From Agromyces cerinus (GTDB lineage Bacteria; Actinomycetota; Actinomycetes; Actinomycetales; Microbacteriaceae): a stretch of 64,000 nucleotides of DNA. The notes below the pieces were generated by a model. That model was not told where the DNA came from. It did not search any database and worked only from the letters and a program-made list of their open reading frames with translations. Position 1 is the first letter of the stretch. Every line of letters starts with the position of its first letter. This document shows, piece by piece, positions 1 through 64,000 of the stretch. The position numbers and the translations under genes were made by a program. The DNA is taken from assembly GCF_016907835.1 (NCBI RefSeq), contig NZ_JAFBCT010000001.1, positions 868,001-932,000 of the forward strand, given 5' to 3'.

Positions 1-296
1 GCAGCGTCCCCGTCATCGACGAATTCGAACCGCATGTCGACGACGACGAGGTGTACACACCGGTCGTCATCCGGCGCAAGGTCTTCGCGGCGACGCCCAT
101 GACCGTCGACGACGCGCTCTACTTCATGGAACTCGTGGGGCACGACTTCTACCTCTTCGTGGACGCGGAGTCGGGTCGACCGAGCGTCGTCTACCGGCGA
201 AAGGGCTGGGACTACGGGGTCATCGGCCTCGACGAGCGGGCCGAGGGGCGCTCGCCGGAGACCTCGCCGGTCGAGCTGCAGCGCGTCACCGCGTGA
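1..296 (+). CDS. hpf: Ribosome hibernation promoting factor, C-terminal part (5' truncated)
   Basis: The frame is open from the window edge to TGA at 294-296, so only about the last 97 residues are present. The visible part matches the C-terminal domain of long-form HPF: VIRRKVFAATPMTVDDAL is followed by a conserved MELVGHDFYLFVD stretch and VVYRRKGWDYGVI. In long HPF this domain drives 100S ribosome dimerisation, while the missing N-terminal domain binds the 30S decoding region. A long hpf directly upstream of secA is a common actinobacterial arrangement and supports the call. About 190 bases separate it from secA, so the two are probably transcribed separately or loosely coupled. Confidence 0.9.
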   Translation, partial: SVPVIDEFEPHVDDDEVYTPVVIRRKVFAATPMTVDDALYFMELVGHDFYLFVDAESGRPSVVYRRKGWDYGVIGLDERAEGRSPETSPVELQRVTA

Positions 297-486
297 CGAC
301 GACCACCTGAGTCGTTGCGCTCACCGACCCCGCCGGGCGGTTCGGCTCCGGCCGGGCGTTCGACGGGGTCGGGAAGGCGCAGCTCGTTCACCGCTAGCAT
401 GGCTAAGATAGCCGTCTGCAAGGCGGCAGCGGGCGTGCCCGGACTCCATCCGCGGCCGTGCGCCCAACGACAACAGGAGAACATTC

Positions 487-3273
<2,787 letters not shown>

Positions 3274-3284
3274 CACCCGTCGAC

Positions 3285-3322
3285 GAGACCCCGGTCGGTG
3301 CGATTGCACCGGCCGGGGTCTC
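3285..3322 (+). terminator. Intrinsic-type terminator after secA
   Basis: A 17-bp stem (3285-3301 with 3306-3322; one G-T pair) closes a GATT tetraloop 11 bases after the secA stop. The tract after it is TCGC rather than poly-T, as is usual in high-GC actinobacteria. The remaining bases to 3418 show no gene. Confidence 0.8.
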
Positions 3323-3418
3323 TCGCATGCGGGCGCCGCGCCGGGCGGAGGCGAGGACGCGCTGTGCCGAGGGTACGGAGCGGACTCGGTACCTCGGGGT
3401 GCGCTCAGCGCAGTGGAA

Positions 3419-3871
3419 TCAGAGCACGCCGATCGCGCTCGCGCGCCAGCGTTGGTCGAAGCCCTCGATGCGGATCGCGACAGCTCGAGAGCGGGCCCGC
3501 TGGTGCACCATCACGACGGCCTCGATGACGCCGTCGGTCGGCTCGTACATGTGAACCCGCCCGACTGAGAATGCGGGCCGCTGCGGGGCCTGACCCTTGG
3601 CGCGTCGGGCACGGGCCGCGAGCACGACCCGCTTCGAGAGGTTGCGGTAGACGTCGTCGTCGACCCACCTCGCGAGCTGCTCGAGATCTCGGGCACCCGC
3701 GAGCGCCTCGATGATGCAATGGGTGAGGCTGCGCAGGAGCGGCTCGGGGTCGGGCAGTTCGGTGCGGCGTGCGGGTTGCCGGGCGAAGAACTCGTCGTCG
3801 TCACCGAGCAGGCGCGCCGTCGAGCTGCGATTCACGGCGGTTCGGGCGCCGATCGCGTCGCGTGCGGTCAT
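3419..3871 (-). CDS. Rv3235-family conserved protein
   Basis: 150 residues. The compact C-terminal half is of the type seen in the actinobacterial Rv3235 family, which in Mycobacterium lies close to secA1 (Rv3240). Its function is unknown. The N-terminal 45 residues are charged and probably disordered. The rest (LARWVDDDVYRNLSKRVVLA, then GRVHMYEPTDGVIEA) looks like a small alpha/beta domain ending in a WRASAIGVL-type strand. There is no signal peptide or membrane segment, so it is probably cytoplasmic. The ATG start is preceded by GGAG on the minus strand. It is convergent with secA. The family assignment rests on similarity by eye and location. Confidence 0.7.
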   Translation of the reverse strand: MTARDAIGARTAVNRSSTARLLGDDDEFFARQPARRTELPDPEPLLRSLTHCIIEALAGARDLEQLARWVDDDVYRNLSKRVVLAARARRAKGQAPQRPAFSVGRVHMYEPTDGVIEAVVMVHQRARSRAVAIRIEGFDQRWRASAIGVL

Positions 3872-4008
3872 CTGTGCTCCATGGGGGAGGAGTGGCTCGC
3901 AGGGCCTCTCGACCGAGCGACAGGATCACCCCCGAGTGGGGGACATCGGGTGATTCCTGTGTGAACCGTAGGTGAGTCTCCGGATCGGTGTCAAGCGATT
4001 TCCCCGCC

Positions 4009-4055
4009 TGTGGATAACGTTTCGGAATCGGGAGGTCGCCATGTAGCGTCGCTGC
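4009..4055 (+). promoter_or_regulatory. DnaA-box-like TGTGGATAAC and leaderless -10 for the 4056 gene
   Basis: TGTGGATAAC at 4009-4018 contains the 9-mer TGTGGATAA, the complement of the classical DnaA box TTATCCACA. TAGCGT at 4044-4049 fits TAnnnT and lies 6 nt before ATG 4056, the geometry of a leaderless transcript. The same decamer recurs at 4998 and 15855. Confidence 0.55.
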
Positions 4056-4655
4056 ATGCGCTGGGACCTGCTCTTCGACGACCTCGAGTCGCAGATCGAT
4101 CAGGAGCAGCGCGACGAGGAGCGGGCGCTCGCGATCGAGGAGGAGCGCCTCCGCCTCAGCCGACTGACCCTGCGCGACCGACTCTCGGGGATCGCGCGAT
4201 CCGACCCCGACGACCCCGGCGCCTTCGTACGGATCGAGCTGCACGGCGGGCGGATCCTCTCGCTCCGCCCGCAGGCCTTCGGCCGCGACTGGGTCAGCGG
4301 CCGGTCGGCCGAACCCGCGAGCAAGCTGCTCCACTGCGTCGTGCCCATCGCGGCGATCGCGGCGGTGCTCCCCACTCGGGCGCAGTTGGAGCCGAGCCTC
4401 GAGCCGGTGCCCGAGGCATCCGCTCGCATCGCCGAACGCATCGGCCTGCCCTTCGTGCTCCGCGACCTCTGTCGTCGGCGAACCCCCGTGCGCGTCAGCA
4501 CCATCGATGGAGAGTGCCACGGCACCATCGACCGGGTCGCACGGGACCATCTCGACCTGGCGCTGCACGACGCCGACCGGCCGCGCCGCGACAGCGCGGT
4601 GCACGGGTATCGCATCGTGCCGCTCTCGCGGCTCCTGGTCGTCGACTTCCGCTGA
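4056..4655 (+). CDS. Conserved hypothetical protein, about 199 residues
   Basis: Function not recognised. The N-terminus (about residues 1-50) is a highly charged, probably coiled-coil helix rich in Glu, Arg and Asp: LESQIDQEQRDEERALAIEE. After it comes a beta-rich region, GAFVRIELHGGRILSLRPQAFGRDW. The last third, VRVSTIDGECHGTIDRVARDHLDLALHDA, resembles an Sm-like or barrel-type strand pattern but is not diagnostic. There are no membrane segments. The start is chosen because a -10 hexamer lies 6 nt upstream with no Shine-Dalgarno, suggesting a leaderless mRNA. The gene is convergent with the small HTH gene that follows. It is probably a lineage-conserved Microbacteriaceae gene. Confidence 0.7.
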   Translation: MRWDLLFDDLESQIDQEQRDEERALAIEEERLRLSRLTLRDRLSGIARSDPDDPGAFVRIELHGGRILSLRPQAFGRDWVSGRSAEPASKLLHCVVPIAAIAAVLPTRAQLEPSLEPVPEASARIAERIGLPFVLRDLCRRRTPVRVSTIDGECHGTIDRVARDHLDLALHDADRPRRDSAVHGYRIVPLSRLLVVDFR

Positions 4656-4664
4656 CAGACCCCG

Positions 4665-4958
4665 TCAGTCGACCGGCCGGAGTCGCCCGGTGCGGGCGCC
4701 CGAGAGCTCGGCGATGTTCGAGAACTCACCCTGGTTCCAGGCCGAGAACTTTCGCGTCTCCTCGTACTGGAGCTCGATCCAGACCTCGAGCTGCAGCCGC
4801 TCGATGCGCCATGGCCCCGCGGTGCCGACGCGGATCGCGGGCAGCTCACCGGATCGGATCAGCTCGTCGACCGCCGCGACGTCGACGGCGAGGATCTCGG
4901 CCGCGTCTGCGAGCGTGAGGAACCGGCCGATCTCGTCGCCCGAACCTGGAGAGGTCAT
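4665..4958 (-). CDS. Excisionase-type helix-turn-helix DNA-binding protein
   Basis: 97 residues from ATG 4958. The core FLTLADAAEILAVDVAAVDELIRSGELPAIRVG, followed by WRIERLQLEVWIE, is the MerR/excisionase-like HTH signature: helix, turn, recognition helix, then a wing with a conserved Trp-Arg. Such proteins bind DNA as small transcription factors in many actinobacteria, and there is no phage context here. A longer open frame extends upstream to 5090, but the extra residues are Arg/Ser/Pro-rich and cross the regulatory region of the divergent SAF gene, so the short form is preferred. It lies head-to-head with the SAF-domain pilus gene and could regulate it; this is inference from position. 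Confidence 0.7.
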   Translation of the reverse strand: MTSPGSGDEIGRFLTLADAAEILAVDVAAVDELIRSGELPAIRVGTAGPWRIERLQLEVWIELQYEETRKFSAWNQGEFSNIAELSGARTGRLRPVD

Positions 4959-4996
4959 GTCTTGATTATCGACCGGTCGCGGGTCGGCCGGGGCGA

Positions 4997-5013
4997 TTGT
5001 GGATAACTTCGGG
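4997..5013 (+). promoter_or_regulatory. 17-mer shared with the tadA upstream region
   Basis: TTGTGGATAACTTCGGG occurs here and again, identically, at 15854-15870. Each copy precedes a Tad pilus segment: ATG 5081 here and ATG 15904 there. It contains the DnaA-box 9-mer TGTGGATAA and a possible -10 hexamer, TAACTT (5004-5009). Whether it is a promoter, an operator or a DnaA site cannot be told from sequence alone. Confidence 0.55.
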
Positions 5014-5080
5014 ACCGTGTCGGTGCTTCGGGTGACGATAGACGCCGGCGCGACCCGGCGCCTCTCCGAAGGGAACCCAC

Positions 5081-5710
5081 ATGACGACACGTCGCGACCG
5101 GGGCGAGCGGGGCGCGGTCCGGCTCGACCCGCGCCTGATCATCGGCATCGTCCTCATCGCCGGGTCGACATTCGGTGTCTGGACCCTCGTGTCGGGACTC
5201 GACGACGGCGTCGAGGTCTACGTCGCCCGTGACACGCTGGCCTCGGGCACGCGCATCCAGGTCGATGACCTCGGCACCGAGTCCGTGCGTCTCGGTGCGA
5301 GCGCACAGCACTATCTGGTGGCGGGGGAGTTCCCCGAGGGCGGGCTCGTCGTGGCACGAACGATCGAGGCCGGCGAGATCGTGCCCGACGCCTCCGTCGA
5401 TGCGACCGACCGCGCCGGACTCGCGACCGTCGTCGTGCCGAGCAGGGGTCCGCTTCCCGCCGACGTCACCTCCGGAACGCGCGTCGACGTCTGGACCGCA
5501 GCCGAGATGGAGGGCGGCGGCTACGAACCGCCCACCGTGCTCGTGGCGGGCGCCGAGATCGCCGGCGTCATCGAGAGCGAGGGAATGGTCTCGTCAGCGG
5601 GCACCTCCGTCGAGGTGCTGGTTCCCCGCGAGAAGGTCGCGGCGCTGCTCGGGGCGCTCGCGTCCGGCGACGCGATCGACCTCGTGCCCGCACGCGCGTC
5701 GGGAGAATGA
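5081..5710 (+). CDS. SAF-domain pilus assembly protein (CpaB/RcpC-like)
   Basis: 209 residues. A short basic N-terminus precedes one membrane helix (about residues 19-40, LIIGIVLIAGSTFGVW). Next is a SAF domain (about 48-125) with VEVYVARDTLASGTRIQVDD and the typical GEIVPDASV. The C-terminal half resembles the CpaB/RcpC domain: PADVTSGTRVDVW, then VLVAGAEIAGV and VLVPREKVAALLGALASGDAIDLV. CpaB-like proteins are periplasmic-side parts of Tad/Flp pilus secretion. GAAGGGA precedes the ATG. The gene ends one base before the CpaE-like gene, so the two form an operon. The rest of the Tad machinery lies at 15.9-20.5 kb. A signal-anchor, not a cleaved peptide, is predicted. Confidence 0.8.
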   Translation: MTTRRDRGERGAVRLDPRLIIGIVLIAGSTFGVWTLVSGLDDGVEVYVARDTLASGTRIQVDDLGTESVRLGASAQHYLVAGEFPEGGLVVARTIEAGEIVPDASVDATDRAGLATVVVPSRGPLPADVTSGTRVDVWTAAEMEGGGYEPPTVLVAGAEIAGVIESEGMVSSAGTSVEVLVPREKVAALLGALASGDAIDLVPARASGE

Positions 5711-5711
5711 C

Positions 5712-6959
5712 ATGGCACGCCTCGCGCTCGCGCTCGACGACACCACCGAGGATCGCATCATCGCCGACATCGTCGAGCACGGTCACGCGATCGTCGCCAG
5801 ACTGGCGGGCTGGCGCGACCTGCTCGAAAGCCTCGACGTGCTCGGCCCCGACGTCGCGCTCGTCGGCGCCGCCCGCGGCACGCTGAGCGCCGAGCTGCTG
5901 GCAGGGTGCGACGAGCGTGGCATCCGACTGATCGCGCTCGCCGCGACCGACGCCGAGCGCGCCCACGCCTCGCAACTCGGACTGCACGAGGTCGTCGACC
6001 ACGAGGCGCCGTGGACCGACATCGAACCCCTTGTGAGCGGGGGAGTCCCGGTGCCGTCGCGCGTGGGGGAGCTGCCCGTGAAGCAGGAGCGCGCGGCATC
6101 CGTCATCGCCGTCTGGGGGCCGGGCGGCGCCCCCGGCCGCAGCACCGTCGCCGTGAACCTCGCCGCGGAGATCGCCGCCGCCGGCCATACCGTCGCGCTC
6201 GTCGACGGCGACCCGTACGGCGGCGCGATCGCGCCGGTGCTCGGCCTGCTCGACGAGGCACCCGGGTTCGCGTCGGCCTGCCGACTGGCCGGCGCAGATG
6301 CGCTCGACCGCGTCGAGCTCGAGCGCATCGCCCAGCGGTACTCCGCACCCCGTGCGGCGTTCAACGTGTTCACGGGCCTCGTCGGGCCGAGTCGGTGGCC
6401 CGAGCTCGCTCGTGACCGGGTGACGGCCGCGATCGAGGCGATGCGGGCTTGGGTCGAGTACGTGGTCGTCGACACGGGCTTCAGCCTCGAACATGACGAG
6501 GAGCTGACGAGCGATCAATTCGCGCCGCGCCGCAATGCAGCGACGTTCGCGGCGCTCGCGGCCGCCGATCGCGTCGTCGCGGTCGGTCTCGCCGACCCGG
6601 TCGGCCTGTCCCGGCTGCTCCGAGGGCACGTCGAGCTCGTCGACCTCGTGGATCCCGATCGGGTCGACGTCGTCGTGAACCGCGTTCGCACGAGCGCGCT
6701 CGGCATCGACGCCCACGCTCAGGTGCGCCAGACGCTGCGCCGGTTCGGCGGACTGAGTGAAGCGACCCTGCTGCCGCACGATTCCAAGGCGACCGATGCC
6801 GCGATCCTCACCGCTCGCACGCTGCGCGACGCCGCGCCCAGGTCCCCGCTGCGCATGGCGATCCGCGACTACGCATTCGAGGCGCTGCTCCCGACGCCCG
6901 AGCCGTCGCGTCGCCGCGGCTTCGCGATTCCGACGCTGCGGCGGGCTGCGACCGGCTGA
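5712..6959 (+). CDS. CpaE/TadZ-like ParA-superfamily protein with atypical Walker A
   Basis: 415 residues from ATG 5712, chosen because the upstream extension overlaps the SAF gene. The N-terminal ~120 residues look like a receiver-like domain, as in CpaE/TadZ. The ParA/MinD-type fold starts near residue 132: VIAVWGPGGAPGRSTVAVNL, then ALVDGDPYGGAIAPVLGL and VEYVVVDTGF. The loop that should read KGGxGKT/S reads PGGAPGRST, so both the signature lysine and the phosphate-binding lysine are replaced (Pro and Arg). The protein probably places or scaffolds the Tad ATPase at the membrane. The family is secure; ATP hydrolysis is doubtful. It forms an operon with the SAF gene. Confidence 0.8.
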   Translation: MARLALALDDTTEDRIIADIVEHGHAIVARLAGWRDLLESLDVLGPDVALVGAARGTLSAELLAGCDERGIRLIALAATDAERAHASQLGLHEVVDHEAPWTDIEPLVSGGVPVPSRVGELPVKQERAASVIAVWGPGGAPGRSTVAVNLAAEIAAAGHTVALVDGDPYGGAIAPVLGLLDEAPGFASACRLAGADALDRVELERIAQRYSAPRAAFNVFTGLVGPSRWPELARDRVTAAIEAMRAWVEYVVVDTGFSLEHDEELTSDQFAPRRNAATFAALAAADRVVAVGLADPVGLSRLLRGHVELVDLVDPDRVDVVVNRVRTSALGIDAHAQVRQTLRRFGGLSEATLLPHDSKATDAAILTARTLRDAAPRSPLRMAIRDYAFEALLPTPEPSRRRGFAIPTLRRAATG

Positions 6960-6975
6960 GACTCCGCCCTGGCAG

Positions 6976-6987
6976 TACGCTTGAACG
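6976..6987 (+). promoter_or_regulatory. Leaderless -10 for the sensor kinase
   Basis: TACGCT at 6976-6981 is followed by 6 nt and then GTG 6988. No Shine-Dalgarno is present. Transcription probably begins at or next to the start codon. Confidence 0.6.
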
Positions 6988-8481
6988 GTGTCGACCCTCA
7001 GTGATCTCGTCCTCGCCCAGGGCCGCAGCAGTCAGGCCGATGTCGACTGGCTGCACATGCTCGTCGGCGACCTGCAGTTGCTCGCCGATCTCGCGTTCGC
7101 CGACATCGTGCTGTGGGTGCCCTCCGGTGACGACGCGTTCGTCGCCGTCGCCCATGCCCGGCCGTCGAGCGCCGCGACGCTCTTCTATCGCGACTTCGTC
7201 GGCCAGGAGATCAAGCCGCAGTGGCGCGAACTCGTGGGCCAGGCCTATTCGACCGCACGCATCGTGGATTCATCCGCCCCCGACTGGTACGAGGAGATGC
7301 CCACCCGCGTGCGCGCCGTGCCCGTCATGCGGCGTCTCACGACGACCGGCACGAGCGTCGCACCCGAACCGGTGGCCGTGATCACTCGGCACACCAACCT
7401 CGGTGCCACGCGCACGCCGAGCCGGCAGGAGCTCACGTTCAACGAGTGCGCCGAAGAGCTCTTCCAGATGATCGCGTCGGGCGACTTCCCCGATCTCGGC
7501 GCTCCGACCGGGCCGCGCCGCGGCGCCCCACGCGCCTCCGACGGCCTCATCCGCCTCGACGTCGACGGCATCACGACGTTCGCGAGCCCGAACGCCCTCT
7601 CCGCGTTCAACCGCATGGGCTTCGACGACGAGCTCGAGGGCGAGTCCCTCGCCGAGGTGACGACCCGGCTGCTCGCCGGCAAGCTCGTCGTCGACGAGTC
7701 GCTCCCGCTCGTCGTGACCGGCCGCGCCCCGTGGCGCACCGACGTCGAGTCGCGCGGTGTCACGGTCTCGCTCCGCGCGATCCCGATCCGGCACCGCGGT
7801 GAGCGCATCGGTGCGATCGTGCTGAGCCGCGACGTCACCGAGCTGCGCCACCAGGAGCAGGAGCTCATCACCAAGGACGCGACGATCCGCGAGATCCACC
7901 ACCGGGTGAAGAACAACCTGCAGACCGTGGCGTCGCTGCTGCGCATCCAGGCGCGTCGCACGCACTCCGACGAGGCGCGGGAGGCGCTCACGCAGGCCAT
8001 GCGCCGCGTCGGTGCGATCGCCGTCGTGCACGACACCCTCTCCGAAGGGCTGTCGCAGAACGTCGACTTCGATGCGGTGTTCGACCGCACACTGCTGCTG
8101 GTCGCCGAGGTCGCTGCAGCGCACAACACGACGGCCCACCCCAAGCGCTCGGGTTCGTTCGGCGTGCTGCCGAGCGAGTACGCGACGCCGCTCGCGCTCG
8201 CGCTGACCGAGCTCGTCACGAACGCCGTCGAGCACGGGCTCGCGGGCCAGGAGGGCGACGTCGAGATCTCGGCCGATCGCTCGCAGACGACGCTGACCGT
8301 GACCGTGCGCGACACCGGCTCCGGCCTGCCCGAGGGCAAGGTCGGCGAGGGGCTCGGCACGCAGATCGTGCGGACCCTCATCCAGGGCGAGCTGAGCGGC
8401 ACGATCGACTGGCACACGGTCGTCGGCCGCGGCACCGAGGTCACGATCGAGGTGCCGCTGCGCTGGATCGCGCCGGCCTGA
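6988..8481 (+). CDS. pdtaS: PdtaS-like sensor histidine kinase (HisKA_2 family)
   Basis: 497 residues, soluble, with no membrane segment. Domains in order are an N-terminal GAF-like sensor (about 1-160), a PAS-like domain (about 185-285), and a HisKA_2 dimerisation/phosphoacceptor helix with EIHHRVKNNLQTVASLLRIQ around residues 302-320. A HATPase domain follows with LTELVTNAVEHGL (N-box) and VRDTGSGLPEG (G1). In mycobacteria PdtaS phosphorylates PdtaR, an ANTAR antiterminator, in a constitutively active cytosolic system; no pdtaR lies in this window. GTG 6988 is supported by the leaderless -10. It is convergent with sigJ, 8 bases apart. Confidence 0.85.
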   Translation: MSTLSDLVLAQGRSSQADVDWLHMLVGDLQLLADLAFADIVLWVPSGDDAFVAVAHARPSSAATLFYRDFVGQEIKPQWRELVGQAYSTARIVDSSAPDWYEEMPTRVRAVPVMRRLTTTGTSVAPEPVAVITRHTNLGATRTPSRQELTFNECAEELFQMIASGDFPDLGAPTGPRRGAPRASDGLIRLDVDGITTFASPNALSAFNRMGFDDELEGESLAEVTTRLLAGKLVVDESLPLVVTGRAPWRTDVESRGVTVSLRAIPIRHRGERIGAIVLSRDVTELRHQEQELITKDATIREIHHRVKNNLQTVASLLRIQARRTHSDEAREALTQAMRRVGAIAVVHDTLSEGLSQNVDFDAVFDRTLLLVAEVAAAHNTTAHPKRSGSFGVLPSEYATPLALALTELVTNAVEHGLAGQEGDVEISADRSQTTLTVTVRDTGSGLPEGKVGEGLGTQIVRTLIQGELSGTIDWHTVVGRGTEVTIEVPLRWIAPA

Positions 8482-8489
8482 TCGAGCTG

Positions 8490-9407
8490 TCACGCCCCGG
8501 CGCGGCCGCCGAAGAGCGCGTAGAGGTCGCCGATCGGCCCGAGATGCGCGAGCTTCTCGGGGTTCAACTGGTTCGCGATGACTTGTGCCGCGCCATCGGC
8601 GAACTCCACCATCAGCACGCTCAGCAGCGCGCCGTCGGGACCGCGGACCCACAGCGCGGGGCTGCCGTTCACGGAACGCAGCTCGAATCGCACGCCGGCC
8701 TGTGCTCCGCGTCGAACGAGTCCGGCGAGGAATCGCGCCACGGCGACCGCGCCGTGCATGGGGTGCTGGATGGCGGGCGCCCGGCCGCCGCCGTCACCGT
8801 AGAACACCACGTCGTCGGCGAGACGTTCGATGAGACCGTCGACGTCGCCCGCCTCGAGCGCGGCGAAGAACGCGTCGGCGAGCGCTGAGTCGCGTTCGTC
8901 GACGCCGTCGAATCGCGGCCGCCGTTCGGCGACGCGGGCCTTCGCCCGGTGCAGGATCTGGCGGCACGCCGCCTCGTCGCGATCGACGATCTCGCCGATG
9001 TCGCGGTAGTCGTACGCGAACACCTCTCGCAACAGGAACACCGCCCGCTCCACGGGGCCGAGTCGCTCGAGCACGGCGAGGAAGGCGAACGAGAGCGTCT
9101 CGTCGCGCTCGATGCGATGGGCGGGATCGGCGTCGTCGTCGGGCAGCGGCTCCGGCATCCAGGGACCGACGTAGACCTCGCGGTTGCGCCGCGCTGAGCG
9201 CAGCACGTCGATGGCGAGCCTCGTCGTGACCGTGACGGCGAAGGCATCGGGATTTCGGATCTCCTCGCCGGCGATCTCCCGTTCGTGCAGGCGCAGGTAG
9301 GCGTCCTGCACGACGTCCTCCGCGTCGGCCACGCTTCCGAGCATGCGATAGGCGATGGAGAACATGAGGGGTCGGAGGGCCTTCTGCGTCTCACCGGTGA
9401 TCGCCAT
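8490..9407 (-). CDS. sigJ: ECF41-type RNA polymerase sigma factor SigJ
   Basis: 305 residues from ATG 9407. Region 2 (RPLMFSIAYRMLGSVADAEDVV, written here as two parts: RPLMFSIAYRML, then GSVADAEDVV, residues 12-33) and region 4 (LGPVERAVFLLREVFAYDY, near 116-134) are clear. A SnoaL-like domain follows (about 175-290). All three ECF41 hallmarks are visible: WMPEPL at 83-88 (family WLPEPL), DGGGR at 205-209 (family DGGGK) and NPEKL at 282-286 (family NPDKL). In this family the C-terminal extension replaces an anti-sigma factor and tunes activity. The divergent neighbour is an epimerase preceded by a matching ECF41 promoter, as expected because ECF41 factors usually control adjacent oxidoreductase/epimerase genes. 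Longer upstream reading is not supported. Confidence 0.93.
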   Translation of the reverse strand: MAITGETQKALRPLMFSIAYRMLGSVADAEDVVQDAYLRLHEREIAGEEIRNPDAFAVTVTTRLAIDVLRSARRNREVYVGPWMPEPLPDDDADPAHRIERDETLSFAFLAVLERLGPVERAVFLLREVFAYDYRDIGEIVDRDEAACRQILHRAKARVAERRPRFDGVDERDSALADAFFAALEAGDVDGLIERLADDVVFYGDGGGRAPAIQHPMHGAVAVARFLAGLVRRGAQAGVRFELRSVNGSPALWVRGPDGALLSVLMVEFADGAAQVIANQLNPEKLAHLGPIGDLYALFGGRAGA

Positions 9408-9457
9408 TCCTCGAGGATGGCACAGCTGACGTCGGGGTCGCAGCGCGTCGGATGCGG

Positions 9458-9484
9458 TGTCACAGATGCGGTGGCATCCTCGTC
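9458..9484 (+). promoter_or_regulatory. ECF41 (SigJ) target promoter
   Basis: TGTCACA at 9458-9464, a 16-nt spacer, and CGTC at 9481-9484 match the known ECF41 consensus (TGTCACA, 16-17 nt, CGTC). It drives the epimerase gene whose ATG is 29 nt downstream. No copy faces sigJ itself. Confidence 0.8.
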
Positions 9485-9512
9485 GGAGGTGGTGAGAGAG
9501 AGGGAGATGGAG

Positions 9513-10448
9513 ATGCGTGTATTCATCGCCGGCGCCACGGGCGCCATCGGAACGAAGCTCGTGCCGCTGCTGCTGGCCGACGGTCACGAGGTGTTCGGCA
9601 CGACGACCGCGCAGGAACGGGTGGCCGCAATCGATGCGACCGGGGCGCACGGTCTCGTGATGGACGGGCTCGACGCGGCATCCGTGCGCGCTGCCGTGCT
9701 GGAGGCTCGGCCCGACGTGATCGTGCACGAGCTGACCGCGCTCGGAGGAGGGGTCTCGGACCTCAAGCACTTCGATCGCACCTTCGCAACGACGAACGAA
9801 CTGCGCACACGAGGCACCGATCACCTGTTGGCCGCGGGTGCCGAGGTGGGCGGCGTGCGCTTCATCGCGCAGAGCTACGCCGGCTGGCCGTACGAACGCA
9901 CCGGCGGTGCGGTGAAGACCGAGGAGGACCCGCTCGACCCCACTCCGACGGCCGCCTCGACGGAGTCGCTCGCCGCGATCCGCTACGTCGAGGAGGCGAC
10001 GGCCGGCGCCGGGGGACTCGCCCTGCGCTACGGGGCGCTGTACGGCCCCGGGCAGGCGCTCGGACGCGGCGGCGAGATGGTGACGATGCTCGAGGCCGGC
10101 AAGCTCCCGCTCGTGGGAGGGGGCACGGGGATCACCTCGTTCTGCCACATCGACGACGCGGCATCCGCGACCGCTGCCGCGGTGCTTCGGGGCGATGCCG
10201 GCGTCTACAACATCGTCGACGACGAACCGGCCACGGTCTCCGAATGGCTGCCGGCGCTCGCCGAGGCGATCGGCGCGAAGCCGCCGATGCACGTGCCGGC
10301 CTGGGTGGCGAAGCCGCTCATCGGCGAACACGGCGTCTCGATGATGACGAAGGCGCGAGGGGCGTCGAACGCGAAGGCGAAGCGCGAACTCGGGTGGACT
10401 CCGAGCTGGCCGAGCTGGCGGGAGGGGTTCCGCGCCGGGCTCGGCTGA
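9513..10448 (+). CDS. NAD-dependent epimerase/dehydratase family protein (SigJ target)
   Basis: 311 residues. An extended-SDR Rossmann fold starts immediately with MRVFIAGATGAIGTKLVPLL (GxTGxIG). It continues with PDVIVHELTALGG and an atypical active-site region: FIAQSYAGWPYERTGGA holds a YxxxR-like element, not the classical YxxxK. LRYGALYGPGQ and FCHIDDAASATAAAVL follow, typical of SDR nucleoside-sugar or cinnamoyl-reductase-like enzymes. The substrate is unknown. ATG 9513 is preferred over the in-frame ATG 9507 because GGAG at 9503-9506 is then properly spaced. This is the oxidoreductase/epimerase partner commonly linked to ECF41 sigma factors. A GC-rich hairpin follows at 10467. Confidence 0.85.
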   Translation: MRVFIAGATGAIGTKLVPLLLADGHEVFGTTTAQERVAAIDATGAHGLVMDGLDAASVRAAVLEARPDVIVHELTALGGGVSDLKHFDRTFATTNELRTRGTDHLLAAGAEVGGVRFIAQSYAGWPYERTGGAVKTEEDPLDPTPTAASTESLAAIRYVEEATAGAGGLALRYGALYGPGQALGRGGEMVTMLEAGKLPLVGGGTGITSFCHIDDAASATAAAVLRGDAGVYNIVDDEPATVSEWLPALAEAIGAKPPMHVPAWVAKPLIGEHGVSMMTKARGASNAKAKRELGWTPSWPSWREGFRAGLG

Positions 10449-10466
10449 GCCGACGAGTTGAGTGCG

Positions 10467-10490
10467 CCCGGCCGGCGTCCCGGCCGGGCC
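10467..10490 (+). terminator. Hairpin after the epimerase gene
   Basis: GCCCGGCCGG (10467-10476) pairs perfectly with CCGGCCGGGC (10481-10490) around a CGTC loop, 18 bases after the stop. There is no T-tract. The rest of the gap holds the next promoter: TACGCT at 10558-10563, 9 nt before ATG 10573. Confidence 0.6.
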
Positions 10491-10572
10491 GCACGGCAGG
10501 CCGCACGGCTGAGAACGCGACTCATTCCTATCTACGGCCGATCGCCGATTCCCGGCCTACGCTGGTTGTGAC

Positions 10573-11493
10573 ATGGCACACGATCACGATCACGCAGCAA
10601 CCGCGAACCGCACCAGACTCTGGATCGCCATCGCGATCATCGGCGCCTTCCTCGTCGTGCAGGTGATCGGTGCCGCCTTCAGCGGTTCACTGGCACTGCT
10701 CGCCGACGCGGGGCACATGGCGAGCGACCTCATCGGTCTCGTCGTCGCCCTCGTCGCCGCCTTCGTCGCGGCTCGGCCCGCAACCGATCGCCAGACCTAC
10801 GGGTATCGGCGCGCCGAGGTCTTCGGGGCGCTGGTGAACGGCGTGATCCTCGTCGTCGTCGCGGTCTCGGTCGCGATCAGTGCCGTCGGCCGACTCATGA
10901 GCGGAGCCGAAGGCGAGGCGCACGAGGTGCAGGGCGTGCCGATGCTCGTCGTGGCCGCCATCGGCCTCGTGGCGAACGTCGCGGCGATGCTCGTGCTGCG
11001 CGGCGGGGCGAAGGACTCGATCAACCTCCGCGGTGCGTACCTCGAGGTGCTCGGCGACCTGATCGGCTCTGCGCTGGTCATCGCGGCGGCACTCGTGATC
11101 GTCTTCACGGGCTGGGATGCCGCCGACCCGATCGCGTCGCTCCTGATCGCCGCGCTCATCGTGCCGCGGGCGCTCTCGCTGCTCCGCGACGTCGCCCGAG
11201 TGCTCTTCGAGTCGGCCCCGGCCGACACCGACGTCGCCGAGATCCGGGCGCACATCCTGCGCACCGAGGGCGTCGTGGCGGTGCACGATGTGCACGTGTG
11301 GGCGATCACGTCGGGCTCGCACGTGTTCAGTGCGCACGTCGAGGTCGAGCCCGAGGTGTTCGCCTCCGGGCGCACGGGCGAACTGCTCGACGAGCTCGGC
11401 GGATGCCTCAGCGAACACTTCGACGTCGAGCACTCGACGTTCCAGCTCGAGCCGGCCGGCCGGGCGGAACGGGAGCAGCCGCAGCATCCGTGA
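10573..11493 (+). CDS. Cation diffusion facilitator (Zn/Co/Cd efflux) transporter
   Basis: 306 residues. The N-terminal HDHDH metal-binding stretch is followed by six membrane helices (about residues 15-210). Helix II carries the metal-site motif LLADAGHMASD, and a second HxxxD-type site, YLEVLGDLIGS, lies in helix V, a variant in which the first metal ligand is not His. The cytoplasmic C-terminal domain (about 215-306) has VHDVHVWAITSGSHVFSAHV, typical of CDF/ZitB-CzcD proteins. It probably exports Zn(II) or related divalent ions in exchange for protons. A TACGCT hexamer 9 nt upstream suggests a near-leaderless mRNA. It is convergent with DedA. Confidence 0.88.
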   Translation: MAHDHDHAATANRTRLWIAIAIIGAFLVVQVIGAAFSGSLALLADAGHMASDLIGLVVALVAAFVAARPATDRQTYGYRRAEVFGALVNGVILVVVAVSVAISAVGRLMSGAEGEAHEVQGVPMLVVAAIGLVANVAAMLVLRGGAKDSINLRGAYLEVLGDLIGSALVIAAALVIVFTGWDAADPIASLLIAALIVPRALSLLRDVARVLFESAPADTDVAEIRAHILRTEGVVAVHDVHVWAITSGSHVFSAHVEVEPEVFASGRTGELLDELGGCLSEHFDVEHSTFQLEPAGRAEREQPQHP

Positions 11494-11517
11494 CGCTGCG
11501 AAGCGCCCGACGACCGG

Positions 11518-12261
11518 CTACTTCTCTTCGGGGCCGCGCTCGAAGACCTCGGGGTCGAGCACGAGCTGCTCAGCCTCGGTCTCGTCGGTGATGACGTCTT
11601 CGCCCGCCCGCTCGGCCTTCTTCGCCTTCGACCGCTCGCGCAGGTAGTGCCAGAGCGTGATGACGGCAGTGCCGCCGACCGCGGCGAGCAGGATCAGGTC
11701 GATGTACTCCTTGACGAAGTCGGCGATCGGCGGGATGTAGCCGATGAGGTAGCCGAAGTAGGTGAGGCCGGCACCCCAGATGAGCGCGCCGATGAGGTTG
11801 TACAGCGTGTACTTCTTGTAGTTCATGTGCCCGACGCCGGCGGCGACCGGGGCGAAGGTGCGCACGATCGGCACGAAGCGGGCGAGGATGATCGCGAGGG
11901 CGCCGAAGCGCTCGAAGAACGCGTTCGTGCGTTCGACGTTCTTGACGCTGAAGAGGCCGGACTCCTTGCGTTCGAAGACGCTTGGCCCGAACTTGTGGCC
12001 GATGAGGTAGCCCACTTCACCGCCGATGAACGCCGCGATGCCGATGGCGAGGCACACCCACCAGATGTCGACGCCGAAGACGAGCGAGGTGTGGGTGAGC
12101 AGGCCCGAGATCACGAGCAGGGTGTCGCCGGGCAGCAGGAATCCGACCAGCAGGCCGGTCTCGGCGAACACGATCGCGCAGACGACGACGAGCGCCCAGG
12201 GGCCGGCGCCCGAGATGATCGTCTCGGGGTCGAGCCACGGGATGAGCGAGGTGTGGATCAC
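11518..12261 (-). CDS. DedA family membrane protein
   Basis: 247 residues with about five hydrophobic segments. Conserved DedA/SNARE-associated features are FAETGLLVGFLLPGDTLL near the N-terminus, the GG-E-GY-IG element (IGGEVGYLIGHKFG) and FARFVP-type signature LARFVPIVRTFAPVAAGVG, followed by Y-K-Y-LYN. DedA proteins transport or recycle lipid carriers (undecaprenyl phosphate, phosphatidylethanolamine) across the membrane. The C-terminal 45 residues are charged and cytoplasmic. Start GTG 12261 has AGGAG upstream on the minus strand. No operon partner is seen: it is convergent with the CDF gene and separated from the heme oxygenase by a terminator. Confidence 0.92.
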   Translation of the reverse strand: MIHTSLIPWLDPETIISGAGPWALVVVCAIVFAETGLLVGFLLPGDTLLVISGLLTHTSLVFGVDIWWVCLAIGIAAFIGGEVGYLIGHKFGPSVFERKESGLFSVKNVERTNAFFERFGALAIILARFVPIVRTFAPVAAGVGHMNYKKYTLYNLIGALIWGAGLTYFGYLIGYIPPIADFVKEYIDLILLAAVGGTAVITLWHYLRERSKAKKAERAGEDVITDETEAEQLVLDPEVFERGPEEK

Positions 12262-12369
12262 TGCGGGATCTCCTGTCGTCGTCGAGACACGGCGATTGCC
12301 GGGTCAGCAGCGGCGTGGTTTCGTTGCAGTCTACCGAGGGCGTTTGCAAGCGGCATCCGCCTGGAGTAT

Positions 12370-12405
12370 GACGCCCGGCTCACCCCATCGGGTGAGCCGG
12401 GCGTC
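12370..12405 (-). terminator. Terminator after the heme oxygenase gene
   Basis: A perfect 16-bp stem (12370-12385 with 12390-12405) closes a CATC loop, about 30 bases beyond the minus-strand stop of the heme oxygenase gene. It would also block read-through toward DedA. Confidence 0.75.
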
Positions 12406-12434
12406 ACGAATGCCGGTGAATCGACCGGGCGGGG

Positions 12435-13088
12435 TCAGGCGGAGAGCGCCTCGAAGATCGCGCTGTTCATGCGGAACGAGGTGCGGACCTCGGCGATGAG
12501 CACATCGACCTGTTCGGGAGCCAGTGCGAGATCGTTCATCGCCTCGCGGTAGCCGCGCTTGTAACGGACGACCCCGTCTTCGGCGATGTCGAAGCGGTAG
12601 AAGCTCAGCTGCTCGGGGGTGGCGCCGTAGTGGCGTGCCACCAGCCGGGCGATGGCCTGGCCGCCCGAGAGGTCGCCGAGGTAGCGCGTGTAGTGGTGCG
12701 CGAGGTAACGCACGTCGTCGTCGGAGACCGACCGCAGGTGGGCGGCATACTCGACGGTCGCGGGCAGGGCGGGGTGCGAGGTGCGCCAGTCAGCGGCCCC
12801 GAGCGCGGCGAGGTCGGCCTCGATCGCGGCCATGCGGGCGAGCTCGGGATCGAAGACCGCCGGGTCGCCGTCGCGGCTGCCGCGCTCTTCGAGCGCCTCG
12901 TAGACCCAACCGAACTGGGCGAGGTAGCGCGTGTACTCCTCGAGCGAGAGCTCGCCGCCCATGAGCTGCACGATGTAGCCACGGGACTCTGCGGCCTTGT
13001 GGTCGTCAGCGGAAGCCGCGCGCACGAGCGCAGCGACGTCGAGGGGCTCGGCGTCGGTGCGGGCCGGGGCAGTGGGGGCGATCGTCAT
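12435..13088 (-). CDS. hmuO: Biliverdin-producing heme oxygenase
   Basis: 217 residues. It cleaves heme to biliverdin, CO and Fe(II), freeing iron in the cytoplasm. The proximal heme ligand lies in SADDHKAAESRGYIVQLMGG (His near residue 30). The distal helix has the conserved HHYTRYLGDLSGGQAIARLV glycine-rich kink. The length matches HmuO/HO-1-type enzymes, and FYRFDIAEDGVVRYKRGYREAMN is typical. The first 20 residues are Pro/Ala-rich and probably disordered. Iron control is suggested by a DtxR/IdeR-like palindrome overlapping the promoter region (13107-13125). AAGGG precedes the ATG. No heme uptake transporter is adjacent. Confidence 0.93.
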   Translation of the reverse strand: MTIAPTAPARTDAEPLDVAALVRAASADDHKAAESRGYIVQLMGGELSLEEYTRYLAQFGWVYEALEERGSRDGDPAVFDPELARMAAIEADLAALGAADWRTSHPALPATVEYAAHLRSVSDDDVRYLAHHYTRYLGDLSGGQAIARLVARHYGATPEQLSFYRFDIAEDGVVRYKRGYREAMNDLALAPEQVDVLIAEVRTSFRMNSAIFEALSA

Positions 13089-13106
13089 GGGGCGACCCTT
13101 CGTAAG

Positions 13107-13125
13107 TTAGGTATGCCTTACATCA
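13107..13125 (-). promoter_or_regulatory. DtxR/IdeR-like iron box upstream of the heme oxygenase
   Basis: TTAGGTATGCCTTACATCA matches 14 of 19 positions of the DtxR consensus TTAGGTTAGCCTAACCTAA. It lies 19-37 nt upstream of ATG 13088. Heme oxygenase genes of corynebacteria are known DtxR targets, so iron repression is a reasonable inference. Confidence 0.65.
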
Positions 13126-13208
13126 TAGGGGGCGATGCTGAACGGCGCTCGGTGTTCGTCGCACGAGGACGCGAACGGATGTCGGTGGTCGCCCGTACAT
13201 TCGATCGA

Positions 13209-14075
13209 ATGCGATACGGATTCATCTACACGGGCAGTGATCCGAACCTCGCGGTCGAGCTGGCAGGGCTCGCCGAGGAATCCGGGTGGCACGGCTTCTT
13301 CGTCTGGGAGGGCATCTGGGCGACCGATCCGTGGGCGACGCTCGCGGCCGCCGCCATGGTCACCGACCGCATCAAGCTCGGCACCATGCTGACGCCGGTG
13401 CCGCGCCGACGACCCTGGGAGCTCGCCGGGCAGACCATGACGGTCGACCGGCTCTCGGGCGGGCGGGTCATCCTCTCGGCGGGTCTCGGCGTCTCCGAGG
13501 CCGAGCCGCGCTTCTGGACCTTCGAAGACGACCCCGGGCGCAAGCACCGCGCAGAGTTGCTCGACGAGTCGCTCGAGCTCATGCAGCAACTGTGGCGGGC
13601 CGAGCCGTTCGAATTCGAGGGGGAGCATTACCGGGCGAAGCGCACCGACTCGATGCTGCCGCCCGCGATCGTGCAGGAGCCCCGCATCCCGACGTGGGTG
13701 GTGGGGCTGTGGCCGCGCCCGAAGTCGATGCGCCGGGTCGCCCGGTACGACGGGTGGATCCCCAACTACGCGCCGCCGGGCAATTCGCCCGAGAGTGCCG
13801 ATGAGCAGTCGCGCCTCTTCACCCCCGAGATCGCAGCAGAGGCGATCGCCTGGATCCGCGCCGAGCGCGAGCGTCTGGGGCTCGGCGACCGGCCGTTCGA
13901 CGTGATCCAAGAAGGCACGACGAGTGGCATGGATGCCGCGGCCGACGCCGCCATTGTGCAGCCGTGGGCCGAGGCGGGTGCGACGTGGTGGCTCGAGTCC
14001 GACTGGTCGGTGCCCGCCGAACGCATCGAGGCGTACGCGCGGGCGCGCATCGCGGCGGGGCCGCCGTCGGTCTGA
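13209..14075 (+). CDS. LLM class F420-dependent oxidoreductase
   Basis: 288 residues forming a TIM-barrel luciferase-like protein: MRYGFIYTGSDPNLAVELA, WHGFFVWEGIWATDPW, then the family stretch VTDRIKLGTMLTPVPRRRPW and LSGGRVILSAGLGVSE. Members use reduced F420 or flavin; the substrate here is unknown. Start ATG 13209 is chosen because TACATT (13196-13201) lies 7 nt upstream, a leaderless arrangement, and because the open upstream frame runs back through the divergent heme oxygenase gene. The late domain (PWAEAGATWWLESDW) closes the barrel. It is divergent from hmuO and shares its 120-bp regulatory gap with the iron box; iron control of this gene is possible but unproven. Confidence 0.85.
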   Translation: MRYGFIYTGSDPNLAVELAGLAEESGWHGFFVWEGIWATDPWATLAAAAMVTDRIKLGTMLTPVPRRRPWELAGQTMTVDRLSGGRVILSAGLGVSEAEPRFWTFEDDPGRKHRAELLDESLELMQQLWRAEPFEFEGEHYRAKRTDSMLPPAIVQEPRIPTWVVGLWPRPKSMRRVARYDGWIPNYAPPGNSPESADEQSRLFTPEIAAEAIAWIRAERERLGLGDRPFDVIQEGTTSGMDAAADAAIVQPWAEAGATWWLESDWSVPAERIEAYARARIAAGPPSV

Positions 14076-14084
14076 CCATCGGCA

Positions 14085-14143
14085 TCGACTGAGCGGTCAG
14101 CTCTTCGGCTTCGACTGAGCGGTCAGCGCCGCTGACCGCTCAG
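14085..14143 (+). terminator. Terminator with a duplicated 5' stem arm
   Basis: CTGAGCGGTCAGC (14115-14127) pairs perfectly over 13 bp with 14131-14143 around a GCC loop. A second copy of the 5' arm lies in a 17-base direct repeat (14085-14101 and 14111-14127), so the 3' arm could pair with either copy. It separates the LLM gene from the convergent small gene. Confidence 0.7.
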
Positions 14144-14159
14144 CCGTCTCCGGGAAGAC

Positions 14160-14309
14160 TCAGGACGAGGCGTCGTCCTTCTTGATCTCGTTGCCGTCGG
14201 CGTCGTACTCGACCCATTCCTCGCTGATGTCGGGGTCGAGCGACTCGGGCCGGTTGGGGTCGCGGTCGAGGCTCAGCGGCTCTTCGAGCGGGTCGACGAA
14301 ATCGGTCAT
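14160..14309 (-). CDS. Small acidic conserved hypothetical protein (49 aa)
   Basis: 49 residues from ATG 14309, preceded by AGGAGG at ideal spacing, which is the main evidence that it is expressed. The sequence is strongly acidic, without hydrophobic segments: MTDFVDPLEEPLSLDRDP, then PDISEEWVEYDADGNEIKK. It is probably disordered and cytoplasmic. No known domain is recognised. It is a single gene between the LLM terminator and tRNA-Leu. Confidence 0.7.
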   Translation of the reverse strand: MTDFVDPLEEPLSLDRDPNRPESLDPDISEEWVEYDADGNEIKKDDASS

Positions 14310-14387
14310 GATGTGTTCCTCCTGAAACGTCTGTGCTTCGACGCTAGCGCGACAGCCGACCCTTCGGCAGGATTTCGCGCCATCGCG

Positions 14388-14469
14388 TGCGGAAGGTGGG
14401 ACTTGAACCCACACGCCCGAAGGCACAGGAACCTAAATCCTGCGTGTCTGCCGATTTCACCACTCCCGC
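14388..14469 (-). tRNA. tRNA-Leu (anticodon UAG)
   Basis: 82-nt class II tRNA. Acceptor arms GCGGGAG and CTTCCGC pair (one G-T), with discriminator A. The anticodon stem CAGGA/TCCTG encloses loop TTTAGGT, giving UAG, which reads CUN codons. It has a long variable arm and the T-loop GTTCAAGTC. CCA is not encoded. Confidence 0.96.
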
Positions 14470-14484
14470 GAGTGCCCGATCAGT

Positions 14485-15762
14485 CTAGGCGTTTCGCGGG
14501 CGTCGGCTTCGGAGCAGCCAGAGGGCGATCGAGAGCGAAACGGCGCCCATCAGGGCGATCGGCAGATCGAGGAAGAGCTGCATGACGGCGAATGCGGGGA
14601 GCAGGGTGAGCGCCATCGCCGTCCATGTCGCCGCGGCATCCGGACGCCGGAAGCCCTCGGGAATGGCCGTCGATGCAGTCTCGAACCGCGAGAGCGGCAT
14701 CGAGACGAGCAGCACGAGCGCCAGCACGACGACGAACACGATCAGTCGCGTCGCCCACCAGGCGGCGCTGCCCGGGGCGGGCGACAGGGCAGGAACGAGC
14801 AGGGCGATGCCGGCCACCGCGATGATCACCGGCAGGTGCCAGAGGTAGATCGTCATGGCGCGGGCGCCGAGGAAGAACACGCCCGCCTGCATGCGCTTGC
14901 CTCGCATGAGGGCGGCGAGCGGGCGGTGCACGAGGGTGAGCAGGCTCACCTGGGCGATGCCCAGCAGCGCGAGCGGCACGGTCGGCGGGTTGAGGTTCAC
15001 GAGCATGTCGGGGGAGTACCAGCCCGCAGCGACGACCCCCGCGAGCACCGCATAGGCGAGCACGACGAGGCCGAGCAGCTGCACGGGGCGGCGAGCCCTG
15101 AACCATCCGTCGGAGTACCAGAATCCGAGCTGCTGCACGAAGAACCAGACGAAGACGAGGTTCGCGAGCCCGATCTCGTCGATGCCGGTGGCGATGCGCG
15201 CGGCATCGACCGCCACGGCGCCCGCGAAGAGCACGAGCATGGTGCGGGCGGGTGCGGTCTCGTGCAGCCGCAGCATCAAGGGGGCGAACGACTGCGCGAG
15301 CAGGAACGCGCCGAGGAACCAGAGGGGGCTGCCGGCGCCCGTCGCCACCGTGTCGAGCAGCGCGGCATCGACGCCGGCGAGTGTCGCGGCGCCGAGGGCG
15401 ACCGAGAAGAAGAGGAAGAGCGGCAGCGCCGGTCGGGCGAGCCGCAGCACGCGGCCCCGCACGAAGTCGACCTGGTCGCCGCCGCGTCGTTCGAGACTGC
15501 GCCACGCGGTGAGCGCCGTGAATCCGCCGAGCGCGAAGAACAGCGGCATGATCTGGCCCGCCCACGTGGCAGCGGCGAACCAGGGCTGGGCCTCGAGCGG
15601 GCGCGACGCGATGATCGCCCCGTCGGGCCCGATGCCGACGCCGATCATGAGCAGATGGATGACCACCACGAGCAGCACGCACGCGACGCGCGAGAGATCG
15701 ACGACGAGATCGCGCTTCGCGATGGCCGCGCGCGCGACCTCCGAGTCGAGTGAAATGCTCAT
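14485..15762 (-). CDS. Acyltransferase-3 family membrane protein
   Basis: 425 residues with about ten membrane helices. Family features are an early D-x-S/R element (VVDLSRVACVLLVVVIHLL), where acyltransferase 3 proteins usually show the catalytic-region His, and MPLFFALGGFTALTAW. A conserved arginine-rich loop (VRGRVLRLARPALPLFLFF) and the late TIYLWHLPVII motif follow. Such proteins O-acylate cell-surface glycans, lipids or antibiotics using acyl-CoA. The substrate is unknown. GGAGG precedes the ATG. It stands alone between tRNA-Leu and tadA. It is a different protein from the acyltransferase-CapA fusion at 38-40 kb. Confidence 0.85.
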   Translation of the reverse strand: MSISLDSEVARAAIAKRDLVVDLSRVACVLLVVVIHLLMIGVGIGPDGAIIASRPLEAQPWFAAATWAGQIMPLFFALGGFTALTAWRSLERRGGDQVDFVRGRVLRLARPALPLFLFFSVALGAATLAGVDAALLDTVATGAGSPLWFLGAFLLAQSFAPLMLRLHETAPARTMLVLFAGAVAVDAARIATGIDEIGLANLVFVWFFVQQLGFWYSDGWFRARRPVQLLGLVVLAYAVLAGVVAAGWYSPDMLVNLNPPTVPLALLGIAQVSLLTLVHRPLAALMRGKRMQAGVFFLGARAMTIYLWHLPVIIAVAGIALLVPALSPAPGSAAWWATRLIVFVVVLALVLLVSMPLSRFETASTAIPEGFRRPDAAATWTAMALTLLPAFAVMQLFLDLPIALMGAVSLSIALWLLRSRRPRNA

Positions 15763-15853
15763 GCTGCCTCCGGTTCGGGTCAGCCGATTCTAGTGAGCCG
15801 GCGGGGCGGTTCCGGTGCAGGTGGCGTCACCCGTGTCCGCGGCCATCGCGGGC

Positions 15854-15870
15854 TTGTGGATAACTTCGGG
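15854..15870 (+). promoter_or_regulatory. Second copy of the 17-mer, upstream of tadA
   Basis: TTGTGGATAACTTCGGG, identical to 4997-5013. TAACTT (15861-15866) could serve as a -10, placing the transcript start about 30 nt before ATG 15904. The DnaA-box 9-mer TGTGGATAA lies at 15855-15863. Confidence 0.55.
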
Positions 15871-15903
15871 GCGAGGTGTCCGCTGCATCGCATGATGGTG
15901 CGC

Positions 15904-17136
15904 ATGACCGATCCCGTGCGCACCATCGCCGACCGGGTGCGCACGCGAGTGCTGCGCGACGGCGTCGATCTCGCGCGCGACGACTCGGCGGCGGCCCGGT
16001 ACACGCATGAAGAGGTGCGGCGCTACAGCGAGCGTGCACTCTCGGGGGCGCATGCCCAGCTCGGCGACGAGCTCGGCACGACGCGTGAGGTCCTGGCTTC
16101 GATCACCGGGTACGGGCCGCTGCAGCCGTTCTTCGAGGACCCGGCGGTCGAGGAGATCTGGATCAACGCACCGACGAAGGTGTTCGTCGCGCGACACGGC
16201 GTCGCGGAGCTCACGACCGTCGTGCTGTCGGATCGCGAGGTGCGAGAGCTCGTCGAGCGGATGTTGCAGCACTCGGGTCGACGCGTCGACCTCTCGTCGC
16301 CGTTCGTCGATGCCACCCTGCCCGACGGTTCGCGACTGCACGTGGCCATTCCCGACGTGGCTCGAGCGCACTGGTCGGTGAACATCCGCAAGTTCCAACG
16401 CCGCATCAAGTCGCTCGCCGCGCTCGTCGAACTCGGTTCGCTCACGCCGCACGCCTCCGAATTCCTGCGCATGAGCGTGCTCGCCGGGGCCAACATCCTC
16501 GTGTCGGGCGCCACGCACACCGGCAAGACGACGATGCTGAACGCGCTCATCTCGGGGGCGCGCACGGGCGATCGCGTGGTGACGGTCGAGGAGACCTTCG
16601 AACTCGACCTCGACGTGCGCGACCTGGTCGCCCTGCAGTGCCGTCAGCCGAGTCTCGAAGGCACCGGCGAGATCACCTTGCGACGCCTCATCAAGGAGGC
16701 GCTCCGCATGCGACCCGACCGACTCATCGTCGGCGAGGTGCGTGAGGCGGAGAGCCTCGACCTGCTCATCGCCCTCAACTCGGGGCTTCCCGGCATGTGC
16801 ACGATCCATGCCAATTCGGCGCGCGACGCGCTCGCGAAGCTGTGCACCCTGCCGCTGCTCGCGGGTCGCAACATCGACTCCGCGTTCGTCGTGCCCACGG
16901 TCGCGAGCTGCATCGATCTCGTCGTGCACCTCGCGATCGATCGCGACGGCCACCGACGCGTCGCCGAGATCGCGGCGCCGACCGGCGGATGCACCGGGGC
17001 ATCCGTCGACGCGGAGGCGCTCTTCGTCACCCGCGATGGCGTGCTGGTCGCGACGGGCGCGGCTCCGCGACGACTCGAGAAGTACCGCGCCGCGGGTCTC
17101 GATCCCGACATCGTGCTCTCGGCGGCGGCTCGATGA
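15904..17136 (+). CDS. tadA: Tad/Flp pilus secretion ATPase TadA (CpaF)
   Basis: 410 residues, a GspE/VirB11-type hexameric ATPase that powers Flp pilus assembly. The N-terminal domain ([20 protein letters not shown], then [16 protein letters not shown]) is followed by Walker [16 protein letters not shown] near residues 200-214. After it come the Asp box [32 protein letters not shown] (His-box/Walker B region) and [16 protein letters not shown]. All catalytic elements look intact. Alternative in-frame ATGs lie at 15892 and 15895; 15904 gives the conserved N-terminus. The stop overlaps tadB by 4 bases (ATGA). Confidence 0.93.
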
Positions 17137-17999
17137 GCAGCGGACTCGTCTACGGCGCCCTGCTCGGGCTCGGCGTGCTGCTCACCGTCTCGCCGTTCCT
17201 CTGGCCGGCGAAGGCCGAGCCCTCCCGCAGCAGGGCGACATCGAGCCGGGTCGCCGACGAACTCGCGCTCGCGGGTCTCGCCGGTGCGCCGATCGCGGTG
17301 ATCGTCATCGTTGCAGCACTCCTCGCGCTCCTGGCGGGCGCCATCGCCCACGCGATCTTCCTCGTGCCAGTGCTCACGGTCGTGGCGACGCTGCTGGGCG
17401 CCGCACTCGTACCGCTCGTCGTTCGTGCCAGAGCCACCCGGCGGCGGGCATCCAATCGCGCGGTCTGGCCCGACGTGGTCGACCATCTCGTATCGTCGGT
17501 GCGCGCCGGCATGTCGCTGCCCGACAGCATCGGTGCGCTGGCCGAACTCGGGCCGTCGTCGACGAGAGCCGCATTCGCGGCGTTCGATGACGAGTACCGA
17601 CGCACGGGCAACTTCGGCGCGTGCCTCGACCGGTTGAAGGGTGCACTCGCAGATCCGGTCGCCGACCGCATCCTCGAGACGCTCCGCATGGCCAGGGAGG
17701 TCGGTGGCAGCGACGTGACCGCGGTGCTGCGGGGGCTCTCGGGCTACCTGCGCGAAGACGCGGCGCTTCGAGCCGAGGTCGTCGCGCGGCAGTCGTGGAT
17801 CAGAAACGCCGCCCGCCTCGGCGTCGCGGCGCCGTGGCTCCTGCTCGTCGTCCTCGCATCCCGCCCCGAGGCCATCGTCGCCTACGACTCCGCGGCCGGT
17901 GCGGCGCTGATCATCGCGGGCGTGGTGGTGACCATCGTGGCGTATCAGGCGATGGTCGCGCTGGGCCGCCTCCCAGAGGAGCGCCGATGGTTCCACTGA
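17133..17999 (+). CDS. tadB: Tad pilus inner-membrane platform protein TadB
   Basis: 288 residues, type II secretion system F domain. Hydrophobic segments occupy about residues 5-22, 50-75 and 80-100. The cytoplasmic T2SSF domain contains [20 protein letters not shown] and [20 protein letters not shown]. Two C-terminal membrane helices follow ([11 protein letters not shown] and [19 protein letters not shown]). TadB and TadC form the membrane platform on which TadA acts. ATG overlaps the tadA stop by 4 bases, and the 3' end overlaps tadC by 13 bases, indicating translational coupling. Confidence 0.9.
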
Positions 18000-18940
18000 A
18001 CAGCGTGCCCGCGCTTGCGATCCTCTGCGGCGCGGTGCTCGGACTCGGACTCTGGCTCGTCGTGTCGGCCGTGCCGCGCATCGGCCGCCCGCGGCTCATC
18101 GAGCGCGTCGCGCCGTACGTCGCCGACATCTCGGTCGAGGCCCGCTCGCTGCTCGCGCATCGCCCCGCAGACCCGACGCCGGTGCTCGGGCTCTTCGCGA
18201 GGCCGATCGTTCGTGCCGTGCGCACCGTCGCCTCCGAATGGCTCGGCGGCGCCGACACAATCGCTCGACGCCTGCGACAAGCAGGGTCGACGGCGTCGGT
18301 CGAGCGTTTCCGCGGCGAGCAGCTCGTCTGGGGCGCCGGTGCCTTCGCGATCGGTGCGACGATGGCGATCGTCGCCCCGTCCTTCAGCGCACTCCCTATG
18401 ATCGTGCGCATCGCGATGCCGTTCCTCGCCGCGGCGCTCGGCGTCATCGTGCGCGACTGGGTGCTGCAGCGTGCCGCTCGCCGCCGGCTCGCGCGCATCT
18501 CGGCCGAGCTGCCGACGGTGCTGGAATTCCTCACGCTGAGCCTCACCGCCGGCGAGGGCATGCTCGACGCGATCCGCCGCGTGGCACGTCTCGGCAACGG
18601 TGCCGGGGTGCTGCCGACGGAGTTCGCGGCGACCGTCGCCGCGGTCGGCACCGGTGTGCCGCTCGGGCAGGCGCTCGCCAGGCTCCGCGACGACCTCGAC
18701 CATCCCGCGCTCTCGCGAGCGCTCGATCAGGTGCTCGGCGCACTCGAGCGAGGCGCTCCGCTCTCGTCCGTCCTCAGGTCCCAGGCCGGCGACGCGCGTG
18801 AAGAGGCCAAGCGCACGATCATCGAGCAGGCCGGCCGCAAGGAGGTCGCGATGCTCGTTCCACTCATCTTCCTGATCCTTCCGGTGACGATCGCATTCGC
18901 CTTGTTCCCCGGCTATCTCGTATTGCAAGCGGGCTTCTGA
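17987..18940 (+). CDS. tadC: Tad pilus inner-membrane platform protein TadC
   Basis: 317 residues, type II secretion system F domain. An N-terminal membrane helix ([20 protein letters not shown]) precedes a basic loop and two central hydrophobic segments. The T2SSF domain ([20 protein letters not shown], then [19 protein letters not shown]) leads to the C-terminal [20 protein letters not shown] helix. It pairs with TadB. Start ATG 17987 has GAGGAG upstream and overlaps tadB. The stop is directly followed by the pilin-like gene region. Confidence 0.9.
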
Positions 18941-18994
18941 TGGCTCGCGACCGCACCGACTGCACGGCTCCGTGCTCCGACGAAAGGAAATCAC

Positions 18995-19162
18995 ATGAGC
19001 GACCTGATGAAGCGGCGGTTCGAGGACGAACGCGGCGACGTGCCCGGCTGGGTGCTGATCACGCTCATGACCGCGGGGCTCGTGATCGTGATCTGGGGCC
19101 TCGCCGGTCCGGCGCTGTCGGGCGTGTTCGATCAGGCGATCAGCCGCGTGCTCGGCGTCTGA
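18995..19162 (+). CDS. Flp-pilin-like short membrane peptide (55 aa)
   Basis: 55 residues between tadC and the TadE-like gene, with AAAGGAA before ATG 18995. It has a charged N-terminus ending in ERGDVPGW, then one hydrophobic helix VLITLMTAGLVIVIWGLAGP and a short C-terminus, FDQAISRVLGV. Size, position and layout resemble Flp-type pilins. However, the classical processing site (G followed by two to six residues and Glu-Tyr) is altered here to RGDVPGW. It is the best major-pilin candidate of the locus. An alternative is a small assembly subunit. Confidence 0.75.
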   Translation: MSDLMKRRFEDERGDVPGWVLITLMTAGLVIVIWGLAGPALSGVFDQAISRVLGV

Positions 19163-19566
19163 GCCGGCGAACTCTGCTCCGTCGTCTCGCCCGCGAGGAA
19201 CGCGGATCGGCGGTCGCGGAGTTCACGCTCGTCGGCATCCTGCTGACCGTGCTCGCGCTGGCGGTCATCCAGCTCGCGCTCGCCCTCCACGTGCGAAACA
19301 CCGTGCTCGACGCCGCAGCTGAGGGCGCACGCCATGCCGCGCTCGCCGGATCGAGCGAGGAGGCGGGCATCGCGCGCACCCGAGAGCTCATCGGCATGGC
19401 CGTCTCAACTGACTACGCCGACGACATCGAAGCCGGCGTCAGCACGGTCGACGGTATCGGCATGGTCTCGGTGACGGTGCGCGCTCCGCTGCCCGTCATC
19501 GGACTCCTCGGTATCGACCGTGCACTGGAGGTGACCGGGCATGCTGCGCTCGAGACTCTCGAATGA
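19159..19566 (+). CDS. TadE-like pseudopilin, start codon uncertain (possible CTG)
   Basis: About 135 residues. EERGSAVAEFTLVGILLTVL shows a TadE-type prepilin site (RGSAxAEF) and a membrane helix, followed by ALALHVRNTVLDAAAEGARH, typical of TadE. No ATG, GTG or TTG lies in frame between the pilin gene and the conserved RGS site. The only candidates are CTG 19159, which overlaps the pilin stop as CTGA, and CTG 19174. The far upstream ATG 18940 would make an Arg-rich extension overlapping the whole pilin gene in another frame, which is unlikely. The 3' end overlaps the next TadE gene by 26 bases. Confidence 0.75.
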   Translation: MSRRTLLRRLAREERGSAVAEFTLVGILLTVLALAVIQLALALHVRNTVLDAAAEGARHAALAGSSEEAGIARTRELIGMAVSTDYADDIEAGVSTVDGIGMVSVTVRAPLPVIGLLGIDRALEVTGHAALETLE

Positions 19567-20008
19567 CGAGGGCTCCGCCTCGCTCGAGTTCCTGACGGTC
19601 GGCATGATTCTGCTCGTGCCGCTCGTCTACCTCGTGCTCGCGATGTCGGCGATCCAAGGCGGTGCCCTGGCCGTCGAGGGCGCAGCACGGCAGGCCGCGA
19701 GGGTCGCCGTGCAGGCGGTCGATGCGGGCTCAGCGGATGCCGCGGTGCAGCGTGCCGTGTTCGTCGCCCTCGACGACTACGGAGTCGATGCCGATGCGGC
19801 ATCCGTCTCGGTGTCGTGCTCGCCGTCAGGCGACTGCCTGGCTCCGGGCGAGCGCGTGCGGGTCTCGGTGACCGCCAACGTGACCCTGCCGCTGGTGCCC
19901 GACGTGCTCGCGCTCCATCAGGCGGCGAGCGTGCCGCTCGAGGCGAGCGCGACGCAGACGGTCTCGCGCTTCGCCGCGGGCCGCGACGGTGCCGGGAGCG
20001 GCCCGTGA
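19541..20008 (+). CDS. TadE family pilus assembly protein
   Basis: 155 residues. The N-terminal NDEGSASLEFLTVGMILLVP is a TadE/prepilin-like cleavage region and helix (G-S-A-S-L-E-F), followed by AIQGGALAVEGAARQAARVA, the conserved TadE helix. The exposed domain has two cysteines (SVSCSPSGDC) that may form a disulfide. Such minor pilins prime or cap Flp fibres. The gene overlaps both neighbours: the upstream TadE-like gene by 26 bases and the downstream TadG-like gene through TGATG. Confidence 0.85.
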   Translation: MLRSRLSNDEGSASLEFLTVGMILLVPLVYLVLAMSAIQGGALAVEGAARQAARVAVQAVDAGSADAAVQRAVFVALDDYGVDADAASVSVSCSPSGDCLAPGERVRVSVTANVTLPLVPDVLALHQAASVPLEASATQTVSRFAAGRDGAGSGP

Positions 20009-20484
20009 TGCGCCGCAGTCGCTCATGCCCCGCGGCCGGCCCCGACTCCGACTCCGACTGGGACCGCGACGAGCATGGCTCCACGCTGCTGCTGACGATC
20101 TTCTACTGCGTGCTCGGGCTCTCGCTCATCATGGTCGTCGTGTCGGCGACCTCGCTCTACCTGGAACGGAAGCGACTGTTCACCCTCGCCGACGGTGCCG
20201 CGCTCGCCGCGGCCGAGGCATGGAGTCTCGACGACGTGCAGGTCGAGGGCGACCACCTCTCGCTGGAGCTCGACGACTCCGAGGTGGGCGATGCCGCCGA
20301 TGCCTACCTCGCCGACGCGGTGCACGACCTGCACGATGTCGAGCTCGTGCGCGCGACATCCGCTGACGGCCAGAGCGCCACGATCACCGTGCGCGCGGTC
20401 TGGTACGCGCCCATCCACTCCGAACTGCTGCCGGTCTCGGTGCCGATCGAGGTGACGGCGACGGCGCGTTCTGTGTTCCACTAG
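20008..20484 (+). CDS. TadG-like pilus assembly protein
   Basis: 158 residues from ATG 20008, which overlaps the preceding stop. A short Asp/Ser-rich N-terminus (PDSDSDWDRDEHGSTL) leads into one membrane helix (LLLTIFYCVLGLSLIMVVVS). Next is LYLERKRLFTLADGAALAAA, the signature of TadG/Flp-associated Tad-like domains (normally AVDAGALAAA). The remainder is a small surface domain ending in VEVTATARSVF-like strands. It is the last recognisable Tad gene of the operon. Confidence 0.8.
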   Translation: MRRSRSCPAAGPDSDSDWDRDEHGSTLLLTIFYCVLGLSLIMVVVSATSLYLERKRLFTLADGAALAAAEAWSLDDVQVEGDHLSLELDDSEVGDAADAYLADAVHDLHDVELVRATSADGQSATITVRAVWYAPIHSELLPVSVPIEVTATARSVFH

Positions 20485-20486
20485 TC

Positions 20487-20894
20487 GTGAGAAGCGAGGG
20501 GGGCGATTTGCGACGGATCAACGGTGACCGGTTCGGGCGATGGAGCCTGCGCATCGATGCCGCGTACTGCGCCGTGCTGGGAACGGCCGTGGCGGTGGGC
20601 GCCGGGTGGATCGCCCAAGGGGTCGCACTGCCCCCGCTCGTGATCGCTGCGGCAGGAGTCGCGGTGGTCGTCTGGGCGGGCGGCGTGCTGTGGATGCTCT
20701 CCCGATTGCCCCTGCGACGAGCGCTCGGCCTCGTCATGATCGCCAACGTGCTCGCCGCTCTCGCGGTCGGCCTCGTCTCGGGGGCTGCGGCATCCGTGCT
20801 GATCGTCGTCGCCGTGCTGGCAGTCGCCATCGACATCGCGCTGTTCGCCACGAGCCAGGCCGTCGCGTTGCGCGCGCTCCCGGCACGAGGCTGA
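20487..20894 (+). CDS. Hypothetical four-helix membrane protein
   Basis: 135 residues, start GTG 20487, two bases after the TadG-like stop. Four hydrophobic segments are spaced evenly: AYCAVLGTAVAVGAGWIA, VIAAAGVAVVVWAGGVLWML, LGLVMIANVLAALAVGLVSG and VLIVVAVLAVAIDIALFA. No known family was recognised with certainty; such small proteins occur widely in actinobacteria. Close spacing suggests co-transcription with the Tad operon, but a functional link is not shown. Confidence 0.65.
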   Translation: MRSEGGDLRRINGDRFGRWSLRIDAAYCAVLGTAVAVGAGWIAQGVALPPLVIAAAGVAVVVWAGGVLWMLSRLPLRRALGLVMIANVLAALAVGLVSGAAASVLIVVAVLAVAIDIALFATSQAVALRALPARG

Positions 20895-20958
20895 CACTCC
20901 GGTCGCGGTGTCGCCTCATGAGTTCCGCCGAACCGGCGACGTGCGATTGACTGGAGGC

Positions 20959-21357
20959 ATGACCGTCGAGATCTCAGACCACTTCGCCCGCATCCTCTCC
21001 GCGCCCGTGTTCGCCCACCTCGGCACCGTGCGGCCGAACGGCGAGGTGCAGGTGAACCCCATGTGGTTCGAGTTCGACCCCGACACGCAGACGATCCGCT
21101 TCACGCACACGTCGAAGCGCGCGAAGTTCAAGAACCTCCAGGCCGACCCGCGCATGACGCTCGAGATGACCGACCCCGAGAACCCGCTCAAGTACGTCGA
21201 GGTGCGCGGCCGTCTCGTCGAGGCGCTGCCCGACCCCGAGGGCGCCATGTACGTGCGGCTCGGCAAGCGCTACGGCAACCCGCACGAGCAGGCGCCCGCC
21301 GACAAGGCCGACCGGGTCGTGCTCGTCATGGCGATCGAGAAGGTCAACGGGCGATGA
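20959..21357 (+). CDS. PPOX-class F420-dependent enzyme
   Basis: 132 residues, split-barrel flavin/F420-binding fold. FAHLGTVRPNGEVQVNPMWF is the typical N-terminal strand pair. It is followed by IRFTHTSKRAKFKNLQADPR and MTLEMTDPENPLKYVEVRGR, all characteristic of actinobacterial FDORs. Members reduce or oxidise diverse small molecules with F420H2; the substrate is unknown. Start ATG 20959 is chosen because the family begins here. A GGAGG sits only one base before it, so the ribosome contact is unusual. It overlaps the next gene by 4 bases. Confidence 0.88.
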   Translation: MTVEISDHFARILSAPVFAHLGTVRPNGEVQVNPMWFEFDPDTQTIRFTHTSKRAKFKNLQADPRMTLEMTDPENPLKYVEVRGRLVEALPDPEGAMYVRLGKRYGNPHEQAPADKADRVVLVMAIEKVNGR

Positions 21358-21656
21358 GCGGTAGTGCTGGGCGCGGAGGCGGCAGCGGGTCGGGGCGGGC
21401 CGACGGCCGCCGCTACGCGTGGCTCGCGATCATCGCGGTCGTGCTCGCCGCGCTCGCGCTGCTGACCCCGGCGCTCGCCTCGCTGCCGCTGTCGGCGCTC
21501 GCCGTCGTGCTGGGGCTCCGCGGCCGGCGCGAGGTGAAGAAGGACCCGACCCTCGTGGCCGGGTGGCTGTGGATCGGCGCCGTGGCCGTCGGAGGCTTCG
21601 TGTTCCTCTTCCAGCTGATCCTCGTCGTGCTCTCGTACGGCGCGCCGGTGAGCTGA
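21354..21656 (+). CDS. DUF4190-like small membrane protein
   Basis: 100 residues. The Gly/Ser/Arg-rich N-terminus (residues 1-20) precedes two membrane hairpin segments, YAWLAIIAVVLAALALLTP and WIGAVAVGGFVFLFQLILVV, linked by a basic cytoplasmic loop, LGLRGRREVKKDPTLVAG. This layout matches DUF4190-type proteins, whose role is unknown. ATG overlaps the stop of the F420 gene (ATGA), so the two are translated together. Confidence 0.65.
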   Translation: MSGSAGRGGGSGSGRADGRRYAWLAIIAVVLAALALLTPALASLPLSALAVVLGLRGRREVKKDPTLVAGWLWIGAVAVGGFVFLFQLILVVLSYGAPVS

Positions 21657-21695
21657 GCCGGCGTTTCAGCAGCGGCTGAGCCGGGCGCCGGCGCC

Positions 21696-22991
21696 TCAGC
21701 GCCGCCGGTGCGGCACGTAACGGGGAATCCACCGCCACAGCATCGCCGCGCCGACCAGCCCGAGCACGCCGACGGCGACATTCGCCGCCATGATCGACGC
21801 GATCGACGTCACCGCCGCGATCATGAGCGGTGCTCCGGCGCCGCCGGTGTCGCCGATCATGCGGAACGCGCCGAGGAACGGCGCGGGGTTCTGCTTCGGC
21901 GCGAGGTCGGCGCCGAGGGTCATGATGATGCCGCTCGTGACGCCGTTCGCGAGGCCGAGCCAGACGGCGATGACTGTGAACCAGACGGCGTTCGACGGCA
22001 GGTCGTGGGTGAACGCGAGCGCGATGTGCCCGACCGCCATGCCGAGCAGCCCGGGGATCGCACTCCAGAGCCGCCCGAAGCGGTCCATGATCTGCCCGCT
22101 CGCGTAGAAGAGCGCGAAGTCGATGGTGCCCGAGATGCCGATCACGAGGGCGGCCTGCTCGGCGGGCATGCCGATCGAGACCGACCAGAGCGGCAGCACG
22201 ACCGTGCGGCTGACGCGCACCGCGGCGAGCAGCCCCACCCCGGTGCCGATGCGGGCGAGCACCCCGCGGTTCTCGCGGATCGCGCGGAACACGCTCGGCG
22301 ACGACTCGGCCGCCGCCTCCGCCTCGCCAGCGGTGAGCGGGGCGCCCGAGGCATCCGTCGCCGTCGCGGCAGAAGCGGCGGATGCCTCGCGCGCGAGCCT
22401 CGCCGCACCGAACACGCGCTCGGGGTCGGGCAGCAGCACGAGCACGCCGATCACGGCGAAGCACGCCACGACGAGCACCCAGAAGACGGACTCGCTCGAC
22501 CCGGTCGACGCGATGATCGCGGCGGCGGCGAACGGGCCGACGGCCCAGCCCGCTCGGAACACCCCGCCGAGCGTCGAGAGCGCCCGCGCCCGAGTGCGCA
22601 CCGGCACGTAGCTCGTGAGGAACGCGTGCCGTGCGAGCCCGAACACGGCCGTCGCGAGGCCCAGGAGGAAGACGCCGATGGCGAGGGCGGGCAGCGTGGG
22701 GGAGACGATGGCGATGAGCACGCCGATGACGGCGAGCATCGCCGCCCCGATCATCGCGTTGCGTTCGCCGATGCGGGCGACGAGCCATCCGGCCGGCAGG
22801 TCGCCGGCGAGCTCGCCGACCATGAGCATCGCGGCGATGAGGCCGGCGAGAGCGAGCGAGGCGCCGCGCTCGGTCGCCACGAGCGGCACGATGGGGATCA
22901 TCGCGCCCTCGCCGAGCGAGAAGACGAGGGTCGGCAGGTAGACCGGGAGGATGATCGAGCGCCACGAGAATCGGGGCGCGGAATCGGTCAT
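21696..22991 (-). CDS. MFS transporter
   Basis: 431 residues, twelve predicted helices. The loop between helices 2 and 3 has the MFS motif GDLPAGWLVARIGERNAM. A long central loop (ARLAREASAASAATATDASG to ESSPSVFRAIRENRG) separates the halves. The second half contains SIGMPAEQAALVIGISGTID. It resembles drug or metabolite efflux MFS proteins; the substrate is unknown. Start ATG 22991 is supported by TAGCGT 7 nt upstream on the minus strand (23004-22999), a leaderless arrangement. It is divergent from prfB. Confidence 0.85.
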   Translation of the reverse strand: MTDSAPRFSWRSIILPVYLPTLVFSLGEGAMIPIVPLVATERGASLALAGLIAAMLMVGELAGDLPAGWLVARIGERNAMIGAAMLAVIGVLIAIVSPTLPALAIGVFLLGLATAVFGLARHAFLTSYVPVRTRARALSTLGGVFRAGWAVGPFAAAAIIASTGSSESVFWVLVVACFAVIGVLVLLPDPERVFGAARLAREASAASAATATDASGAPLTAGEAEAAAESSPSVFRAIRENRGVLARIGTGVGLLAAVRVSRTVVLPLWSVSIGMPAEQAALVIGISGTIDFALFYASGQIMDRFGRLWSAIPGLLGMAVGHIALAFTHDLPSNAVWFTVIAVWLGLANGVTSGIIMTLGADLAPKQNPAPFLGAFRMIGDTGGAGAPLMIAAVTSIASIMAANVAVGVLGLVGAAMLWRWIPRYVPHRRR

Positions 22992-22998
22992 CGATTCG

Positions 22999-23051
22999 AC
23001 GCTACACCCGCGCGGGCGGTGCACCGTGCGGGCGGGGGACTCGCGTAGGCT
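22999..23051. promoter_or_regulatory. Back-to-back leaderless promoters for the MFS gene and prfB
   Basis: Within 69 bases the minus strand has TAGCGT (23004-22999, 7 nt before ATG 22991) and the plus strand has TAGGCT (23046-23051, 9 nt before ATG 23061). Neither gene has a recognisable Shine-Dalgarno. Confidence 0.6.
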
Positions 23052-23060
23052 GGGGACGCC

Positions 23061-24167
23061 ATGTTGGATCTTGACCTCTCGCAGGAGATCGCCGCGCTGC
23101 GCTCCACCTTCAGCGACATCCGCGCAGTCGTCGACGTCGACGCCATCAAAGCCGACATCGAACGGCTCTCAGAAGAGGCCGGCGTGCCCGATCTCTGGGA
23201 CGACACCGCGAATGCGCAGAAGGTGACCAGCGCGCTCAGCCACCGTCAGTCGGAGCTCGCCCGCGTCACGAGCATCGACTCGCGACTCGACGACCTCGAG
23301 GTGCTCATCGAGCTCGCCAACGAGATGGGCGACGAAGACAGCGCCGCAGAGGCCCGCACCGAGCTCGAGTCGTTGCAGAAGGCGATCGGCGACCTCGAGG
23401 TGCAGACGCTGCTCGACGGCGAATGGGACGACCGCCCCGCGGTCATCACCATCCGCGCGGGTGCCGGCGGCGTCGACGCCGCCGATTTCGCCGAGATGCT
23501 CATGCGCATGTACCTGCGCTGGGCTGAGAAGCACGGCTACAAGGCGACCGTCATGGACACGAGCTACGCCGAAGAAGCGGGCATCAAGTCGGCGACGTTC
23601 GAGATCGACGCGCCCTACGCCTTCGGCACCCTGAGCGTCGAGGCCGGCACGCACCGCCTCGTGCGCATGAGCCCCTTCGGTGCGGCGGGCAAGCGCCAGA
23701 CGAGCTTCGCGGCCGTCGAGGTCATCCCGCTCATGGAGGAGGCGCAGGAGGTCGAGATCCCCGAGAACGACATCCGCGTCGACGTCTTCCGCTCGAGCGG
23801 CCCCGGCGGCCAGTCGGTCAACACGACCGACTCCGCCGTGCGCATCACGCACCTCCCGACCGGCACGGTCGTCTCGATGCAGAACGAGAAGTCGCAGATC
23901 CAGAACCGTGCCGCCGCCATGCGCGTGCTGCAGTCGCGGCTCCTCCTCATCCAGAAGGAGCAGGAGGCGGCGCAGAAGAAGGAGCTCGCGGGCAACATCA
24001 CCGCGAGCTGGGGCGACCAGATGCGCTCCTACGTGCTCGCTCCGTACCAGATGGTGAAGGACCTCCGCACCGAGTACGAGGTCGGCAACCCGAGCCATGT
24101 CTTCGACGGCGACATCGACGGCTTCATCGCCGCCGGCATCAAGTGGCGGAAGCGCCCCACCGAGTAG
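23061..24167 (+). CDS. prfB: Peptide chain release factor 2
   Basis: 368 residues. It releases nascent chains at UGA and UAA. The stop-recognition tripeptide SPF is seen in [19 protein letters not shown] and the catalytic GGQ in [19 protein letters not shown]. The reading frame is continuous, so the programmed frameshift known in many bacterial prfB genes is absent, as in other actinobacteria. The mRNA is probably leaderless or has a 2-3 nt leader. prfB usually directly precedes ftsE in actinobacteria; here a three-gene module intervenes. Confidence 0.97.
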
Positions 24168-24227
24168 ACACCCGAACGAAGCGGATGCCTCCGGCCCCGG
24201 CCGGCCGAGCCGTGGGTTCGGGCGCCG

Positions 24228-24920
24228 TCAGACGCGCTCGGCCTCGACCGCTGCGGCGAGCGCCGCGGGCAGACCGCCGACGAGGGCTGCCAGTCCGAGG
24301 TCGAACGAGCGGTCGGCCGGCTGCACGCCCTGTGCCGCGGCCTTCACGCTCCGCAGTGCTTCGGCACGGCTGAAGTTCGGCGCGAGGGGTGCTGCGGTGC
24401 CCGGCGACATGATGTCGGCCGGTGCGAGCGTGTCGAGCGCCGAACCGATGATGAACGACTCGAGGGCGACGATCGCGTCGACGGCGCCGCCGACGGGCCA
24501 GCCCTCGGCCACGAATCGCCTCGTGATCGACTCGTAGTTCGCGACCGAGCGTTCCTGGCCGTCGATCGCCGTGGTTGCGAGTAGCGCGATGGCCGCGGGG
24601 TGGGTGGCGAACGCCGAACGATAGGAGTGCGCCCAGCGCAGCACCGCGTCGGACAGCGTCGTCTCAGGCGTGTCGAATCCCGACACGTCGAGCAGTTCGG
24701 CGACGCGGCCGCGCATGGCCCGCACGACATCGGCCTTGCCGCCGAAGTAGTGGTAGAGCGCCGGGGGATGCACCGAGAGCGAGCGGGCGAGCGCCGCCAT
24801 CGTGAATCCGTCGGGTCCGGCGGTGCGGGCCAGTGCGAACGCCGCATCGACGATCTGCTCGGCGCTCAGCACCGGGGTGCGCGGACGGCCCGCGCTGCGC
24901 TTGGCCGGGGTGGGACTCAC
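24228..24920 (-). CDS. TetR family transcriptional regulator
   Basis: 230 residues from GTG 24920 with AGGAG upstream. The HTH domain (about residues 20-65) contains [20 protein letters not shown], then [20 protein letters not shown]. The C-terminal ligand domain is of the tetracycline-repressor C type ([20 protein letters not shown], then [20 protein letters not shown]). It is divergent from an amidohydrolase-transporter pair and separated from it by a perfect AT-rich inverted repeat (24989-25007) that is the likely operator. It probably senses the amidohydrolase substrate or product. Confidence 0.88.
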
Positions 24921-24975
24921 AGGACTCCTTCGAGGTGGTCGACGCGAGGGATTTGTCGATGAGCGTATTCGGGAG

Positions 24976-25007
24976 TAGCGTGTGCCCGAATTTAACCACA
25001 TTAAATT
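24976..25007 (+). promoter_or_regulatory. Promoter and TetR operator of the amidohydrolase operon
   Basis: TAGCGT (24976-24981) is a likely -10. Directly at the expected transcript start lies AATTTAA (24989-24995), a 5-base spacer CCACA, and TTAAATT (25001-25007), a perfect 7-bp inverted repeat. Such AT-rich dyads are rare in this GC-rich window and fit a TetR operator. Confidence 0.65.
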
Positions 25008-25047
25008 TGGACCGCCGACGAAGGCGGACGAGAAAGCGGGCAGACGC

Positions 25048-26703
25048 ATGCAACGGGTCGTCGCGGACACCATCCTCATCGGCGCGCGCGTGATCACGAT
25101 GAATCCCCGCCGGCCCGAGGCCTCCGCCGTCGCGATCCGGGCCGGCCGCATCCTCGCGGTCGGCGATGCCGCCGACCTCGCCGACTACCGCGGACCCGCC
25201 ACCGTGGTCGAAGACCTCGCCGGGGCATCCGTCACCCCAGGCCTCATCGACGCCCACATGCACCCCATCCAGGGCATCGAGCTCGCCGTGGGCATCGACT
25301 TCGGGGGAGTCCGCGACCCCGAGACCTTCCTGCGCATGCTCGCCGACGAGACGGCGCGCATCGCCGACGGCACGGCCGGCGGCTGGGTGCGCGGCTGGAA
25401 CCTCGACTACGACCTCTTCACGAGCCTGCCGATGACCGCCGCCGCGATCGACGCGGCCACCGCCGGCGCCCCGGCGTTCCTGCTCTTCTTCGACGGGCAC
25501 ACCGCGCTCGCCAGCACCGAGGCGCTGCGCCGCTCGGGCATCACCGGCGCCCGCCGCTTCGGCGACACCTCCGAGATCGTCGTCGACGAGATCGGCCGGC
25601 CGACCGGATGCCTCCGCGAGGACTCGGCGTTCGACATCGTGCTGCGCACCGCCCCCGAGTACACGCGTGCAGAGACGCTCGACCGGGTGCGCGACATCCT
25701 CGGCGGCCTCGCGGCCTCAGGCATCACCGGCGGATGCATCATGGACGGCAACCCCGCGAACCTCGACCTGCTCGACGAGCTCGACGGCGGAGCATCCGCA
25801 GACCCCGAGGCGCCGAGCGGACTGCCCGTGCGCATCGTCTCGGCGATGGCGCACAATCCCGGCTACGACGAGGAGCGCACGCGCCACTACCTCGCGCAGC
25901 GCGACCGCAGCGGCAGGCGGTGGCGCGGCGGGCTCGTCAAGCTCTTCGCCGACGGCGTCATCGACACCGGCACCGGATGGCTCTACGAACCCGACACCCA
26001 CGGTGACGGCGGCACCTCGTTCTGGGCCGACGCCGACGAGTTCGAACGTGTCGTGCACCGCTACGCGGAGGCCGGATTCCAGATCGCCACCCACGCGATC
26101 GGCGACCGGGCGATCGGCGAGACCATCGACGCCTACCTCGCCGCCGGCGTGCACTCGAACGGCACCGCCGCCCATCGCATCGAGCACCTCGAGCTCCTCG
26201 CCGACCGCGACCTCCGCCGCATGGCCCACGCCGGCATCACCGCGTCGGTGCAGCCCCTCCACATGCAGTGGCGGAAGGCCGACGGCTCCGACTTCTGGGC
26301 CGAACGCCTCGGCCCCGAGCGCGCCGCCCTCGGCTGGCGGGTGCGCGACATGATCGACGCCGGCGCCCCCGTGGCGCTCGGCTCCGACTGGCCCGTCGCG
26401 CAGACCGATGCGCGTATCGGGCTCGCCTGGGCGCGGCTCCGCCGCGAACCCGGCAACCGCGACGCCCCGGTGTTCGAGCCCGACCAGGTGCTCACGCCGT
26501 ACGAGGCCCTACAGGGCTACACCGTCTGGGCCGCAGAGGCCCAGGGCGACCGCGATCTCGGCGTCATCGCGCCGGGGCACCGCGCCGACCTCGTCGTCTG
26601 GGCCGACAGCCCGCTCGACGTCGACGCGGACGAACTGCTGCACCTCCCCGTGCTGACGACGATCGTCGACGGGCAACCCGTGTTCGCGGCATCCGCCGCC
26701 TGA
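25048..26703 (+). CDS. Amidohydrolase (YtcJ-like, amidohydrolase-3 family)
   Basis: 551 residues. The N-terminal strands ([20 protein letters not shown]) and [16 protein letters not shown] give the HxH metal site. Later metal ligands are in [20 protein letters not shown] and [17 protein letters not shown]. The closing Asp lies in [18 protein letters not shown]. This pattern is that of YtcJ-like exported or cytosolic hydrolases with unknown amide or ester substrates. No signal peptide is seen. ATG 25048 is chosen as the family start; a weak GC-rich ribosome site precedes it. It is 23 bases upstream of an NhaC-like transporter, suggesting uptake or ion-coupled handling of the same compound under TetR control. 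Confidence 0.85.
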
Positions 26704-26726
26704 CCCCCTTCGAATCAGAGGCAACC

Positions 26727-28205
26727 ATGCAAGACGTCGGCGCGCTCGCGCTCCTCCCCGTCGTCATCATTCTCGTCGTGGCCGTGCTCACGCGGCGCAC
26801 GCTCTTCGCGATGCTCTGCGGCACCCTCGCCGGAGCAGTGCTGCTCGGCGGCTGGGAGTTCTTCGACTCCTGGATCGGCTACCTCGGCACCGCCATGGCC
26901 GACGAGACCCTGCAGTGGCTCGTGCTCATCGTCGTGCTCTTCGGCATCCTGATCACGCTCTTCGAGCGCTCGGGCGCCGTGCGGGAGTTCGCCGCGTGGG
27001 CCGAGCGCTTCGTGAACTCGCGGCGCAAGTCGACCGTGCTGAGCTTCCTGCTCGGCATCGTGCTCTTCGTCGACGACTACCTGAACGTGCTCACCGTCGG
27101 CACCTCGATGAAGGCCGTGACCGACCGCTACAACGTGCCGCGCACCGAGCTCGGCACGATCATGAAGATGACGGCGGCGCCGATCGCCGTCATCGTGCCG
27201 TTCTCGACGTGGGCGCTGTTCTTCGCGGGCCTGCTCGAGGCGCAGGGCGTCACGGCCAACGGCTCGGGCTTCGGCGCCTACCTCCAGGCCATCCCGTTCA
27301 TCTTCTTCGGCTGGATCGCGATCGCGATCGCGGCACTCGTCGCGTTCGGCTGGTTCCCGAAGCTCGGTGCCCTGAAGAAGGACATCGCACGAGCGGATGC
27401 CACGGGCGACGTGTTCCCCGTCGGCACCACCGCCGAGGAGCGCGACGCCGAGGGCGGCCTGCCCGTGAACGCCGAGGTCGGCGAGTTCGCCGTCTCGGGC
27501 GACGACGCCGAGCGCGCCGTGTCGTCGGCACCCGCTCCGACCGCCGCGGCAACGGCCGTCGCGACCCGCGCCCCCGAGTACGCGAAGCCGCGCCCGTGGA
27601 ACTTCCTCGTGCCGATCGCGGTCATGATCGCCGTGACGATCCTCACCGACGTCAACGTGGTGAAGGGCACGGTCGCCGCGCTCCTCGTCGCGATGGTCAT
27701 GTACCTCGTGCAGCGCCGCCTCAAGGTCAAGGCCGTGTTCGAGGCCGCGTTCGACGGCGTCGCGAGCATGATCTTCGTCATCGTGCTCACCGCGCTCGCC
27801 TTCATGGTGCAGCACATGAACATCGACCTGCACCTCGCCGACTGGGTGATCGAGACGACCCAGCCGGTCATGAACGGGGCGCTGCTGCCCGCGATGGTCT
27901 TCCTCGTCTGCGGCGTCTACGCCTACGCGACCGGCTCGTTCTGGGACCTCGCCGCCGTCATCACGCCGATCGTGATCCCGCTGGCCTTCGCGATGGACGT
28001 GAACCCGATCATCGCGGGCGCCGCGGTGTTCTCGGGTGCAGCGCTCGGCTCGACCACGTGCCTCTACGGCGACGGCATCATCCTCGCGTCGCGGTCGACC
28101 GGCATCAAGCCGCTGAACCTCATGACGGCGATCCTGCCGTACGCGGGCATCGCGGCGGCGGCGTCGCTCGTGCTCTACCTGATCGTCGGATTCGCCGGCA
28201 TCTAG
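26727..28205 (+). CDS. NhaC-family Na+/H+ antiporter-like transporter
   Basis: 492 residues, about eleven membrane helices. [20 protein letters not shown] starts helix 1. The conserved [20 protein letters not shown] region and [14 protein letters not shown] are typical of the NhaC superfamily, as are [19 protein letters not shown] and [20 protein letters not shown] 60-residue Ala/Glu-rich cytoplasmic loop separates the halves (about residues 225-285). Some relatives move amino or dicarboxylic acids rather than Na+/H+. AGAGG precedes the ATG. Coupling with the upstream amidohydrolase suggests it imports that enzyme's substrate or exports its product. Confidence 0.82.
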
Positions 28206-28280
28206 AGCCGGTCGTCCCGATTCCCGTGGGCGGCGACCCGGATTCCCGGTGTCGCTGCCCACTTTTGCCTGCCCCTTCCT

Positions 28281-28294
28281 TAGGCTCGATTCCG
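28281..28294 (+). promoter_or_regulatory. Leaderless -10 for ftsE
   Basis: TAGGCT (28281-28286) lies 8 nt before ATG 28295. No Shine-Dalgarno is visible. It gives ftsEX its own promoter despite the upstream transporter operon. Confidence 0.55.
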
Positions 28295-29370
<1,076 letters not shown>

Positions 29371-29374
<4 letters not shown>

Positions 29375-30282
29375 GGCTCGGTCTCGTACTCGCCGAGGCG
29401 GCGAACGGCCTTCGCCGCAACGCCTCGATGGTGGTCTCCGTCGTGCTCGTCACGTTCATCTCGCTGACCTTCGTCGGCACCGCGGCACTGCTGCAGCTGC
29501 AGATCGGCCAGATGAAGAACTACTGGTACGACCGGGCGCAGGTCGCCGTCTACCTCTGCACGAGCGTGTCGACGACCGCCGGGTGCACCGACGGCGAGGC
29601 GACCGAGGAGCAGAAGGCGGCGATCGAGGAGCAGCTCTCCTCCGACACCCTCTCGAAGTACATCGACGAGTTCTACTTCGAAGACCACGATCAGGCCTTC
29701 GCGAACTTCCAGGAGCAGTTCAAGGGCACCCCTGCCGCTGACTACGTGACGCCCGAGGTGCTGAACGAGACGTTCTGGGTGAACCTCGTCGACCCGTCCC
29801 AGGCGGCGGTGCTCGTCGAGAGCTTCGCGGGCATGGCGGGCGTCGAGGGCGTCGTCGACCAACGCCGCTACCTCGACCAGATCTTCGACGTGCTGAACGC
29901 GGCGAGCTACACCGCGATCACGGTCGCCGCCATCATGCTCGTCGCGGCGGCGCTGCTCATCGCGACGACCATCAGGCTCTCCGCCTTCTCACGACGGCGA
30001 GAACTCGGCATCATGCGCCTGGTCGGGGCGTCCAACCGGTTCATCCAGACGCCGTTCATCCTCGAGGGGGTGTTCGCAGGACTCATCGGCTCCCTGCTGG
30101 CAGGCGGCGCCGTGGTGGCGATCGTGGTCTTCTTCGTGCAGGGCTACCTCGCCGACAACCTCTCGTTCACGTTCGTCGACCTCTCCGACGCGCTGCTCGT
30201 GGTGCCGTTGCTGATCCTCGTCGGTGTCGTGCTCGCCGCGGTCTCGGCCGGCATCGCGATCACGAGATACCTGAAGGTCTGA
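29371..30282 (+). CDS. ftsX: Cell division permease FtsX
   Basis: 303 residues, four membrane helices. The N-terminal [20 protein letters not shown] precedes TM1 ([16 protein letters not shown]). The extracytoplasmic loop (about residues 50-165) has a cysteine pair ([15 protein letters not shown]) and [20 protein letters not shown]. The C-terminal FtsX-like domain has [20 protein letters not shown]. It acts with FtsE to transmit ATP hydrolysis to septal hydrolases such as RipC-type enzymes. Start overlaps the ftsE stop (ATGA). Confidence 0.96.
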
Positions 30283-30317
30283 TCGGCCGGGTTTCGACAC
30301 GCCCGGGCGCGAGCAGC

Positions 30318-30323
30318 TAGACT
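30318..30323 (+). promoter_or_regulatory. -10 element for smpB
   Basis: TAGACT lies 55 nt before GTG 30379. Unlike its neighbours, smpB has a leader with an AAGGAG ribosome site at 30368-30373. Confidence 0.5.
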
Positions 30324-30378
30324 GAACGGCTGCTCCGGATGCCCCGGGGCATCCGCTATTCGAAGCAAGGAGCCGCTC

Positions 30379-30855
30379 GTGCCCAGGGAGACCGGTCAGA
30401 AGGTCGTGGCGACCAACCGCAAGGCGCGCCACGACTACACGATCGAGGACACCTACGAGGCCGGCCTCGTGCTCACCGGCACCGAGGTGAAGTCGCTCCG
30501 CGAGGGTCGCGCGTCGCTCGTCGACGGCTACGCCTTCATCGAGGGTGGCGAGATGTGGCTCGACGCCGTGCACATCCCCGAGTACACCGAGGGCACGTGG
30601 AACAACCACGCGCCGCGTCGCAAGCGCAAGCTCCTGCTGCACAAGCAGGAGATCGTGAAGATCAGCCACCGCACGAGCCAGGGCGGTTACACCCTCGTGC
30701 CCCTGCAGATCTACTTCTCGGGCGGGCGCGCGAAGGTCGAGATCGCGGTCGCGAAGGGCAAGCGCGAGTACGACAAGCGCCACGCGCTGCGCGAGCGCCA
30801 GGACAAGCGCGAGGCCGATCGCGCCATGGCGAGCCGGAAGAACCTCGGCGACTGA
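30379..30855 (+). CDS. smpB: SsrA-binding protein SmpB
   Basis: 158 residues. It delivers tmRNA to stalled ribosomes. The oligonucleotide-binding barrel is clear: [40 protein letters not shown] and [16 protein letters not shown]. The C-terminal basic tail ([20 protein letters not shown]) mimics mRNA/decoding contacts. Start GTG 30379 is supported by AAGGAG. The tmRNA gene it serves lies 1.7 kb downstream, separated by a phosphatase and a minus-strand SIMPL gene. Confidence 0.97.
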
Positions 30856-30932
30856 GCTCGGCGCCGAGCACCGGTTCGTGCGCTGCTCCCGGCTCTGAGA
30901 GCGCGTCGGAGAGCCCGTGTAGGCTCGGCACG

Positions 30933-31670
30933 ATGGAGACCTCGACGCGCATTCCGGTTCCCGGTACCTACAACTTCCGCGACGTCGGCGGGCTGCCGGC
31001 ACGGAACGGCACCGTCCGCGACGGCGTGCTCTACCGGTCCGACGGCCTCGCCCGTCTCGGCGAGGCCGGCCAGGAGCGGCTCCGCGACCTCGGCGTCGGC
31101 ATCGTCATCGACCTGCGCGACGAGCGGGAGGTCGCGGCCTTGCCCGACGACCTCGGCGACCTCGACGTCGAGGTGCTGCGGCTGCCGGTCTTCGAGGGCT
31201 CGGGTGCGTCGCAGGGCATGGCGGGCATCTCGCTCGAGGCGCTCTACGAGCGCATCGTGACCCAGCACACCTCCGTCGTGGTCGATGCCCTGCGCGAGAT
31301 CTCGATCGCCGGCGACCGTGCCGTCGTCGTGCACTGCACCGCGGGCAAGGATCGCACGGGCATCGTCATCGCCCTCGCGCTGCTCGCGGTCGGCGTCGAC
31401 CGGGAGTCCGTCGTGGCCGACTACGCCTCGACCGAGGCCAATCTCGCCGGCGAGTGGCTCGAGGGCATGATCACGCGCATGGCGGGCTACGGGGTGCCCG
31501 ACTCGCCCGCGCTGCGCACGCTCCTGGGCGGCAGCCCGCGCGAGGCGCTCGACGACGTCATCGAACTCGTCGAACGCGACCACGGTTCGGTGCGCGAGTA
31601 TCTCCTCGCGTCGGGTCTCGAGCTCAGCGCACTCGCCGAGCTCGAGAACCTGCTCGTCGAGCCCGCCTGA
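30933..31670 (+). CDS. Protein tyrosine/serine phosphatase (PtpB-like family)
   Basis: 245 residues. The N-terminal TYNFRDVGGLPARNGTVRDG and VLYRSDGLARL are diagnostic of the tyrosine phosphatase 3 family. The active-site loop HCTAGKDRTG (HCx5R) lies near residues 133-142. The general-acid region and lid helices (VADYASTEANLAGEWLEGMI) follow. Members hydrolyse phospho-Tyr or phospho-Ser, and some act on phosphoinositides. There is no signal peptide. TAGGCT (30920-30925) lies 7 nt before the ATG, so a leaderless mRNA is likely. Confidence 0.9.
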   Translation: METSTRIPVPGTYNFRDVGGLPARNGTVRDGVLYRSDGLARLGEAGQERLRDLGVGIVIDLRDEREVAALPDDLGDLDVEVLRLPVFEGSGASQGMAGISLEALYERIVTQHTSVVVDALREISIAGDRAVVVHCTAGKDRTGIVIALALLAVGVDRESVVADYASTEANLAGEWLEGMITRMAGYGVPDSPALRTLLGGSPREALDDVIELVERDHGSVREYLLASGLELSALAELENLLVEPA

Positions 31671-31702
31671 GCCTTCGCAGCTCAGACGGCCTCGACGTAC
31701 GC

Positions 31703-32380
31703 TCACACCGCGTCGGCGGTGAACCTCGCCTCGACGGAGGCCGTGATCACGAGCAGTGCGGGCGTGAACTCCGAGGGTCCGCCGCCACCGCCCGACATGT
31801 CGGCCGACGCGCGCATCGCGAACATCCGCTCGCCCCCGCCGCTCGGCGGCACCGGCTGCGCGGTGAGCAGGCCGGTGTCGGCGAGCTCGACGGGCGTCGG
31901 CGTGCCGAGACCGAGTGCTGCTGCGTAGACGGCGGCCTTCGCGACCGCATCGGCGACGGCGCCCTGCTGCGCGGCCTCCTGAGTGCGCTTGCGCGTGGCA
32001 TCCGTCAGTCGCCAGTCGATGCCGCCGACCGAGACCCGACCGTTGACGGAGACCGCGCTGACCCACTCGCCGAGCTTGGCGAGGTCGGTGAAGACGACCT
32101 CGACGTCGGCGTTCACCTGATGCACGACGGGCAACTGCTTGCCCTCGTTGTTCCAAGGGCGGTGCGAGGAGATCTGCAGCTGTCCGGCCGACCACGTGTC
32201 GAGTGCGCCGGAGTCATCGAGTCCCTGCACGGCGGCGATGAGCGCGTCGCGGGATTCGGTCGTGCGCGCGAGCGTCGCGTCGCGTTCGGCTCCGGAGGCG
32301 CTCACGGTGAGGGAGACGGCTCCGAGCTCGGGAGCGATGCGTTCTTCGGCGGTGCCGCGCACGGCGATGACGGTAGCCAC
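31703..32380 (-). CDS. SIMPL domain-containing protein (DUF541)
   Basis: 225 residues. VIAVRGTAEERIAPELGAVS and LTVSASGAERDATLARTTES are typical of the SIMPL/DUF541 fold, followed by DVEVVFTDLAKLGEWVSAVS and WRLTDATRKRTQEAAQQGAV. No signal peptide is seen, so it appears cytoplasmic, unlike many gram-negative relatives. Function is unknown; some relatives affect oxidative stress or signalling. TGGAGG precedes the ATG at good spacing. It is convergent with the phosphatase and divergent from the tmRNA region. Confidence 0.82.
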   Translation of the reverse strand: MATVIAVRGTAEERIAPELGAVSLTVSASGAERDATLARTTESRDALIAAVQGLDDSGALDTWSAGQLQISSHRPWNNEGKQLPVVHQVNADVEVVFTDLAKLGEWVSAVSVNGRVSVGGIDWRLTDATRKRTQEAAQQGAVADAVAKAAVYAAALGLGTPTPVELADTGLLTAQPVPPSGGGERMFAMRASADMSGGGGGPSEFTPALLVITASVEARFTADAV

Positions 32381-32432
32381 ATGGACCTCCAGGTGAATCC
32401 GCTCGGGAATGGCGGAGCGGCCGCGCCTGTTC

Positions 32433-32478
32433 TAGACTGTAAGGCCGGGTACTCACCGTTTCAACGATGGGCACCCGG
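32433..32478 (+). other. Promoter-proximal hairpin upstream of tmRNA
   Basis: TAGACT (32433-32438) would start transcripts near 32445. A hairpin begins exactly there: CCGGGT (32445-32450), CTCA (32452-32455) and CGTT (32457-32460) pair with AACG, TGGG and ACCCGG (ending 32478), with two single mismatches. It may be the 5' leader of the tmRNA precursor or a separate small RNA. The rest of the 195-base gap shows no gene. Confidence 0.4.
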
Positions 32479-32575
32479 GGTTTGGGCTCGTGCTCATTGA
32501 AAACTCCACAGTGCGACAACGGCCCGCCAGGCTGCATGCCCAGTTCCGACTGGGCGATCGGTCACGGCGATGCAT

Positions 32576-32947
32576 GGGGATGATCGGTTTCGACATCGTC
32601 TGCGAACCCACGAGAAGCGGGCCGAGGATCCAGGGTTATCTCGTAAACGATCTCTGGAAAACAATAAGTGCCAATGCAAAGCGCACTGACTTCGCTCTCG
32701 CTGCATAAGCGAGCCCGATAGTCCGTCAGCCCGCGGGTCTGTTCCCGCCCCGGTAGCTGGCGTCATCTAGGGAACTTGCTGCGTGTCGTCGCCTGAGCGA
32801 CACGCGGGACTTCATCAGGCTGGGCCTGTCGACCTAGACGCCTGTGGCAAAGGTCGGGGCCGAGTAGAACGCTTGCACAGGCTGCGCCCGGAGAAGGCGT
32901 GGAATCACAGCGATGGACGGGGGTTCAATTCCCCCCATCTCCACCAT
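32576..32947 (+). ncRNA. ssrA: Transfer-messenger RNA (tmRNA)
   Basis: 372 nt. The tRNA-like ends pair: GGGGATG at 32576-32582 with CATCTCC before A-CCA (CCA encoded at 32945-32947; one G-T pair). The T-loop GTTCAATTC lies next to the 3' end. The tag frame begins at GCC 32670 and ends at TAA 32706-32708, encoding ANAKRTDFALAA; with the alanine carried by tmRNA the added tag is AANAKRTDFALAA. The LAA end is a ClpXP degron. It rescues stalled ribosomes with SmpB. A strong terminator hairpin follows at 32975. Confidence 0.96.
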
Positions 32948-32974
32948 CGGCCGTTGTCGCACAGTGTGGTTCGG

Positions 32975-33009
32975 AAGCCCGGCACCGTGATTCACGGGGC
33001 CGGGCTTCT
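32975..33009 (+). terminator. tmRNA terminator
   Basis: GAAGCCCGGC (32975-32984) pairs with GCCGGGCTTC (33000-33009), and an inner CCGTG/CACGG stem extends it. TCTGTT follows. The remaining 46 bases before the LysR stop contain no gene. Confidence 0.8.
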
Positions 33010-33055
33010 CTGTTGCACGGTTCGTGGCGAGGCGTCGCCGAGCCTGCCCGAGCGA

Positions 33056-33967
33056 TCAGGTGCGAGCGGCGTCGCGAATGAGCTCCGTCAACCGCTGCAC
33101 GGCGGGATGGGTGCGCATCGACCGCTTGACCCGGAGCATGATGCGCCGCCGCACGTCGAGGTCGTCGACGGCGAGCATCGCGACCCCGTCGGGGAGTCGG
33201 ATGGCTCCGAGCCTCGGCAGCACCGTGATGCCGACGCCGGCGGCGACGTAGTCGAAGCCGGTCGCGTAGTCGGGAGCGTCCAGGCGGAACCGCGGGGCGA
33301 AGCCGCGGGCGGCGCAGGCGGACAGGATGATCTCCCGGCACGGTCCTCGGGCGTCGTCGTTGTCGATCCACGGTTCGTCGGCGAGCTCGAGCAGGGTCAC
33401 CGACTCCCGGTGGGCGAGCGGATGCCCCGGTGGCACGACGGCGACGTACCCTTCGGTGCGCAGCGGCTCGACGTCGTAGCCGTCGGCGACTCCGTCGGCG
33501 ACGGCCGGGTCGCGATCGCCGCGCACCGACTCGGCGACGTAGAGCTCGACATCGGGTTCGCCGGTGAGTTGCCCGTGCCGCTCGACGAGGGAGAGCTCGA
33601 GGCGCAGGTCGGGGAACTCGGCCAGCATCGTCGCGGCGATCGCGGGCATCCACGCGCGATTCGAGGAGGAGAAGCAGCTGATGCGGAGGGTGCCGCTGCG
33701 ACCGGAGCGCAGGTCGTCGGCCAGCGAGTCGAAGTCGGCGAGCTGGTCGAGTACGCGGGTGGCGCGATCCGCGACGGCGATGCCGGCCGCGGTCGGCACG
33801 ATGCCGCGGCCGCGCTTCTCGATGAGCGTCAGCCCCGTCTCGCGCTGCAGCGTGCTGACGTGCTGGCTGACGGCCGATGGGGTGTACCCGAGTCGTGCGG
33901 CGGCGCGGTTGATCGAGCCGGTCTGCACGACCGCGCGGAACACCCGGAGTCGATGCGGATCCACCAT
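33056..33967 (-). CDS. LysR family transcriptional regulator
   Basis: 303 residues from ATG 33967. The winged HTH (about residues 1-60) shows LRVFRAVVQTGSINRAAARL, then GYTPSAVSQHVSTLQRETGL. The effector domain (about 90-295) contains FSSSNRAWMPAIAATMLAEF and VPPGHPLAHRESVTLLELAD. TACGAT lies 6 nt upstream (33979-33974), so the mRNA is probably leaderless, and this decides the start. It is divergent from an EamA exporter and is the likely regulator of it. A T-n11-A-type LysR site was not pinned down in the 81-base gap. Confidence 0.88.
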   Translation of the reverse strand: MVDPHRLRVFRAVVQTGSINRAAARLGYTPSAVSQHVSTLQRETGLTLIEKRGRGIVPTAAGIAVADRATRVLDQLADFDSLADDLRSGRSGTLRISCFSSSNRAWMPAIAATMLAEFPDLRLELSLVERHGQLTGEPDVELYVAESVRGDRDPAVADGVADGYDVEPLRTEGYVAVVPPGHPLAHRESVTLLELADEPWIDNDDARGPCREIILSACAARGFAPRFRLDAPDYATGFDYVAAGVGITVLPRLGAIRLPDGVAMLAVDDLDVRRRIMLRVKRSMRTHPAVQRLTELIRDAART

Positions 33968-34048
33968 TCCACGATCGTACAGTTCTGCTGAATGATTCGG
34001 AAGGATCGTTCGCTTGTACTGAGGTGAGCGCGGCCCCAGCATGGATTC

Positions 34049-34975
34049 ATGCGACTGCCCTCGACCACCGCGCCCGACTCGACGAAGGCCGCGACGGCTC
34101 CGGATCCGATCGGCTGGAAGGTGCTTGCCGCGATGATCGTGGTGCTCGTGCTGTGGGCCTCGGCGTTCATCGCGATCCGGGCGGTCGGCGACACGATCTC
34201 ACCGGGGCCGCTCGCGCTCGGCCGACAGCTCGTCGGCGCCGTGGTGCTCGTGGCCATCGCCGCGTGGCGGCGGCCGCCGCTGCCCGGCCCGCGCGCCCTC
34301 GTGCTCATCGCGGTCTACGGGGTCCTCTGGTTCGCGGGATACACCCTGGTGCTCAACATGGCGGAACGTCACCTCGACGCCGGCACGGTCGCGATGCTCG
34401 TGAACATCGCACCGTTGCTCGTGGCCCTCGCCGCCGGGGTGCTGCTGAAGGAGGGCTTTCCGCGACCGCTCATGGTCGGCATCGCGATCGCCTTCGCCGG
34501 CGTCGTGATCATCGCGACCGGCGGAATCGGGGCCGACAGCGAGCCGATCGGCATCGTCCTCGGCATCCTCGCCGCGATGCTCTACGCATCGGGGGTGCTC
34601 GTGCAGAAGGTCGCGCTGCGTTCGTCGGACGCCCTGAGCGCGACCTGGATCGGCTGCGTGGTCGGCGCGCTGGTGCTGCTGCCGTTCCTGCCGCAGACCG
34701 TCGTCGAGCTCTCGGATGCCCCGGCTCCCGCCGTGCTCGCGGTGATCTACCTCGGGGTGGGGCCGTCGGCCGTGGCGTTCCTGCTCTGGGCGTACGTGCT
34801 GAAGCGCAGCTCGGCAGGCGCCACGGCGTCGGCGACACTGGCGGTGCCGGCAATCGTCGTGCTGCTCTCGTGGTTGCTGCTCGGCGAGCTGCCCACCCTG
34901 CTCGGCCTGATCGGCGGAGCGCTCTGCCTGGCCGGTGTGGCGTGGAGCCGCCGGAGGCCGCGCACGACGACCTGA
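34049..34975 (+). CDS. EamA/DMT family exporter
   Basis: 308 residues, ten predicted helices in two EamA repeats. The first half includes VLAAMIVVLVLWASAFIAIR, GRQLVGAVVLVAIAAWRRPP and VLNMAERHLDAGTVAMLVNI. The second includes LGILAAMLYASGVLVQKVAL and YLGVGPSAVAFLLWAYVLKR. Such proteins export amino acids or other metabolites. The substrate is unknown. ATG 34049 gives the conserved N-terminus; no clear ribosome site is seen. Divergent LysR context suggests metabolite-induced expression. Confidence 0.85.
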   Translation: MRLPSTTAPDSTKAATAPDPIGWKVLAAMIVVLVLWASAFIAIRAVGDTISPGPLALGRQLVGAVVLVAIAAWRRPPLPGPRALVLIAVYGVLWFAGYTLVLNMAERHLDAGTVAMLVNIAPLLVALAAGVLLKEGFPRPLMVGIAIAFAGVVIIATGGIGADSEPIGIVLGILAAMLYASGVLVQKVALRSSDALSATWIGCVVGALVLLPFLPQTVVELSDAPAPAVLAVIYLGVGPSAVAFLLWAYVLKRSSAGATASATLAVPAIVVLLSWLLLGELPTLLGLIGGALCLAGVAWSRRRPRTTT

Positions 34976-35039
34976 CCACGCGCCGGCACGAGGATGCCGT
35001 GTGACGACGCCCGACGGCGCGCCACGCGGCATCCGTCGA

Positions 35040-35564
35040 TCAGCGGGCCGCGCCCTCGAGCGTGCCGGTGACCTGGCCGGCCGGGTCGTAGATCACGCAG
35101 GAGACGACACGGTCGTCCATCTGCTCCCAGCTCTCCTTCGAGGGACGGTAGGCGTAGAAGGCGAGCGTCGACACGTCGTAGGCCATGCCGACGAAGGGCT
35201 CGAACTGCGCGAGGCAGGCATCGTCGGACTGCGACTGGATGGCGTCGTCGCCGGGGTACTCGTCGCCCTCGAGCGTCAGGTCGAAGAACACCTCTTCGTC
35301 GTGCGGCTGGTCGCACGGCACGACGGGCACCTCGGAGACGACCTCTTCGCTGACCTCGTTCATGCAGTCGCCGACCATGAGGGCGAAGACATCGGCGTCA
35401 CCCTCCTCGACGATCTCCTGCGTGGTCTCGTCGCGCTCGGGCTGCGGTGCGTTGCCGCCGGCGAGGTTGCTGATCAGGCCGCACCCGCTCAGCGGGATCA
35501 CGACGGCGACCGCGGCGACGGAGACGAGTGCGCGCGTCAGTGTGCGACGCATGGTGGTATTCAA
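35040..35564 (-). CDS. Lipoprotein of the septum-formation-like family
   Basis: 174 residues. The signal peptide RRTLTRALVSVAAVAVVIPL ends in lipobox LSGC, so the mature protein begins at the lipid-modified Cys. The extracytoplasmic domain carries GDCMNEVSEEVVSEVPVVPC and QPHDEEVFFDL, typical of actinobacterial Septum_form proteins, where paired cysteines probably form disulfides (further cysteines in DDACLAQF and VVSCVIYD). Start TTG 35564 has GAGAGG upstream; ATG 35552 (MRRTLT) is an equally plausible start and retains the whole signal peptide. The 122-base gap upstream shows no other gene. Confidence 0.8.
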   Translation of the reverse strand: MNTTMRRTLTRALVSVAAVAVVIPLSGCGLISNLAGGNAPQPERDETTQEIVEEGDADVFALMVGDCMNEVSEEVVSEVPVVPCDQPHDEEVFFDLTLEGDEYPGDDAIQSQSDDACLAQFEPFVGMAYDVSTLAFYAYRPSKESWEQMDDRVVSCVIYDPAGQVTGTLEGAAR

Positions 35565-35687
35565 GGGGTAGGGCCTCTCGATTCGGGTGAGGATGATCGC
35601 GAGGGGACTCGGATCGACCGGCGCCCCCGCCCCATCCGGTTGATTTCGAGGTCAGCCTAGCGGCAGGGTACGACGCGCCGCACGTCA

Positions 35688-36611
35688 TCAGCGCAGATGC
35701 GGCAGCACCTCTGCGGCGATGAGTTCGAGGTGGTCGAGATCGCGCAGGTCGACGAGCTGGAGGTACACGCGGTCGGCGCCGAGATCCCGCAGTCGCAGGA
35801 GCTTCTCCACGGCGGCCGCCGTGGTTCCGGCGATGTTGACGTCGGCGAAGGTCGCCGGGTCCTCGTCGATGGCCGCGAGGCGTCGCCGGTAGTCGGCATC
35901 GGAGTTCGCGACGACGGTCGGCAGGGCGACGCTCGTGCGGATGGAGGCGGGGTCGCGATCGATGTCCTCGCAGGCCTGGCGCACCCGGCCGAACATCTCG
36001 GCGACCACGGTCTCGTCGCGGAACCCGATGTTGAACTCGCTCGCGAATCGGGCGGCGATCGCCGGGGTGCGCTTCGGACCCGAACCGCCGACGATGATCG
36101 GCACGCTCGCCTGCGCGGGCTTCGGCAGCGCCGGCGAGTGCACGAGCCGGTAGTGCTCGCCGGCGAAGTCGTAGTGCTCGCCGACCGGTGTCGACCAGAG
36201 CCCGGTCACCACCTCGAGCTGCTCCTCGAGCAGTCCGAAGCGCTTGGCCGGGAAGGGGATGCCGTAGGCCTCGTGCTCCTCGGCGAACCATCCGGTGCCG
36301 AGGCCGAGCTCGACCCGGCCGCCCGACATGTCATCGACCTGGGCGACCTGGATCGCGAGCACCGACGGGTGCCGGAACGTCGCCGAGGAGACGAGCGTGC
36401 CGAGTCGGATGCGCCGGGTCTCGCGGGCGAGGCCGGCGAGGGTGGTCCATGCGTCGGTCGGGCCGGGCAGGGGATCGGCGTCGTCCATCGCCAGATAGTG
36501 GTCGGAGCGGAACCAGCCGTCGAAGCCGAGCCGCTCGGTCGCCGTCGCCTGTGCGAGCTGGTCGGTGTAGCTCGCGCCCTGCTGGGGCTCGGTGAAGATG
36601 CAGACCTCCAC
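35688..36611 (-). CDS. LLM class flavin/F420-dependent oxidoreductase
   Basis: 307 residues, luciferase-like TIM barrel: EVCIFTEPQQGASYTDQLAQ, ERLGFDGWFRSDHYLAMDD, RIRLGTLVSSATFRHPSVLA and MSGGRVELGLGTGWFAEEHE. SVPIIVGGSGPKRTPAIAAR is the conserved cofactor-phosphate region. Start GTG 36611 lies 9 bases after the hisN-like stop, so the two are co-transcribed. The substrate is unknown. It is a paralogue in fold of the 13.2-kb enzyme but differs in sequence. Confidence 0.87.
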   Translation of the reverse strand: MEVCIFTEPQQGASYTDQLAQATATERLGFDGWFRSDHYLAMDDADPLPGPTDAWTTLAGLARETRRIRLGTLVSSATFRHPSVLAIQVAQVDDMSGGRVELGLGTGWFAEEHEAYGIPFPAKRFGLLEEQLEVVTGLWSTPVGEHYDFAGEHYRLVHSPALPKPAQASVPIIVGGSGPKRTPAIAARFASEFNIGFRDETVVAEMFGRVRQACEDIDRDPASIRTSVALPTVVANSDADYRRRLAAIDEDPATFADVNIAGTTAAAVEKLLRLRDLGADRVYLQLVDLRDLDHLELIAAEVLPHLR

Positions 36612-36620
36612 GCCCGCCGC

Positions 36621-37499
36621 CTACGCCTCGTCGGCGAGTGCCGCGAGCACCTCGTCGTGGAGGGCGCCGTTCGTCGCGAGCGCGTTGCCGCTCCACGGCC
36701 CGGGCGTGCCGGTCACCGAGCTGAAACGACCGCCGGCCTCCTCGACGATGGGGATGAGCGCCGCGAGGTCGTACGGCTTGACGTCGAATTCGGCCGTGAT
36801 GTCGATGAGACCCTCGGCGAGCAGCATGTACGACCACAGGTCGCCGTAGGCGCGGTCGCGCCAGACGCGCTCGGAGAGCGCGAGCAGGCGGTCGAGGTAG
36901 CCGGCATCGCGCCACTGGGCGAGGCTCTGGAAGCTCAGCGAGGCATCGGCGAGCGAGGCGACGCCCGAGACCTGCAGGCGCCGGGCTCCGGGCACGGATG
37001 CCTCGCCGCCCGCGGCCTCGGCCGTGCTGGACTCGCTCGTGCCGTCTTCGCTCGCGCCGGCCTCAGCCGCCGAGGTCGTGGTCCAGGCGCCGAGACCCGT
37101 CGCCGCCCACCAGCGCCGGCCCATGGCCGGTGCCGACGCCACGCCGACGACGGGCACGCCGTCGATCGCGAGGGAGATGAGCGTGCCCCAGACCGGAACG
37201 CCGCGGAGGAAGTTGGCGGTGCCGTCGATCGGGTCGATGATCCACTGCCGTGCCCCGTCGCCCTCCGTTCCGAACTCCTCGCCGAGGATGCCGTCGTCGG
37301 GCCGGGCCGCCGCGATGCGCTCGCGGATCGCCCGCTCGACGGCGAGGTCCGCCTCGGTCACGGGGGAGCGGTCGGGCTTCGTCTGCACGTCGAGGTCGAT
37401 GGCGCGGAATCGTGCGATCGAGACGGCGTCGGCCAGTTCGGCCAGTTCGAGCGCGAGCGCGAGGTCGGAGGTGAGCTGGGAGGCGGAAGCGGCGGTCAC
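36621..37499 (-). CDS. hisN: Inositol-monophosphatase-family phosphatase (HisN-like)
   Basis: 292 residues from GTG 37499. Metal-site motifs are intact: SPVTEADLAVERAIRERI, ILGEEFG, WIIDPIDGTANFLRGVPVWG and, near the end, IDITAEFDVKPYDLAALIPI. Actinobacterial members act as histidinol-phosphate phosphatase. A ~28-residue Ala/Ser/Glu-rich insert (near TTTSAAEAGASEDGTSES) interrupts the fold between conserved blocks. TAGCCT at 37512-37507 lies 7 nt before GTG 37499, so this start is preferred over the in-frame ATG 37526, which would place the hexamer inside the gene. It forms an operon with the LLM gene. Confidence 0.83.
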   Translation of the reverse strand: MTAASASQLTSDLALALELAELADAVSIARFRAIDLDVQTKPDRSPVTEADLAVERAIRERIAAARPDDGILGEEFGTEGDGARQWIIDPIDGTANFLRGVPVWGTLISLAIDGVPVVGVASAPAMGRRWWAATGLGAWTTTSAAEAGASEDGTSESSTAEAAGGEASVPGARRLQVSGVASLADASLSFQSLAQWRDAGYLDRLLALSERVWRDRAYGDLWSYMLLAEGLIDITAEFDVKPYDLAALIPIVEEAGGRFSSVTGTPGPWSGNALATNGALHDEVLAALADEA

Positions 37500-37588
37500 G
37501 ACGATCAGGCTATCGCGGGCGGTCATCGGGTGCGGACGGCGGCGCCGGCCGGTGCGGACGACGCGCGCGACGCGCCGATGCTCGCCCC

Positions 37589-37617
37589 GATTGGCGCAAC
37601 AGTGCATTCTCCTGATA
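37589..37617 (+). promoter_or_regulatory. Promoter of tRNA-Lys
   Basis: TTGGCG (37589-37594), a 17-nt spacer and GATACT (37612-37617) form a housekeeping-type promoter about 54 nt before the tRNA. Nothing else is seen between the hisN start and the tRNA. Confidence 0.45.
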
Positions 37618-37670
37618 CTGTGATTCCTCGGTTCGGGTTGTTGAAAATCCGGGCCGAAACAACACAGTAT

Positions 37671-37743
37671 GCACCTCTAGCTCAATCGGCAGAGCAACTG
37701 ACTCTTAATCAGTGGGTTCTCGGTTCAAGTCCGAGGGGGTGCA
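37671..37743 (+). tRNA. tRNA-Lys (anticodon CUU)
   Basis: 73 nt. Acceptor arms GCACCTC and GGGGTGC pair (one T-G), with discriminator A. D-arm AGCTCAATCGGCAGAGC, anticodon stem ACTGA/TCAGT with loop CTCTTAA (CUU), and T-arm TCGGTTCAAGTCCGA are all canonical. CCA is not encoded. An accessory island begins directly downstream. Confidence 0.97.
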
Positions 37744-37749
37744 CGATGA

Positions 37750-37783
37750 AGCCTCGAACCTCTCGCCGGGTTCGGGGCTTTTT
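37750..37783 (+). terminator. tRNA-Lys terminator
   Basis: An 11-bp stem (37750-37760 with 37769-37779, one T-G pair), a TCTCGCCG loop and a run of five T: the most canonical intrinsic terminator in the window. Confidence 0.9.
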
Positions 37784-37808
37784 CATTTCCCGCAGCCATG
37801 GCCGCACG

Positions 37809-37841
37809 GATGCCTCCGCGCCCTGAAGCCGCGGAGGCATC
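37809..37841 (-). terminator. Terminator overlapping the end of the island operon
   Basis: GATGCCTCCGCG (37809-37820) pairs perfectly with CGCGGAGGCATC (37830-37841). On the minus strand the stem starts inside the stop codon of the acyltransferase-CapA gene (37840-37842). Confidence 0.65.
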
Positions 37842-40002
37842 ACCGATGAGGTGAGATCGAGCCATCGGATTCGATGGTCGCGGCGGTCTCGGGAAAGTCG
37901 CGACGGCTTCGTTGATCGATGAGTTCGACCGCCCGTTCGTCAGGGTCTCGGACGGGTCTCCCATCGCGCTGCTCGAAGCGGACGGAGCGTATCTGTCCGT
38001 CGATCATCGTTCCATCGGCGCGCAACCTGACGGCAAGGTAGGCGCCGTAGCGAGTCGACTGCTCCGCGCCGAAGACGCCTCCGCCGCCGAAGTTGCCCAG
38101 GCTGTACGCGATCAGCCTTCCGCGATAGAACTCCATCCCCCGAAGCACGTGGGGTCCGTGGCCGAGGACGAGGTCGGCACCCGCGTCGACAGCCGCATGC
38201 GAGAACGCGATGACGTCGCCGCGGTTCTCGCCGTACATGACCTCGGTTCCGGGTGTCACCGCATCCGCGCCGGCACCCTCGGCTCCCATGTGCGCGTGGA
38301 CGACCACGATGTCCGCGCGTGCTGCGGCTGCCCCCACGACCTGTCGCACGTGGCGCAGGTCGGTGACCCGGTTGAAACCGTCGTAGGGCGCGAATCCGAC
38401 CATCGCCACCGTGATGTCACCGATCTGCGTGCAGGCGATCTCATTGCGGTCGCCGACCGTTCGGACTCCGGCATCGGTGAGGTGCGCTCTCGTGTTCGCG
38501 TATCCGGCCTGTCCGAAGTCGCCGGTGTGGTTGTTCGCCAGGTTGAGGAGATCGAATCCGGCGAAGTGTTGAGCCGCGTCCGGCGCGCTCCGGAACGCCA
38601 GGCAGTCCGCGTGCTCTCCGCACTTGTCGTATCCCGTGTCTGAGGAGATGACCTGTTCGAGGTTTCCAGTGACGATGTCCTGGGTGAACCAGGGACGCAC
38701 GTCGTCGAAGTGGCCACGACCGCGGTCGGTGGGCACGGAGTGGTTCACGTCGTACAGCAGCATGTCGCCGGTTGCCCCGATGCTCACCTCTCCCGCGTGC
38801 GAAGCGGGCCGGCGTTGCACCTCGGCCGGGCAGCCCGGTATCGCCGTGACGTGGATCGCCGACACGCCGATCGCCGTGAGCATCAGGACCGCGACCGCAG
38901 TGCGCCGCACGAGTCGGGGCCGCCGCCGGGGAGGGGCCTCGCGGCGCGAGAGCCCAGCCGGTGAGCGGCGCGCCGGAAGGTCGAACAACCAGAGCAGTCG
39001 ATCGCGCACGATGAGGTGGCCGAGCATCGTGCTCACTGCCACGACGATCGCGGTGAGGGCGACTGGGAGGAGGATGGCTGCGCCGAGTTGCACCGCGATC
39101 CTGGTATTCGAGAGCCAGCTCACCAGAGCGAGGTCGGCCAGAGCGAGTACCGGCATGTGTATCAGGTAGATCGGAAGCGTGCGAACGCCCAGCCAGGTCA
39201 GCCCGCGCCCGAGGCCCGGGAGCTTCGGCAGGAGCGGTGCGACGACGATCCCCATGCCGACACCGATGAGCGACACCGCAGGCCACACACCGGGCACCGC
39301 CTCCGATCCGGTCATCCTCATCGCACCGAAGGCAACGAGGTAGGCCGCGATCGACGTCGCCGCGACGAACGGTCGCGGACGCGCGGCCAAGCGGCGGATC
39401 TGCGGGGCGAAGTACAGACCGAGCAGGAAGAAGAGGAGGTTGTACAGCAGCGAACCGCGGTTGCTCGCCACGTCGATCAGTCCCGCCGAAACCGTGACCG
39501 ACAACGCAGCGGCGCCGCCGATGAGGAGCCACCGCGGGAGACGTCGCAGGCCTTTCGCGACCAGGAAATACAGGGCGAGCGCGGAGAGGTACCAGGTGTT
39601 CGGGGGGCTGATCGTCACCGCTTCGATGAACTCGGCGACGCTGCGCGGGACGAAAGTCGGGAAGTCCGGGAAAGCCCACATGGCCATCATGTGGATGAGG
39701 GTCCACAGGAGATAGAGGTAGAGGAAACGAACGACGCGGGTGCGGAAGACGATCGCCCACGGGCGAGCGAGCGCATTCGCCGCGAAGTACCCGGAGATCA
39801 TGAGGAACAGCGGCATCAGGAACGGCCAGATGACATCGCTGGCAAGGCCCCACGCGCCGGGGATCGGTACGCCGATTCGCCAATCGATCTGCAGGTAGGT
39901 CTTCAACACGACGTGCCAGAACACGACGAGCAGGATCAGCAGGCCCTTGAGCGCATCCGCCCAAGCCGACCGAGCGGGAGGCGCGGTCGAGTACCCGCTC
40001 AT
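37840..40002 (-). CDS. Acyltransferase-3 / CapA-like fusion protein
   Basis: 720 residues. Residues 1-~345 are a multi-helix acyltransferase-3 domain (WADALKGLLILLVVFWHVVL, MISGYFAANALARPW, IYLIHMPVLALADLALV). A basic linker and a separate helix (TAVAVLMLTAIGVSAIHVTA, about 370-392) lead to a CapA/PGA_cap-type metallophosphatase-like domain (about 405-690). Its motifs are IGATGDMLLYD, GNLEQVIS, LNLANNHTGDFG, VVHAHMGAEG, GHGPHVLRG and YSLGNF. The C-terminal domain should lie outside the membrane. CapA proteins act in poly-glutamate or capsule metabolism. ATG 40002 overlaps the ddl stop by 4 bases. The role here is inferred to be modification of envelope material, in line with its alr-ddl partners. 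Confidence 0.82.
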   Translation of the reverse strand: MSGYSTAPPARSAWADALKGLLILLVVFWHVVLKTYLQIDWRIGVPIPGAWGLASDVIWPFLMPLFLMISGYFAANALARPWAIVFRTRVVRFLYLYLLWTLIHMMAMWAFPDFPTFVPRSVAEFIEAVTISPPNTWYLSALALYFLVAKGLRRLPRWLLIGGAAALSVTVSAGLIDVASNRGSLLYNLLFFLLGLYFAPQIRRLAARPRPFVAATSIAAYLVAFGAMRMTGSEAVPGVWPAVSLIGVGMGIVVAPLLPKLPGLGRGLTWLGVRTLPIYLIHMPVLALADLALVSWLSNTRIAVQLGAAILLPVALTAIVVAVSTMLGHLIVRDRLLWLFDLPARRSPAGLSRREAPPRRRPRLVRRTAVAVLMLTAIGVSAIHVTAIPGCPAEVQRRPASHAGEVSIGATGDMLLYDVNHSVPTDRGRGHFDDVRPWFTQDIVTGNLEQVISSDTGYDKCGEHADCLAFRSAPDAAQHFAGFDLLNLANNHTGDFGQAGYANTRAHLTDAGVRTVGDRNEIACTQIGDITVAMVGFAPYDGFNRVTDLRHVRQVVGAAAARADIVVVHAHMGAEGAGADAVTPGTEVMYGENRGDVIAFSHAAVDAGADLVLGHGPHVLRGMEFYRGRLIAYSLGNFGGGGVFGAEQSTRYGAYLAVRLRADGTMIDGQIRSVRFEQRDGRPVRDPDERAVELIDQRSRRDFPETAATIESDGSISPHR

Positions 40003-40991
40003 ACTGGCATCGAGGTCCGGAAGGGCGACTGCTCGGCGGATTCGAGGAGCGCTGCGATCAGCCCGACGTAGTCGAGGCCGGTCGCCGCGTACATCAGCGG
40101 AACCTGCGACTGTTCCGTCATACCGGGAGCCGTGTTCACCTCGTTCAGCACCACTCCGGCAGAGGTGGCGAAGAAGTCGAAACGAGCCACCCCGCTGCAT
40201 CCGAGTGTCTCGTAGAGGAGGACGGCGGCGTGACGAATCGATGCTTCGTCGCGTTCGCTGATCGGGGCAGGCACCGTGAACGCCGCGCTGCCGTCGTACT
40301 TCTGCGTCCGGTCGAACACTCCGCCGGGGTCGACACCGATCCCAAGGGTGGAGCCGAGGCGCAACTCGCCGTCCCGGTCGCGGAACACCGCGATATCCAC
40401 TTCTCGCCCCAGCACGTACTCTTCGACGAGCACGGTCTCACCGAAGGCTCGAGCGCGGCTCACCGTCTCGCCGACGCCGTCTCGATCGGGGACGACGAAG
40501 ACACCATTGCTCGAGCCACCGGTCGCCGGCTTGATGACGAAGGGGGGCTCCAGACCTGTCGTAGCCACGCTCGCTGCGACACCGGGTCCGGCAACCGCCG
40601 CCCTCGCAGTGGCGATGCCCAGCGCATCGGCGATCAGCTTCGTGACCCACTTGTCCATCCCGAGCGCACCGGCCCGCACCGGGGAGCCCACATAGGGCAC
40701 GCCAGACAGTTCGAGGAGCCCAGCGATCGCGCCATCCTCACCGTTGACCCCATGCAGGGCGGGAAACGCGAGATCGCACCCCGCGAGCACCTCGACGGCA
40801 CCATGTGCAGGCAGGACCCCGCCGTTCTCGTCACGCCAAGCGCCGTCTTCCCCGATGGTGAGCGGAACGACGTCGAGGCCCAACTCGACGACGGCCCGAC
40901 GGACAGCGGCGGCCGAAGCGAGCGACACGTCGTGCTCATCGCTGACACCACCTCCGATGACGGCGATCCGGGCACGCTCGTTCTGCGTCAT
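39999..40991 (-). CDS. ddl: D-alanine--D-alanine ligase family protein (island copy)
   Basis: 330 residues, ATP-grasp enzyme joining two D-alanines for peptidoglycan precursors. Motifs are ARIAVIGGGVSDEHDVSLAS, FPALHGVNGEDGAIAGLLEL, PFVIKPATGGSSNGVFVVP and ARFDFFATSAGVVLNEVNTA followed by PGMTEQSQVP. The omega-loop region reads FDRTQKYDG, retaining the Lys-Tyr pair of D-Ala-D-Ala ligases; VanA-type D-Ala-D-Lac enzymes lack it. Start ATG 40991 overlaps the alr stop by 4 bases, and the end overlaps the acyltransferase-CapA gene by 4 bases. A housekeeping ddl is expected elsewhere in the genome, so this is probably a second copy. Confidence 0.9.
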   Translation of the reverse strand: MTQNERARIAVIGGGVSDEHDVSLASAAAVRRAVVELGLDVVPLTIGEDGAWRDENGGVLPAHGAVEVLAGCDLAFPALHGVNGEDGAIAGLLELSGVPYVGSPVRAGALGMDKWVTKLIADALGIATARAAVAGPGVAASVATTGLEPPFVIKPATGGSSNGVFVVPDRDGVGETVSRARAFGETVLVEEYVLGREVDIAVFRDRDGELRLGSTLGIGVDPGGVFDRTQKYDGSAAFTVPAPISERDEASIRHAAVLLYETLGCSGVARFDFFATSAGVVLNEVNTAPGMTEQSQVPLMYAATGLDYVGLIAALLESAEQSPFRTSMPV

Positions 40992-42127
40992 GACTTGTCT
41001 CCTTGTGATGGACTCGAGGTATCGATCGTGCGGTGGATACGCGGGATGCGGTTCCCCAGGCGAGTGACGATCTCGTGCTCGATCGTGCGAGACCACTCGG
41101 CCCACTCCGCGACAGTGGGCTCCCCTTCTGCCCCGGGGCCGAAGACGGTGACGCGTTCGTTCGGTCGCAGCACGTCATCGCCCGTGTCCACGACGACCAT
41201 GTCCATCGAGAACCTGCCGACGAGGGGCCGTCGTCGCCCTCGTGCGAAGACCTCGGCCCGCCCGGATGCCTCGCGCGGAAGCCCGTCACCGTAGCCGACC
41301 GGAAGCAGGGCCAGGTTCGTCCTGTTCTGTGCAACGAAATCGAGGCCATAGCCCACTCCTGTGCCTGCGGTCACCTCGCGCGAAGACACGACGCTCGAGG
41401 TCAGCGTCACGGCCGGCCGCAACATGTTGGTGCGGGAAGAGGGATCGATGCCGAACAGTCCCGCTCCGATCCGGTGGACATCGAAACCTGACGCCACACC
41501 GTTCAACGTCGCGGATGTTGCCGCGAGGTGAAGGATGTGGGGCGCGAGTGCACGGCGCCTGGCCGTTCGAACCGCGCTCTCGAAGACCAGACGCTCCCGC
41601 GTGTTCTGCGGATTCTCCGGCTCGTCCGCACACGACATATGGCCCATCACCCCGACCACTCGAACCGCGCCGAGCGCCTCATGCTCGCGAGCGAGCGCGC
41701 ACAGCGTGGACCAGTCGCGCGCCGAGCAGCCGTCGCGGGCCATGCCGACATCGATGTGCAGATGCACGCGCGCCGGTCTCCCGGCACGCAGCGCTGCCCG
41801 ACCGATGGAATACAGCAGCTCCACACTCGGCACCGCGAGATCGACATTCTCTCGCACTGCCGTCTCGAAGTCGGCGTCGGGCGTGTTGAGCCAACTGAGA
41901 ATCGGCGCCCCGACACCGGTAGCCCGCAGCGCGAGAGCCTCATCGACGGAGGTCACGCCGACAGAGGTCGCCCCGGACTCGAGGACCGAGCGAGCGATCG
42001 CCCCGTGTCCGAACGCGTCGGCTTTCAGCACGGCCATGACCCGGCCCTCGGTCATCGCCGAGAATCTCGCCGTGTTCTCACGTATCGCGTCGTCATGCAC
42101 GACGAGCTCCGAAGCGGATGAATGCAT
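40988..42127 (-). CDS. alr: Alanine racemase (island copy)
   Basis: 379 residues from ATG 42127; an in-frame ATG at 42136 adds three residues. It converts L- to D-alanine. The PLP lysine is in RVMAVLKADAFGHGAIARSV (family VxKANAYGHG). The second catalytic tyrosine lies in GVGYGLDFVAQNRTNLALLP. HIDVGMARDGC and RPLVGRFSMDMVVVD complete the fold-III barrel and C-terminal domain. It is the first gene of a 4-nt-overlapping operon with ddl and the acyltransferase-CapA gene. Its third codon positions use more A/T than those of flanking housekeeping genes. Confidence 0.92.
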   Translation of the reverse strand: MHSSASELVVHDDAIRENTARFSAMTEGRVMAVLKADAFGHGAIARSVLESGATSVGVTSVDEALALRATGVGAPILSWLNTPDADFETAVRENVDLAVPSVELLYSIGRAALRAGRPARVHLHIDVGMARDGCSARDWSTLCALAREHEALGAVRVVGVMGHMSCADEPENPQNTRERLVFESAVRTARRRALAPHILHLAATSATLNGVASGFDVHRIGAGLFGIDPSSRTNMLRPAVTLTSSVVSSREVTAGTGVGYGLDFVAQNRTNLALLPVGYGDGLPREASGRAEVFARGRRRPLVGRFSMDMVVVDTGDDVLRPNERVTVFGPGAEGEPTVAEWAEWSRTIEHEIVTRLGNRIPRIHRTIDTSSPSQGDKS

Positions 42128-42218
42128 AGACAGCATTCAAACCATCGCCGTGTTGCTGCCGAGTATCCGGTTTTCGATACACGCGCGATACGCAGACGCG
42201 GCGGAATAGGCTGCCGGC

Positions 42219-43337
42219 ATGACAAGCTACCTGCTGGCCGGGGGCGGGACCGCGGGACATGTCAATCCGCTCCTGGCCTTCGCCGATCGCCTGCGTGAAC
42301 GCGAGCCGGACGCCTCGATCCTCGTGCTCGGCACTGCCGAGGGGCTCGAAGCCCGACTCGTTCCCGAGCGCGGGTATGTGCTCGAGACGATCCCGAAGGT
42401 GCCCTTTCCGCGCCGGCTGAACCGCAAGGCGCTGCAGTTCCCCGGGCGTTTTCGCCGCGCGGTCACGCGTACGCGCGCGCTTGTTCGCGATCGCGGCGTT
42501 GATGTCGTGATCGGGTTCGGCGGTTTCGCCGCAACCCCCGCGTACGTTGCCGCGCACAAGGAGGGCGTGCCTTACGTCGTGCACGAGGCGAACGCCCGGC
42601 CCGGACTTGCCAATGTGTGGGGTGCGCGCCGCGCCGCAGCTGTCGGCACGGTCTTCGCCGACACGCCGCTGCGCGGGGGAGAGGTCGTCGGGATGCCGCT
42701 TCGTGCGGAGATCTCCACGCTTGATCGTGCGGGGTCACGTGCGGAAGCTGCGAAGTACTTCGGGCTCGACGCCGACAAGCCAGTACTGTTGGTGTTCGGC
42801 GGGTCGACGGGTGCCCGCAGGATCAACGAGGCCTTTGCGCAGGCGTGGCCCGAGATCATTGCCGAGGGCTGGCAGATCTTGCACGTGACCGGGGACGCGA
42901 ACGCTGATGATGTGGACGCCTCCGGTGCCGAAGCCCGCGTTGTCGTGCCGTACGTCGACCGGATGGATCTGGCGTATGCCCTCGCCGATCTGGCCGTATG
43001 TCGATCAGGGTCGGCGACCGTGAGTGAACTCAGTGCGCTCGGGATTCCCGCGGCGTATGTTCCATATGCGGTTGGCAACGGAGAACAGGCGCTCAACGCT
43101 CGTGGGGTCGTGCAGGCCGGTGGAGCGCTGCTCATCGACGACGCGGACTTCACCGCAGGTGCCATCGTCGAACGCGTCATTCCTGTTCTGCGCGATGCCG
43201 AGGTTCGCGATCGGATGGGTCGCGCAGCCGCATCCTTCGGAATGCTGGATGGCACCGAGAAGCTGCTTGCGCTGGCTGATCGCGCTCGCGCAGAGGCAGG
43301 CGTCACGCCGTTCGACACCTCAGCTGTGTCTCCGTGA
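42219..43337 (+). CDS. murG: MurG-like UDP-GlcNAc transferase (island copy)
   Basis: 372 residues, GT28. MurG transfers GlcNAc to lipid I to make lipid II at the inner membrane face. Motifs are LLAGGGTAGHVNPLLAFADR, VIGFGGFAATPAYVAA, VVHEANARPGLANVWG, LVFGGSTGARRINEAF and VCRSGSATVSELSALGIPAA. Length and order match full MurG. It is not within a dcw cluster: no murC, ftsW or murD is near, so it is probably a paralogue. TAGGCT (42207-42212) lies 6 nt before the ATG: leaderless. Codons such as GTT, GAT and GCG mix unlike those of neighbouring housekeeping genes. It is divergent from the alr operon. Confidence 0.88.
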   Translation: MTSYLLAGGGTAGHVNPLLAFADRLREREPDASILVLGTAEGLEARLVPERGYVLETIPKVPFPRRLNRKALQFPGRFRRAVTRTRALVRDRGVDVVIGFGGFAATPAYVAAHKEGVPYVVHEANARPGLANVWGARRAAAVGTVFADTPLRGGEVVGMPLRAEISTLDRAGSRAEAAKYFGLDADKPVLLVFGGSTGARRINEAFAQAWPEIIAEGWQILHVTGDANADDVDASGAEARVVVPYVDRMDLAYALADLAVCRSGSATVSELSALGIPAAYVPYAVGNGEQALNARGVVQAGGALLIDDADFTAGAIVERVIPVLRDAEVRDRMGRAAASFGMLDGTEKLLALADRARAEAGVTPFDTSAVSP

Positions 43338-43397
43338 CGTTGATCTCGGAGGTCTCGGCGATCTCGGCGGTTTCGGGGAACGCGGCCGCAGCCGCGA

Positions 43398-43991
43398 TCA
43401 GTCGTCGAAGCCGCGTGCGGTCAGTGCGTCGCCGAGGTGCTCGGCGGTCTGCAGCGCCCGCACGATGACCGGCACGGCGAGCGCCACGACCGATCCCTCG
43501 GCGCCGCGCGCCTTCCTCGCCTCGAGCACCTCCCGCACGATGTCGGCGAGGAGCGGCACGCACCGGATCGTGAGCGCGAGCGTGAGGCCGACGCGATCGG
43601 CGTCGATCCAGCGGCGGAACGGTCGGAGGAGCGCCTGCATGGCATCGAGCGTCGCTGTGACGGGCGTCGTGAGCGTGTAGAGCGCCGCGAGAGCGACGGC
43701 GAGCACGAGGCGCACCGCCATGGTGGCCGCGGCCTCCCATCCGCCGAAGATCACCTGCACGGGCACGGCGAAGGCGAGGAGCCACAGGATCGGGATGATC
43801 TGCCGCCAGACGAGCCCGACCGGCAGCCACGCGACGACGAAGAGGGCTGCCACGAGTCCGGAGGCCACGGCGAGGGCGGCGAGCGAGGTCTGGAGTGCGA
43901 TCGCCGTGACGAGCACGGCGAGCAGTCCGAGCTTCGCGAGCGCGGGTGTGCGGTGCACGAGCGAGCGGCCGGGATGGAAGACGCCGATCAT
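43398..43991 (-). CDS. bioN: ECF transporter T component (BioN-like)
   Basis: 197 residues, about five membrane helices (LAKLGLLAVLVTAIALQTSL, IIPILWLLAFAVPVQVIFGG). The two coupling helices carry the Ala-Arg-Gly motifs: REVLEARKARGAE and LGDALTARGFDD. EcfT couples ATP hydrolysis by the EcfA ATPase to the substrate-binding S component, here BioY. Start overlaps the EcfA stop by 4 bases. It is the last gene of the five-gene operon; 60 bases separate its end from murG, convergent. Confidence 0.88.
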   Translation of the reverse strand: MIGVFHPGRSLVHRTPALAKLGLLAVLVTAIALQTSLAALAVASGLVAALFVVAWLPVGLVWRQIIPILWLLAFAVPVQVIFGGWEAAATMAVRLVLAVALAALYTLTTPVTATLDAMQALLRPFRRWIDADRVGLTLALTIRCVPLLADIVREVLEARKARGAEGSVVALAVPVIVRALQTAEHLGDALTARGFDD

Positions 43992-44677
43992 CGCGGACTG
44001 CCGATGAGCTCGCGATAGGCCTCGAGCGCGGGCTCGGGCCGATCGTCGGCGATCACCCGCCCACCCTCCATCACGATGACGCGGTCGAACCCGTCGAGCA
44101 GCTCGAGCTGGTGGCTGACGACGACGAGCTGCTGCGGCAGTTCGGCGAAATGCTCGGCCACGAGCCGCGCGTTGCGCGCGTCGAGCAGCGTGGTCGGCTC
44201 GTCGGCGACGATCACCGCCGGTTCGGCCACGAGCACCGAGGCGAGGGCGAGCAATTGCTTCTGACCGCCCGAGAGACGGTGCGCCGGTCGGTCGGCGAGC
44301 TCGTGGAGTCCGAACCGGTGCAGGGCCGCCTCGACGCGCGCCGCGGCATCCGCCTTGTCGAGCTTGTGACGGCGCAGCGTGAACGCGACGTCCTCGCGCA
44401 CCGTGGGCATCACGATCTGGTTGTCGGCGTTCGTGAACACGAAGCCGACGGTGCGGCGCACCTCGCGCGCGTGGCGGGCGAGGTCGAGCCCGCCGACCGA
44501 GACGCGGCCGGCGGTCGGCGTGACGAGGCCGTTGATCATGCGGGCGAGCGTCGACTTGCCCGAACCGTTCGCGCCGACGATGCCGATGCGATGCTCGCGG
44601 AGCACGAGCGAGACGTCGTCGACGACCCGCTCCGCATCGAAGTGGTGACTGACGTGGTCGAAGACGATCTCGGTCAT
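43988..44677 (-). CDS. bioM: ECF transporter ATPase (BioM-like)
   Basis: 229 residues from ATG 44677. ABC ATPase motifs are Walker A GIVGANGSGKSTLARMI, Q-loop VGFVFTNADNQIVMPTVRED, signature HRLSGGQKQLLALASVLVAE, Walker B AVIVADEPTTLLD and H-loop VVSHQLELLDGFD. Only one ATPase gene is present, as in BioMNY-type systems, so a homodimer is expected. It is embedded in the bioY operon with 4-nt overlaps on both sides. Confidence 0.9.
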   Translation of the reverse strand: MTEIVFDHVSHHFDAERVVDDVSLVLREHRIGIVGANGSGKSTLARMINGLVTPTAGRVSVGGLDLARHAREVRRTVGFVFTNADNQIVMPTVREDVAFTLRRHKLDKADAAARVEAALHRFGLHELADRPAHRLSGGQKQLLALASVLVAEPAVIVADEPTTLLDARNARLVAEHFAELPQQLVVVSHQLELLDGFDRVIVMEGGRVIADDRPEPALEAYRELIGSPR

Positions 44678-45858
44678 GTGATCCGTTCCACGATCATGGC
44701 GATGCCCTGGCCACCGCCGATCGAACAGGCGGCGAGCCCCGGGCGGGCGTCGTCGGAGGCGAACATGCGGGCTGCGAGGCGCACGAGCAGCACGGCGCCC
44801 GAGGCACCCCATGGGTGACCGAGCGCGATGGCGCCGCCGTCGGCCGAGATGAGCGACTCGTCGAGTTCGAGTTCGTCGCTGACCGCGAGGACCTGCGCGG
44901 CGAACGCCTCGGTGATCTCGATGAACCCGAGCCCGGCGGGCGGGAGACCGGCGCGTGCGAGCGCGAGGCGGGCCGCGGGTGCCGCGCCGATGCCCGGCAG
45001 TGAGGGGTCGCCTGCGGTGACGGCGGTCGCCACGATGCGCAGCGACGGGAGGCCGAGTTCGCGTGCCGCTCGGCCGGTCGTGACCGCCATCATCGCCGCA
45101 CCGTCGGAGAACCCGCAGGAGTTGCCGGCGGTCACCGTGCCGAATCGATCAGCTGCGCCCGCGGTTGCGTCGTCGATCGCGCCGGCGCCGGCGGTGAACG
45201 CGGGCGCGAATCGCGCCAGCCGCGCCATGTCCATCGATGCACGCGGGCGGTCGTCCCGCTCGACGCCTGCGATCGCGACGATCTCGTCGTCGAAGACGCC
45301 CTTCGCCTGCGCTGCGGCAGCACGTGCGTGCGAGCGGGCCGCCCAGGCGTCCTGCCGTTCGCGGGAGATGCCGCGGACGGCAGCGAGCCGGTCGGCTGCC
45401 GGACCCATGTCGGGATCGGGGAATCCGGTCGGGGCGAACGGTGCGCGCGAGTAGCGTTCGCCCGTCTCCGGCCACGACCGGTGCGGTGCCGTCGACGCCG
45501 ACTCCGCGCCGCCGGCGAGGAACAGCTCGCCGTGTCGGGCCCCGACCCGGGCTGCCGCCTGCATCACCGCATCGAGCCCCGAGCCGCACTGCCGATCGAC
45601 CGTGACCCCGGGCACCGAGGTGCCGAGCCCCGCCCGAAGCGCGGCGACGCGGGCGAGGTCGCCGCCCGGTCCCATGCAGTTGCCGACCACGACGTCGTCG
45701 ATCGGCAGGCCGCTCGGGGCGACGGTTGCGGCGACCGAGGCGAGCAACGGAGCCGCGAGGGCGTCGACGGTCTGGGCGGCGAAGCTGCGTCCCGCCGTGC
45801 CGATCGCCGAGCGCCGCGGAGCGATGATGACGGGCGCGGAAGCGGCGTCGCGGGTCAT
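44674..45858 (-). CDS. Thiolase (acetyl-CoA acyltransferase-like)
   Basis: 394 residues. The nucleophilic Cys is in VTVDRQCGSGLDAVMQAAAR, the His in GGAIALGHPWGASGAVLLVR and the second Cys in LAACSIGGGQGIAM. FIEITEAFAAQVLAV is typical of thiolase I/II. It condenses or cleaves acyl-CoA. Its place between an acyl-CoA-synthetase-like gene and ECF ATPase genes of a biotin transporter is unusual. A link to pimeloyl or other dicarboxyl-CoA use is possible but not shown. It overlaps neighbours on both sides by 4 bases. Confidence 0.88.
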   Translation of the reverse strand: MTRDAASAPVIIAPRRSAIGTAGRSFAAQTVDALAAPLLASVAATVAPSGLPIDDVVVGNCMGPGGDLARVAALRAGLGTSVPGVTVDRQCGSGLDAVMQAAARVGARHGELFLAGGAESASTAPHRSWPETGERYSRAPFAPTGFPDPDMGPAADRLAAVRGISRERQDAWAARSHARAAAAQAKGVFDDEIVAIAGVERDDRPRASMDMARLARFAPAFTAGAGAIDDATAGAADRFGTVTAGNSCGFSDGAAMMAVTTGRAARELGLPSLRIVATAVTAGDPSLPGIGAAPAARLALARAGLPPAGLGFIEITEAFAAQVLAVSDELELDESLISADGGAIALGHPWGASGAVLLVRLAARMFASDDARPGLAACSIGGGQGIAMIVERIT

Positions 45859-47099
45859 GCGCCGCTCCGTTCCGACGGCGTCGGATGCGGCGCATGCGAT
45901 GGGAGCGACGGACCGAGGGTTCCCGCCGCGAGCGCGACCTGCAGGAGTCCGCGTGCCGGCTTGCCGGAGACGGTCGTCGGGATGGCGCTCACGAACCAGC
46001 GTCGCGGCAGCTCGGCCGCGGGAAGGCGATCCCGGGCGGCGGCGACGACTGCGGCGGCATCCGTCGTGCCGTCGAGTTCGACGACGGCGACGATGCGTTC
46101 GCCGAGCAGCTCATCGGTCTCGCCGAGCACCACGGCCGCGACGACCCCGGGCAGCGCGAGGAGGCGCCCCTCGACGTCTTCGGCCAGCACCGTCGCGCCC
46201 GCGGTCGTGATCGCGGCGTCGCCGCGCCCGATGATGCGGAACATGTCGGAACCGTTCGGTTCAGCGAGGTCGCCCACCGTGGCGAAGCCGTCGTCGTCGC
46301 GGCGCAGCATGCCGCCGCCGACGACACCGAGGGCGAGGTAGGGGGAGCGCGCCCAGAGCTCCCGGCCCGCGACGGCCGGCCGGAGTTCGACCTCGACGCC
46401 GGGGAACGGTGCGAGGGCGCCGCCCCGACCGACTGCCACGAACGAGAGTTCGGCGGCGCCGTAGTACTCGGTCACGCGGATGCCTCGAGCCGCCGCCCGC
46501 TCGCGCAGGGCGTCGCTCATCGCGGCCCCGGCCACGATCGCCGCGGCGGGCAGCGCGTCGGCCTCGAGCAGCCGTGCCAGGCGCGTCGGGGTCGCGTGGA
46601 GGGTGGACGCACCGCGGAGTTCGTCGCCGACCGCGGCGCCCGTCCAGAGCGCGTGGAGCGCCGCGTAGAGGTGCATCGAGACGTGGAGCGGGCCGGTGAC
46701 GGCGATCCGGTCGCTCGCCCGGAGGCCGGCAACCTCGGCGAGCGGGGCCGCCGACGCGAGCCAGGAGGCGTTCGTGCGGGCGACCGCTCGGGGGGTGCCC
46801 TCCGGGTCGGACGAGCCGGAGGTGAGCAGAGCGAGCTCGGTTCCGGGAGGCAGGTCAGCCGAGATCCGCTCGGCATCCGCCGCGTCGCCGCCGACGAGCA
46901 CCGGTCGGCCGCGCTCGATACACGCGAGCACGAGCGTGATGAGACGAATGGGGTCGGTGCCGACCGGGCAGGCGACGAGGCCGTCGCCGCTCGGCAGCAC
47001 GGCCGCGGCGACCGCATCGGCGAGCTCGCCGTAGCGCACGGCGTCGCCGCCGAACGCGAGGGCGAGCCCGCCCCGCGGTCCCCGCAGCCAGTCGCTCAC
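45855..47099 (-). CDS. AMP-binding acyl-CoA synthetase/ligase-like protein
   Basis: 414 residues from GTG 47099, shorter than most ANL-superfamily ligases (500 or more). Conserved elements are ELALLTSGSSDPEGTPRAVA (P-loop, partly atypical), VTEYYGAAELSFVAVG (the adenine/acyl motif), FATVGDLAEPNGSDMFRIIG and the C-terminal lid ending in SAIPTTVSGKPARGL (catalytic Lys region). The short N-terminal part resembles MenE-like enzymes. It probably activates a carboxylic acid to acyl-AMP and acyl-CoA. It starts as GTGA over the bioY stop. The substrate is unknown. Confidence 0.8.
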   Translation of the reverse strand: MSDWLRGPRGGLALAFGGDAVRYGELADAVAAAVLPSGDGLVACPVGTDPIRLITLVLACIERGRPVLVGGDAADAERISADLPPGTELALLTSGSSDPEGTPRAVARTNASWLASAAPLAEVAGLRASDRIAVTGPLHVSMHLYAALHALWTGAAVGDELRGASTLHATPTRLARLLEADALPAAAIVAGAAMSDALRERAAARGIRVTEYYGAAELSFVAVGRGGALAPFPGVEVELRPAVAGRELWARSPYLALGVVGGGMLRRDDDGFATVGDLAEPNGSDMFRIIGRGDAAITTAGATVLAEDVEGRLLALPGVVAAVVLGETDELLGERIVAVVELDGTTDAAAVVAAARDRLPAAELPRRWFVSAIPTTVSGKPARGLLQVALAAGTLGPSLPSHAPHPTPSERSGA

Positions 47100-47824
47100 G
47101 CCGAGCGATCCGAAGCGGTCGAGTCCGACGTGGTCGAGTCGGAAGCCGGACCGGAGACGATCGCGCCCGGTCGCGGCGCCCACGGCCACGAACGCGGCTC
47201 GATGAGCCCCGGCCATGCCCGGTGCACGCCCTTCGCCACGAACACGGTCACGACGACCTTGGCGATGTCGCCGGGAAGGAACACGGTTGATCCGTAGAAC
47301 GCGAGGTCGAGCGGCGTGCCGGTGATCGCGGCGAACACGGGCACCCCGACGAGGTAGATGGCGACGATGCCGCCGAGCGCCGTCCACGCGAGGGCGGGCG
47401 CGATCGGGTATCTCGGCAGCAGGCGAGCTGTGGCCCATCCGATGACGGCGGCGCCGAGCAGCCATCCGATGAGGTAGCCGACCGACGGGCCGACGAAGAC
47501 GCTGAGGCCGCCCCGGCCGCCCGAGAGCAGCGGCAGGCCGGCGGCGACGAGCGCGATGAAGAGGAGCACCGAGAGGGTGCCCTTGCGTGCGCCGAGGATG
47601 GCGCCGGCGAGCATCACGCCGAGGGTCTGGAACGTGATCGGCACCGCGGTGCCGCCGATCGTGAGCGCGCCGGGCAGGCCGAGCGCGGCGATGAGTGCGG
47701 CGAAGACGGCGATCTGGGCGAGGTCGCGAGCGCTGCTGCGGCGCGGGCGCGCCGGTGAGGGCGTCGGGCCCGACTCGGTCGTGTTCGGGCTGGTGCTCTG
47801 GCTGGTGCTGTGGGCGGAGCTCAA
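47096..47824 (-). CDS. bioY: Biotin ECF transporter S component BioY
   Basis: 242 residues, six helices. LAQIAVFAALIAALGLPGAL, GTAVPITFQTLGVMLAGAIL, LLSGGRGGLSVFVGPSVGYL and VFLPGDIAKVVVTVFVAKGV are the BioY core that binds biotin. Both termini carry Ser/Thr-rich cytoplasmic extensions. Start TTG 47824 is preceded by GAGGGG; no better start lies near. It is the first gene of the operon with the acyl-CoA ligase, thiolase, BioM and BioN genes. A TAGCGT hexamer (47872-47867) fits the promoter. Confidence 0.9.
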   Translation of the reverse strand: MSSAHSTSQSTSPNTTESGPTPSPARPRRSSARDLAQIAVFAALIAALGLPGALTIGGTAVPITFQTLGVMLAGAILGARKGTLSVLLFIALVAAGLPLLSGGRGGLSVFVGPSVGYLIGWLLGAAVIGWATARLLPRYPIAPALAWTALGGIVAIYLVGVPVFAAITGTPLDLAFYGSTVFLPGDIAKVVVTVFVAKGVHRAWPGLIEPRSWPWAPRPGAIVSGPASDSTTSDSTASDRSA

Positions 47825-47866
47825 GGGGTTCCCCTCTCGTGGCGTGCGGGCGATTGCCCGGAATTC

Positions 47867-47872
47867 ACGCTA
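47867..47872 (-). promoter_or_regulatory. -10 element of the bioY operon
   Basis: TAGCGT on the minus strand about 43 nt before the TTG start. No BirA- or BioQ-type dyad was recognised. The remaining bases to 47978 show no gene. Confidence 0.4.
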
Positions 47873-47978
47873 CGAGGAGCGGGGGAGCGCATTCTCGGCT
47901 GGCGGTACAAGAATGCGCCGTCGATTTTGGAGCGCGGTGTCACTCGCGTGAGCGGGTCGGCGCGTGGCGCCGGCCGGT

Positions 47979-48470
47979 TCAGGCCGCGCGCGCCTCGAGT
48001 GCCGTGGCGGCACCGATCGTGGGCAGCGCTGCGGCCTCGACCTCGACGGATGCCTCGGCGAACAGCTCATCGGTCGCGGCCTCCATCGGCGCGGCGGCCT
48101 CGGTCGGCGCGGTCGCCTCGACGGGGTCGGCCCAGACGATGAGCGGTGCGGGCTCCCAGCCGAGTGCCATGGTCTCTTCACCGGCCGGCACGACGACGGC
48201 GACGGAATCGCGCTCCTCGAGGATGGCACGGGTGAGTTCGGCCGCGATCTGGTGCGTGAGCATCGCGTGGAAGATGCGGTCGGTGTCGCCGTCGGACTTG
48301 CGCACGAGCGACCAGCCGCCGCCGGGCCCGATGAACTCGGACAGTCGCGAGTTCAGCAGTTCGAAGATGTGCTCACCGCGAAGGTCTGCCGCAGTAGGGT
48401 GCGGAGTCGGGGCGGCAACATGGGCGGAGGCCTGGGCGGCAAGCCGTGCGCGGCGCCAGCGGCGGAACAT
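47979..48470 (-). CDS. Hypothetical protein, 163 residues
   Basis: Not recognised. The basic N-terminus (MFRRWRRARLAAQASAHVA) is followed by a compact region EHIFELLNSRLSEFIGPGGG and WSLVRKSDGDTDRIFHAMLT, with HQIAAELTRAILEERDSVAV. The C-terminal third is Ala/Glu/Thr-rich and probably disordered. No signal peptide or membrane segment is seen. GAGAGGGG precedes the ATG; an identical 12-base stretch (CCACGAGAGGGG) serves bioY, which supports real translation. It is a probable lineage-conserved protein. Confidence 0.55.
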   Translation of the reverse strand: MFRRWRRARLAAQASAHVAAPTPHPTAADLRGEHIFELLNSRLSEFIGPGGGWSLVRKSDGDTDRIFHAMLTHQIAAELTRAILEERDSVAVVVPAGEETMALGWEPAPLIVWADPVEATAPTEAAAPMEAATDELFAEASVEVEAAALPTIGAATALEARAA

Positions 48471-48572
48471 CGGTGGCCCCTCTCGTGGGTTCGTCTCGGG
48501 TCGTTCGTCCCAGTTTCGGGCACGGCGGAGCGGATTGCGAGTGACACGCCGCGCAACGTCGGCGCGGCGCGG

Positions 48573-48761
48573 TTATTCGCCGAGTTCGCCCTGCCTGGTC
48601 TCTTCGGCGACGGTGCCGATCGCGATCGCGAGGCTTGCAGCCCAGGACACCCACATGAGCAGCAGTCGCCAGTCGCGGGGACCCGTGGCGGTGGTCTTCA
48701 CCACGCCGATGCCGCCGATGATGGCGCCGATGACGGCGCCGCTGAAGAGGTACTTGCGCAT
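48573..48761 (-). CDS. Small two-helix membrane protein (62 aa)
   Basis: 62 residues with two hydrophobic stretches, YLFSGAVIGAIIGGIGVV and LLLMWVSWAASLAIAIGTVA, joined by a polar loop; the C-terminus is acidic. Family unknown. TAGCGT (48773-48768) lies 6 nt before ATG 48761, so the mRNA is probably leaderless; this is the main evidence for the gene. It is divergent from the TetR exporter operon but has its own promoter. Confidence 0.65.
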   Translation of the reverse strand: MRKYLFSGAVIGAIIGGIGVVKTTATGPRDWRLLLMWVSWAASLAIAIGTVAEETRQGELGE

Positions 48762-48811
48762 GCCGCAACGCTACCGTGCCGTTTCCGGCGGCTGAGAGAC
48801 ATCCGTGAATC

Positions 48812-48858
48812 TGACCGATCGTGCAGAAGCTGACCGATCGGTCAATTACCGTGGGTGC
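48812..48858 (+). promoter_or_regulatory. TetR operators and leaderless promoter of the exporter operon
   Basis: TGACCGATCGGTCA (48831-48844) is a perfect 14-bp palindrome. A half-matching copy, TGACCGATCG, lies 19 bases upstream at 48812-48821. TACCGT (48847-48852) is 6 nt before ATG 48859. The palindrome abuts the -10, so bound TetR would block transcription of its own operon. Confidence 0.75.
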
Positions 48859-49461
48859 ATGCCCTCCGATGCACCGGTTCCCTCCCGCCTGCGCGCCAGC
48901 GACGAGCTGCGCCAGGCCGCGCTCGAGCAGTTCGCGACCGTCGGTTTCGCGGCGAGCTCGCTGCAGCAGATCGCCGACCACGCGGGCTACGCGAAGTCGA
49001 GCGTGCTCTACCACTACGCCTCGAAGGAGGCCCTGCTCGAGGCCGCGATCGGCCCGTCGATCGACCTGCTCGAGACCCTGCTCGGCGACTTCGTCGCCGG
49101 CGGCCGTTCAGTGGCCGCGCAGGCGGTCTTCATCGAGCGCTTCGTCGACTTCCTGCTCGGCAACCGCCTCGCGGTGCACACCTTCGTGAACCAGGGCCAG
49201 TCGCTGCGCGGGTTGCCGGTCATCGAACGCGCGAACACCGCCATCCGCGGTCTCGCCGACTCGATCTGCGCCGACGACGCCAGCCTCGCCGAGCAGATGC
49301 GCTTCGGCGTGGCACTCGCCGGTGCGACCTACACGCTCGTCGCCGGCGCCACATTCCTCGAGGACGACGAGCAGCAGTTCGCCGACGCCGACGTGCGCGA
49401 CGCCCTCATCTCCGTGCTGTCCGAACTCCTGCTGACGGCCGACGGCCGCCCGACCCGATAG
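48859..49461 (+). CDS. TetR family regulator of the MMPL/YhgE operon
   Basis: 200 residues from ATG 48859. The HTH (about residues 10-60) contains ELRQAALEQFATVGFAASSL and QQIADHAGYAKSSVLYHYAS. The ligand domain follows with FIERFVDFLLGNRLAVHTFV and GVALAGATYTLVAGATFLED. It precedes the transporter genes by 8 bases, and a perfect palindrome covers its promoter, so it very likely represses itself and the exporter. The inducer would be an exported or toxic hydrophobic compound; this is inference. Confidence 0.9.
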   Translation: MPSDAPVPSRLRASDELRQAALEQFATVGFAASSLQQIADHAGYAKSSVLYHYASKEALLEAAIGPSIDLLETLLGDFVAGGRSVAAQAVFIERFVDFLLGNRLAVHTFVNQGQSLRGLPVIERANTAIRGLADSICADDASLAEQMRFGVALAGATYTLVAGATFLEDDEQQFADADVRDALISVLSELLLTADGRPTR

Positions 49462-49469
49462 GCAGACCC

Positions 49470-52355
49470 ATGGCTCTCCTCCTCCACCGCATCGGCCGGT
49501 TCGCGTTCCGCCGCGCCTGGTACGTCATCGTCGCCTGGGTGGTCCTGCTCGGCGGGCTGCTCGGCACCGGCCTCGCGCTCGGCGGCCAGTTGCAGGACTC
49601 CTTCGCCATCCCCGGCACGGAGTCGCAGACGGCGATCGACCAGCTCGCCGCCGTGTTCCCCGAGACCGCGGGCGCCTCGGCCAAGGCCGTCGTCGAAGCC
49701 CCCGACGGTGCGACCGTCGAGGCCGACTCGGCGCGCGACGCGATCGAGGCGATGGAGGCCGAGCTCGAACAGGTCGATGGCGTCGCGAGCGTGCTCGGCC
49801 CGTTCGACGAGTACGCGGGCGACCAGATCTCGGGCGACGGTCGCACCGCCTACATCCAGATCCAGTTCGACGGCCAGGTGACCGATGTCACCCCCGAGTC
49901 GCTCGAGGCCGTCGAGGCCACGGGCGAGCTCGGCACCGACGCCGGCCTCGCGGTGGCGTTCGGCGGCGACGTCTTCCAGGAGACGAGCTTCGGCCTGACG
50001 ATCACCGAGGTGTTCGGCGTGCTCTTCGCCGCGGTCGTGCTCATCATCACCTTCGGCTCCCTGCTCGCGGCCGGCATGCCGCTGCTGACCGCCCTCGTCG
50101 GCGTCGGCGCGGCCTTCGGCGGCATCTCCATCGTCGCCGCGTTCACGACGGTCTCGTCGACCGCGCCCATGCTCGCCGTCATGATCGGACTCGCGGTCGG
50201 CATCGACTACGCACTCTTCATCCTGTCCAGGCACCGAAACCAGCTCGCTCGCGGCCAGGACCCCGAGGAGTCGGCGGCCGAGGCGGTCGCGACCGCCGGC
50301 GGCGCCGTGGTCTTCGCGGGGCTCACCGTCATCATCGCGCTGCTCGGCCTCCTCGTCGTCGGCATCCCGTTCCTCAGCGTCATGGGCGTCGGGGCCGCGT
50401 TCGCCGTGCTCATCGCAGTGGCGGGCGCCGTCACCCTGCTGCCGGCGCTGCTCGGCATCTTCGGCCGCAAGCTCGTGCCGAAGCCGGGCAGTCGTGCCCA
50501 CCGCCGCGCGAACGCCGACGACGACAGCGGCAAGCGCACGATGGGTCGTCGCTGGGTCGACCTCGTGCTGAAGGCGCCCGTCGTGTTCCTCGTGATCGTG
50601 GTCGGCCTGCTCGGCGCCGCCGCGGTGCCGGCGCTCAGTCTCGACCTCAACCTGCCGAATGGCTCGGGCACCGAGGGCTCCAGCCAGCGCGAGGCCTACG
50701 AGATGATCGAAGACGGCTTCGGGCCCGGCTACAACGGCCCGCTCATCGTGACGGTCGACATCACCCAGACGACCGACATCTTCGGCGACCTCGACGCGAT
50801 CGGCGCCCGCATCGGCGAACTCGACGACGTCGCGTTCGTCGGTCAGGGGCTGCCGAACCCGACCGCGGACACGGCGATCATCCAGGTCATCCCCGAGAGC
50901 GCACCGGATGCCCCGGCGACGAAGGTGCTCGTCGAGAACATCCGCGAACTCGAGCCCTCGATCACCGCCGACTACGGCACGCCCATCGCCGTCACCGGCT
51001 ACACGGCCGTCGCCATCGACATCTCGAACCGACTCGCCGACGCGCTGATCCCGTTCGCGCTCATCGTCGTGGGGCTCTCGATCGTGCTGCTGCTCATGGT
51101 GTTCCGTTCGGTGTTCGTGCCGATCAAGGCCGCCCTCGGGTTCCTGCTCTCGGCGTTCGGGGCGATCGGCGTCACCGTCGCGATCTTCCAGTGGGGATGG
51201 TTCGCCGACCTGCTGCACGTCGAGCCCGGGCCGATCCTCAGCTTCCTGCCGATCCTGCTCATGGCGGTGCTCTTCGGCCTCGCCATGGACTACCAGGTGT
51301 TCCTCGTGTCGGGCATGCGCGAGGAGTTCGTGAAGACGGGTGACGCGCGCAAGTCGGTCGTGCACGGCTTCCAGCACGCCGCGCGCGTCGTCACCGCCGC
51401 CGCGCTCATCATGTTCTTCGTCTTCTTCGCCTTCGTGCCCGAAGGCGCGGGCGTGATCAAGGGCATCGCCTTCGCGCTCGCCGTGGGCGTCGCATTCGAC
51501 GCCTTCCTCGTTCGCATGACGCTCGTGCCCGCTGCCATGGCGCTCGCCGGCAAGGCGGCCTGGTGGCTGCCGAAGTGGCTCGCGAGGGTGCTGCCGAACG
51601 TCGACATCGAGGGTGAAGGGCTGCGCACCCACCTCGAACAGGAGGAGTGGGCCGCGTCCCGCCCCGCCGCCGTCAACGCCGAGGCCGCCGTCTTCGGGCT
51701 GCCCGAGCGACCGATCGGTCCGCTGACCGTCGAGGTGCCTGCCGGCGGCGTGCTCGTCGTGCAGGGCGAGGCCGTCGACCGCCGTGTCGTCTCCGCGACG
51801 CTCGCCGGCCGACTCGCGCCGGTCGGAGGTCGCCTCGCCGTGCTCGGCTCGCCGCTGCCCTCGGGCGCAGGAACGGTCATGCGCGGCGTCGCGATCGCCG
51901 AGGTCGCAGCGGATGCCGCGCCGGGCGGCACCGTCGGCGAGCTCATCGCCGGCCGACTCGACGCCACCCGCCCGTGGTACCGCATCGCGCCGTCCAACTC
52001 GCTCGTCCGAACCTGGACCGAGCGGGCGGCCGCAGCAGCCGGCCACGGCCCCGACGGGCCCCGGTTCACGACCGAGACCCCGCTCTCCGCCCTGGGCGTC
52101 GAAGCCCGCACGCTCGTCGCGGTCGCGGCGGCCCTCGCCGAGCGGCCGAAGGCCGTCGTCATCGACCTCGACGACGATCCGGGCTCGGCCACGGGCGGTC
52201 TCTGGCATGCGCTCGCCGCGCTCGTGCCCGCCCAGGTCACGGTGATCGTCGGCCTCGGCACGTCCGCGGTGTCGCCCGCGGTCTCGCCGCAGCTCGCGGC
52301 CCGCGGCATCCGCACCCTCGAACCCGTCTCGCGCACCCAGGAGGTCCTCCGATGA
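49470..52355 (+). CDS. MMPL transporter fused to a degenerate ABC-ATPase-like domain
   Basis: 961 residues. Residues 1-~725 are an MMPL/RND-type exporter with two six-helix halves: RFAFRRAWYVIVAWVVLLGG, LAVMIGLAVGIDYALFILSR (proton-relay Asp-Tyr), then FLPILLMAVLFGLAMDYQVF and GVAFDAFLVRMTLVPAAMAL. The last ~220 residues resemble an ABC nucleotide-binding domain in order: GPLTVEVPAGGVLVVQGEAV, then TLAGRLAPVGGRLAVLGSPL, a signature-like LSALGVEARTLVAVAAALAE near 871-890, and a Walker-B-like KAVVIDLDDDPGS near 893-905. Walker A is missing (VQGEAVDRRVV), so it is not expected to hydrolyse ATP. The stop overlaps the YhgE/Pip gene by 4 bases. Confidence 0.85.
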   Translation: MALLLHRIGRFAFRRAWYVIVAWVVLLGGLLGTGLALGGQLQDSFAIPGTESQTAIDQLAAVFPETAGASAKAVVEAPDGATVEADSARDAIEAMEAELEQVDGVASVLGPFDEYAGDQISGDGRTAYIQIQFDGQVTDVTPESLEAVEATGELGTDAGLAVAFGGDVFQETSFGLTITEVFGVLFAAVVLIITFGSLLAAGMPLLTALVGVGAAFGGISIVAAFTTVSSTAPMLAVMIGLAVGIDYALFILSRHRNQLARGQDPEESAAEAVATAGGAVVFAGLTVIIALLGLLVVGIPFLSVMGVGAAFAVLIAVAGAVTLLPALLGIFGRKLVPKPGSRAHRRANADDDSGKRTMGRRWVDLVLKAPVVFLVIVVGLLGAAAVPALSLDLNLPNGSGTEGSSQREAYEMIEDGFGPGYNGPLIVTVDITQTTDIFGDLDAIGARIGELDDVAFVGQGLPNPTADTAIIQVIPESAPDAPATKVLVENIRELEPSITADYGTPIAVTGYTAVAIDISNRLADALIPFALIVVGLSIVLLLMVFRSVFVPIKAALGFLLSAFGAIGVTVAIFQWGWFADLLHVEPGPILSFLPILLMAVLFGLAMDYQVFLVSGMREEFVKTGDARKSVVHGFQHAARVVTAAALIMFFVFFAFVPEGAGVIKGIAFALAVGVAFDAFLVRMTLVPAAMALAGKAAWWLPKWLARVLPNVDIEGEGLRTHLEQEEWAASRPAAVNAEAAVFGLPERPIGPLTVEVPAGGVLVVQGEAVDRRVVSATLAGRLAPVGGRLAVLGSPLPSGAGTVMRGVAIAEVAADAAPGGTVGELIAGRLDATRPWYRIAPSNSLVRTWTERAAAAAGHGPDGPRFTTETPLSALGVEARTLVAVAAALAERPKAVVIDLDDDPGSATGGLWHALAALVPAQVTVIVGLGTSAVSPAVSPQLAARGIRTLEPVSRTQEVLR

Positions 52356-54307
52356 GCACCCGACTCTCCCGACTCTTCGGTTCGACCCCCGCGCAGCGAC
52401 GCGTGCGCTTCGGCGTGCTGGTCGCCGCGGTCGTCGCCGTGCCGCTCGCCGTCGCCGGTCTCGTCTCGGGCGCCGTCGGCAGCGGCGGCGACAACCTCGA
52501 GCAGATCCCGGCCGTCGTCGTGAACAACGACGAGATGGTCACGATGACGCTGCCCGACGGCACCGAACAGCCCGTGCTCGCCGGCCGCTTGCTCGTGACC
52601 GAGCTGACCGACCCCGAGACCTCGGGATTCCAGTGGACGATCTCGAACGACGACGAGGCGGCCGACCTGCTCGCTTCGGGTGACGCGTACGCGGTCCTCA
52701 CCATTCCCTCCGACTTCTCGGAGTCGGTGACCTCGCTCTCGGGTGCAGACCCGACGCAGGCGAACCTCGACATCCGCACCGACGACGCCCACGGCTACCT
52801 CGCCGGCTCGGTCGCGCAGTCGGTCGGCGACGCGATGTCGGCGACCTTCGGCCGCGAGCTGACCGCGCAGTACCTCGAGGGGCTGTACACGAACCTCGCG
52901 ACGATGGGCGGTTCGCTCGGCGACGCCGCCGACGGCGCGACGCAGCTCTCGAGCGGTGCCGGCTCCCTCGCGGGCGGCCTCGGCACGCTCTCGAGCGGCG
53001 TCGCCACGGCCTCGAGCGGCGCAGCGGATGCCGCGAGCGGAGCCCATGAGTACGCCGCGGGCGTCACCCAGTACACGCAGGGCGTCGACGGCCTGGCGAG
53101 CGGTCTCGGGGAGCTGAGCACCGGTGCGGCCGGGCTCGACGAGATCTCGAACCAGTGGGATGCCTACACCGGCGGCATCGCGAAGGGAGTGGCCACCGTC
53201 GACGGCTACCTCGGGCCGGCGTCGGAGCAGCTCGCGAGCATCATCGCCGACCACCCCGAACTCGTCGAGGAGTACCCCGAACTCGCCAGGATCCCCGCGA
53301 CGATCGATGGTGTCCGCACCCAGCTCGGCCAGCTCTCGACCGGGGGGCAGCAGCTTTCGGCGGCGTCTCGCGGCGCGATCGACGGCATCCAGGGCGGCAT
53401 CGACCAGTCGGCCGCCGGAGCAGCCCAGCTCGCCGCCGGCTCCAGCGGCATCCGCGACGGCGCGAACGGCCTCGCCACGGGTCTCGACGAGCTCGCCGGC
53501 GGTCTCGGTGCGCTCCAGGGCGGTGCAGCGGATGCCGCGAGCGGCGCCACGAAGCTCGCGAGCGGTGCCGACACCCTCGCCTCGGGGCTCACGTCCGGCG
53601 CGGAGAGTGCGACCGCGCTCACCGACATCGACGCGTCGAAGACCGCCGACGTCATCGCCGAACCGGTCACGGTCGACGCGACCCGCGACCACGAGATCGC
53701 GGGCGTCGGCGACGTCATCGGCATGCTCTTCGTGCCGGTCGGCCTGTGGCTCGGCGCACTCGCGCTCTTCCTCGTGTTCCGACCCTTCGGTCGTGAGGCC
53801 CTGCGCTCGACGGCCTCGACGGGCGGGCTCGTCTGGCGCACGCTCGCGCGGGCGGGCCTCATCGCCCTCGCGCAGGCCGTCGCGGTCGTGCTGCTCCTGC
53901 ACGGCACCATGGACGTCAGCTGGAGCCTGCTCCCGCAGACGCTCGCGTTCGCGGCCCTGCTCGCGCTCGTGTTCACCTCGCTGCACGCCTTCCTCACGGT
54001 CTGGCTCGGCCGGGCGGGGCTGCTCGTCTCGCTCGTGCTCGTCGCGTTGCAGCTCACCGCGTCGGGCGGGCTGTACCCGGTCGAGGTGCTGAGCGGCCCG
54101 TACCAGGCGATCAGTCCGTTCCTGCCACTCACCTGGGCGGTGCAGGGCATGCAGTTCATCGTCTCGGGCGCCGCCGGGGGATCGGTCGCGATGGCCGCGG
54201 GCGTGCTCGTCGTCTTCGGTCTCGTGGGAGTGCTCGGCACGGCGCTCGTCGTCGGCCGGCGCCGCGGCATCCGCTCGATCGGGTTCGCGGCGGCCGCACT
54301 CGGCTGA
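52352..54307 (+). CDS. YhgE/Pip-family ABC-2-type permease
   Basis: 651 residues. One N-terminal helix (FGVLVAAVVAVPLAVAGLVS) precedes a large external domain. It contains IPAVVVNNDEMVTM and long repeats of the form (L/A)-x-x-G spaced by seven to eleven residues (SLAGGLGTLSSGVATASSGA and similar), predicted helical. The C-terminal ABC-2-like membrane part has helices from about residue 455 (IGMLFVPVGLWLGALALFLV, LARAGLIALAQAVAVVLLL, LVLVALQLTASGGLYPVEVL). YhgE/Pip proteins are phage-infection or ESX-type-toxin-linked permeases. It is translated together with the MMPL fusion. Confidence 0.88.
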   Translation: MSTRLSRLFGSTPAQRRVRFGVLVAAVVAVPLAVAGLVSGAVGSGGDNLEQIPAVVVNNDEMVTMTLPDGTEQPVLAGRLLVTELTDPETSGFQWTISNDDEAADLLASGDAYAVLTIPSDFSESVTSLSGADPTQANLDIRTDDAHGYLAGSVAQSVGDAMSATFGRELTAQYLEGLYTNLATMGGSLGDAADGATQLSSGAGSLAGGLGTLSSGVATASSGAADAASGAHEYAAGVTQYTQGVDGLASGLGELSTGAAGLDEISNQWDAYTGGIAKGVATVDGYLGPASEQLASIIADHPELVEEYPELARIPATIDGVRTQLGQLSTGGQQLSAASRGAIDGIQGGIDQSAAGAAQLAAGSSGIRDGANGLATGLDELAGGLGALQGGAADAASGATKLASGADTLASGLTSGAESATALTDIDASKTADVIAEPVTVDATRDHEIAGVGDVIGMLFVPVGLWLGALALFLVFRPFGREALRSTASTGGLVWRTLARAGLIALAQAVAVVLLLHGTMDVSWSLLPQTLAFAALLALVFTSLHAFLTVWLGRAGLLVSLVLVALQLTASGGLYPVEVLSGPYQAISPFLPLTWAVQGMQFIVSGAAGGSVAMAAGVLVVFGLVGVLGTALVVGRRRGIRSIGFAAAALG

Positions 54308-54331
54308 GTCGCCTCCATTCAGCACCGTGCA

Positions 54332-54366
54332 GCGCGGGACCCGGCAGATCCGGCCGGTTCCCGCGC
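54332..54366 (+). terminator. Hairpin after the exporter operon
   Basis: GCGCGGGA (54332-54339) pairs with TCCCGCGC (54359-54366), with further CCGG pairing inside. It lies 25 bases after the YhgE stop. A TAGCCT hexamer for the trehalose gene follows at about 54378. Confidence 0.55.
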
Positions 54367-54413
54367 CGCACGACTGTTAGCCTGAGCGGAGCGCGAGGAG
54401 GGACATCCGCTCT

Positions 54414-56660
54414 ATGAACGCCCCTGGATCATCACGCGACGAGCTCTACGTCGACGCCGTCTACGACATGATCGTGGTCTCGAACCGACTGCCCGTCGAC
54501 TACCTGCGCGGCCCCGACGGTGAGACCACGTGGAAGAGCTCGCCCGGCGGGCTCGTCACCGCGCTCGAACCCGTCATGCGCGCCGCCGACGGCGCCTGGG
54601 TCGGCTGGGCCGGCGTCGCCGACCGCGAGTTCGACCCGTTCGAGTACGACGGCATCAACATCATCCCGGTGCCGCTGTCGGAGTCCGAGCTCGAGGAGTA
54701 CTACGAGGGCTTCTCCAACGACACCCTCTGGCCGCTCTACCACGACGTCATCGCACCGCCCTCCTTCCACCGGGAGTGGTGGGACGCGTACGTGCGGGTG
54801 AACCGCCGCTTCGCCGAGGCGGCAGCGCGCGCGGCATCGCCCGGCGCCGTCGTGTGGGTGCAGGACTACCAGCTGCAGCTCGTGCCGCGCATGCTCCGCG
54901 AGAAGCGCCCCGACCTCGTGATCGGCTTCTTCAACCACATCCCGTTCCCGGCATACGGCATCTACTCGCAGCTGCCGTGGCGGCGACAGGTGCTCGACGG
55001 ACTGCTCGGGGCCGACGTCATCGGGTTCCAGCGCGCCGCCGACGCCGGCAACTTCACGCGCGCGGTACGCCGGCTCTTCGGCTACGCGACGCGCGGCAGC
55101 GTGCTCGACGTGCCGGGCCCCGACGGCGAGATGCGGCACGTCGTCGCCCGGCAGTTCCCGATCTCGATCGACTCGGCCGGGTTCGAGGAACTCGCGCGGA
55201 GCCCCGAGGTGCAGGCGCGCGCCCACGAGATCCGGGAGAGCCTCGGCAACCCCGAGACGATCATGCTCGGCGTCGACCGCCTCGACTACACGAAGGGCAT
55301 CCGGCACCGGCTGAAGGCCTTCGGCGAGCTGCTGCGCGACGGCCGGATGTCGGTCGAAGACGTCACCCTCGTGCAGGTCGCGAGCCCGTCGCGCGAGCGC
55401 GTCGAGACGTACCGCCAGCTCCGTGACGAGATCGAGCTCATGGTCGGGCGGCTGAACGGCGACTACTCCACCCTCGGCCACCAGGCCATCGCCTACCTCC
55501 ACCACGGCTACCCGCGTGAGGAGATGGTCGCGCTCTACCTCGCCGCCGACGTCATGCTCGTGACGGCCCTCCGCGACGGCATGAACCTCGTCGCGAAGGA
55601 GTTCGTGGCCTGCAGCTTCGACGACGACGGCGTGCTCGTGCTCAGCGAGTTCACCGGCGCATCCGACGAGCTCCGTCAGGCGATCCTCGTGAATCCTCAC
55701 GACATCGAGGGGCTGAAGGACGCGATGGTCGAGGCGGCGCAGATGCCGCGCAAGGAGCGGGCGCGGCGCATGCGGGCGCTCCGCAAGCGCGTGCGCGAGA
55801 ACGACGTGGCGAAGTGGTCGTCGACCTTCCTGAAGACCCTCACCGGCGCGGGCATCATCGCCTCCGGCGTTCCCGACGGGCTGGATGCCGCGATCTCGCG
55901 CCTGGCCGACACCGACCGGCTGCTCGTGGCGCTCGACTTCGACGGCACGCTCGCACCGCTCGTCGACCGGCCGGAGGACGCGCGGGCCACCAATCGCGCC
56001 CGCGCTGCGATCGAACGCCTCGCCGCGAGCGACGACACCCGCGTCGCGATCGTCTCCGGGCGGGCGCTCGAGAGCCTGAAGGAAGTCGCCGATCCGCCGG
56101 CGGGAACCCTCATGAGCGGCTCGCACGGTGTGGAGCTGCAGCTCGACGGCGGCGGCGTCACGATCGACCTCCGCGACGGCGAGCTCGCGGCGCTCGAACA
56201 CCTCACCAGCGTGCTCGACGACGTCGCCGCGAGCATCGACGGCGCATGGGTCGAGTGGAAGCCCGCAGGGCTCGCCCTGCACACGCGCAAGGTCGCGCCC
56301 GATGCCGCGAGCGACCTGCAGCGGGCCGCCAGGGCGCGCGTCGAGGCCGAGATCCCCGAGCTCACGGTGCGCAGCGGCAAGGGCGTGATCGAGTTCTCGG
56401 TGCGCCCGAGCGACAAGGGGGAGGCGCTCACCCGGCTCCGCCAGCACGCGGGCGCCAGCGCCGTCATCTACGTCGGCGACGACGTCACCGACGAAGACGC
56501 GTTCGCCGCCCTCGAGTCGGAGGATCTGGGGGTGAAGGTCGGTCAGGGCAGGTCGCTCGCGGCTCATCGTGTGCGCAGTCCCGACGACGTCGCCGACCTG
56601 CTCGAACGCCTCGCCGATGCGCGTGAAGCGACGCACGGGGGCCCCTCGCGCTGGCCATAG
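54414..56660 (+). CDS. otsA: Trehalose-6-phosphate synthase/phosphatase fusion
   Basis: 748 residues. Residues ~18-475 are a GT20 synthase using UDP-glucose: [77 protein letters not shown] and [15 protein letters not shown]. Residues ~495-748 are an HAD phosphatase, with [20 protein letters not shown] near 504-523, ILVSGR-like [14 protein letters not shown] and [17 protein letters not shown]. It makes trehalose in two steps in one chain, an otsA-otsB fusion. Actinobacteria more often keep these as separate genes. AGGAGG lies upstream of the ATG. It ends nine bases before ilvD. Confidence 0.94.
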
Positions 56661-56669
56661 ACTCGTTCC
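56658..56669 (+). promoter_or_regulatory. Leaderless -10 for ilvD
   Basis: TAGACT (56658-56663; its first three bases are the otsA stop codon TAG) lies 6 nt before ATG 56670. No Shine-Dalgarno is visible. Confidence 0.6.
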
Positions 56670-58364
56670 ATGTCGGAGTTCGATCCCAAACCTCGTAGCC
56701 GCACCGTCACCGACGGTATCGAAGCCATGACCAGCCGGGGCATGCTCCGCGCCGTCGGAATGGGAGACGCCGACTGGGACAAGCCGCAGATCGGCATCGC
56801 GTCCTCCTGGAACGAGATCACCCCCTGCAACCTCTCGCTCGCCCGCCTCGCGCAGGCCGCCAAAGAGGGCGTGCACGGCGGCGGCGGCTACCCGCTGCAG
56901 TTCGGCACGGTCTCCGTCTCCGACGGCATCTCGATGGGCCACGAGGGCATGCACTTCTCGCTCGTCTCGCGCGAGGTCATCGCCGACTCGGTCGAGGTCG
57001 TCATGCAGGCCGAGCGACTCGACGGCTCCGTGCTGCTCGCAGGCTGCGACAAGTCCATCCCCGGCATGCTCATGGCGGCCGCCCGCCTCGACCTCGCCTC
57101 GGTGTTCCTCTACGCCGGCTCGATCGCGCCGGGCTGGGTGCGCCTGTCGGACGGCACCGAGAAGGACATCACGATCATCGACTCGTTCGAGGCGGTGGGT
57201 GCGGTCAAGGCAGGCACCATGAGTGCCGAAGACGCCCACCGCATCGAGTGCGCGTTCGCGCCCGGTGAAGGCGCCTGCGGCGGCATGTACACCGCCAACA
57301 CCATGGCCTCGGTCGCCGAGGCGCTCGGTCTCTCGCTTCCGGGTTCGGCGTCGCCGGCATCCGCCGATCGTCGTCGCGACTACTACGCGCACCGCTCGGG
57401 CGAGGCCGTCGTCAACCTGCTGAAGCACGGCATCACGGCTCGTCAGATCCTCACGAAGAAGGCGTTCGAGAACGCCATCGCGGTCGGCATGGCGCTCGGC
57501 GGCTCGACCAACATCGTGCTGCACCTGCTCGCGATCGCCCGTGAGGCCGAGGTCGACCTCACCCTCGACGACTTCAACCGAATCGGCGCGAAGGTGCCCC
57601 ACATCGGCGACCTGAAGCCGTTCGGCAAGTACGTCATGAACGACGTCGACCGTCGCGGCGGGGTCCCCGTGCTCATGAAGGCGCTGCTCGACGCCGGCCT
57701 CCTGCACGGCGACGTGCTCACCGTCACCGGCAAGACCATGGCCGAGAACCTCGAGGAGCTGAACCTCCCGCCGCTCGACGGCGAGGTGCTCCGCACGCTC
57801 GACAACCCGATCCACGAGACCGGCGGGCTCACCATCCTGCACGGTTCGCTCGCTCCCGAGGGTGCGGTCGTGAAGACCGCGGGCTTCGACGCCGCCACCT
57901 TCGAGGGCCCCGCGCGCGTGTTCGAGCGCGAGCGGGCGGCCATGGACGCGCTCACGGCGGGCGAGATCAAGGCGGGCGATGTGGTCGTCATCCGCTACGA
58001 GGGCCCCAAGGGCGGGCCCGGCATGCGGGAGATGCTCGCCATCACCGCAGCCATCAAGGGCGCCGGTCTCGGAAAAGATGTACTACTCTTGACGGACGGT
58101 CGATTCTCAGGCGGCACAACCGGCCTCTGCATCGGCCATCTGGCACCCGAAGCGGTGGACGCAGGTCCCATCGCCTTCGTGCGCGATGGTGATCTCATAC
58201 GGGTCGATATCGCAGCTCGTTCCATCGACCTACTGGTCGACGATGCCGAGCTGGCTGCCCGCCGAGAAGGCTGGGCTCCGCTTCCCCCGCGCTATACCCG
58301 TGGCGTCCTCGCGAAGTACTCGAAGCTCGTGCGTTCCGCCGCAGAAGGCGCCACGACGGGCTGA
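56670..58364 (+). CDS. ilvD: Dihydroxy-acid dehydratase
   Basis: 564 residues. It dehydrates dihydroxy-isovalerate and dihydroxy-methylvalerate in valine/isoleucine synthesis. Iron-sulfur cysteines lie in [39 protein letters not shown] and [20 protein letters not shown]. The C-terminal part has [20 protein letters not shown] and [10 protein letters not shown]. Codon choice changes near nt 58070: the last ~95 codons use GTA, CTA, TTG, ATA, TCA and ACA, which are nearly absent before that point. It begins the ilvDBNC group; ilvB starts 45 bases later. Confidence 0.97.
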
Positions 58365-58408
58365 GTGCAGCGCTTCCCGCACACACCGTCCACCAGAACA
58401 GGAATCGA

Positions 58409-60217
58409 ATGACCACGGAATCCAATCCCGTGCCATCGCCCGCCCCAGTGCCCTCCGGCGCTCCCGTGGAGCTCACGGGCGCCGAGGCGGTCGTCCGCGC
58501 ACTCGAGATGCTCGGCATCACCGACGTGTTCGGCCTTCCCGGCGGCGCGATCCTCCCCGTCTACGACCCGCTGCTCGACAGCAAGAAGCTCCGCCACATC
58601 CTCGTGCGGCACGAGCAGGGCGCCGGTCACGCTGCCGAGGGCTACGCCTCGTCGTCGGGCAAGGTCGGCGTCGCCATCGCGACGTCGGGTCCCGGCGCGA
58701 CGAACCTCGTGACCGCCATCGCCGACGCCCACATGGACTCGGTGCCGATGCTCGCGATCACCGGTCAGGTGTTCTCGAACCTCATGGGCACCGATGCCTT
58801 CCAGGAGGCCGACATCGTCGGCATCACGATGCCGATCACGAAGCACTCCTTCCTGGTGAAGGATGCCGCGGAGATCCCGGCGACCATCGCGGCGGCGTAC
58901 CACATCGCCACGACCGGCCGGCCCGGCCCCGTGCTCGTCGACATCACGAAGGACGCGCAGCAGGCCAAGGCCGTCTTCCGCTGGCCGCCGAAGCTCGACC
59001 TGCCGGGCTACCGGCCGATCACGAAGGCCCACGGCAAGCAGGTCGCCGCGGCGGCGCAGCTGCTCGCAGAGGCGAAGCGCCCGGTGCTCTACGTGGGCGG
59101 CGGAGTCATCCGCGCGGGTGCGTCGCAGGAACTGCTCACGCTCGCCGAGACGACGAACGCCCCTGTGGTGACGACGCTCATGGCCCGCGGTGCCTTCCCC
59201 GACTCGCACCAGCAGCACCTCGGCATGCCTGGCATGCACGGCACGGTTCCCGCCGTGATCGCGCTGCAGGAGGCCGACCTCCTCATCGCCCTCGGCGCCC
59301 GCTTCGACGACCGCGTGACCGGTAAGGCGGCGCTCTTCGCGCCGAACGCCAAGGTCGTGCACGTCGACATCGACCCGGCCGAGATCTCGAAGATCCGCGT
59401 GGCCGACGTGCCGATCGTGGGCGACGCGAAAGACGTGCTCGTCGACCTCGAGGCCGCCTACCGCGACGCGATCGCGGGGGCTTCGGGCACGCCCGACCTC
59501 GAGGAGTGGTGGGCGACGCTCGACGGCCTCCGCGCCGAGTTCCCGCTCGGGTTCTCGACGCCGTCCGACGGACTGCTCGCACCCCAGCAGGTCATCCAGC
59601 GCATCGGCGAGCTCACTGGCCCCGAGGCGGTCTACGCCGCGGGCGTCGGCCAGCACCAGATGTGGGCGGCGCAGTTCATCAAGTACGAGCGCCCCAACTC
59701 CTGGCTGAACTCGGGCGGCGCCGGCACGATGGGCTACGCGGTTCCGGCCGCGATGGGGGCCAAGGTCGCCGAACCCGACCGTGTGGTCTGGGCGATCGAC
59801 GGCGACGGATGCTTCCAGATGACCAATCAGGAGCTCGCCACCTGCACGCTGAACAAGATCCCGATCAAGGTCGCGATCATCAACAACTCCTCGCTCGGCA
59901 TGGTGCGCCAGTGGCAGACCCTGTTCTACGACGGCCGGTACTCGAACACCGACCTGAACACGGGCCACGACAGCGTGCGCATCCCCGACTTCGTGGCACT
60001 CGCCGAGGCGTACGGTGCGCTCGGCATCCGGGTCACGAAAGAGGAGGAGATCGACGACGCCATCAAGCTCGCGCTCGAGACGAACGACCGCCCCGTGGTG
60101 ATCGACTTCGTCGTCTCTGCCGACGCGATGGTGTGGCCGATGGTGCCGCAGGGCGTCTCGAACAGCTACATCCAGTACGCCCGCGATCACTCGCCGGCAT
60201 TCAGCGAGGAGGACTGA
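58409..60217 (+). CDS. ilvB: Acetolactate synthase, large subunit
   Basis: 602 residues, thiamin-diphosphate and FAD enzyme making acetolactate or acetohydroxybutyrate. The N-terminal [20 protein letters not shown] is followed by the catalytic Glu in [20 protein letters not shown] and [20 protein letters not shown]. The ThDP-binding motif is [20 protein letters not shown], then [13 protein letters not shown]. It pairs with IlvN; the ilvN start is 3 bases after its stop. No attenuator-like leader is seen in the 44 bases before it. Confidence 0.97.
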
Positions 60218-60219
60218 CC

Positions 60220-60729
60220 ATGTCGACGCACGTTCTCTCCCTCCTCGTCGAAGACAAGCCCGGACTGTTGACCCGCGTCGCAGGGCTCTTCGCCCGGCGC
60301 GGCTTCAACATCGAATCGCTCGCGGTCGGCCACTCCGAGATCGAGGGCCTCAGCCGCATCACGGTCGTGGTCGACGTCGACGAACTGCCGCTCGAGCAGG
60401 TCACGAAGCAGCTGAACAAGCTCGTCAACGTCATCAAGATCGTCGAGCTCGACCCGGCTCAGGCCGTGCAGCGCGAGCACCTGCTCATCAAGGTGCGGGT
60501 CGACAACACGACGCGCTCGCAGGTGCTCGAGGCGGTGAACCTCTTCCGTGCCCGCGTCGTCGACGTCTCGACCGACGCGCTCGTGATCGAGGTCACCGGC
60601 GATTCCGGCAAGACCACCGCGTTCCTCAAGGTGCTCGAGCCCTACGGCATCAAGGAGATCGCCCAGTCGGGCCTCCTCGCCATCGGCCGTGGCAGCAAGT
60701 CCATCACCGAGCGCGTCTTCAAGAACTGA
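60220..60729 (+). CDS. ilvN: Acetolactate synthase, regulatory small subunit
   Basis: 169 residues from ATG 60220, with GAGGAGG upstream. The ACT domain (residues ~4-78) begins HVLSLLVEDKPGLLTRVAGL and ARRGFNIESLAVGHSEIEGL, which binds valine for feedback control. The C-terminal half has HLLIKVRVDNTTRSQVLEAV and FRARVVDVSTDALVIEVTGD. It stabilises and regulates IlvB. It lies in the middle of ilvB-ilvN-ilvC. Confidence 0.97.
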   Translation: MSTHVLSLLVEDKPGLLTRVAGLFARRGFNIESLAVGHSEIEGLSRITVVVDVDELPLEQVTKQLNKLVNVIKIVELDPAQAVQREHLLIKVRVDNTTRSQVLEAVNLFRARVVDVSTDALVIEVTGDSGKTTAFLKVLEPYGIKEIAQSGLLAIGRGSKSITERVFKN

Positions 60730-61806
<1,077 letters not shown>

Positions 61807-61840
61807 CGCGCAGCGAACAGACCGGCTGCATCGCAGCACT

Positions 61841-61877
61841 GAACGGCCCGTTCCGGATGCTCCGGGGCGGGCCGTTC
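61841..61877 (+). terminator. ilv operon terminator
   Basis: GAACGGCCCG (61841-61850) pairs perfectly with CGGGCCGTTC (61868-61877). The 17-base loop holds its own CCGGA/TCCGG hairpin. No T-run is present. Confidence 0.7.
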
Positions 61878-61958
61878 CCGTGCCGTGCACGAATGAGCAG
61901 CGCGCGTTGTCGCGAAACCCTTGTCACGGAGGTGCCGGGTGTGGTCGCATGTGGTGCC

Positions 61959-63842
61959 ATGAGCGAACTCTCACACCACCACCCCGAACCCACCCCCCGC
62001 TGGTGCTCGTGCGCCGTACCCGACGACGAGGCCGCACCCGAGAGATCCGGCCTCAGTCGACGCAACGTCCTCGTCGGCATGTCCGCCGCCGGAGCGCTCG
62101 CCGCCGCCGGCTGGCCGGGGGCGGCTCAGGCCGCCAATGCCGCGCCCGGCGACAAGGCGGTGACGATCACGATCATGGGCACCTCCGACCTGCACGCGAA
62201 CGTCGTCAACTGGGACTACTACAAGGACGCCGTCTTCAACGACGCGAGGCCCGGGGTGCCGAGCAACGCCGTCGGCCTCGCCCGCGTTGCGAGCGTCGTC
62301 AACCAGATCCGTGCCGACCGCGGTCGTGAGCGCACGCTGCTCTTCGACGCGGGTGACACGATCCAGGGCACCCCGCTCGGGTTCTACTACGCGACGGTCG
62401 AACCGGTCACCGAGACGGGGGCGATCCACCCGGTGGCCGCGCAGATGAACGCGCTCGAGTACGACGCCGTCGCGCTCGGCAACCACGAGTTCAACTACGG
62501 CCTCGACTTCCTCGACAACTGGATCTCGCAGATGGACGCTCCGGTGCTGGCCGCGAACGCCGTGCACGCGGGCACGAAGGTTCCCCGATTCCGTCCGTAC
62601 ACGATCACCACGATGAAGGTGGCGAAGGGGCTTCCTCCCGTCCGCGTCGGCGTGCTCGGTCTGACGAACCCGGGTGTCGTCATCTGGGACAAGGCGAACG
62701 TGTCGGGCAGGGTCGAGGTGCTCGACCTCGTCGAGACCGCTGCGCGCTGGGTGCCGGTGATGCGCGCCGAGGGTGCGCACATCGTCATCGTGAGCGCCCA
62801 CTCGGGTGAGAGCGGCACTTCGTCGTACGGCGGAGACCTTCCCGTCGAGAACGCGGCCAAGCTCGTCGCCGAAGAGGTGCCCGGCATCGACGCGATCCTC
62901 TTCGGGCACGCGCACCAGGAGATTCCGCAGCGCCTCGTCACGAACACCGCGACGGGCGCCGAGGTCATCATGAGCGAGCCGAAGAACTGGGGCCAGCGCC
63001 TCAGCGTGTTCGACCTCGACCTCGAGTTCGTGCGCGGCAAGTGGGGGGTCGTCGCGCATTCCGCCACGACGCTCAACACGAACACCGTCGTCGACGACCC
63101 CGCGTTCGTGGCGCTCGTGCGCGACCAGCACGACGCGGTCGTGACCTACATGAACACGCCGGTCGCGAACTCGACCGAGTCGATGTCGGCCGCCGAGGCG
63201 TGTTGGAAGGACACGGCGATCCTCGACTACGTCAACGAGGTGCAGACGGCGACGGTCGCCGCGGCGGTCGCGGGCATGCCCGAGGCGGCCCTGCCGATCG
63301 TCTCGATCGCCGCGCCGTTCAACCGGGCGGCGAGCTTCCCGCAGGGGCCGGTCACGATCAAGGACGTCGCCGGGCTGTACATCTACGACAACACGCTGAT
63401 GGCGTCGGTCCTCACCGGTGCGCAGATCAAGGACTACCTCGAGTACTCGGCGAAGTACTTCATCCAGGTGGCCGCCGACGCCCCCGTCGCGCCCGCGTCG
63501 TGGACGAACGCCGGCAACACGCCCGACTACAACTACGACCAGTTCTCGGGCATCGACTACTCGGTCGACATCTCGCAGCCGTATGGGTCGCGCATCGTCG
63601 GAATGACGTACGGGAACTCTCCCGTCGCGCCCGACCAGCAGTTCCTGGTGGCGGTGAACAACTACCGGCAGTCGGGCGGCGGCGGGTTCCCGCACATCGC
63701 CGCGGCGCCCGTCGTGTACAACGCGCAGGTCGCGATCCGCGAGGCGATCGTCTCCTACGCCTCGGCGGCCGGGGTGATCGACCCGACGACGTTCCACGTC
63801 GAGAACTGGCGGCTCGTCCGCAACGGAGTTCCGGTGTTCTGA
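61959..63842 (+). CDS. Tat-exported 5'-nucleotidase/metallophosphatase family protein
   Basis: 627 residues. A long N-terminal region (MSELSHHHPEPTPRWCSCAV) precedes the twin-arginine signal GLSRRNVLVGMSAAGALAAA (RR at 34-35), cleaved near AQAA. The metallophosphatase motifs are IMGTSDLHANVVNWDYY, FDAGDTIQGTPLG, ALGNHEFNYGLDF, VSAHSGESG and ILFGHAHQEIPQR. The 5-nucleotidase C domain follows, with DVAGLYIYDNTLMASVLTGA and VAVNNYRQSGGGGFPHIAA. It hydrolyses nucleotides or cyclic phosphates outside the cell. The histidine-rich n-region before the RR motif is unusually long. A terminator follows directly. Confidence 0.92.
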   Translation: MSELSHHHPEPTPRWCSCAVPDDEAAPERSGLSRRNVLVGMSAAGALAAAGWPGAAQAANAAPGDKAVTITIMGTSDLHANVVNWDYYKDAVFNDARPGVPSNAVGLARVASVVNQIRADRGRERTLLFDAGDTIQGTPLGFYYATVEPVTETGAIHPVAAQMNALEYDAVALGNHEFNYGLDFLDNWISQMDAPVLAANAVHAGTKVPRFRPYTITTMKVAKGLPPVRVGVLGLTNPGVVIWDKANVSGRVEVLDLVETAARWVPVMRAEGAHIVIVSAHSGESGTSSYGGDLPVENAAKLVAEEVPGIDAILFGHAHQEIPQRLVTNTATGAEVIMSEPKNWGQRLSVFDLDLEFVRGKWGVVAHSATTLNTNTVVDDPAFVALVRDQHDAVVTYMNTPVANSTESMSAAEACWKDTAILDYVNEVQTATVAAAVAGMPEAALPIVSIAAPFNRAASFPQGPVTIKDVAGLYIYDNTLMASVLTGAQIKDYLEYSAKYFIQVAADAPVAPASWTNAGNTPDYNYDQFSGIDYSVDISQPYGSRIVGMTYGNSPVAPDQQFLVAVNNYRQSGGGGFPHIAAAPVVYNAQVAIREAIVSYASAAGVIDPTTFHVENWRLVRNGVPVF

Positions 63843-63856
63843 CCGCGAGCACGGTG

Positions 63857-63886
63857 AAGGCCCGCCCGGTGATCCGGGCGGGCCTT
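63857..63886 (+). terminator. Terminator after the nucleotidase gene
   Basis: AAGGCCCGCCCGG (63857-63869) pairs perfectly with 63874-63886 around TGAT. It would serve the nucleotidase gene and the convergent gene at the window end. Confidence 0.8.
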
Positions 63887-63910
63887 CGTCGTCGTGCTCG
63901 GTGGTCGAGG

Positions 63911-64000
63911 CTACTCCGCGGCGGGGGTCTCCTCGGGAGCCTCGACGGACTCCTCACTCGCAGGTGCGGAGCCGGCTTCCACCGCGTCGACCTGCTCCTG
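63911..64000 (-). CDS. C-terminal tail of an unidentified minus-strand gene (partial)
   Basis: The minus strand reads in frame from the window edge to TAG at 63913-63911, giving a 29-residue acidic, Ala/Glu-rich tail: QEQVDAVEAGSAPASEES, then VEAPEETPAAE. Such a tail is not diagnostic. It is convergent with the nucleotidase gene, and the shared hairpin at 63857 is the likely end of both transcripts. Confidence 0.5.
   Translation of the reverse strand, partial: QEQVDAVEAGSAPASEESVEAPEETPAAE

Follow-up and report, generated by a model that had tools for sequence, protein, structure and literature searches.

In Agromyces cerinus, a pump of the MMPL family (RND superfamily) carries at its C-terminus a domain with the fold of an ABC ATPase and without the catalytic motifs of one. 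This domain, which we call a pseudo-NBD, belongs to a family of degenerate nucleotide-binding domains (NBDs) whose genes, often separate ones, lie immediately upstream of YhgE/Pip permease genes in Actinomycetota. The arrangement would be that of an MMPL-family RND pump fused to the degenerate NBD of its neighbouring YhgE/Pip ABC-2-type permease, which would mean that two distinct kinds of transport machine have been joined into one.

The locus in Agromyces cerinus

The window, i.e., the whole stretch of DNA that was analysed (64,000 nucleotides), contains the following features around the fused gene.

48805..49461, + strand: TetR-like regulator upstream of the MMPL gene; start codon provisional
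49470..52355, + strand: MMPL (RND superfamily) protein with C-terminal pseudo-NBD, 961 aa; stop codon included
51660..52334, + strand: pseudo-NBD (ABC ATPase fold without catalytic motifs), about residues 731-955
51765..51785, + strand: Walker A position, GEAVDRR, residues 766-772; P-loop absent (alignment)
52089..52106, + strand: ABC signature position, ALGVEA, residues 874-879 (alignment)
52152..52175, + strand: Walker B position, AVVIDLDD, residues 895-902; Asp present, catalytic Glu missing (alignment)
52352..52355, + strand: ATGA, shared by the MMPL stop and the YhgE start (4-nt overlap), with AGGAGG in front at 52339-52344 (sequence)
52352..54307, + strand: YhgE/Pip family ABC-2-type permease, 651 aa
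54414..56660, + strand: ORF of an OtsA/OtsB-like trehalose-6-phosphate synthase/phosphatase, given for context only

The first of these ORFs we take to be a TetR regulator from its sequence, and the last is presumably OtsA/OtsB-like, a name likewise given from its sequence. A relative of the TetR-like gene lies near the MMPL gene in 77/77 related loci with at least 900 nt of upstream sequence, and a relative of the OtsA/OtsB-like gene lies downstream on the same strand in 45/80. No further ABC ATPase gene was found among the ORFs of at least 120 aa between the TetR-like gene and the next gene in the window. The closest named proteins to the MMPL tail are from Agromyces, at 96%. A reading of the locus as a defence system was rejected, as a PADLOC search gave 0 matches for either the MMPL protein or the YhgE permease.

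The C-terminal domain keeps an ABC fold without the catalytic motifs

The initial annotation had described the tail as a dead ABC-ATPase-like domain without a Walker A motif, and the profile, the fold and the alignment, which places GEAVDRR at the Walker A position, all bear this out. As a single sequence the tail retrieved no match from Pfam, NCBIfam or the PDB, and the whole Agromyces MMPL protein gives no row for the Pfam ABC transporter model PF00005 (ABC_tran); the signal emerges with a profile. PF00005 does match 11 of 29 relatives of the fused domain at E<=0.1, the best at 5.2e-4. The profile and structure check that had been proposed for the tail found an ABC NBD fold, assigned with confidence, for which the nearest folds are MlaF, FtsE, LolD and MacB. 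In an alignment of 29 diverse rows the tail has 15 invariant columns and a mean column identity of 48%. Taken together, profile, fold and homologues rule out a chance resemblance to an ABC NBD. The signature-like and Walker-B-like segments noticed earlier were also recovered by the alignment, as ALGVEA and AVVIDLDD at the respective positions, with SGG and the catalytic Glu absent.

The loss of these motifs extends to the whole family. A motif census was made by alignment on 216 rows of YhgE-linked NBDs (89 fused, 74 Aeromicrobium-type fusions, 3 short fusions and 50 separate), after the removal of 11 duplicates and of 3 fused and 10 Aeromicrobium-type rows that gave no match to the linker pattern. 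SGG is present in 0/216 and the Walker-B Glu in 0/216, and both are present in 4/4 ordinary ABC ATPase controls. One of the 50 "separate" rows, L160, is in fact a disrupted fused gene, so that the true count of separate rows is 49.

The P-loop, by comparison, varies across the family. GxxxxGK[ST] occurs in 72/74 Aeromicrobium-type fusions by alignment (81/84 by pattern). Among the 89 fused rows outside this set, the P-loop is absent in 87 and present in two (L268 and L270, which are Aeromicrobium-like). The separate NBD rows (n=50, or 49 without L160) carry GK[ST] in 11 cases, GR[ST] in 25 and neither in 14. In the Microbacteriaceae loci L103-L182, the Walker A pattern GxxxxGK[ST] is found in 0/72 rows; the lost P-loop position keeps the same 7-residue loop, with a G at its start in 72/72 rows and RR at its end in 68/72. 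The signature segment, and with it the helical subdomain, is deleted in 14/89 fused rows and in 3/3 short fusions, two of which (P0187 from Microlunatus, and P0185) keep the P-loop, while the third (P0186, from Microbacterium) has lost the P-loop as well.

The pump body and the permease

The MMPL protein exceeds the curated cut-off of PF03176 in two stretches (E 7.6e-89, 298.4 bits), and its residues ~10-713 match MmpL3 structures. Two Asp-Tyr pairs, D246-Y247 and D607-Y608, are invariant in 66 relatives and correspond to MmpL3 Asp251/Tyr252/Asp640/Tyr641, which a passage of PMC11481577 gives as the proton relay of MmpL3. Despite this likeness in body and relay to MmpL3, a trehalose monomycolate exporter, and to other MMPL/RND proteins, the Agromyces protein stays below the cut-off of the MmpL3 equivalog NF052608 (206.7 vs 1400 bits), and it differs further in its ABC-fold tail and in the YhgE gene behind it. 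The tail of MmpL3 is not known to be an NBD.

That the next gene is an ABC-2-type YhgE/Pip permease, joined by a 4-nt overlap, had been proposed from the sequence and is now supported by three models. The permease exceeds the cut-offs of both YhgE/Pip models (TIGR03062 at 152.5 bits, TIGR03061 at 108.6 bits) as well as that of the ABC-2 permease model PF12698 (52 bits vs 31.6). It passes the models of its own family and falls far under the cut-off for EsaA of type VII secretion (TIGR03929, 26.6 bits vs 122). A search of solved structures with a YhgE profile returned only coiled coils and chemoreceptors, and because these matches are confined to the heptad-repeat part, we take them to reflect composition and not a solved YhgE structure. 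Among the linked genes, there is no competent ABC ATPase to drive this ABC-2 permease, the sole linked NBD being the one without catalytic motifs.

Degenerate NBDs travel with YhgE

Searching the Agromyces genome with a profile of the fused domain gave two matches, with 14 of 85 candidates scored: the tail itself and a paralogous separate NBD (E 4e-25). This paralogue, at about G000:C1:3355268-3355807, is also found with the tail's own sequence as query (E 8.6e-7, 30% identity), and the gene that follows it is the second YhgE of the genome. The Pfam ABC_tran cut-off is passed by 7/10 separate YhgE-linked NBDs. YhgE adjoins the NBD in all 22 separate-NBD loci checked for this, none of which has an MMPL gene.

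The fused form is equally tied to the permease. In 80 named fused loci, YhgE follows right behind the MMPL stop in 75, and 4 stop at a contig edge; the remaining one, L160, has a disrupted MMPL frame, with the YhgE match beginning at the place usual in its relatives. The fusion also reaches beyond Microbacteriaceae, for among 12 candidate loci at the order level 11 carry an MMPL fusion, other family codes included, and 10 of these 11 have YhgE, the eleventh stopping at a contig edge. One candidate fusion, L091, turned out to be an ordinary ABC exporter half, and L056-L059, among the weak matches to the tail, are ordinary ABC ATPases.

These counts come from loci that are not a random sample, as L044-L063, L083-L102 and L103-L182 were chosen by their match to the domain or to the MMPL end; only two surveys, of the phylum and of the class, start from YhgE, with 20 regions picked from each list. 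In the class survey, every one of the 20 regions has an NBD before YhgE, separate in 14 (of which L264 is weak) and fused to an MMPL in 6, and an MMPL gene without the NBD domain stands in front of YhgE in 0/20. The phylum survey found 11 of 20 regions with an NBD in front, 8 with YhgE and no NBD (6 of these 8 being tandem YhgE pairs) and 1 without YhgE over the cut-off. YhgE can evidently do without an NBD, since 14 YhgE frames in those 8 loci show none in front, regions fetched twice being counted twice. A survey for intact, separate ATPases at this position had been suggested earlier. Separate NBDs in front of YhgE do exist, and 11/50 retain GK[ST], but SGG and the Walker-B Glu are found in 0/50, so that none of them is intact.

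Fusion and loss of the P-loop

The initial annotation had envisaged an ancestral set of three genes (MMPL, ATPase and permease) that fused, the ATPase becoming a structural coupler. Of this, the derivation of the domain by fusion and its tie to YhgE/Pip stand, upheld by the trees and by the Walker A motif of the Aeromicrobium fusions; the three ancestral genes do not. An MMPL gene was found near separate-NBD/YhgE pairs in 0/47 loci (0/22, 0/11 and 0/14), in stretches of 5 to 14 kb that a more distant MMPL gene would escape. Nor did the ATPase die after fusing, because LSGGQ and the Walker-B Glu are already missing from the separate NBDs (0/50).

Trees of the permease and of the domain give a more detailed picture. 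In a 58-row YhgE tree, the MMPL-linked permeases form one group (support 96/97) that is present in 100% of 200 bootstrap trees; this reduced set omits 22 locus labels, L227, L228, L063, L281 and L174 among them, and has its Microbacteriaceae rows thinned. With 92 rows, the YhgE tree again brings the MMPL-linked permeases together, but with two long-branched separate rows, L227 and L228, inside the group. The fused domains likewise form one group in the domain tree (SH-aLRT 89). In both the permease and the domain trees, the neighbours of the fused group are the same separate NBD-YhgE group (L047, L049, L052, L061 and L099-L102), in which GK[ST] is kept in 8/8 NBDs. The P-loop-bearing Aeromicrobium forms branch first in the permease tree (98/96 for the rest), with weak agreement from the domain tree (79); in the MMPL-body tree the P-loop-bearing forms are not at the base. 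The permease tree requires at least 4 changes in the state of the P-loop, and the domain tree 5.

The Aeromicrobium fusion keeps Walker A, and the fused domain therefore goes back to a nucleotide-binding form, a YhgE-linked NBD that still had its P-loop. Since the reduced permease tree and the domain tree both give one fused group with the same separate neighbour, they point to one fusion with P-loop loss later. The trees suggest that the ancestor was a two-gene NBD-YhgE set, already without the signature and the catalytic Glu, that was joined once to an MMPL gene. The P-loop was lost after the fusion, probably more than once. The helical subdomain was also lost after the fusion in some lineages.

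Selection on the domain and its likely role

The pseudo-NBD evolves under constraint, with dN/dS of 0.19-0.76 and below 1 in 10/10 Agromyces comparisons, and in 9/10 of these its ratio is higher than that of the MMPL body. Once the MMPL body is accounted for, distances in the domain still track those of YhgE (partial r 0.47, reached in 0/2000 permutations), and MMPL-body distances track YhgE more strongly (0.72). These data fit a working part under weaker constraint and are not proof of contact. Some lineages have dispensed with the helical subdomain, the part that carries the signature segment, so the whole NBD surface is not needed.

NBDs sit at the cytoplasmic face of ABC permeases, and the tails of MMPL proteins are cytoplasmic. 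We think it fairly probable that the pseudo-NBD is a tether that docks the proton-driven RND pump onto the ABC-2-like YhgE permease, the assembly moving a substrate or handing it over. The domain, keeping the ABC fold and presumably unable to run an ATP cycle, would most likely lie on the cytoplasmic face of YhgE, at the NBD seat, and the tail would in this way tether the MMPL pump to YhgE. Proton flux through the MMPL protein, whose Asp-Tyr relay is intact, could then move a hydrophobic or lipid-like substrate with YhgE or by hand-over. Judged from the sequences, structural coupling of the proton pump to the permease is plausible; physical docking, a shared substrate, energy coupling and the direction of transport are what we infer. 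A bolder version, which we put forward tentatively and with some doubt, is a hybrid RND-ABC machine in which the MMPL protein would drive the conformational cycle of YhgE through the pseudo-NBD. Canonical ATP hydrolysis would then have disappeared from the NBD-linked YhgE lineage of Actinomycetota ahead of the fusion, and through the fusion with MMPL the proton gradient would have replaced ATP as its source of energy.

The tail may also dock on YhgE and serve only as a scaffold or regulator (of gating, assembly or stability), with MMPL and YhgE transporting independently and YhgE perhaps passive or ion-driven. A conserved fold with mosaic loss of the P-loop and the helical subdomain suits a scaffold better than a moving part, and ion-gradient use by ABC membrane parts is discussed for LmrA (PMC6155054, PMC2704374), described as an ABC exporter able to draw on ion gradients as well. 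We nevertheless hold this to be unlikely, as it leaves unexplained both the choice of a proton-driven pump as the fusion partner and the constant pairing with YhgE in the loci examined. Some heterodimeric ABC exporters, e.g., PatAB, have one degenerate site, and the pseudo-NBD could by analogy combine with an intact ABC ATPase from elsewhere in the genome into a half-active heterodimer that powers YhgE with ATP. This is improbable given the lack of a further ABC ATPase gene between the TetR-like gene and the next gene (ORFs of at least 120 aa), and the signature and Glu are missing from the separate YhgE-linked NBDs too (0/50), so no intact partner travels with them.

Two further explanations take the tail away from any role at the permease. 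The conserved basic loop GxxxxRR in place of the P-loop would suit a domain that binds some other ligand, as a sensor or lipid-responsive domain, with no part in docking YhgE. We give this very little credence, for the nearest relatives of the domain are separate NBDs in front of YhgE and the permease tree matches the domain tree, both signs that the domain was a partner of YhgE before it was fused. Least probable of all is that the tail is a decaying relic without function. Its catalytic motifs are gone and it evolves faster than the MMPL body, but the dN/dS values below 1 in every comparison, the 15 invariant columns and 48% mean column identity over 29 diverse rows, the 7-residue loop ending in RR in 68/72 loci and the confident fold all stand against decay.

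Relation to known transporters

By convention, RND pumps form one class of transporter and ABC transporters another, each with its own energy source. ABC-2 and type V-like ABC exporters have the NBDs nearest in fold to the Agromyces tail, which differs from them in lacking Walker A, LSGGQ and the catalytic Glu and in being fused to a transporter of a different superfamily. The parts are known families. Their combination, in which an RND pump bears an ABC-2 permease's pseudo-motor, is within the literature searched a new kind of architecture, and among open-licence PMC papers we found no account of an MMPL-NBD fusion or of a pseudo-NBD that partners YhgE. The YhgE/Pip family, whose domain is described as without known function in the part of PMC4999554 consulted, a part that makes no mention of a linked pseudo-NBD, would gain a dedicated partner. 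If our preferred reading of a docking tether is true, the locus would amount to a natural experiment in which an ABC-type permease has had its power supply exchanged, with the seat of a dead motor mounted on a proton-driven pump.

Natural variants make the question testable, because in them nucleotide binding and docking come apart: the P-loop is present in Aeromicrobium forms and, without the signature segment, in Microlunatus forms, Agromyces lacks the P-loop with the signature segment present, and Microbacterium has lost both. The Aeromicrobium MMPL-NBD fusions (L268, L270) share the gene order of MMPL-NBD and then YhgE with Agromyces, and differ in the Walker A they keep and in a precomputed PF00005 match in 82/84 proteins; their Walker-B position reads DD instead of DE. 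These fusions are annotated as "MMPL family transporter" and, once, as "ABC transporter, ATP-binding protein".

Variation in the fused pseudo-NBD

In the fused pseudo-NBDs (ABC-ATPase-fold tails of the MMPL proteins) of related loci L083, L085-L090, L092-L094 and L278-L281, the signature-bearing segment is wholly deleted, leaving a minimal core whose pairing with YhgE is nevertheless kept. The MMPL fusion proteins P0185 and P0187, the latter from Microlunatus lacustris, have a P-loop and no signature segment, i.e., the reverse of the motif pattern seen in the Agromyces fused domain. In Clavibacter michiganensis CASJ009 (locus L160), a break in the MMPL reading frame falls within the pseudo-NBD, with an intact YhgE in its usual place; this disruption could be either a sequencing error or a real loss.

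Separate YhgE-linked NBDs

In the motif census, the P-loop GK[ST] is replaced by GR[ST] in 25 of the 50 separate YhgE-linked NBDs (e.g., L234, L262 and L272-L275), and the Lys-to-Arg change is conserved. One NBD with this change lies in the same genome as the window:

G000:C1:3353118-3355816 (L044), the genome's other YhgE and its own unfused, degenerate NBD, then a TetR-like gene

The Walker A motif of this NBD reads GPAGSGRT, again with Lys changed to Arg, and its Walker B motif reads FFDQ. The TetR-like gene comes after the YhgE/NBD set. In phylum members outside the class, YhgE genes occur in tandem pairs (L224-L226 and L229-L231), and no NBD was detected in front of these pairs.

Trehalose gene downstream of YhgE

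The gene following YhgE in the window we take, from its own sequence, to be OtsA/OtsB-like:

54414-56660, + strand (as YhgE), OtsA/OtsB-like trehalose gene

MmpL3 exports a trehalose lipid, and one thought is therefore that a trehalose-linked substrate may be shared; plain synteny would account for the arrangement with equal likelihood. A same-strand OtsA/OtsB-like gene follows YhgE in 45 of 80 related loci (the loci concerned lie in L103-L180); of these 80, 67 have more than 4.5 kb of downstream sequence. This gene order spans Agromyces, Cryobacterium, Leifsonia and others.
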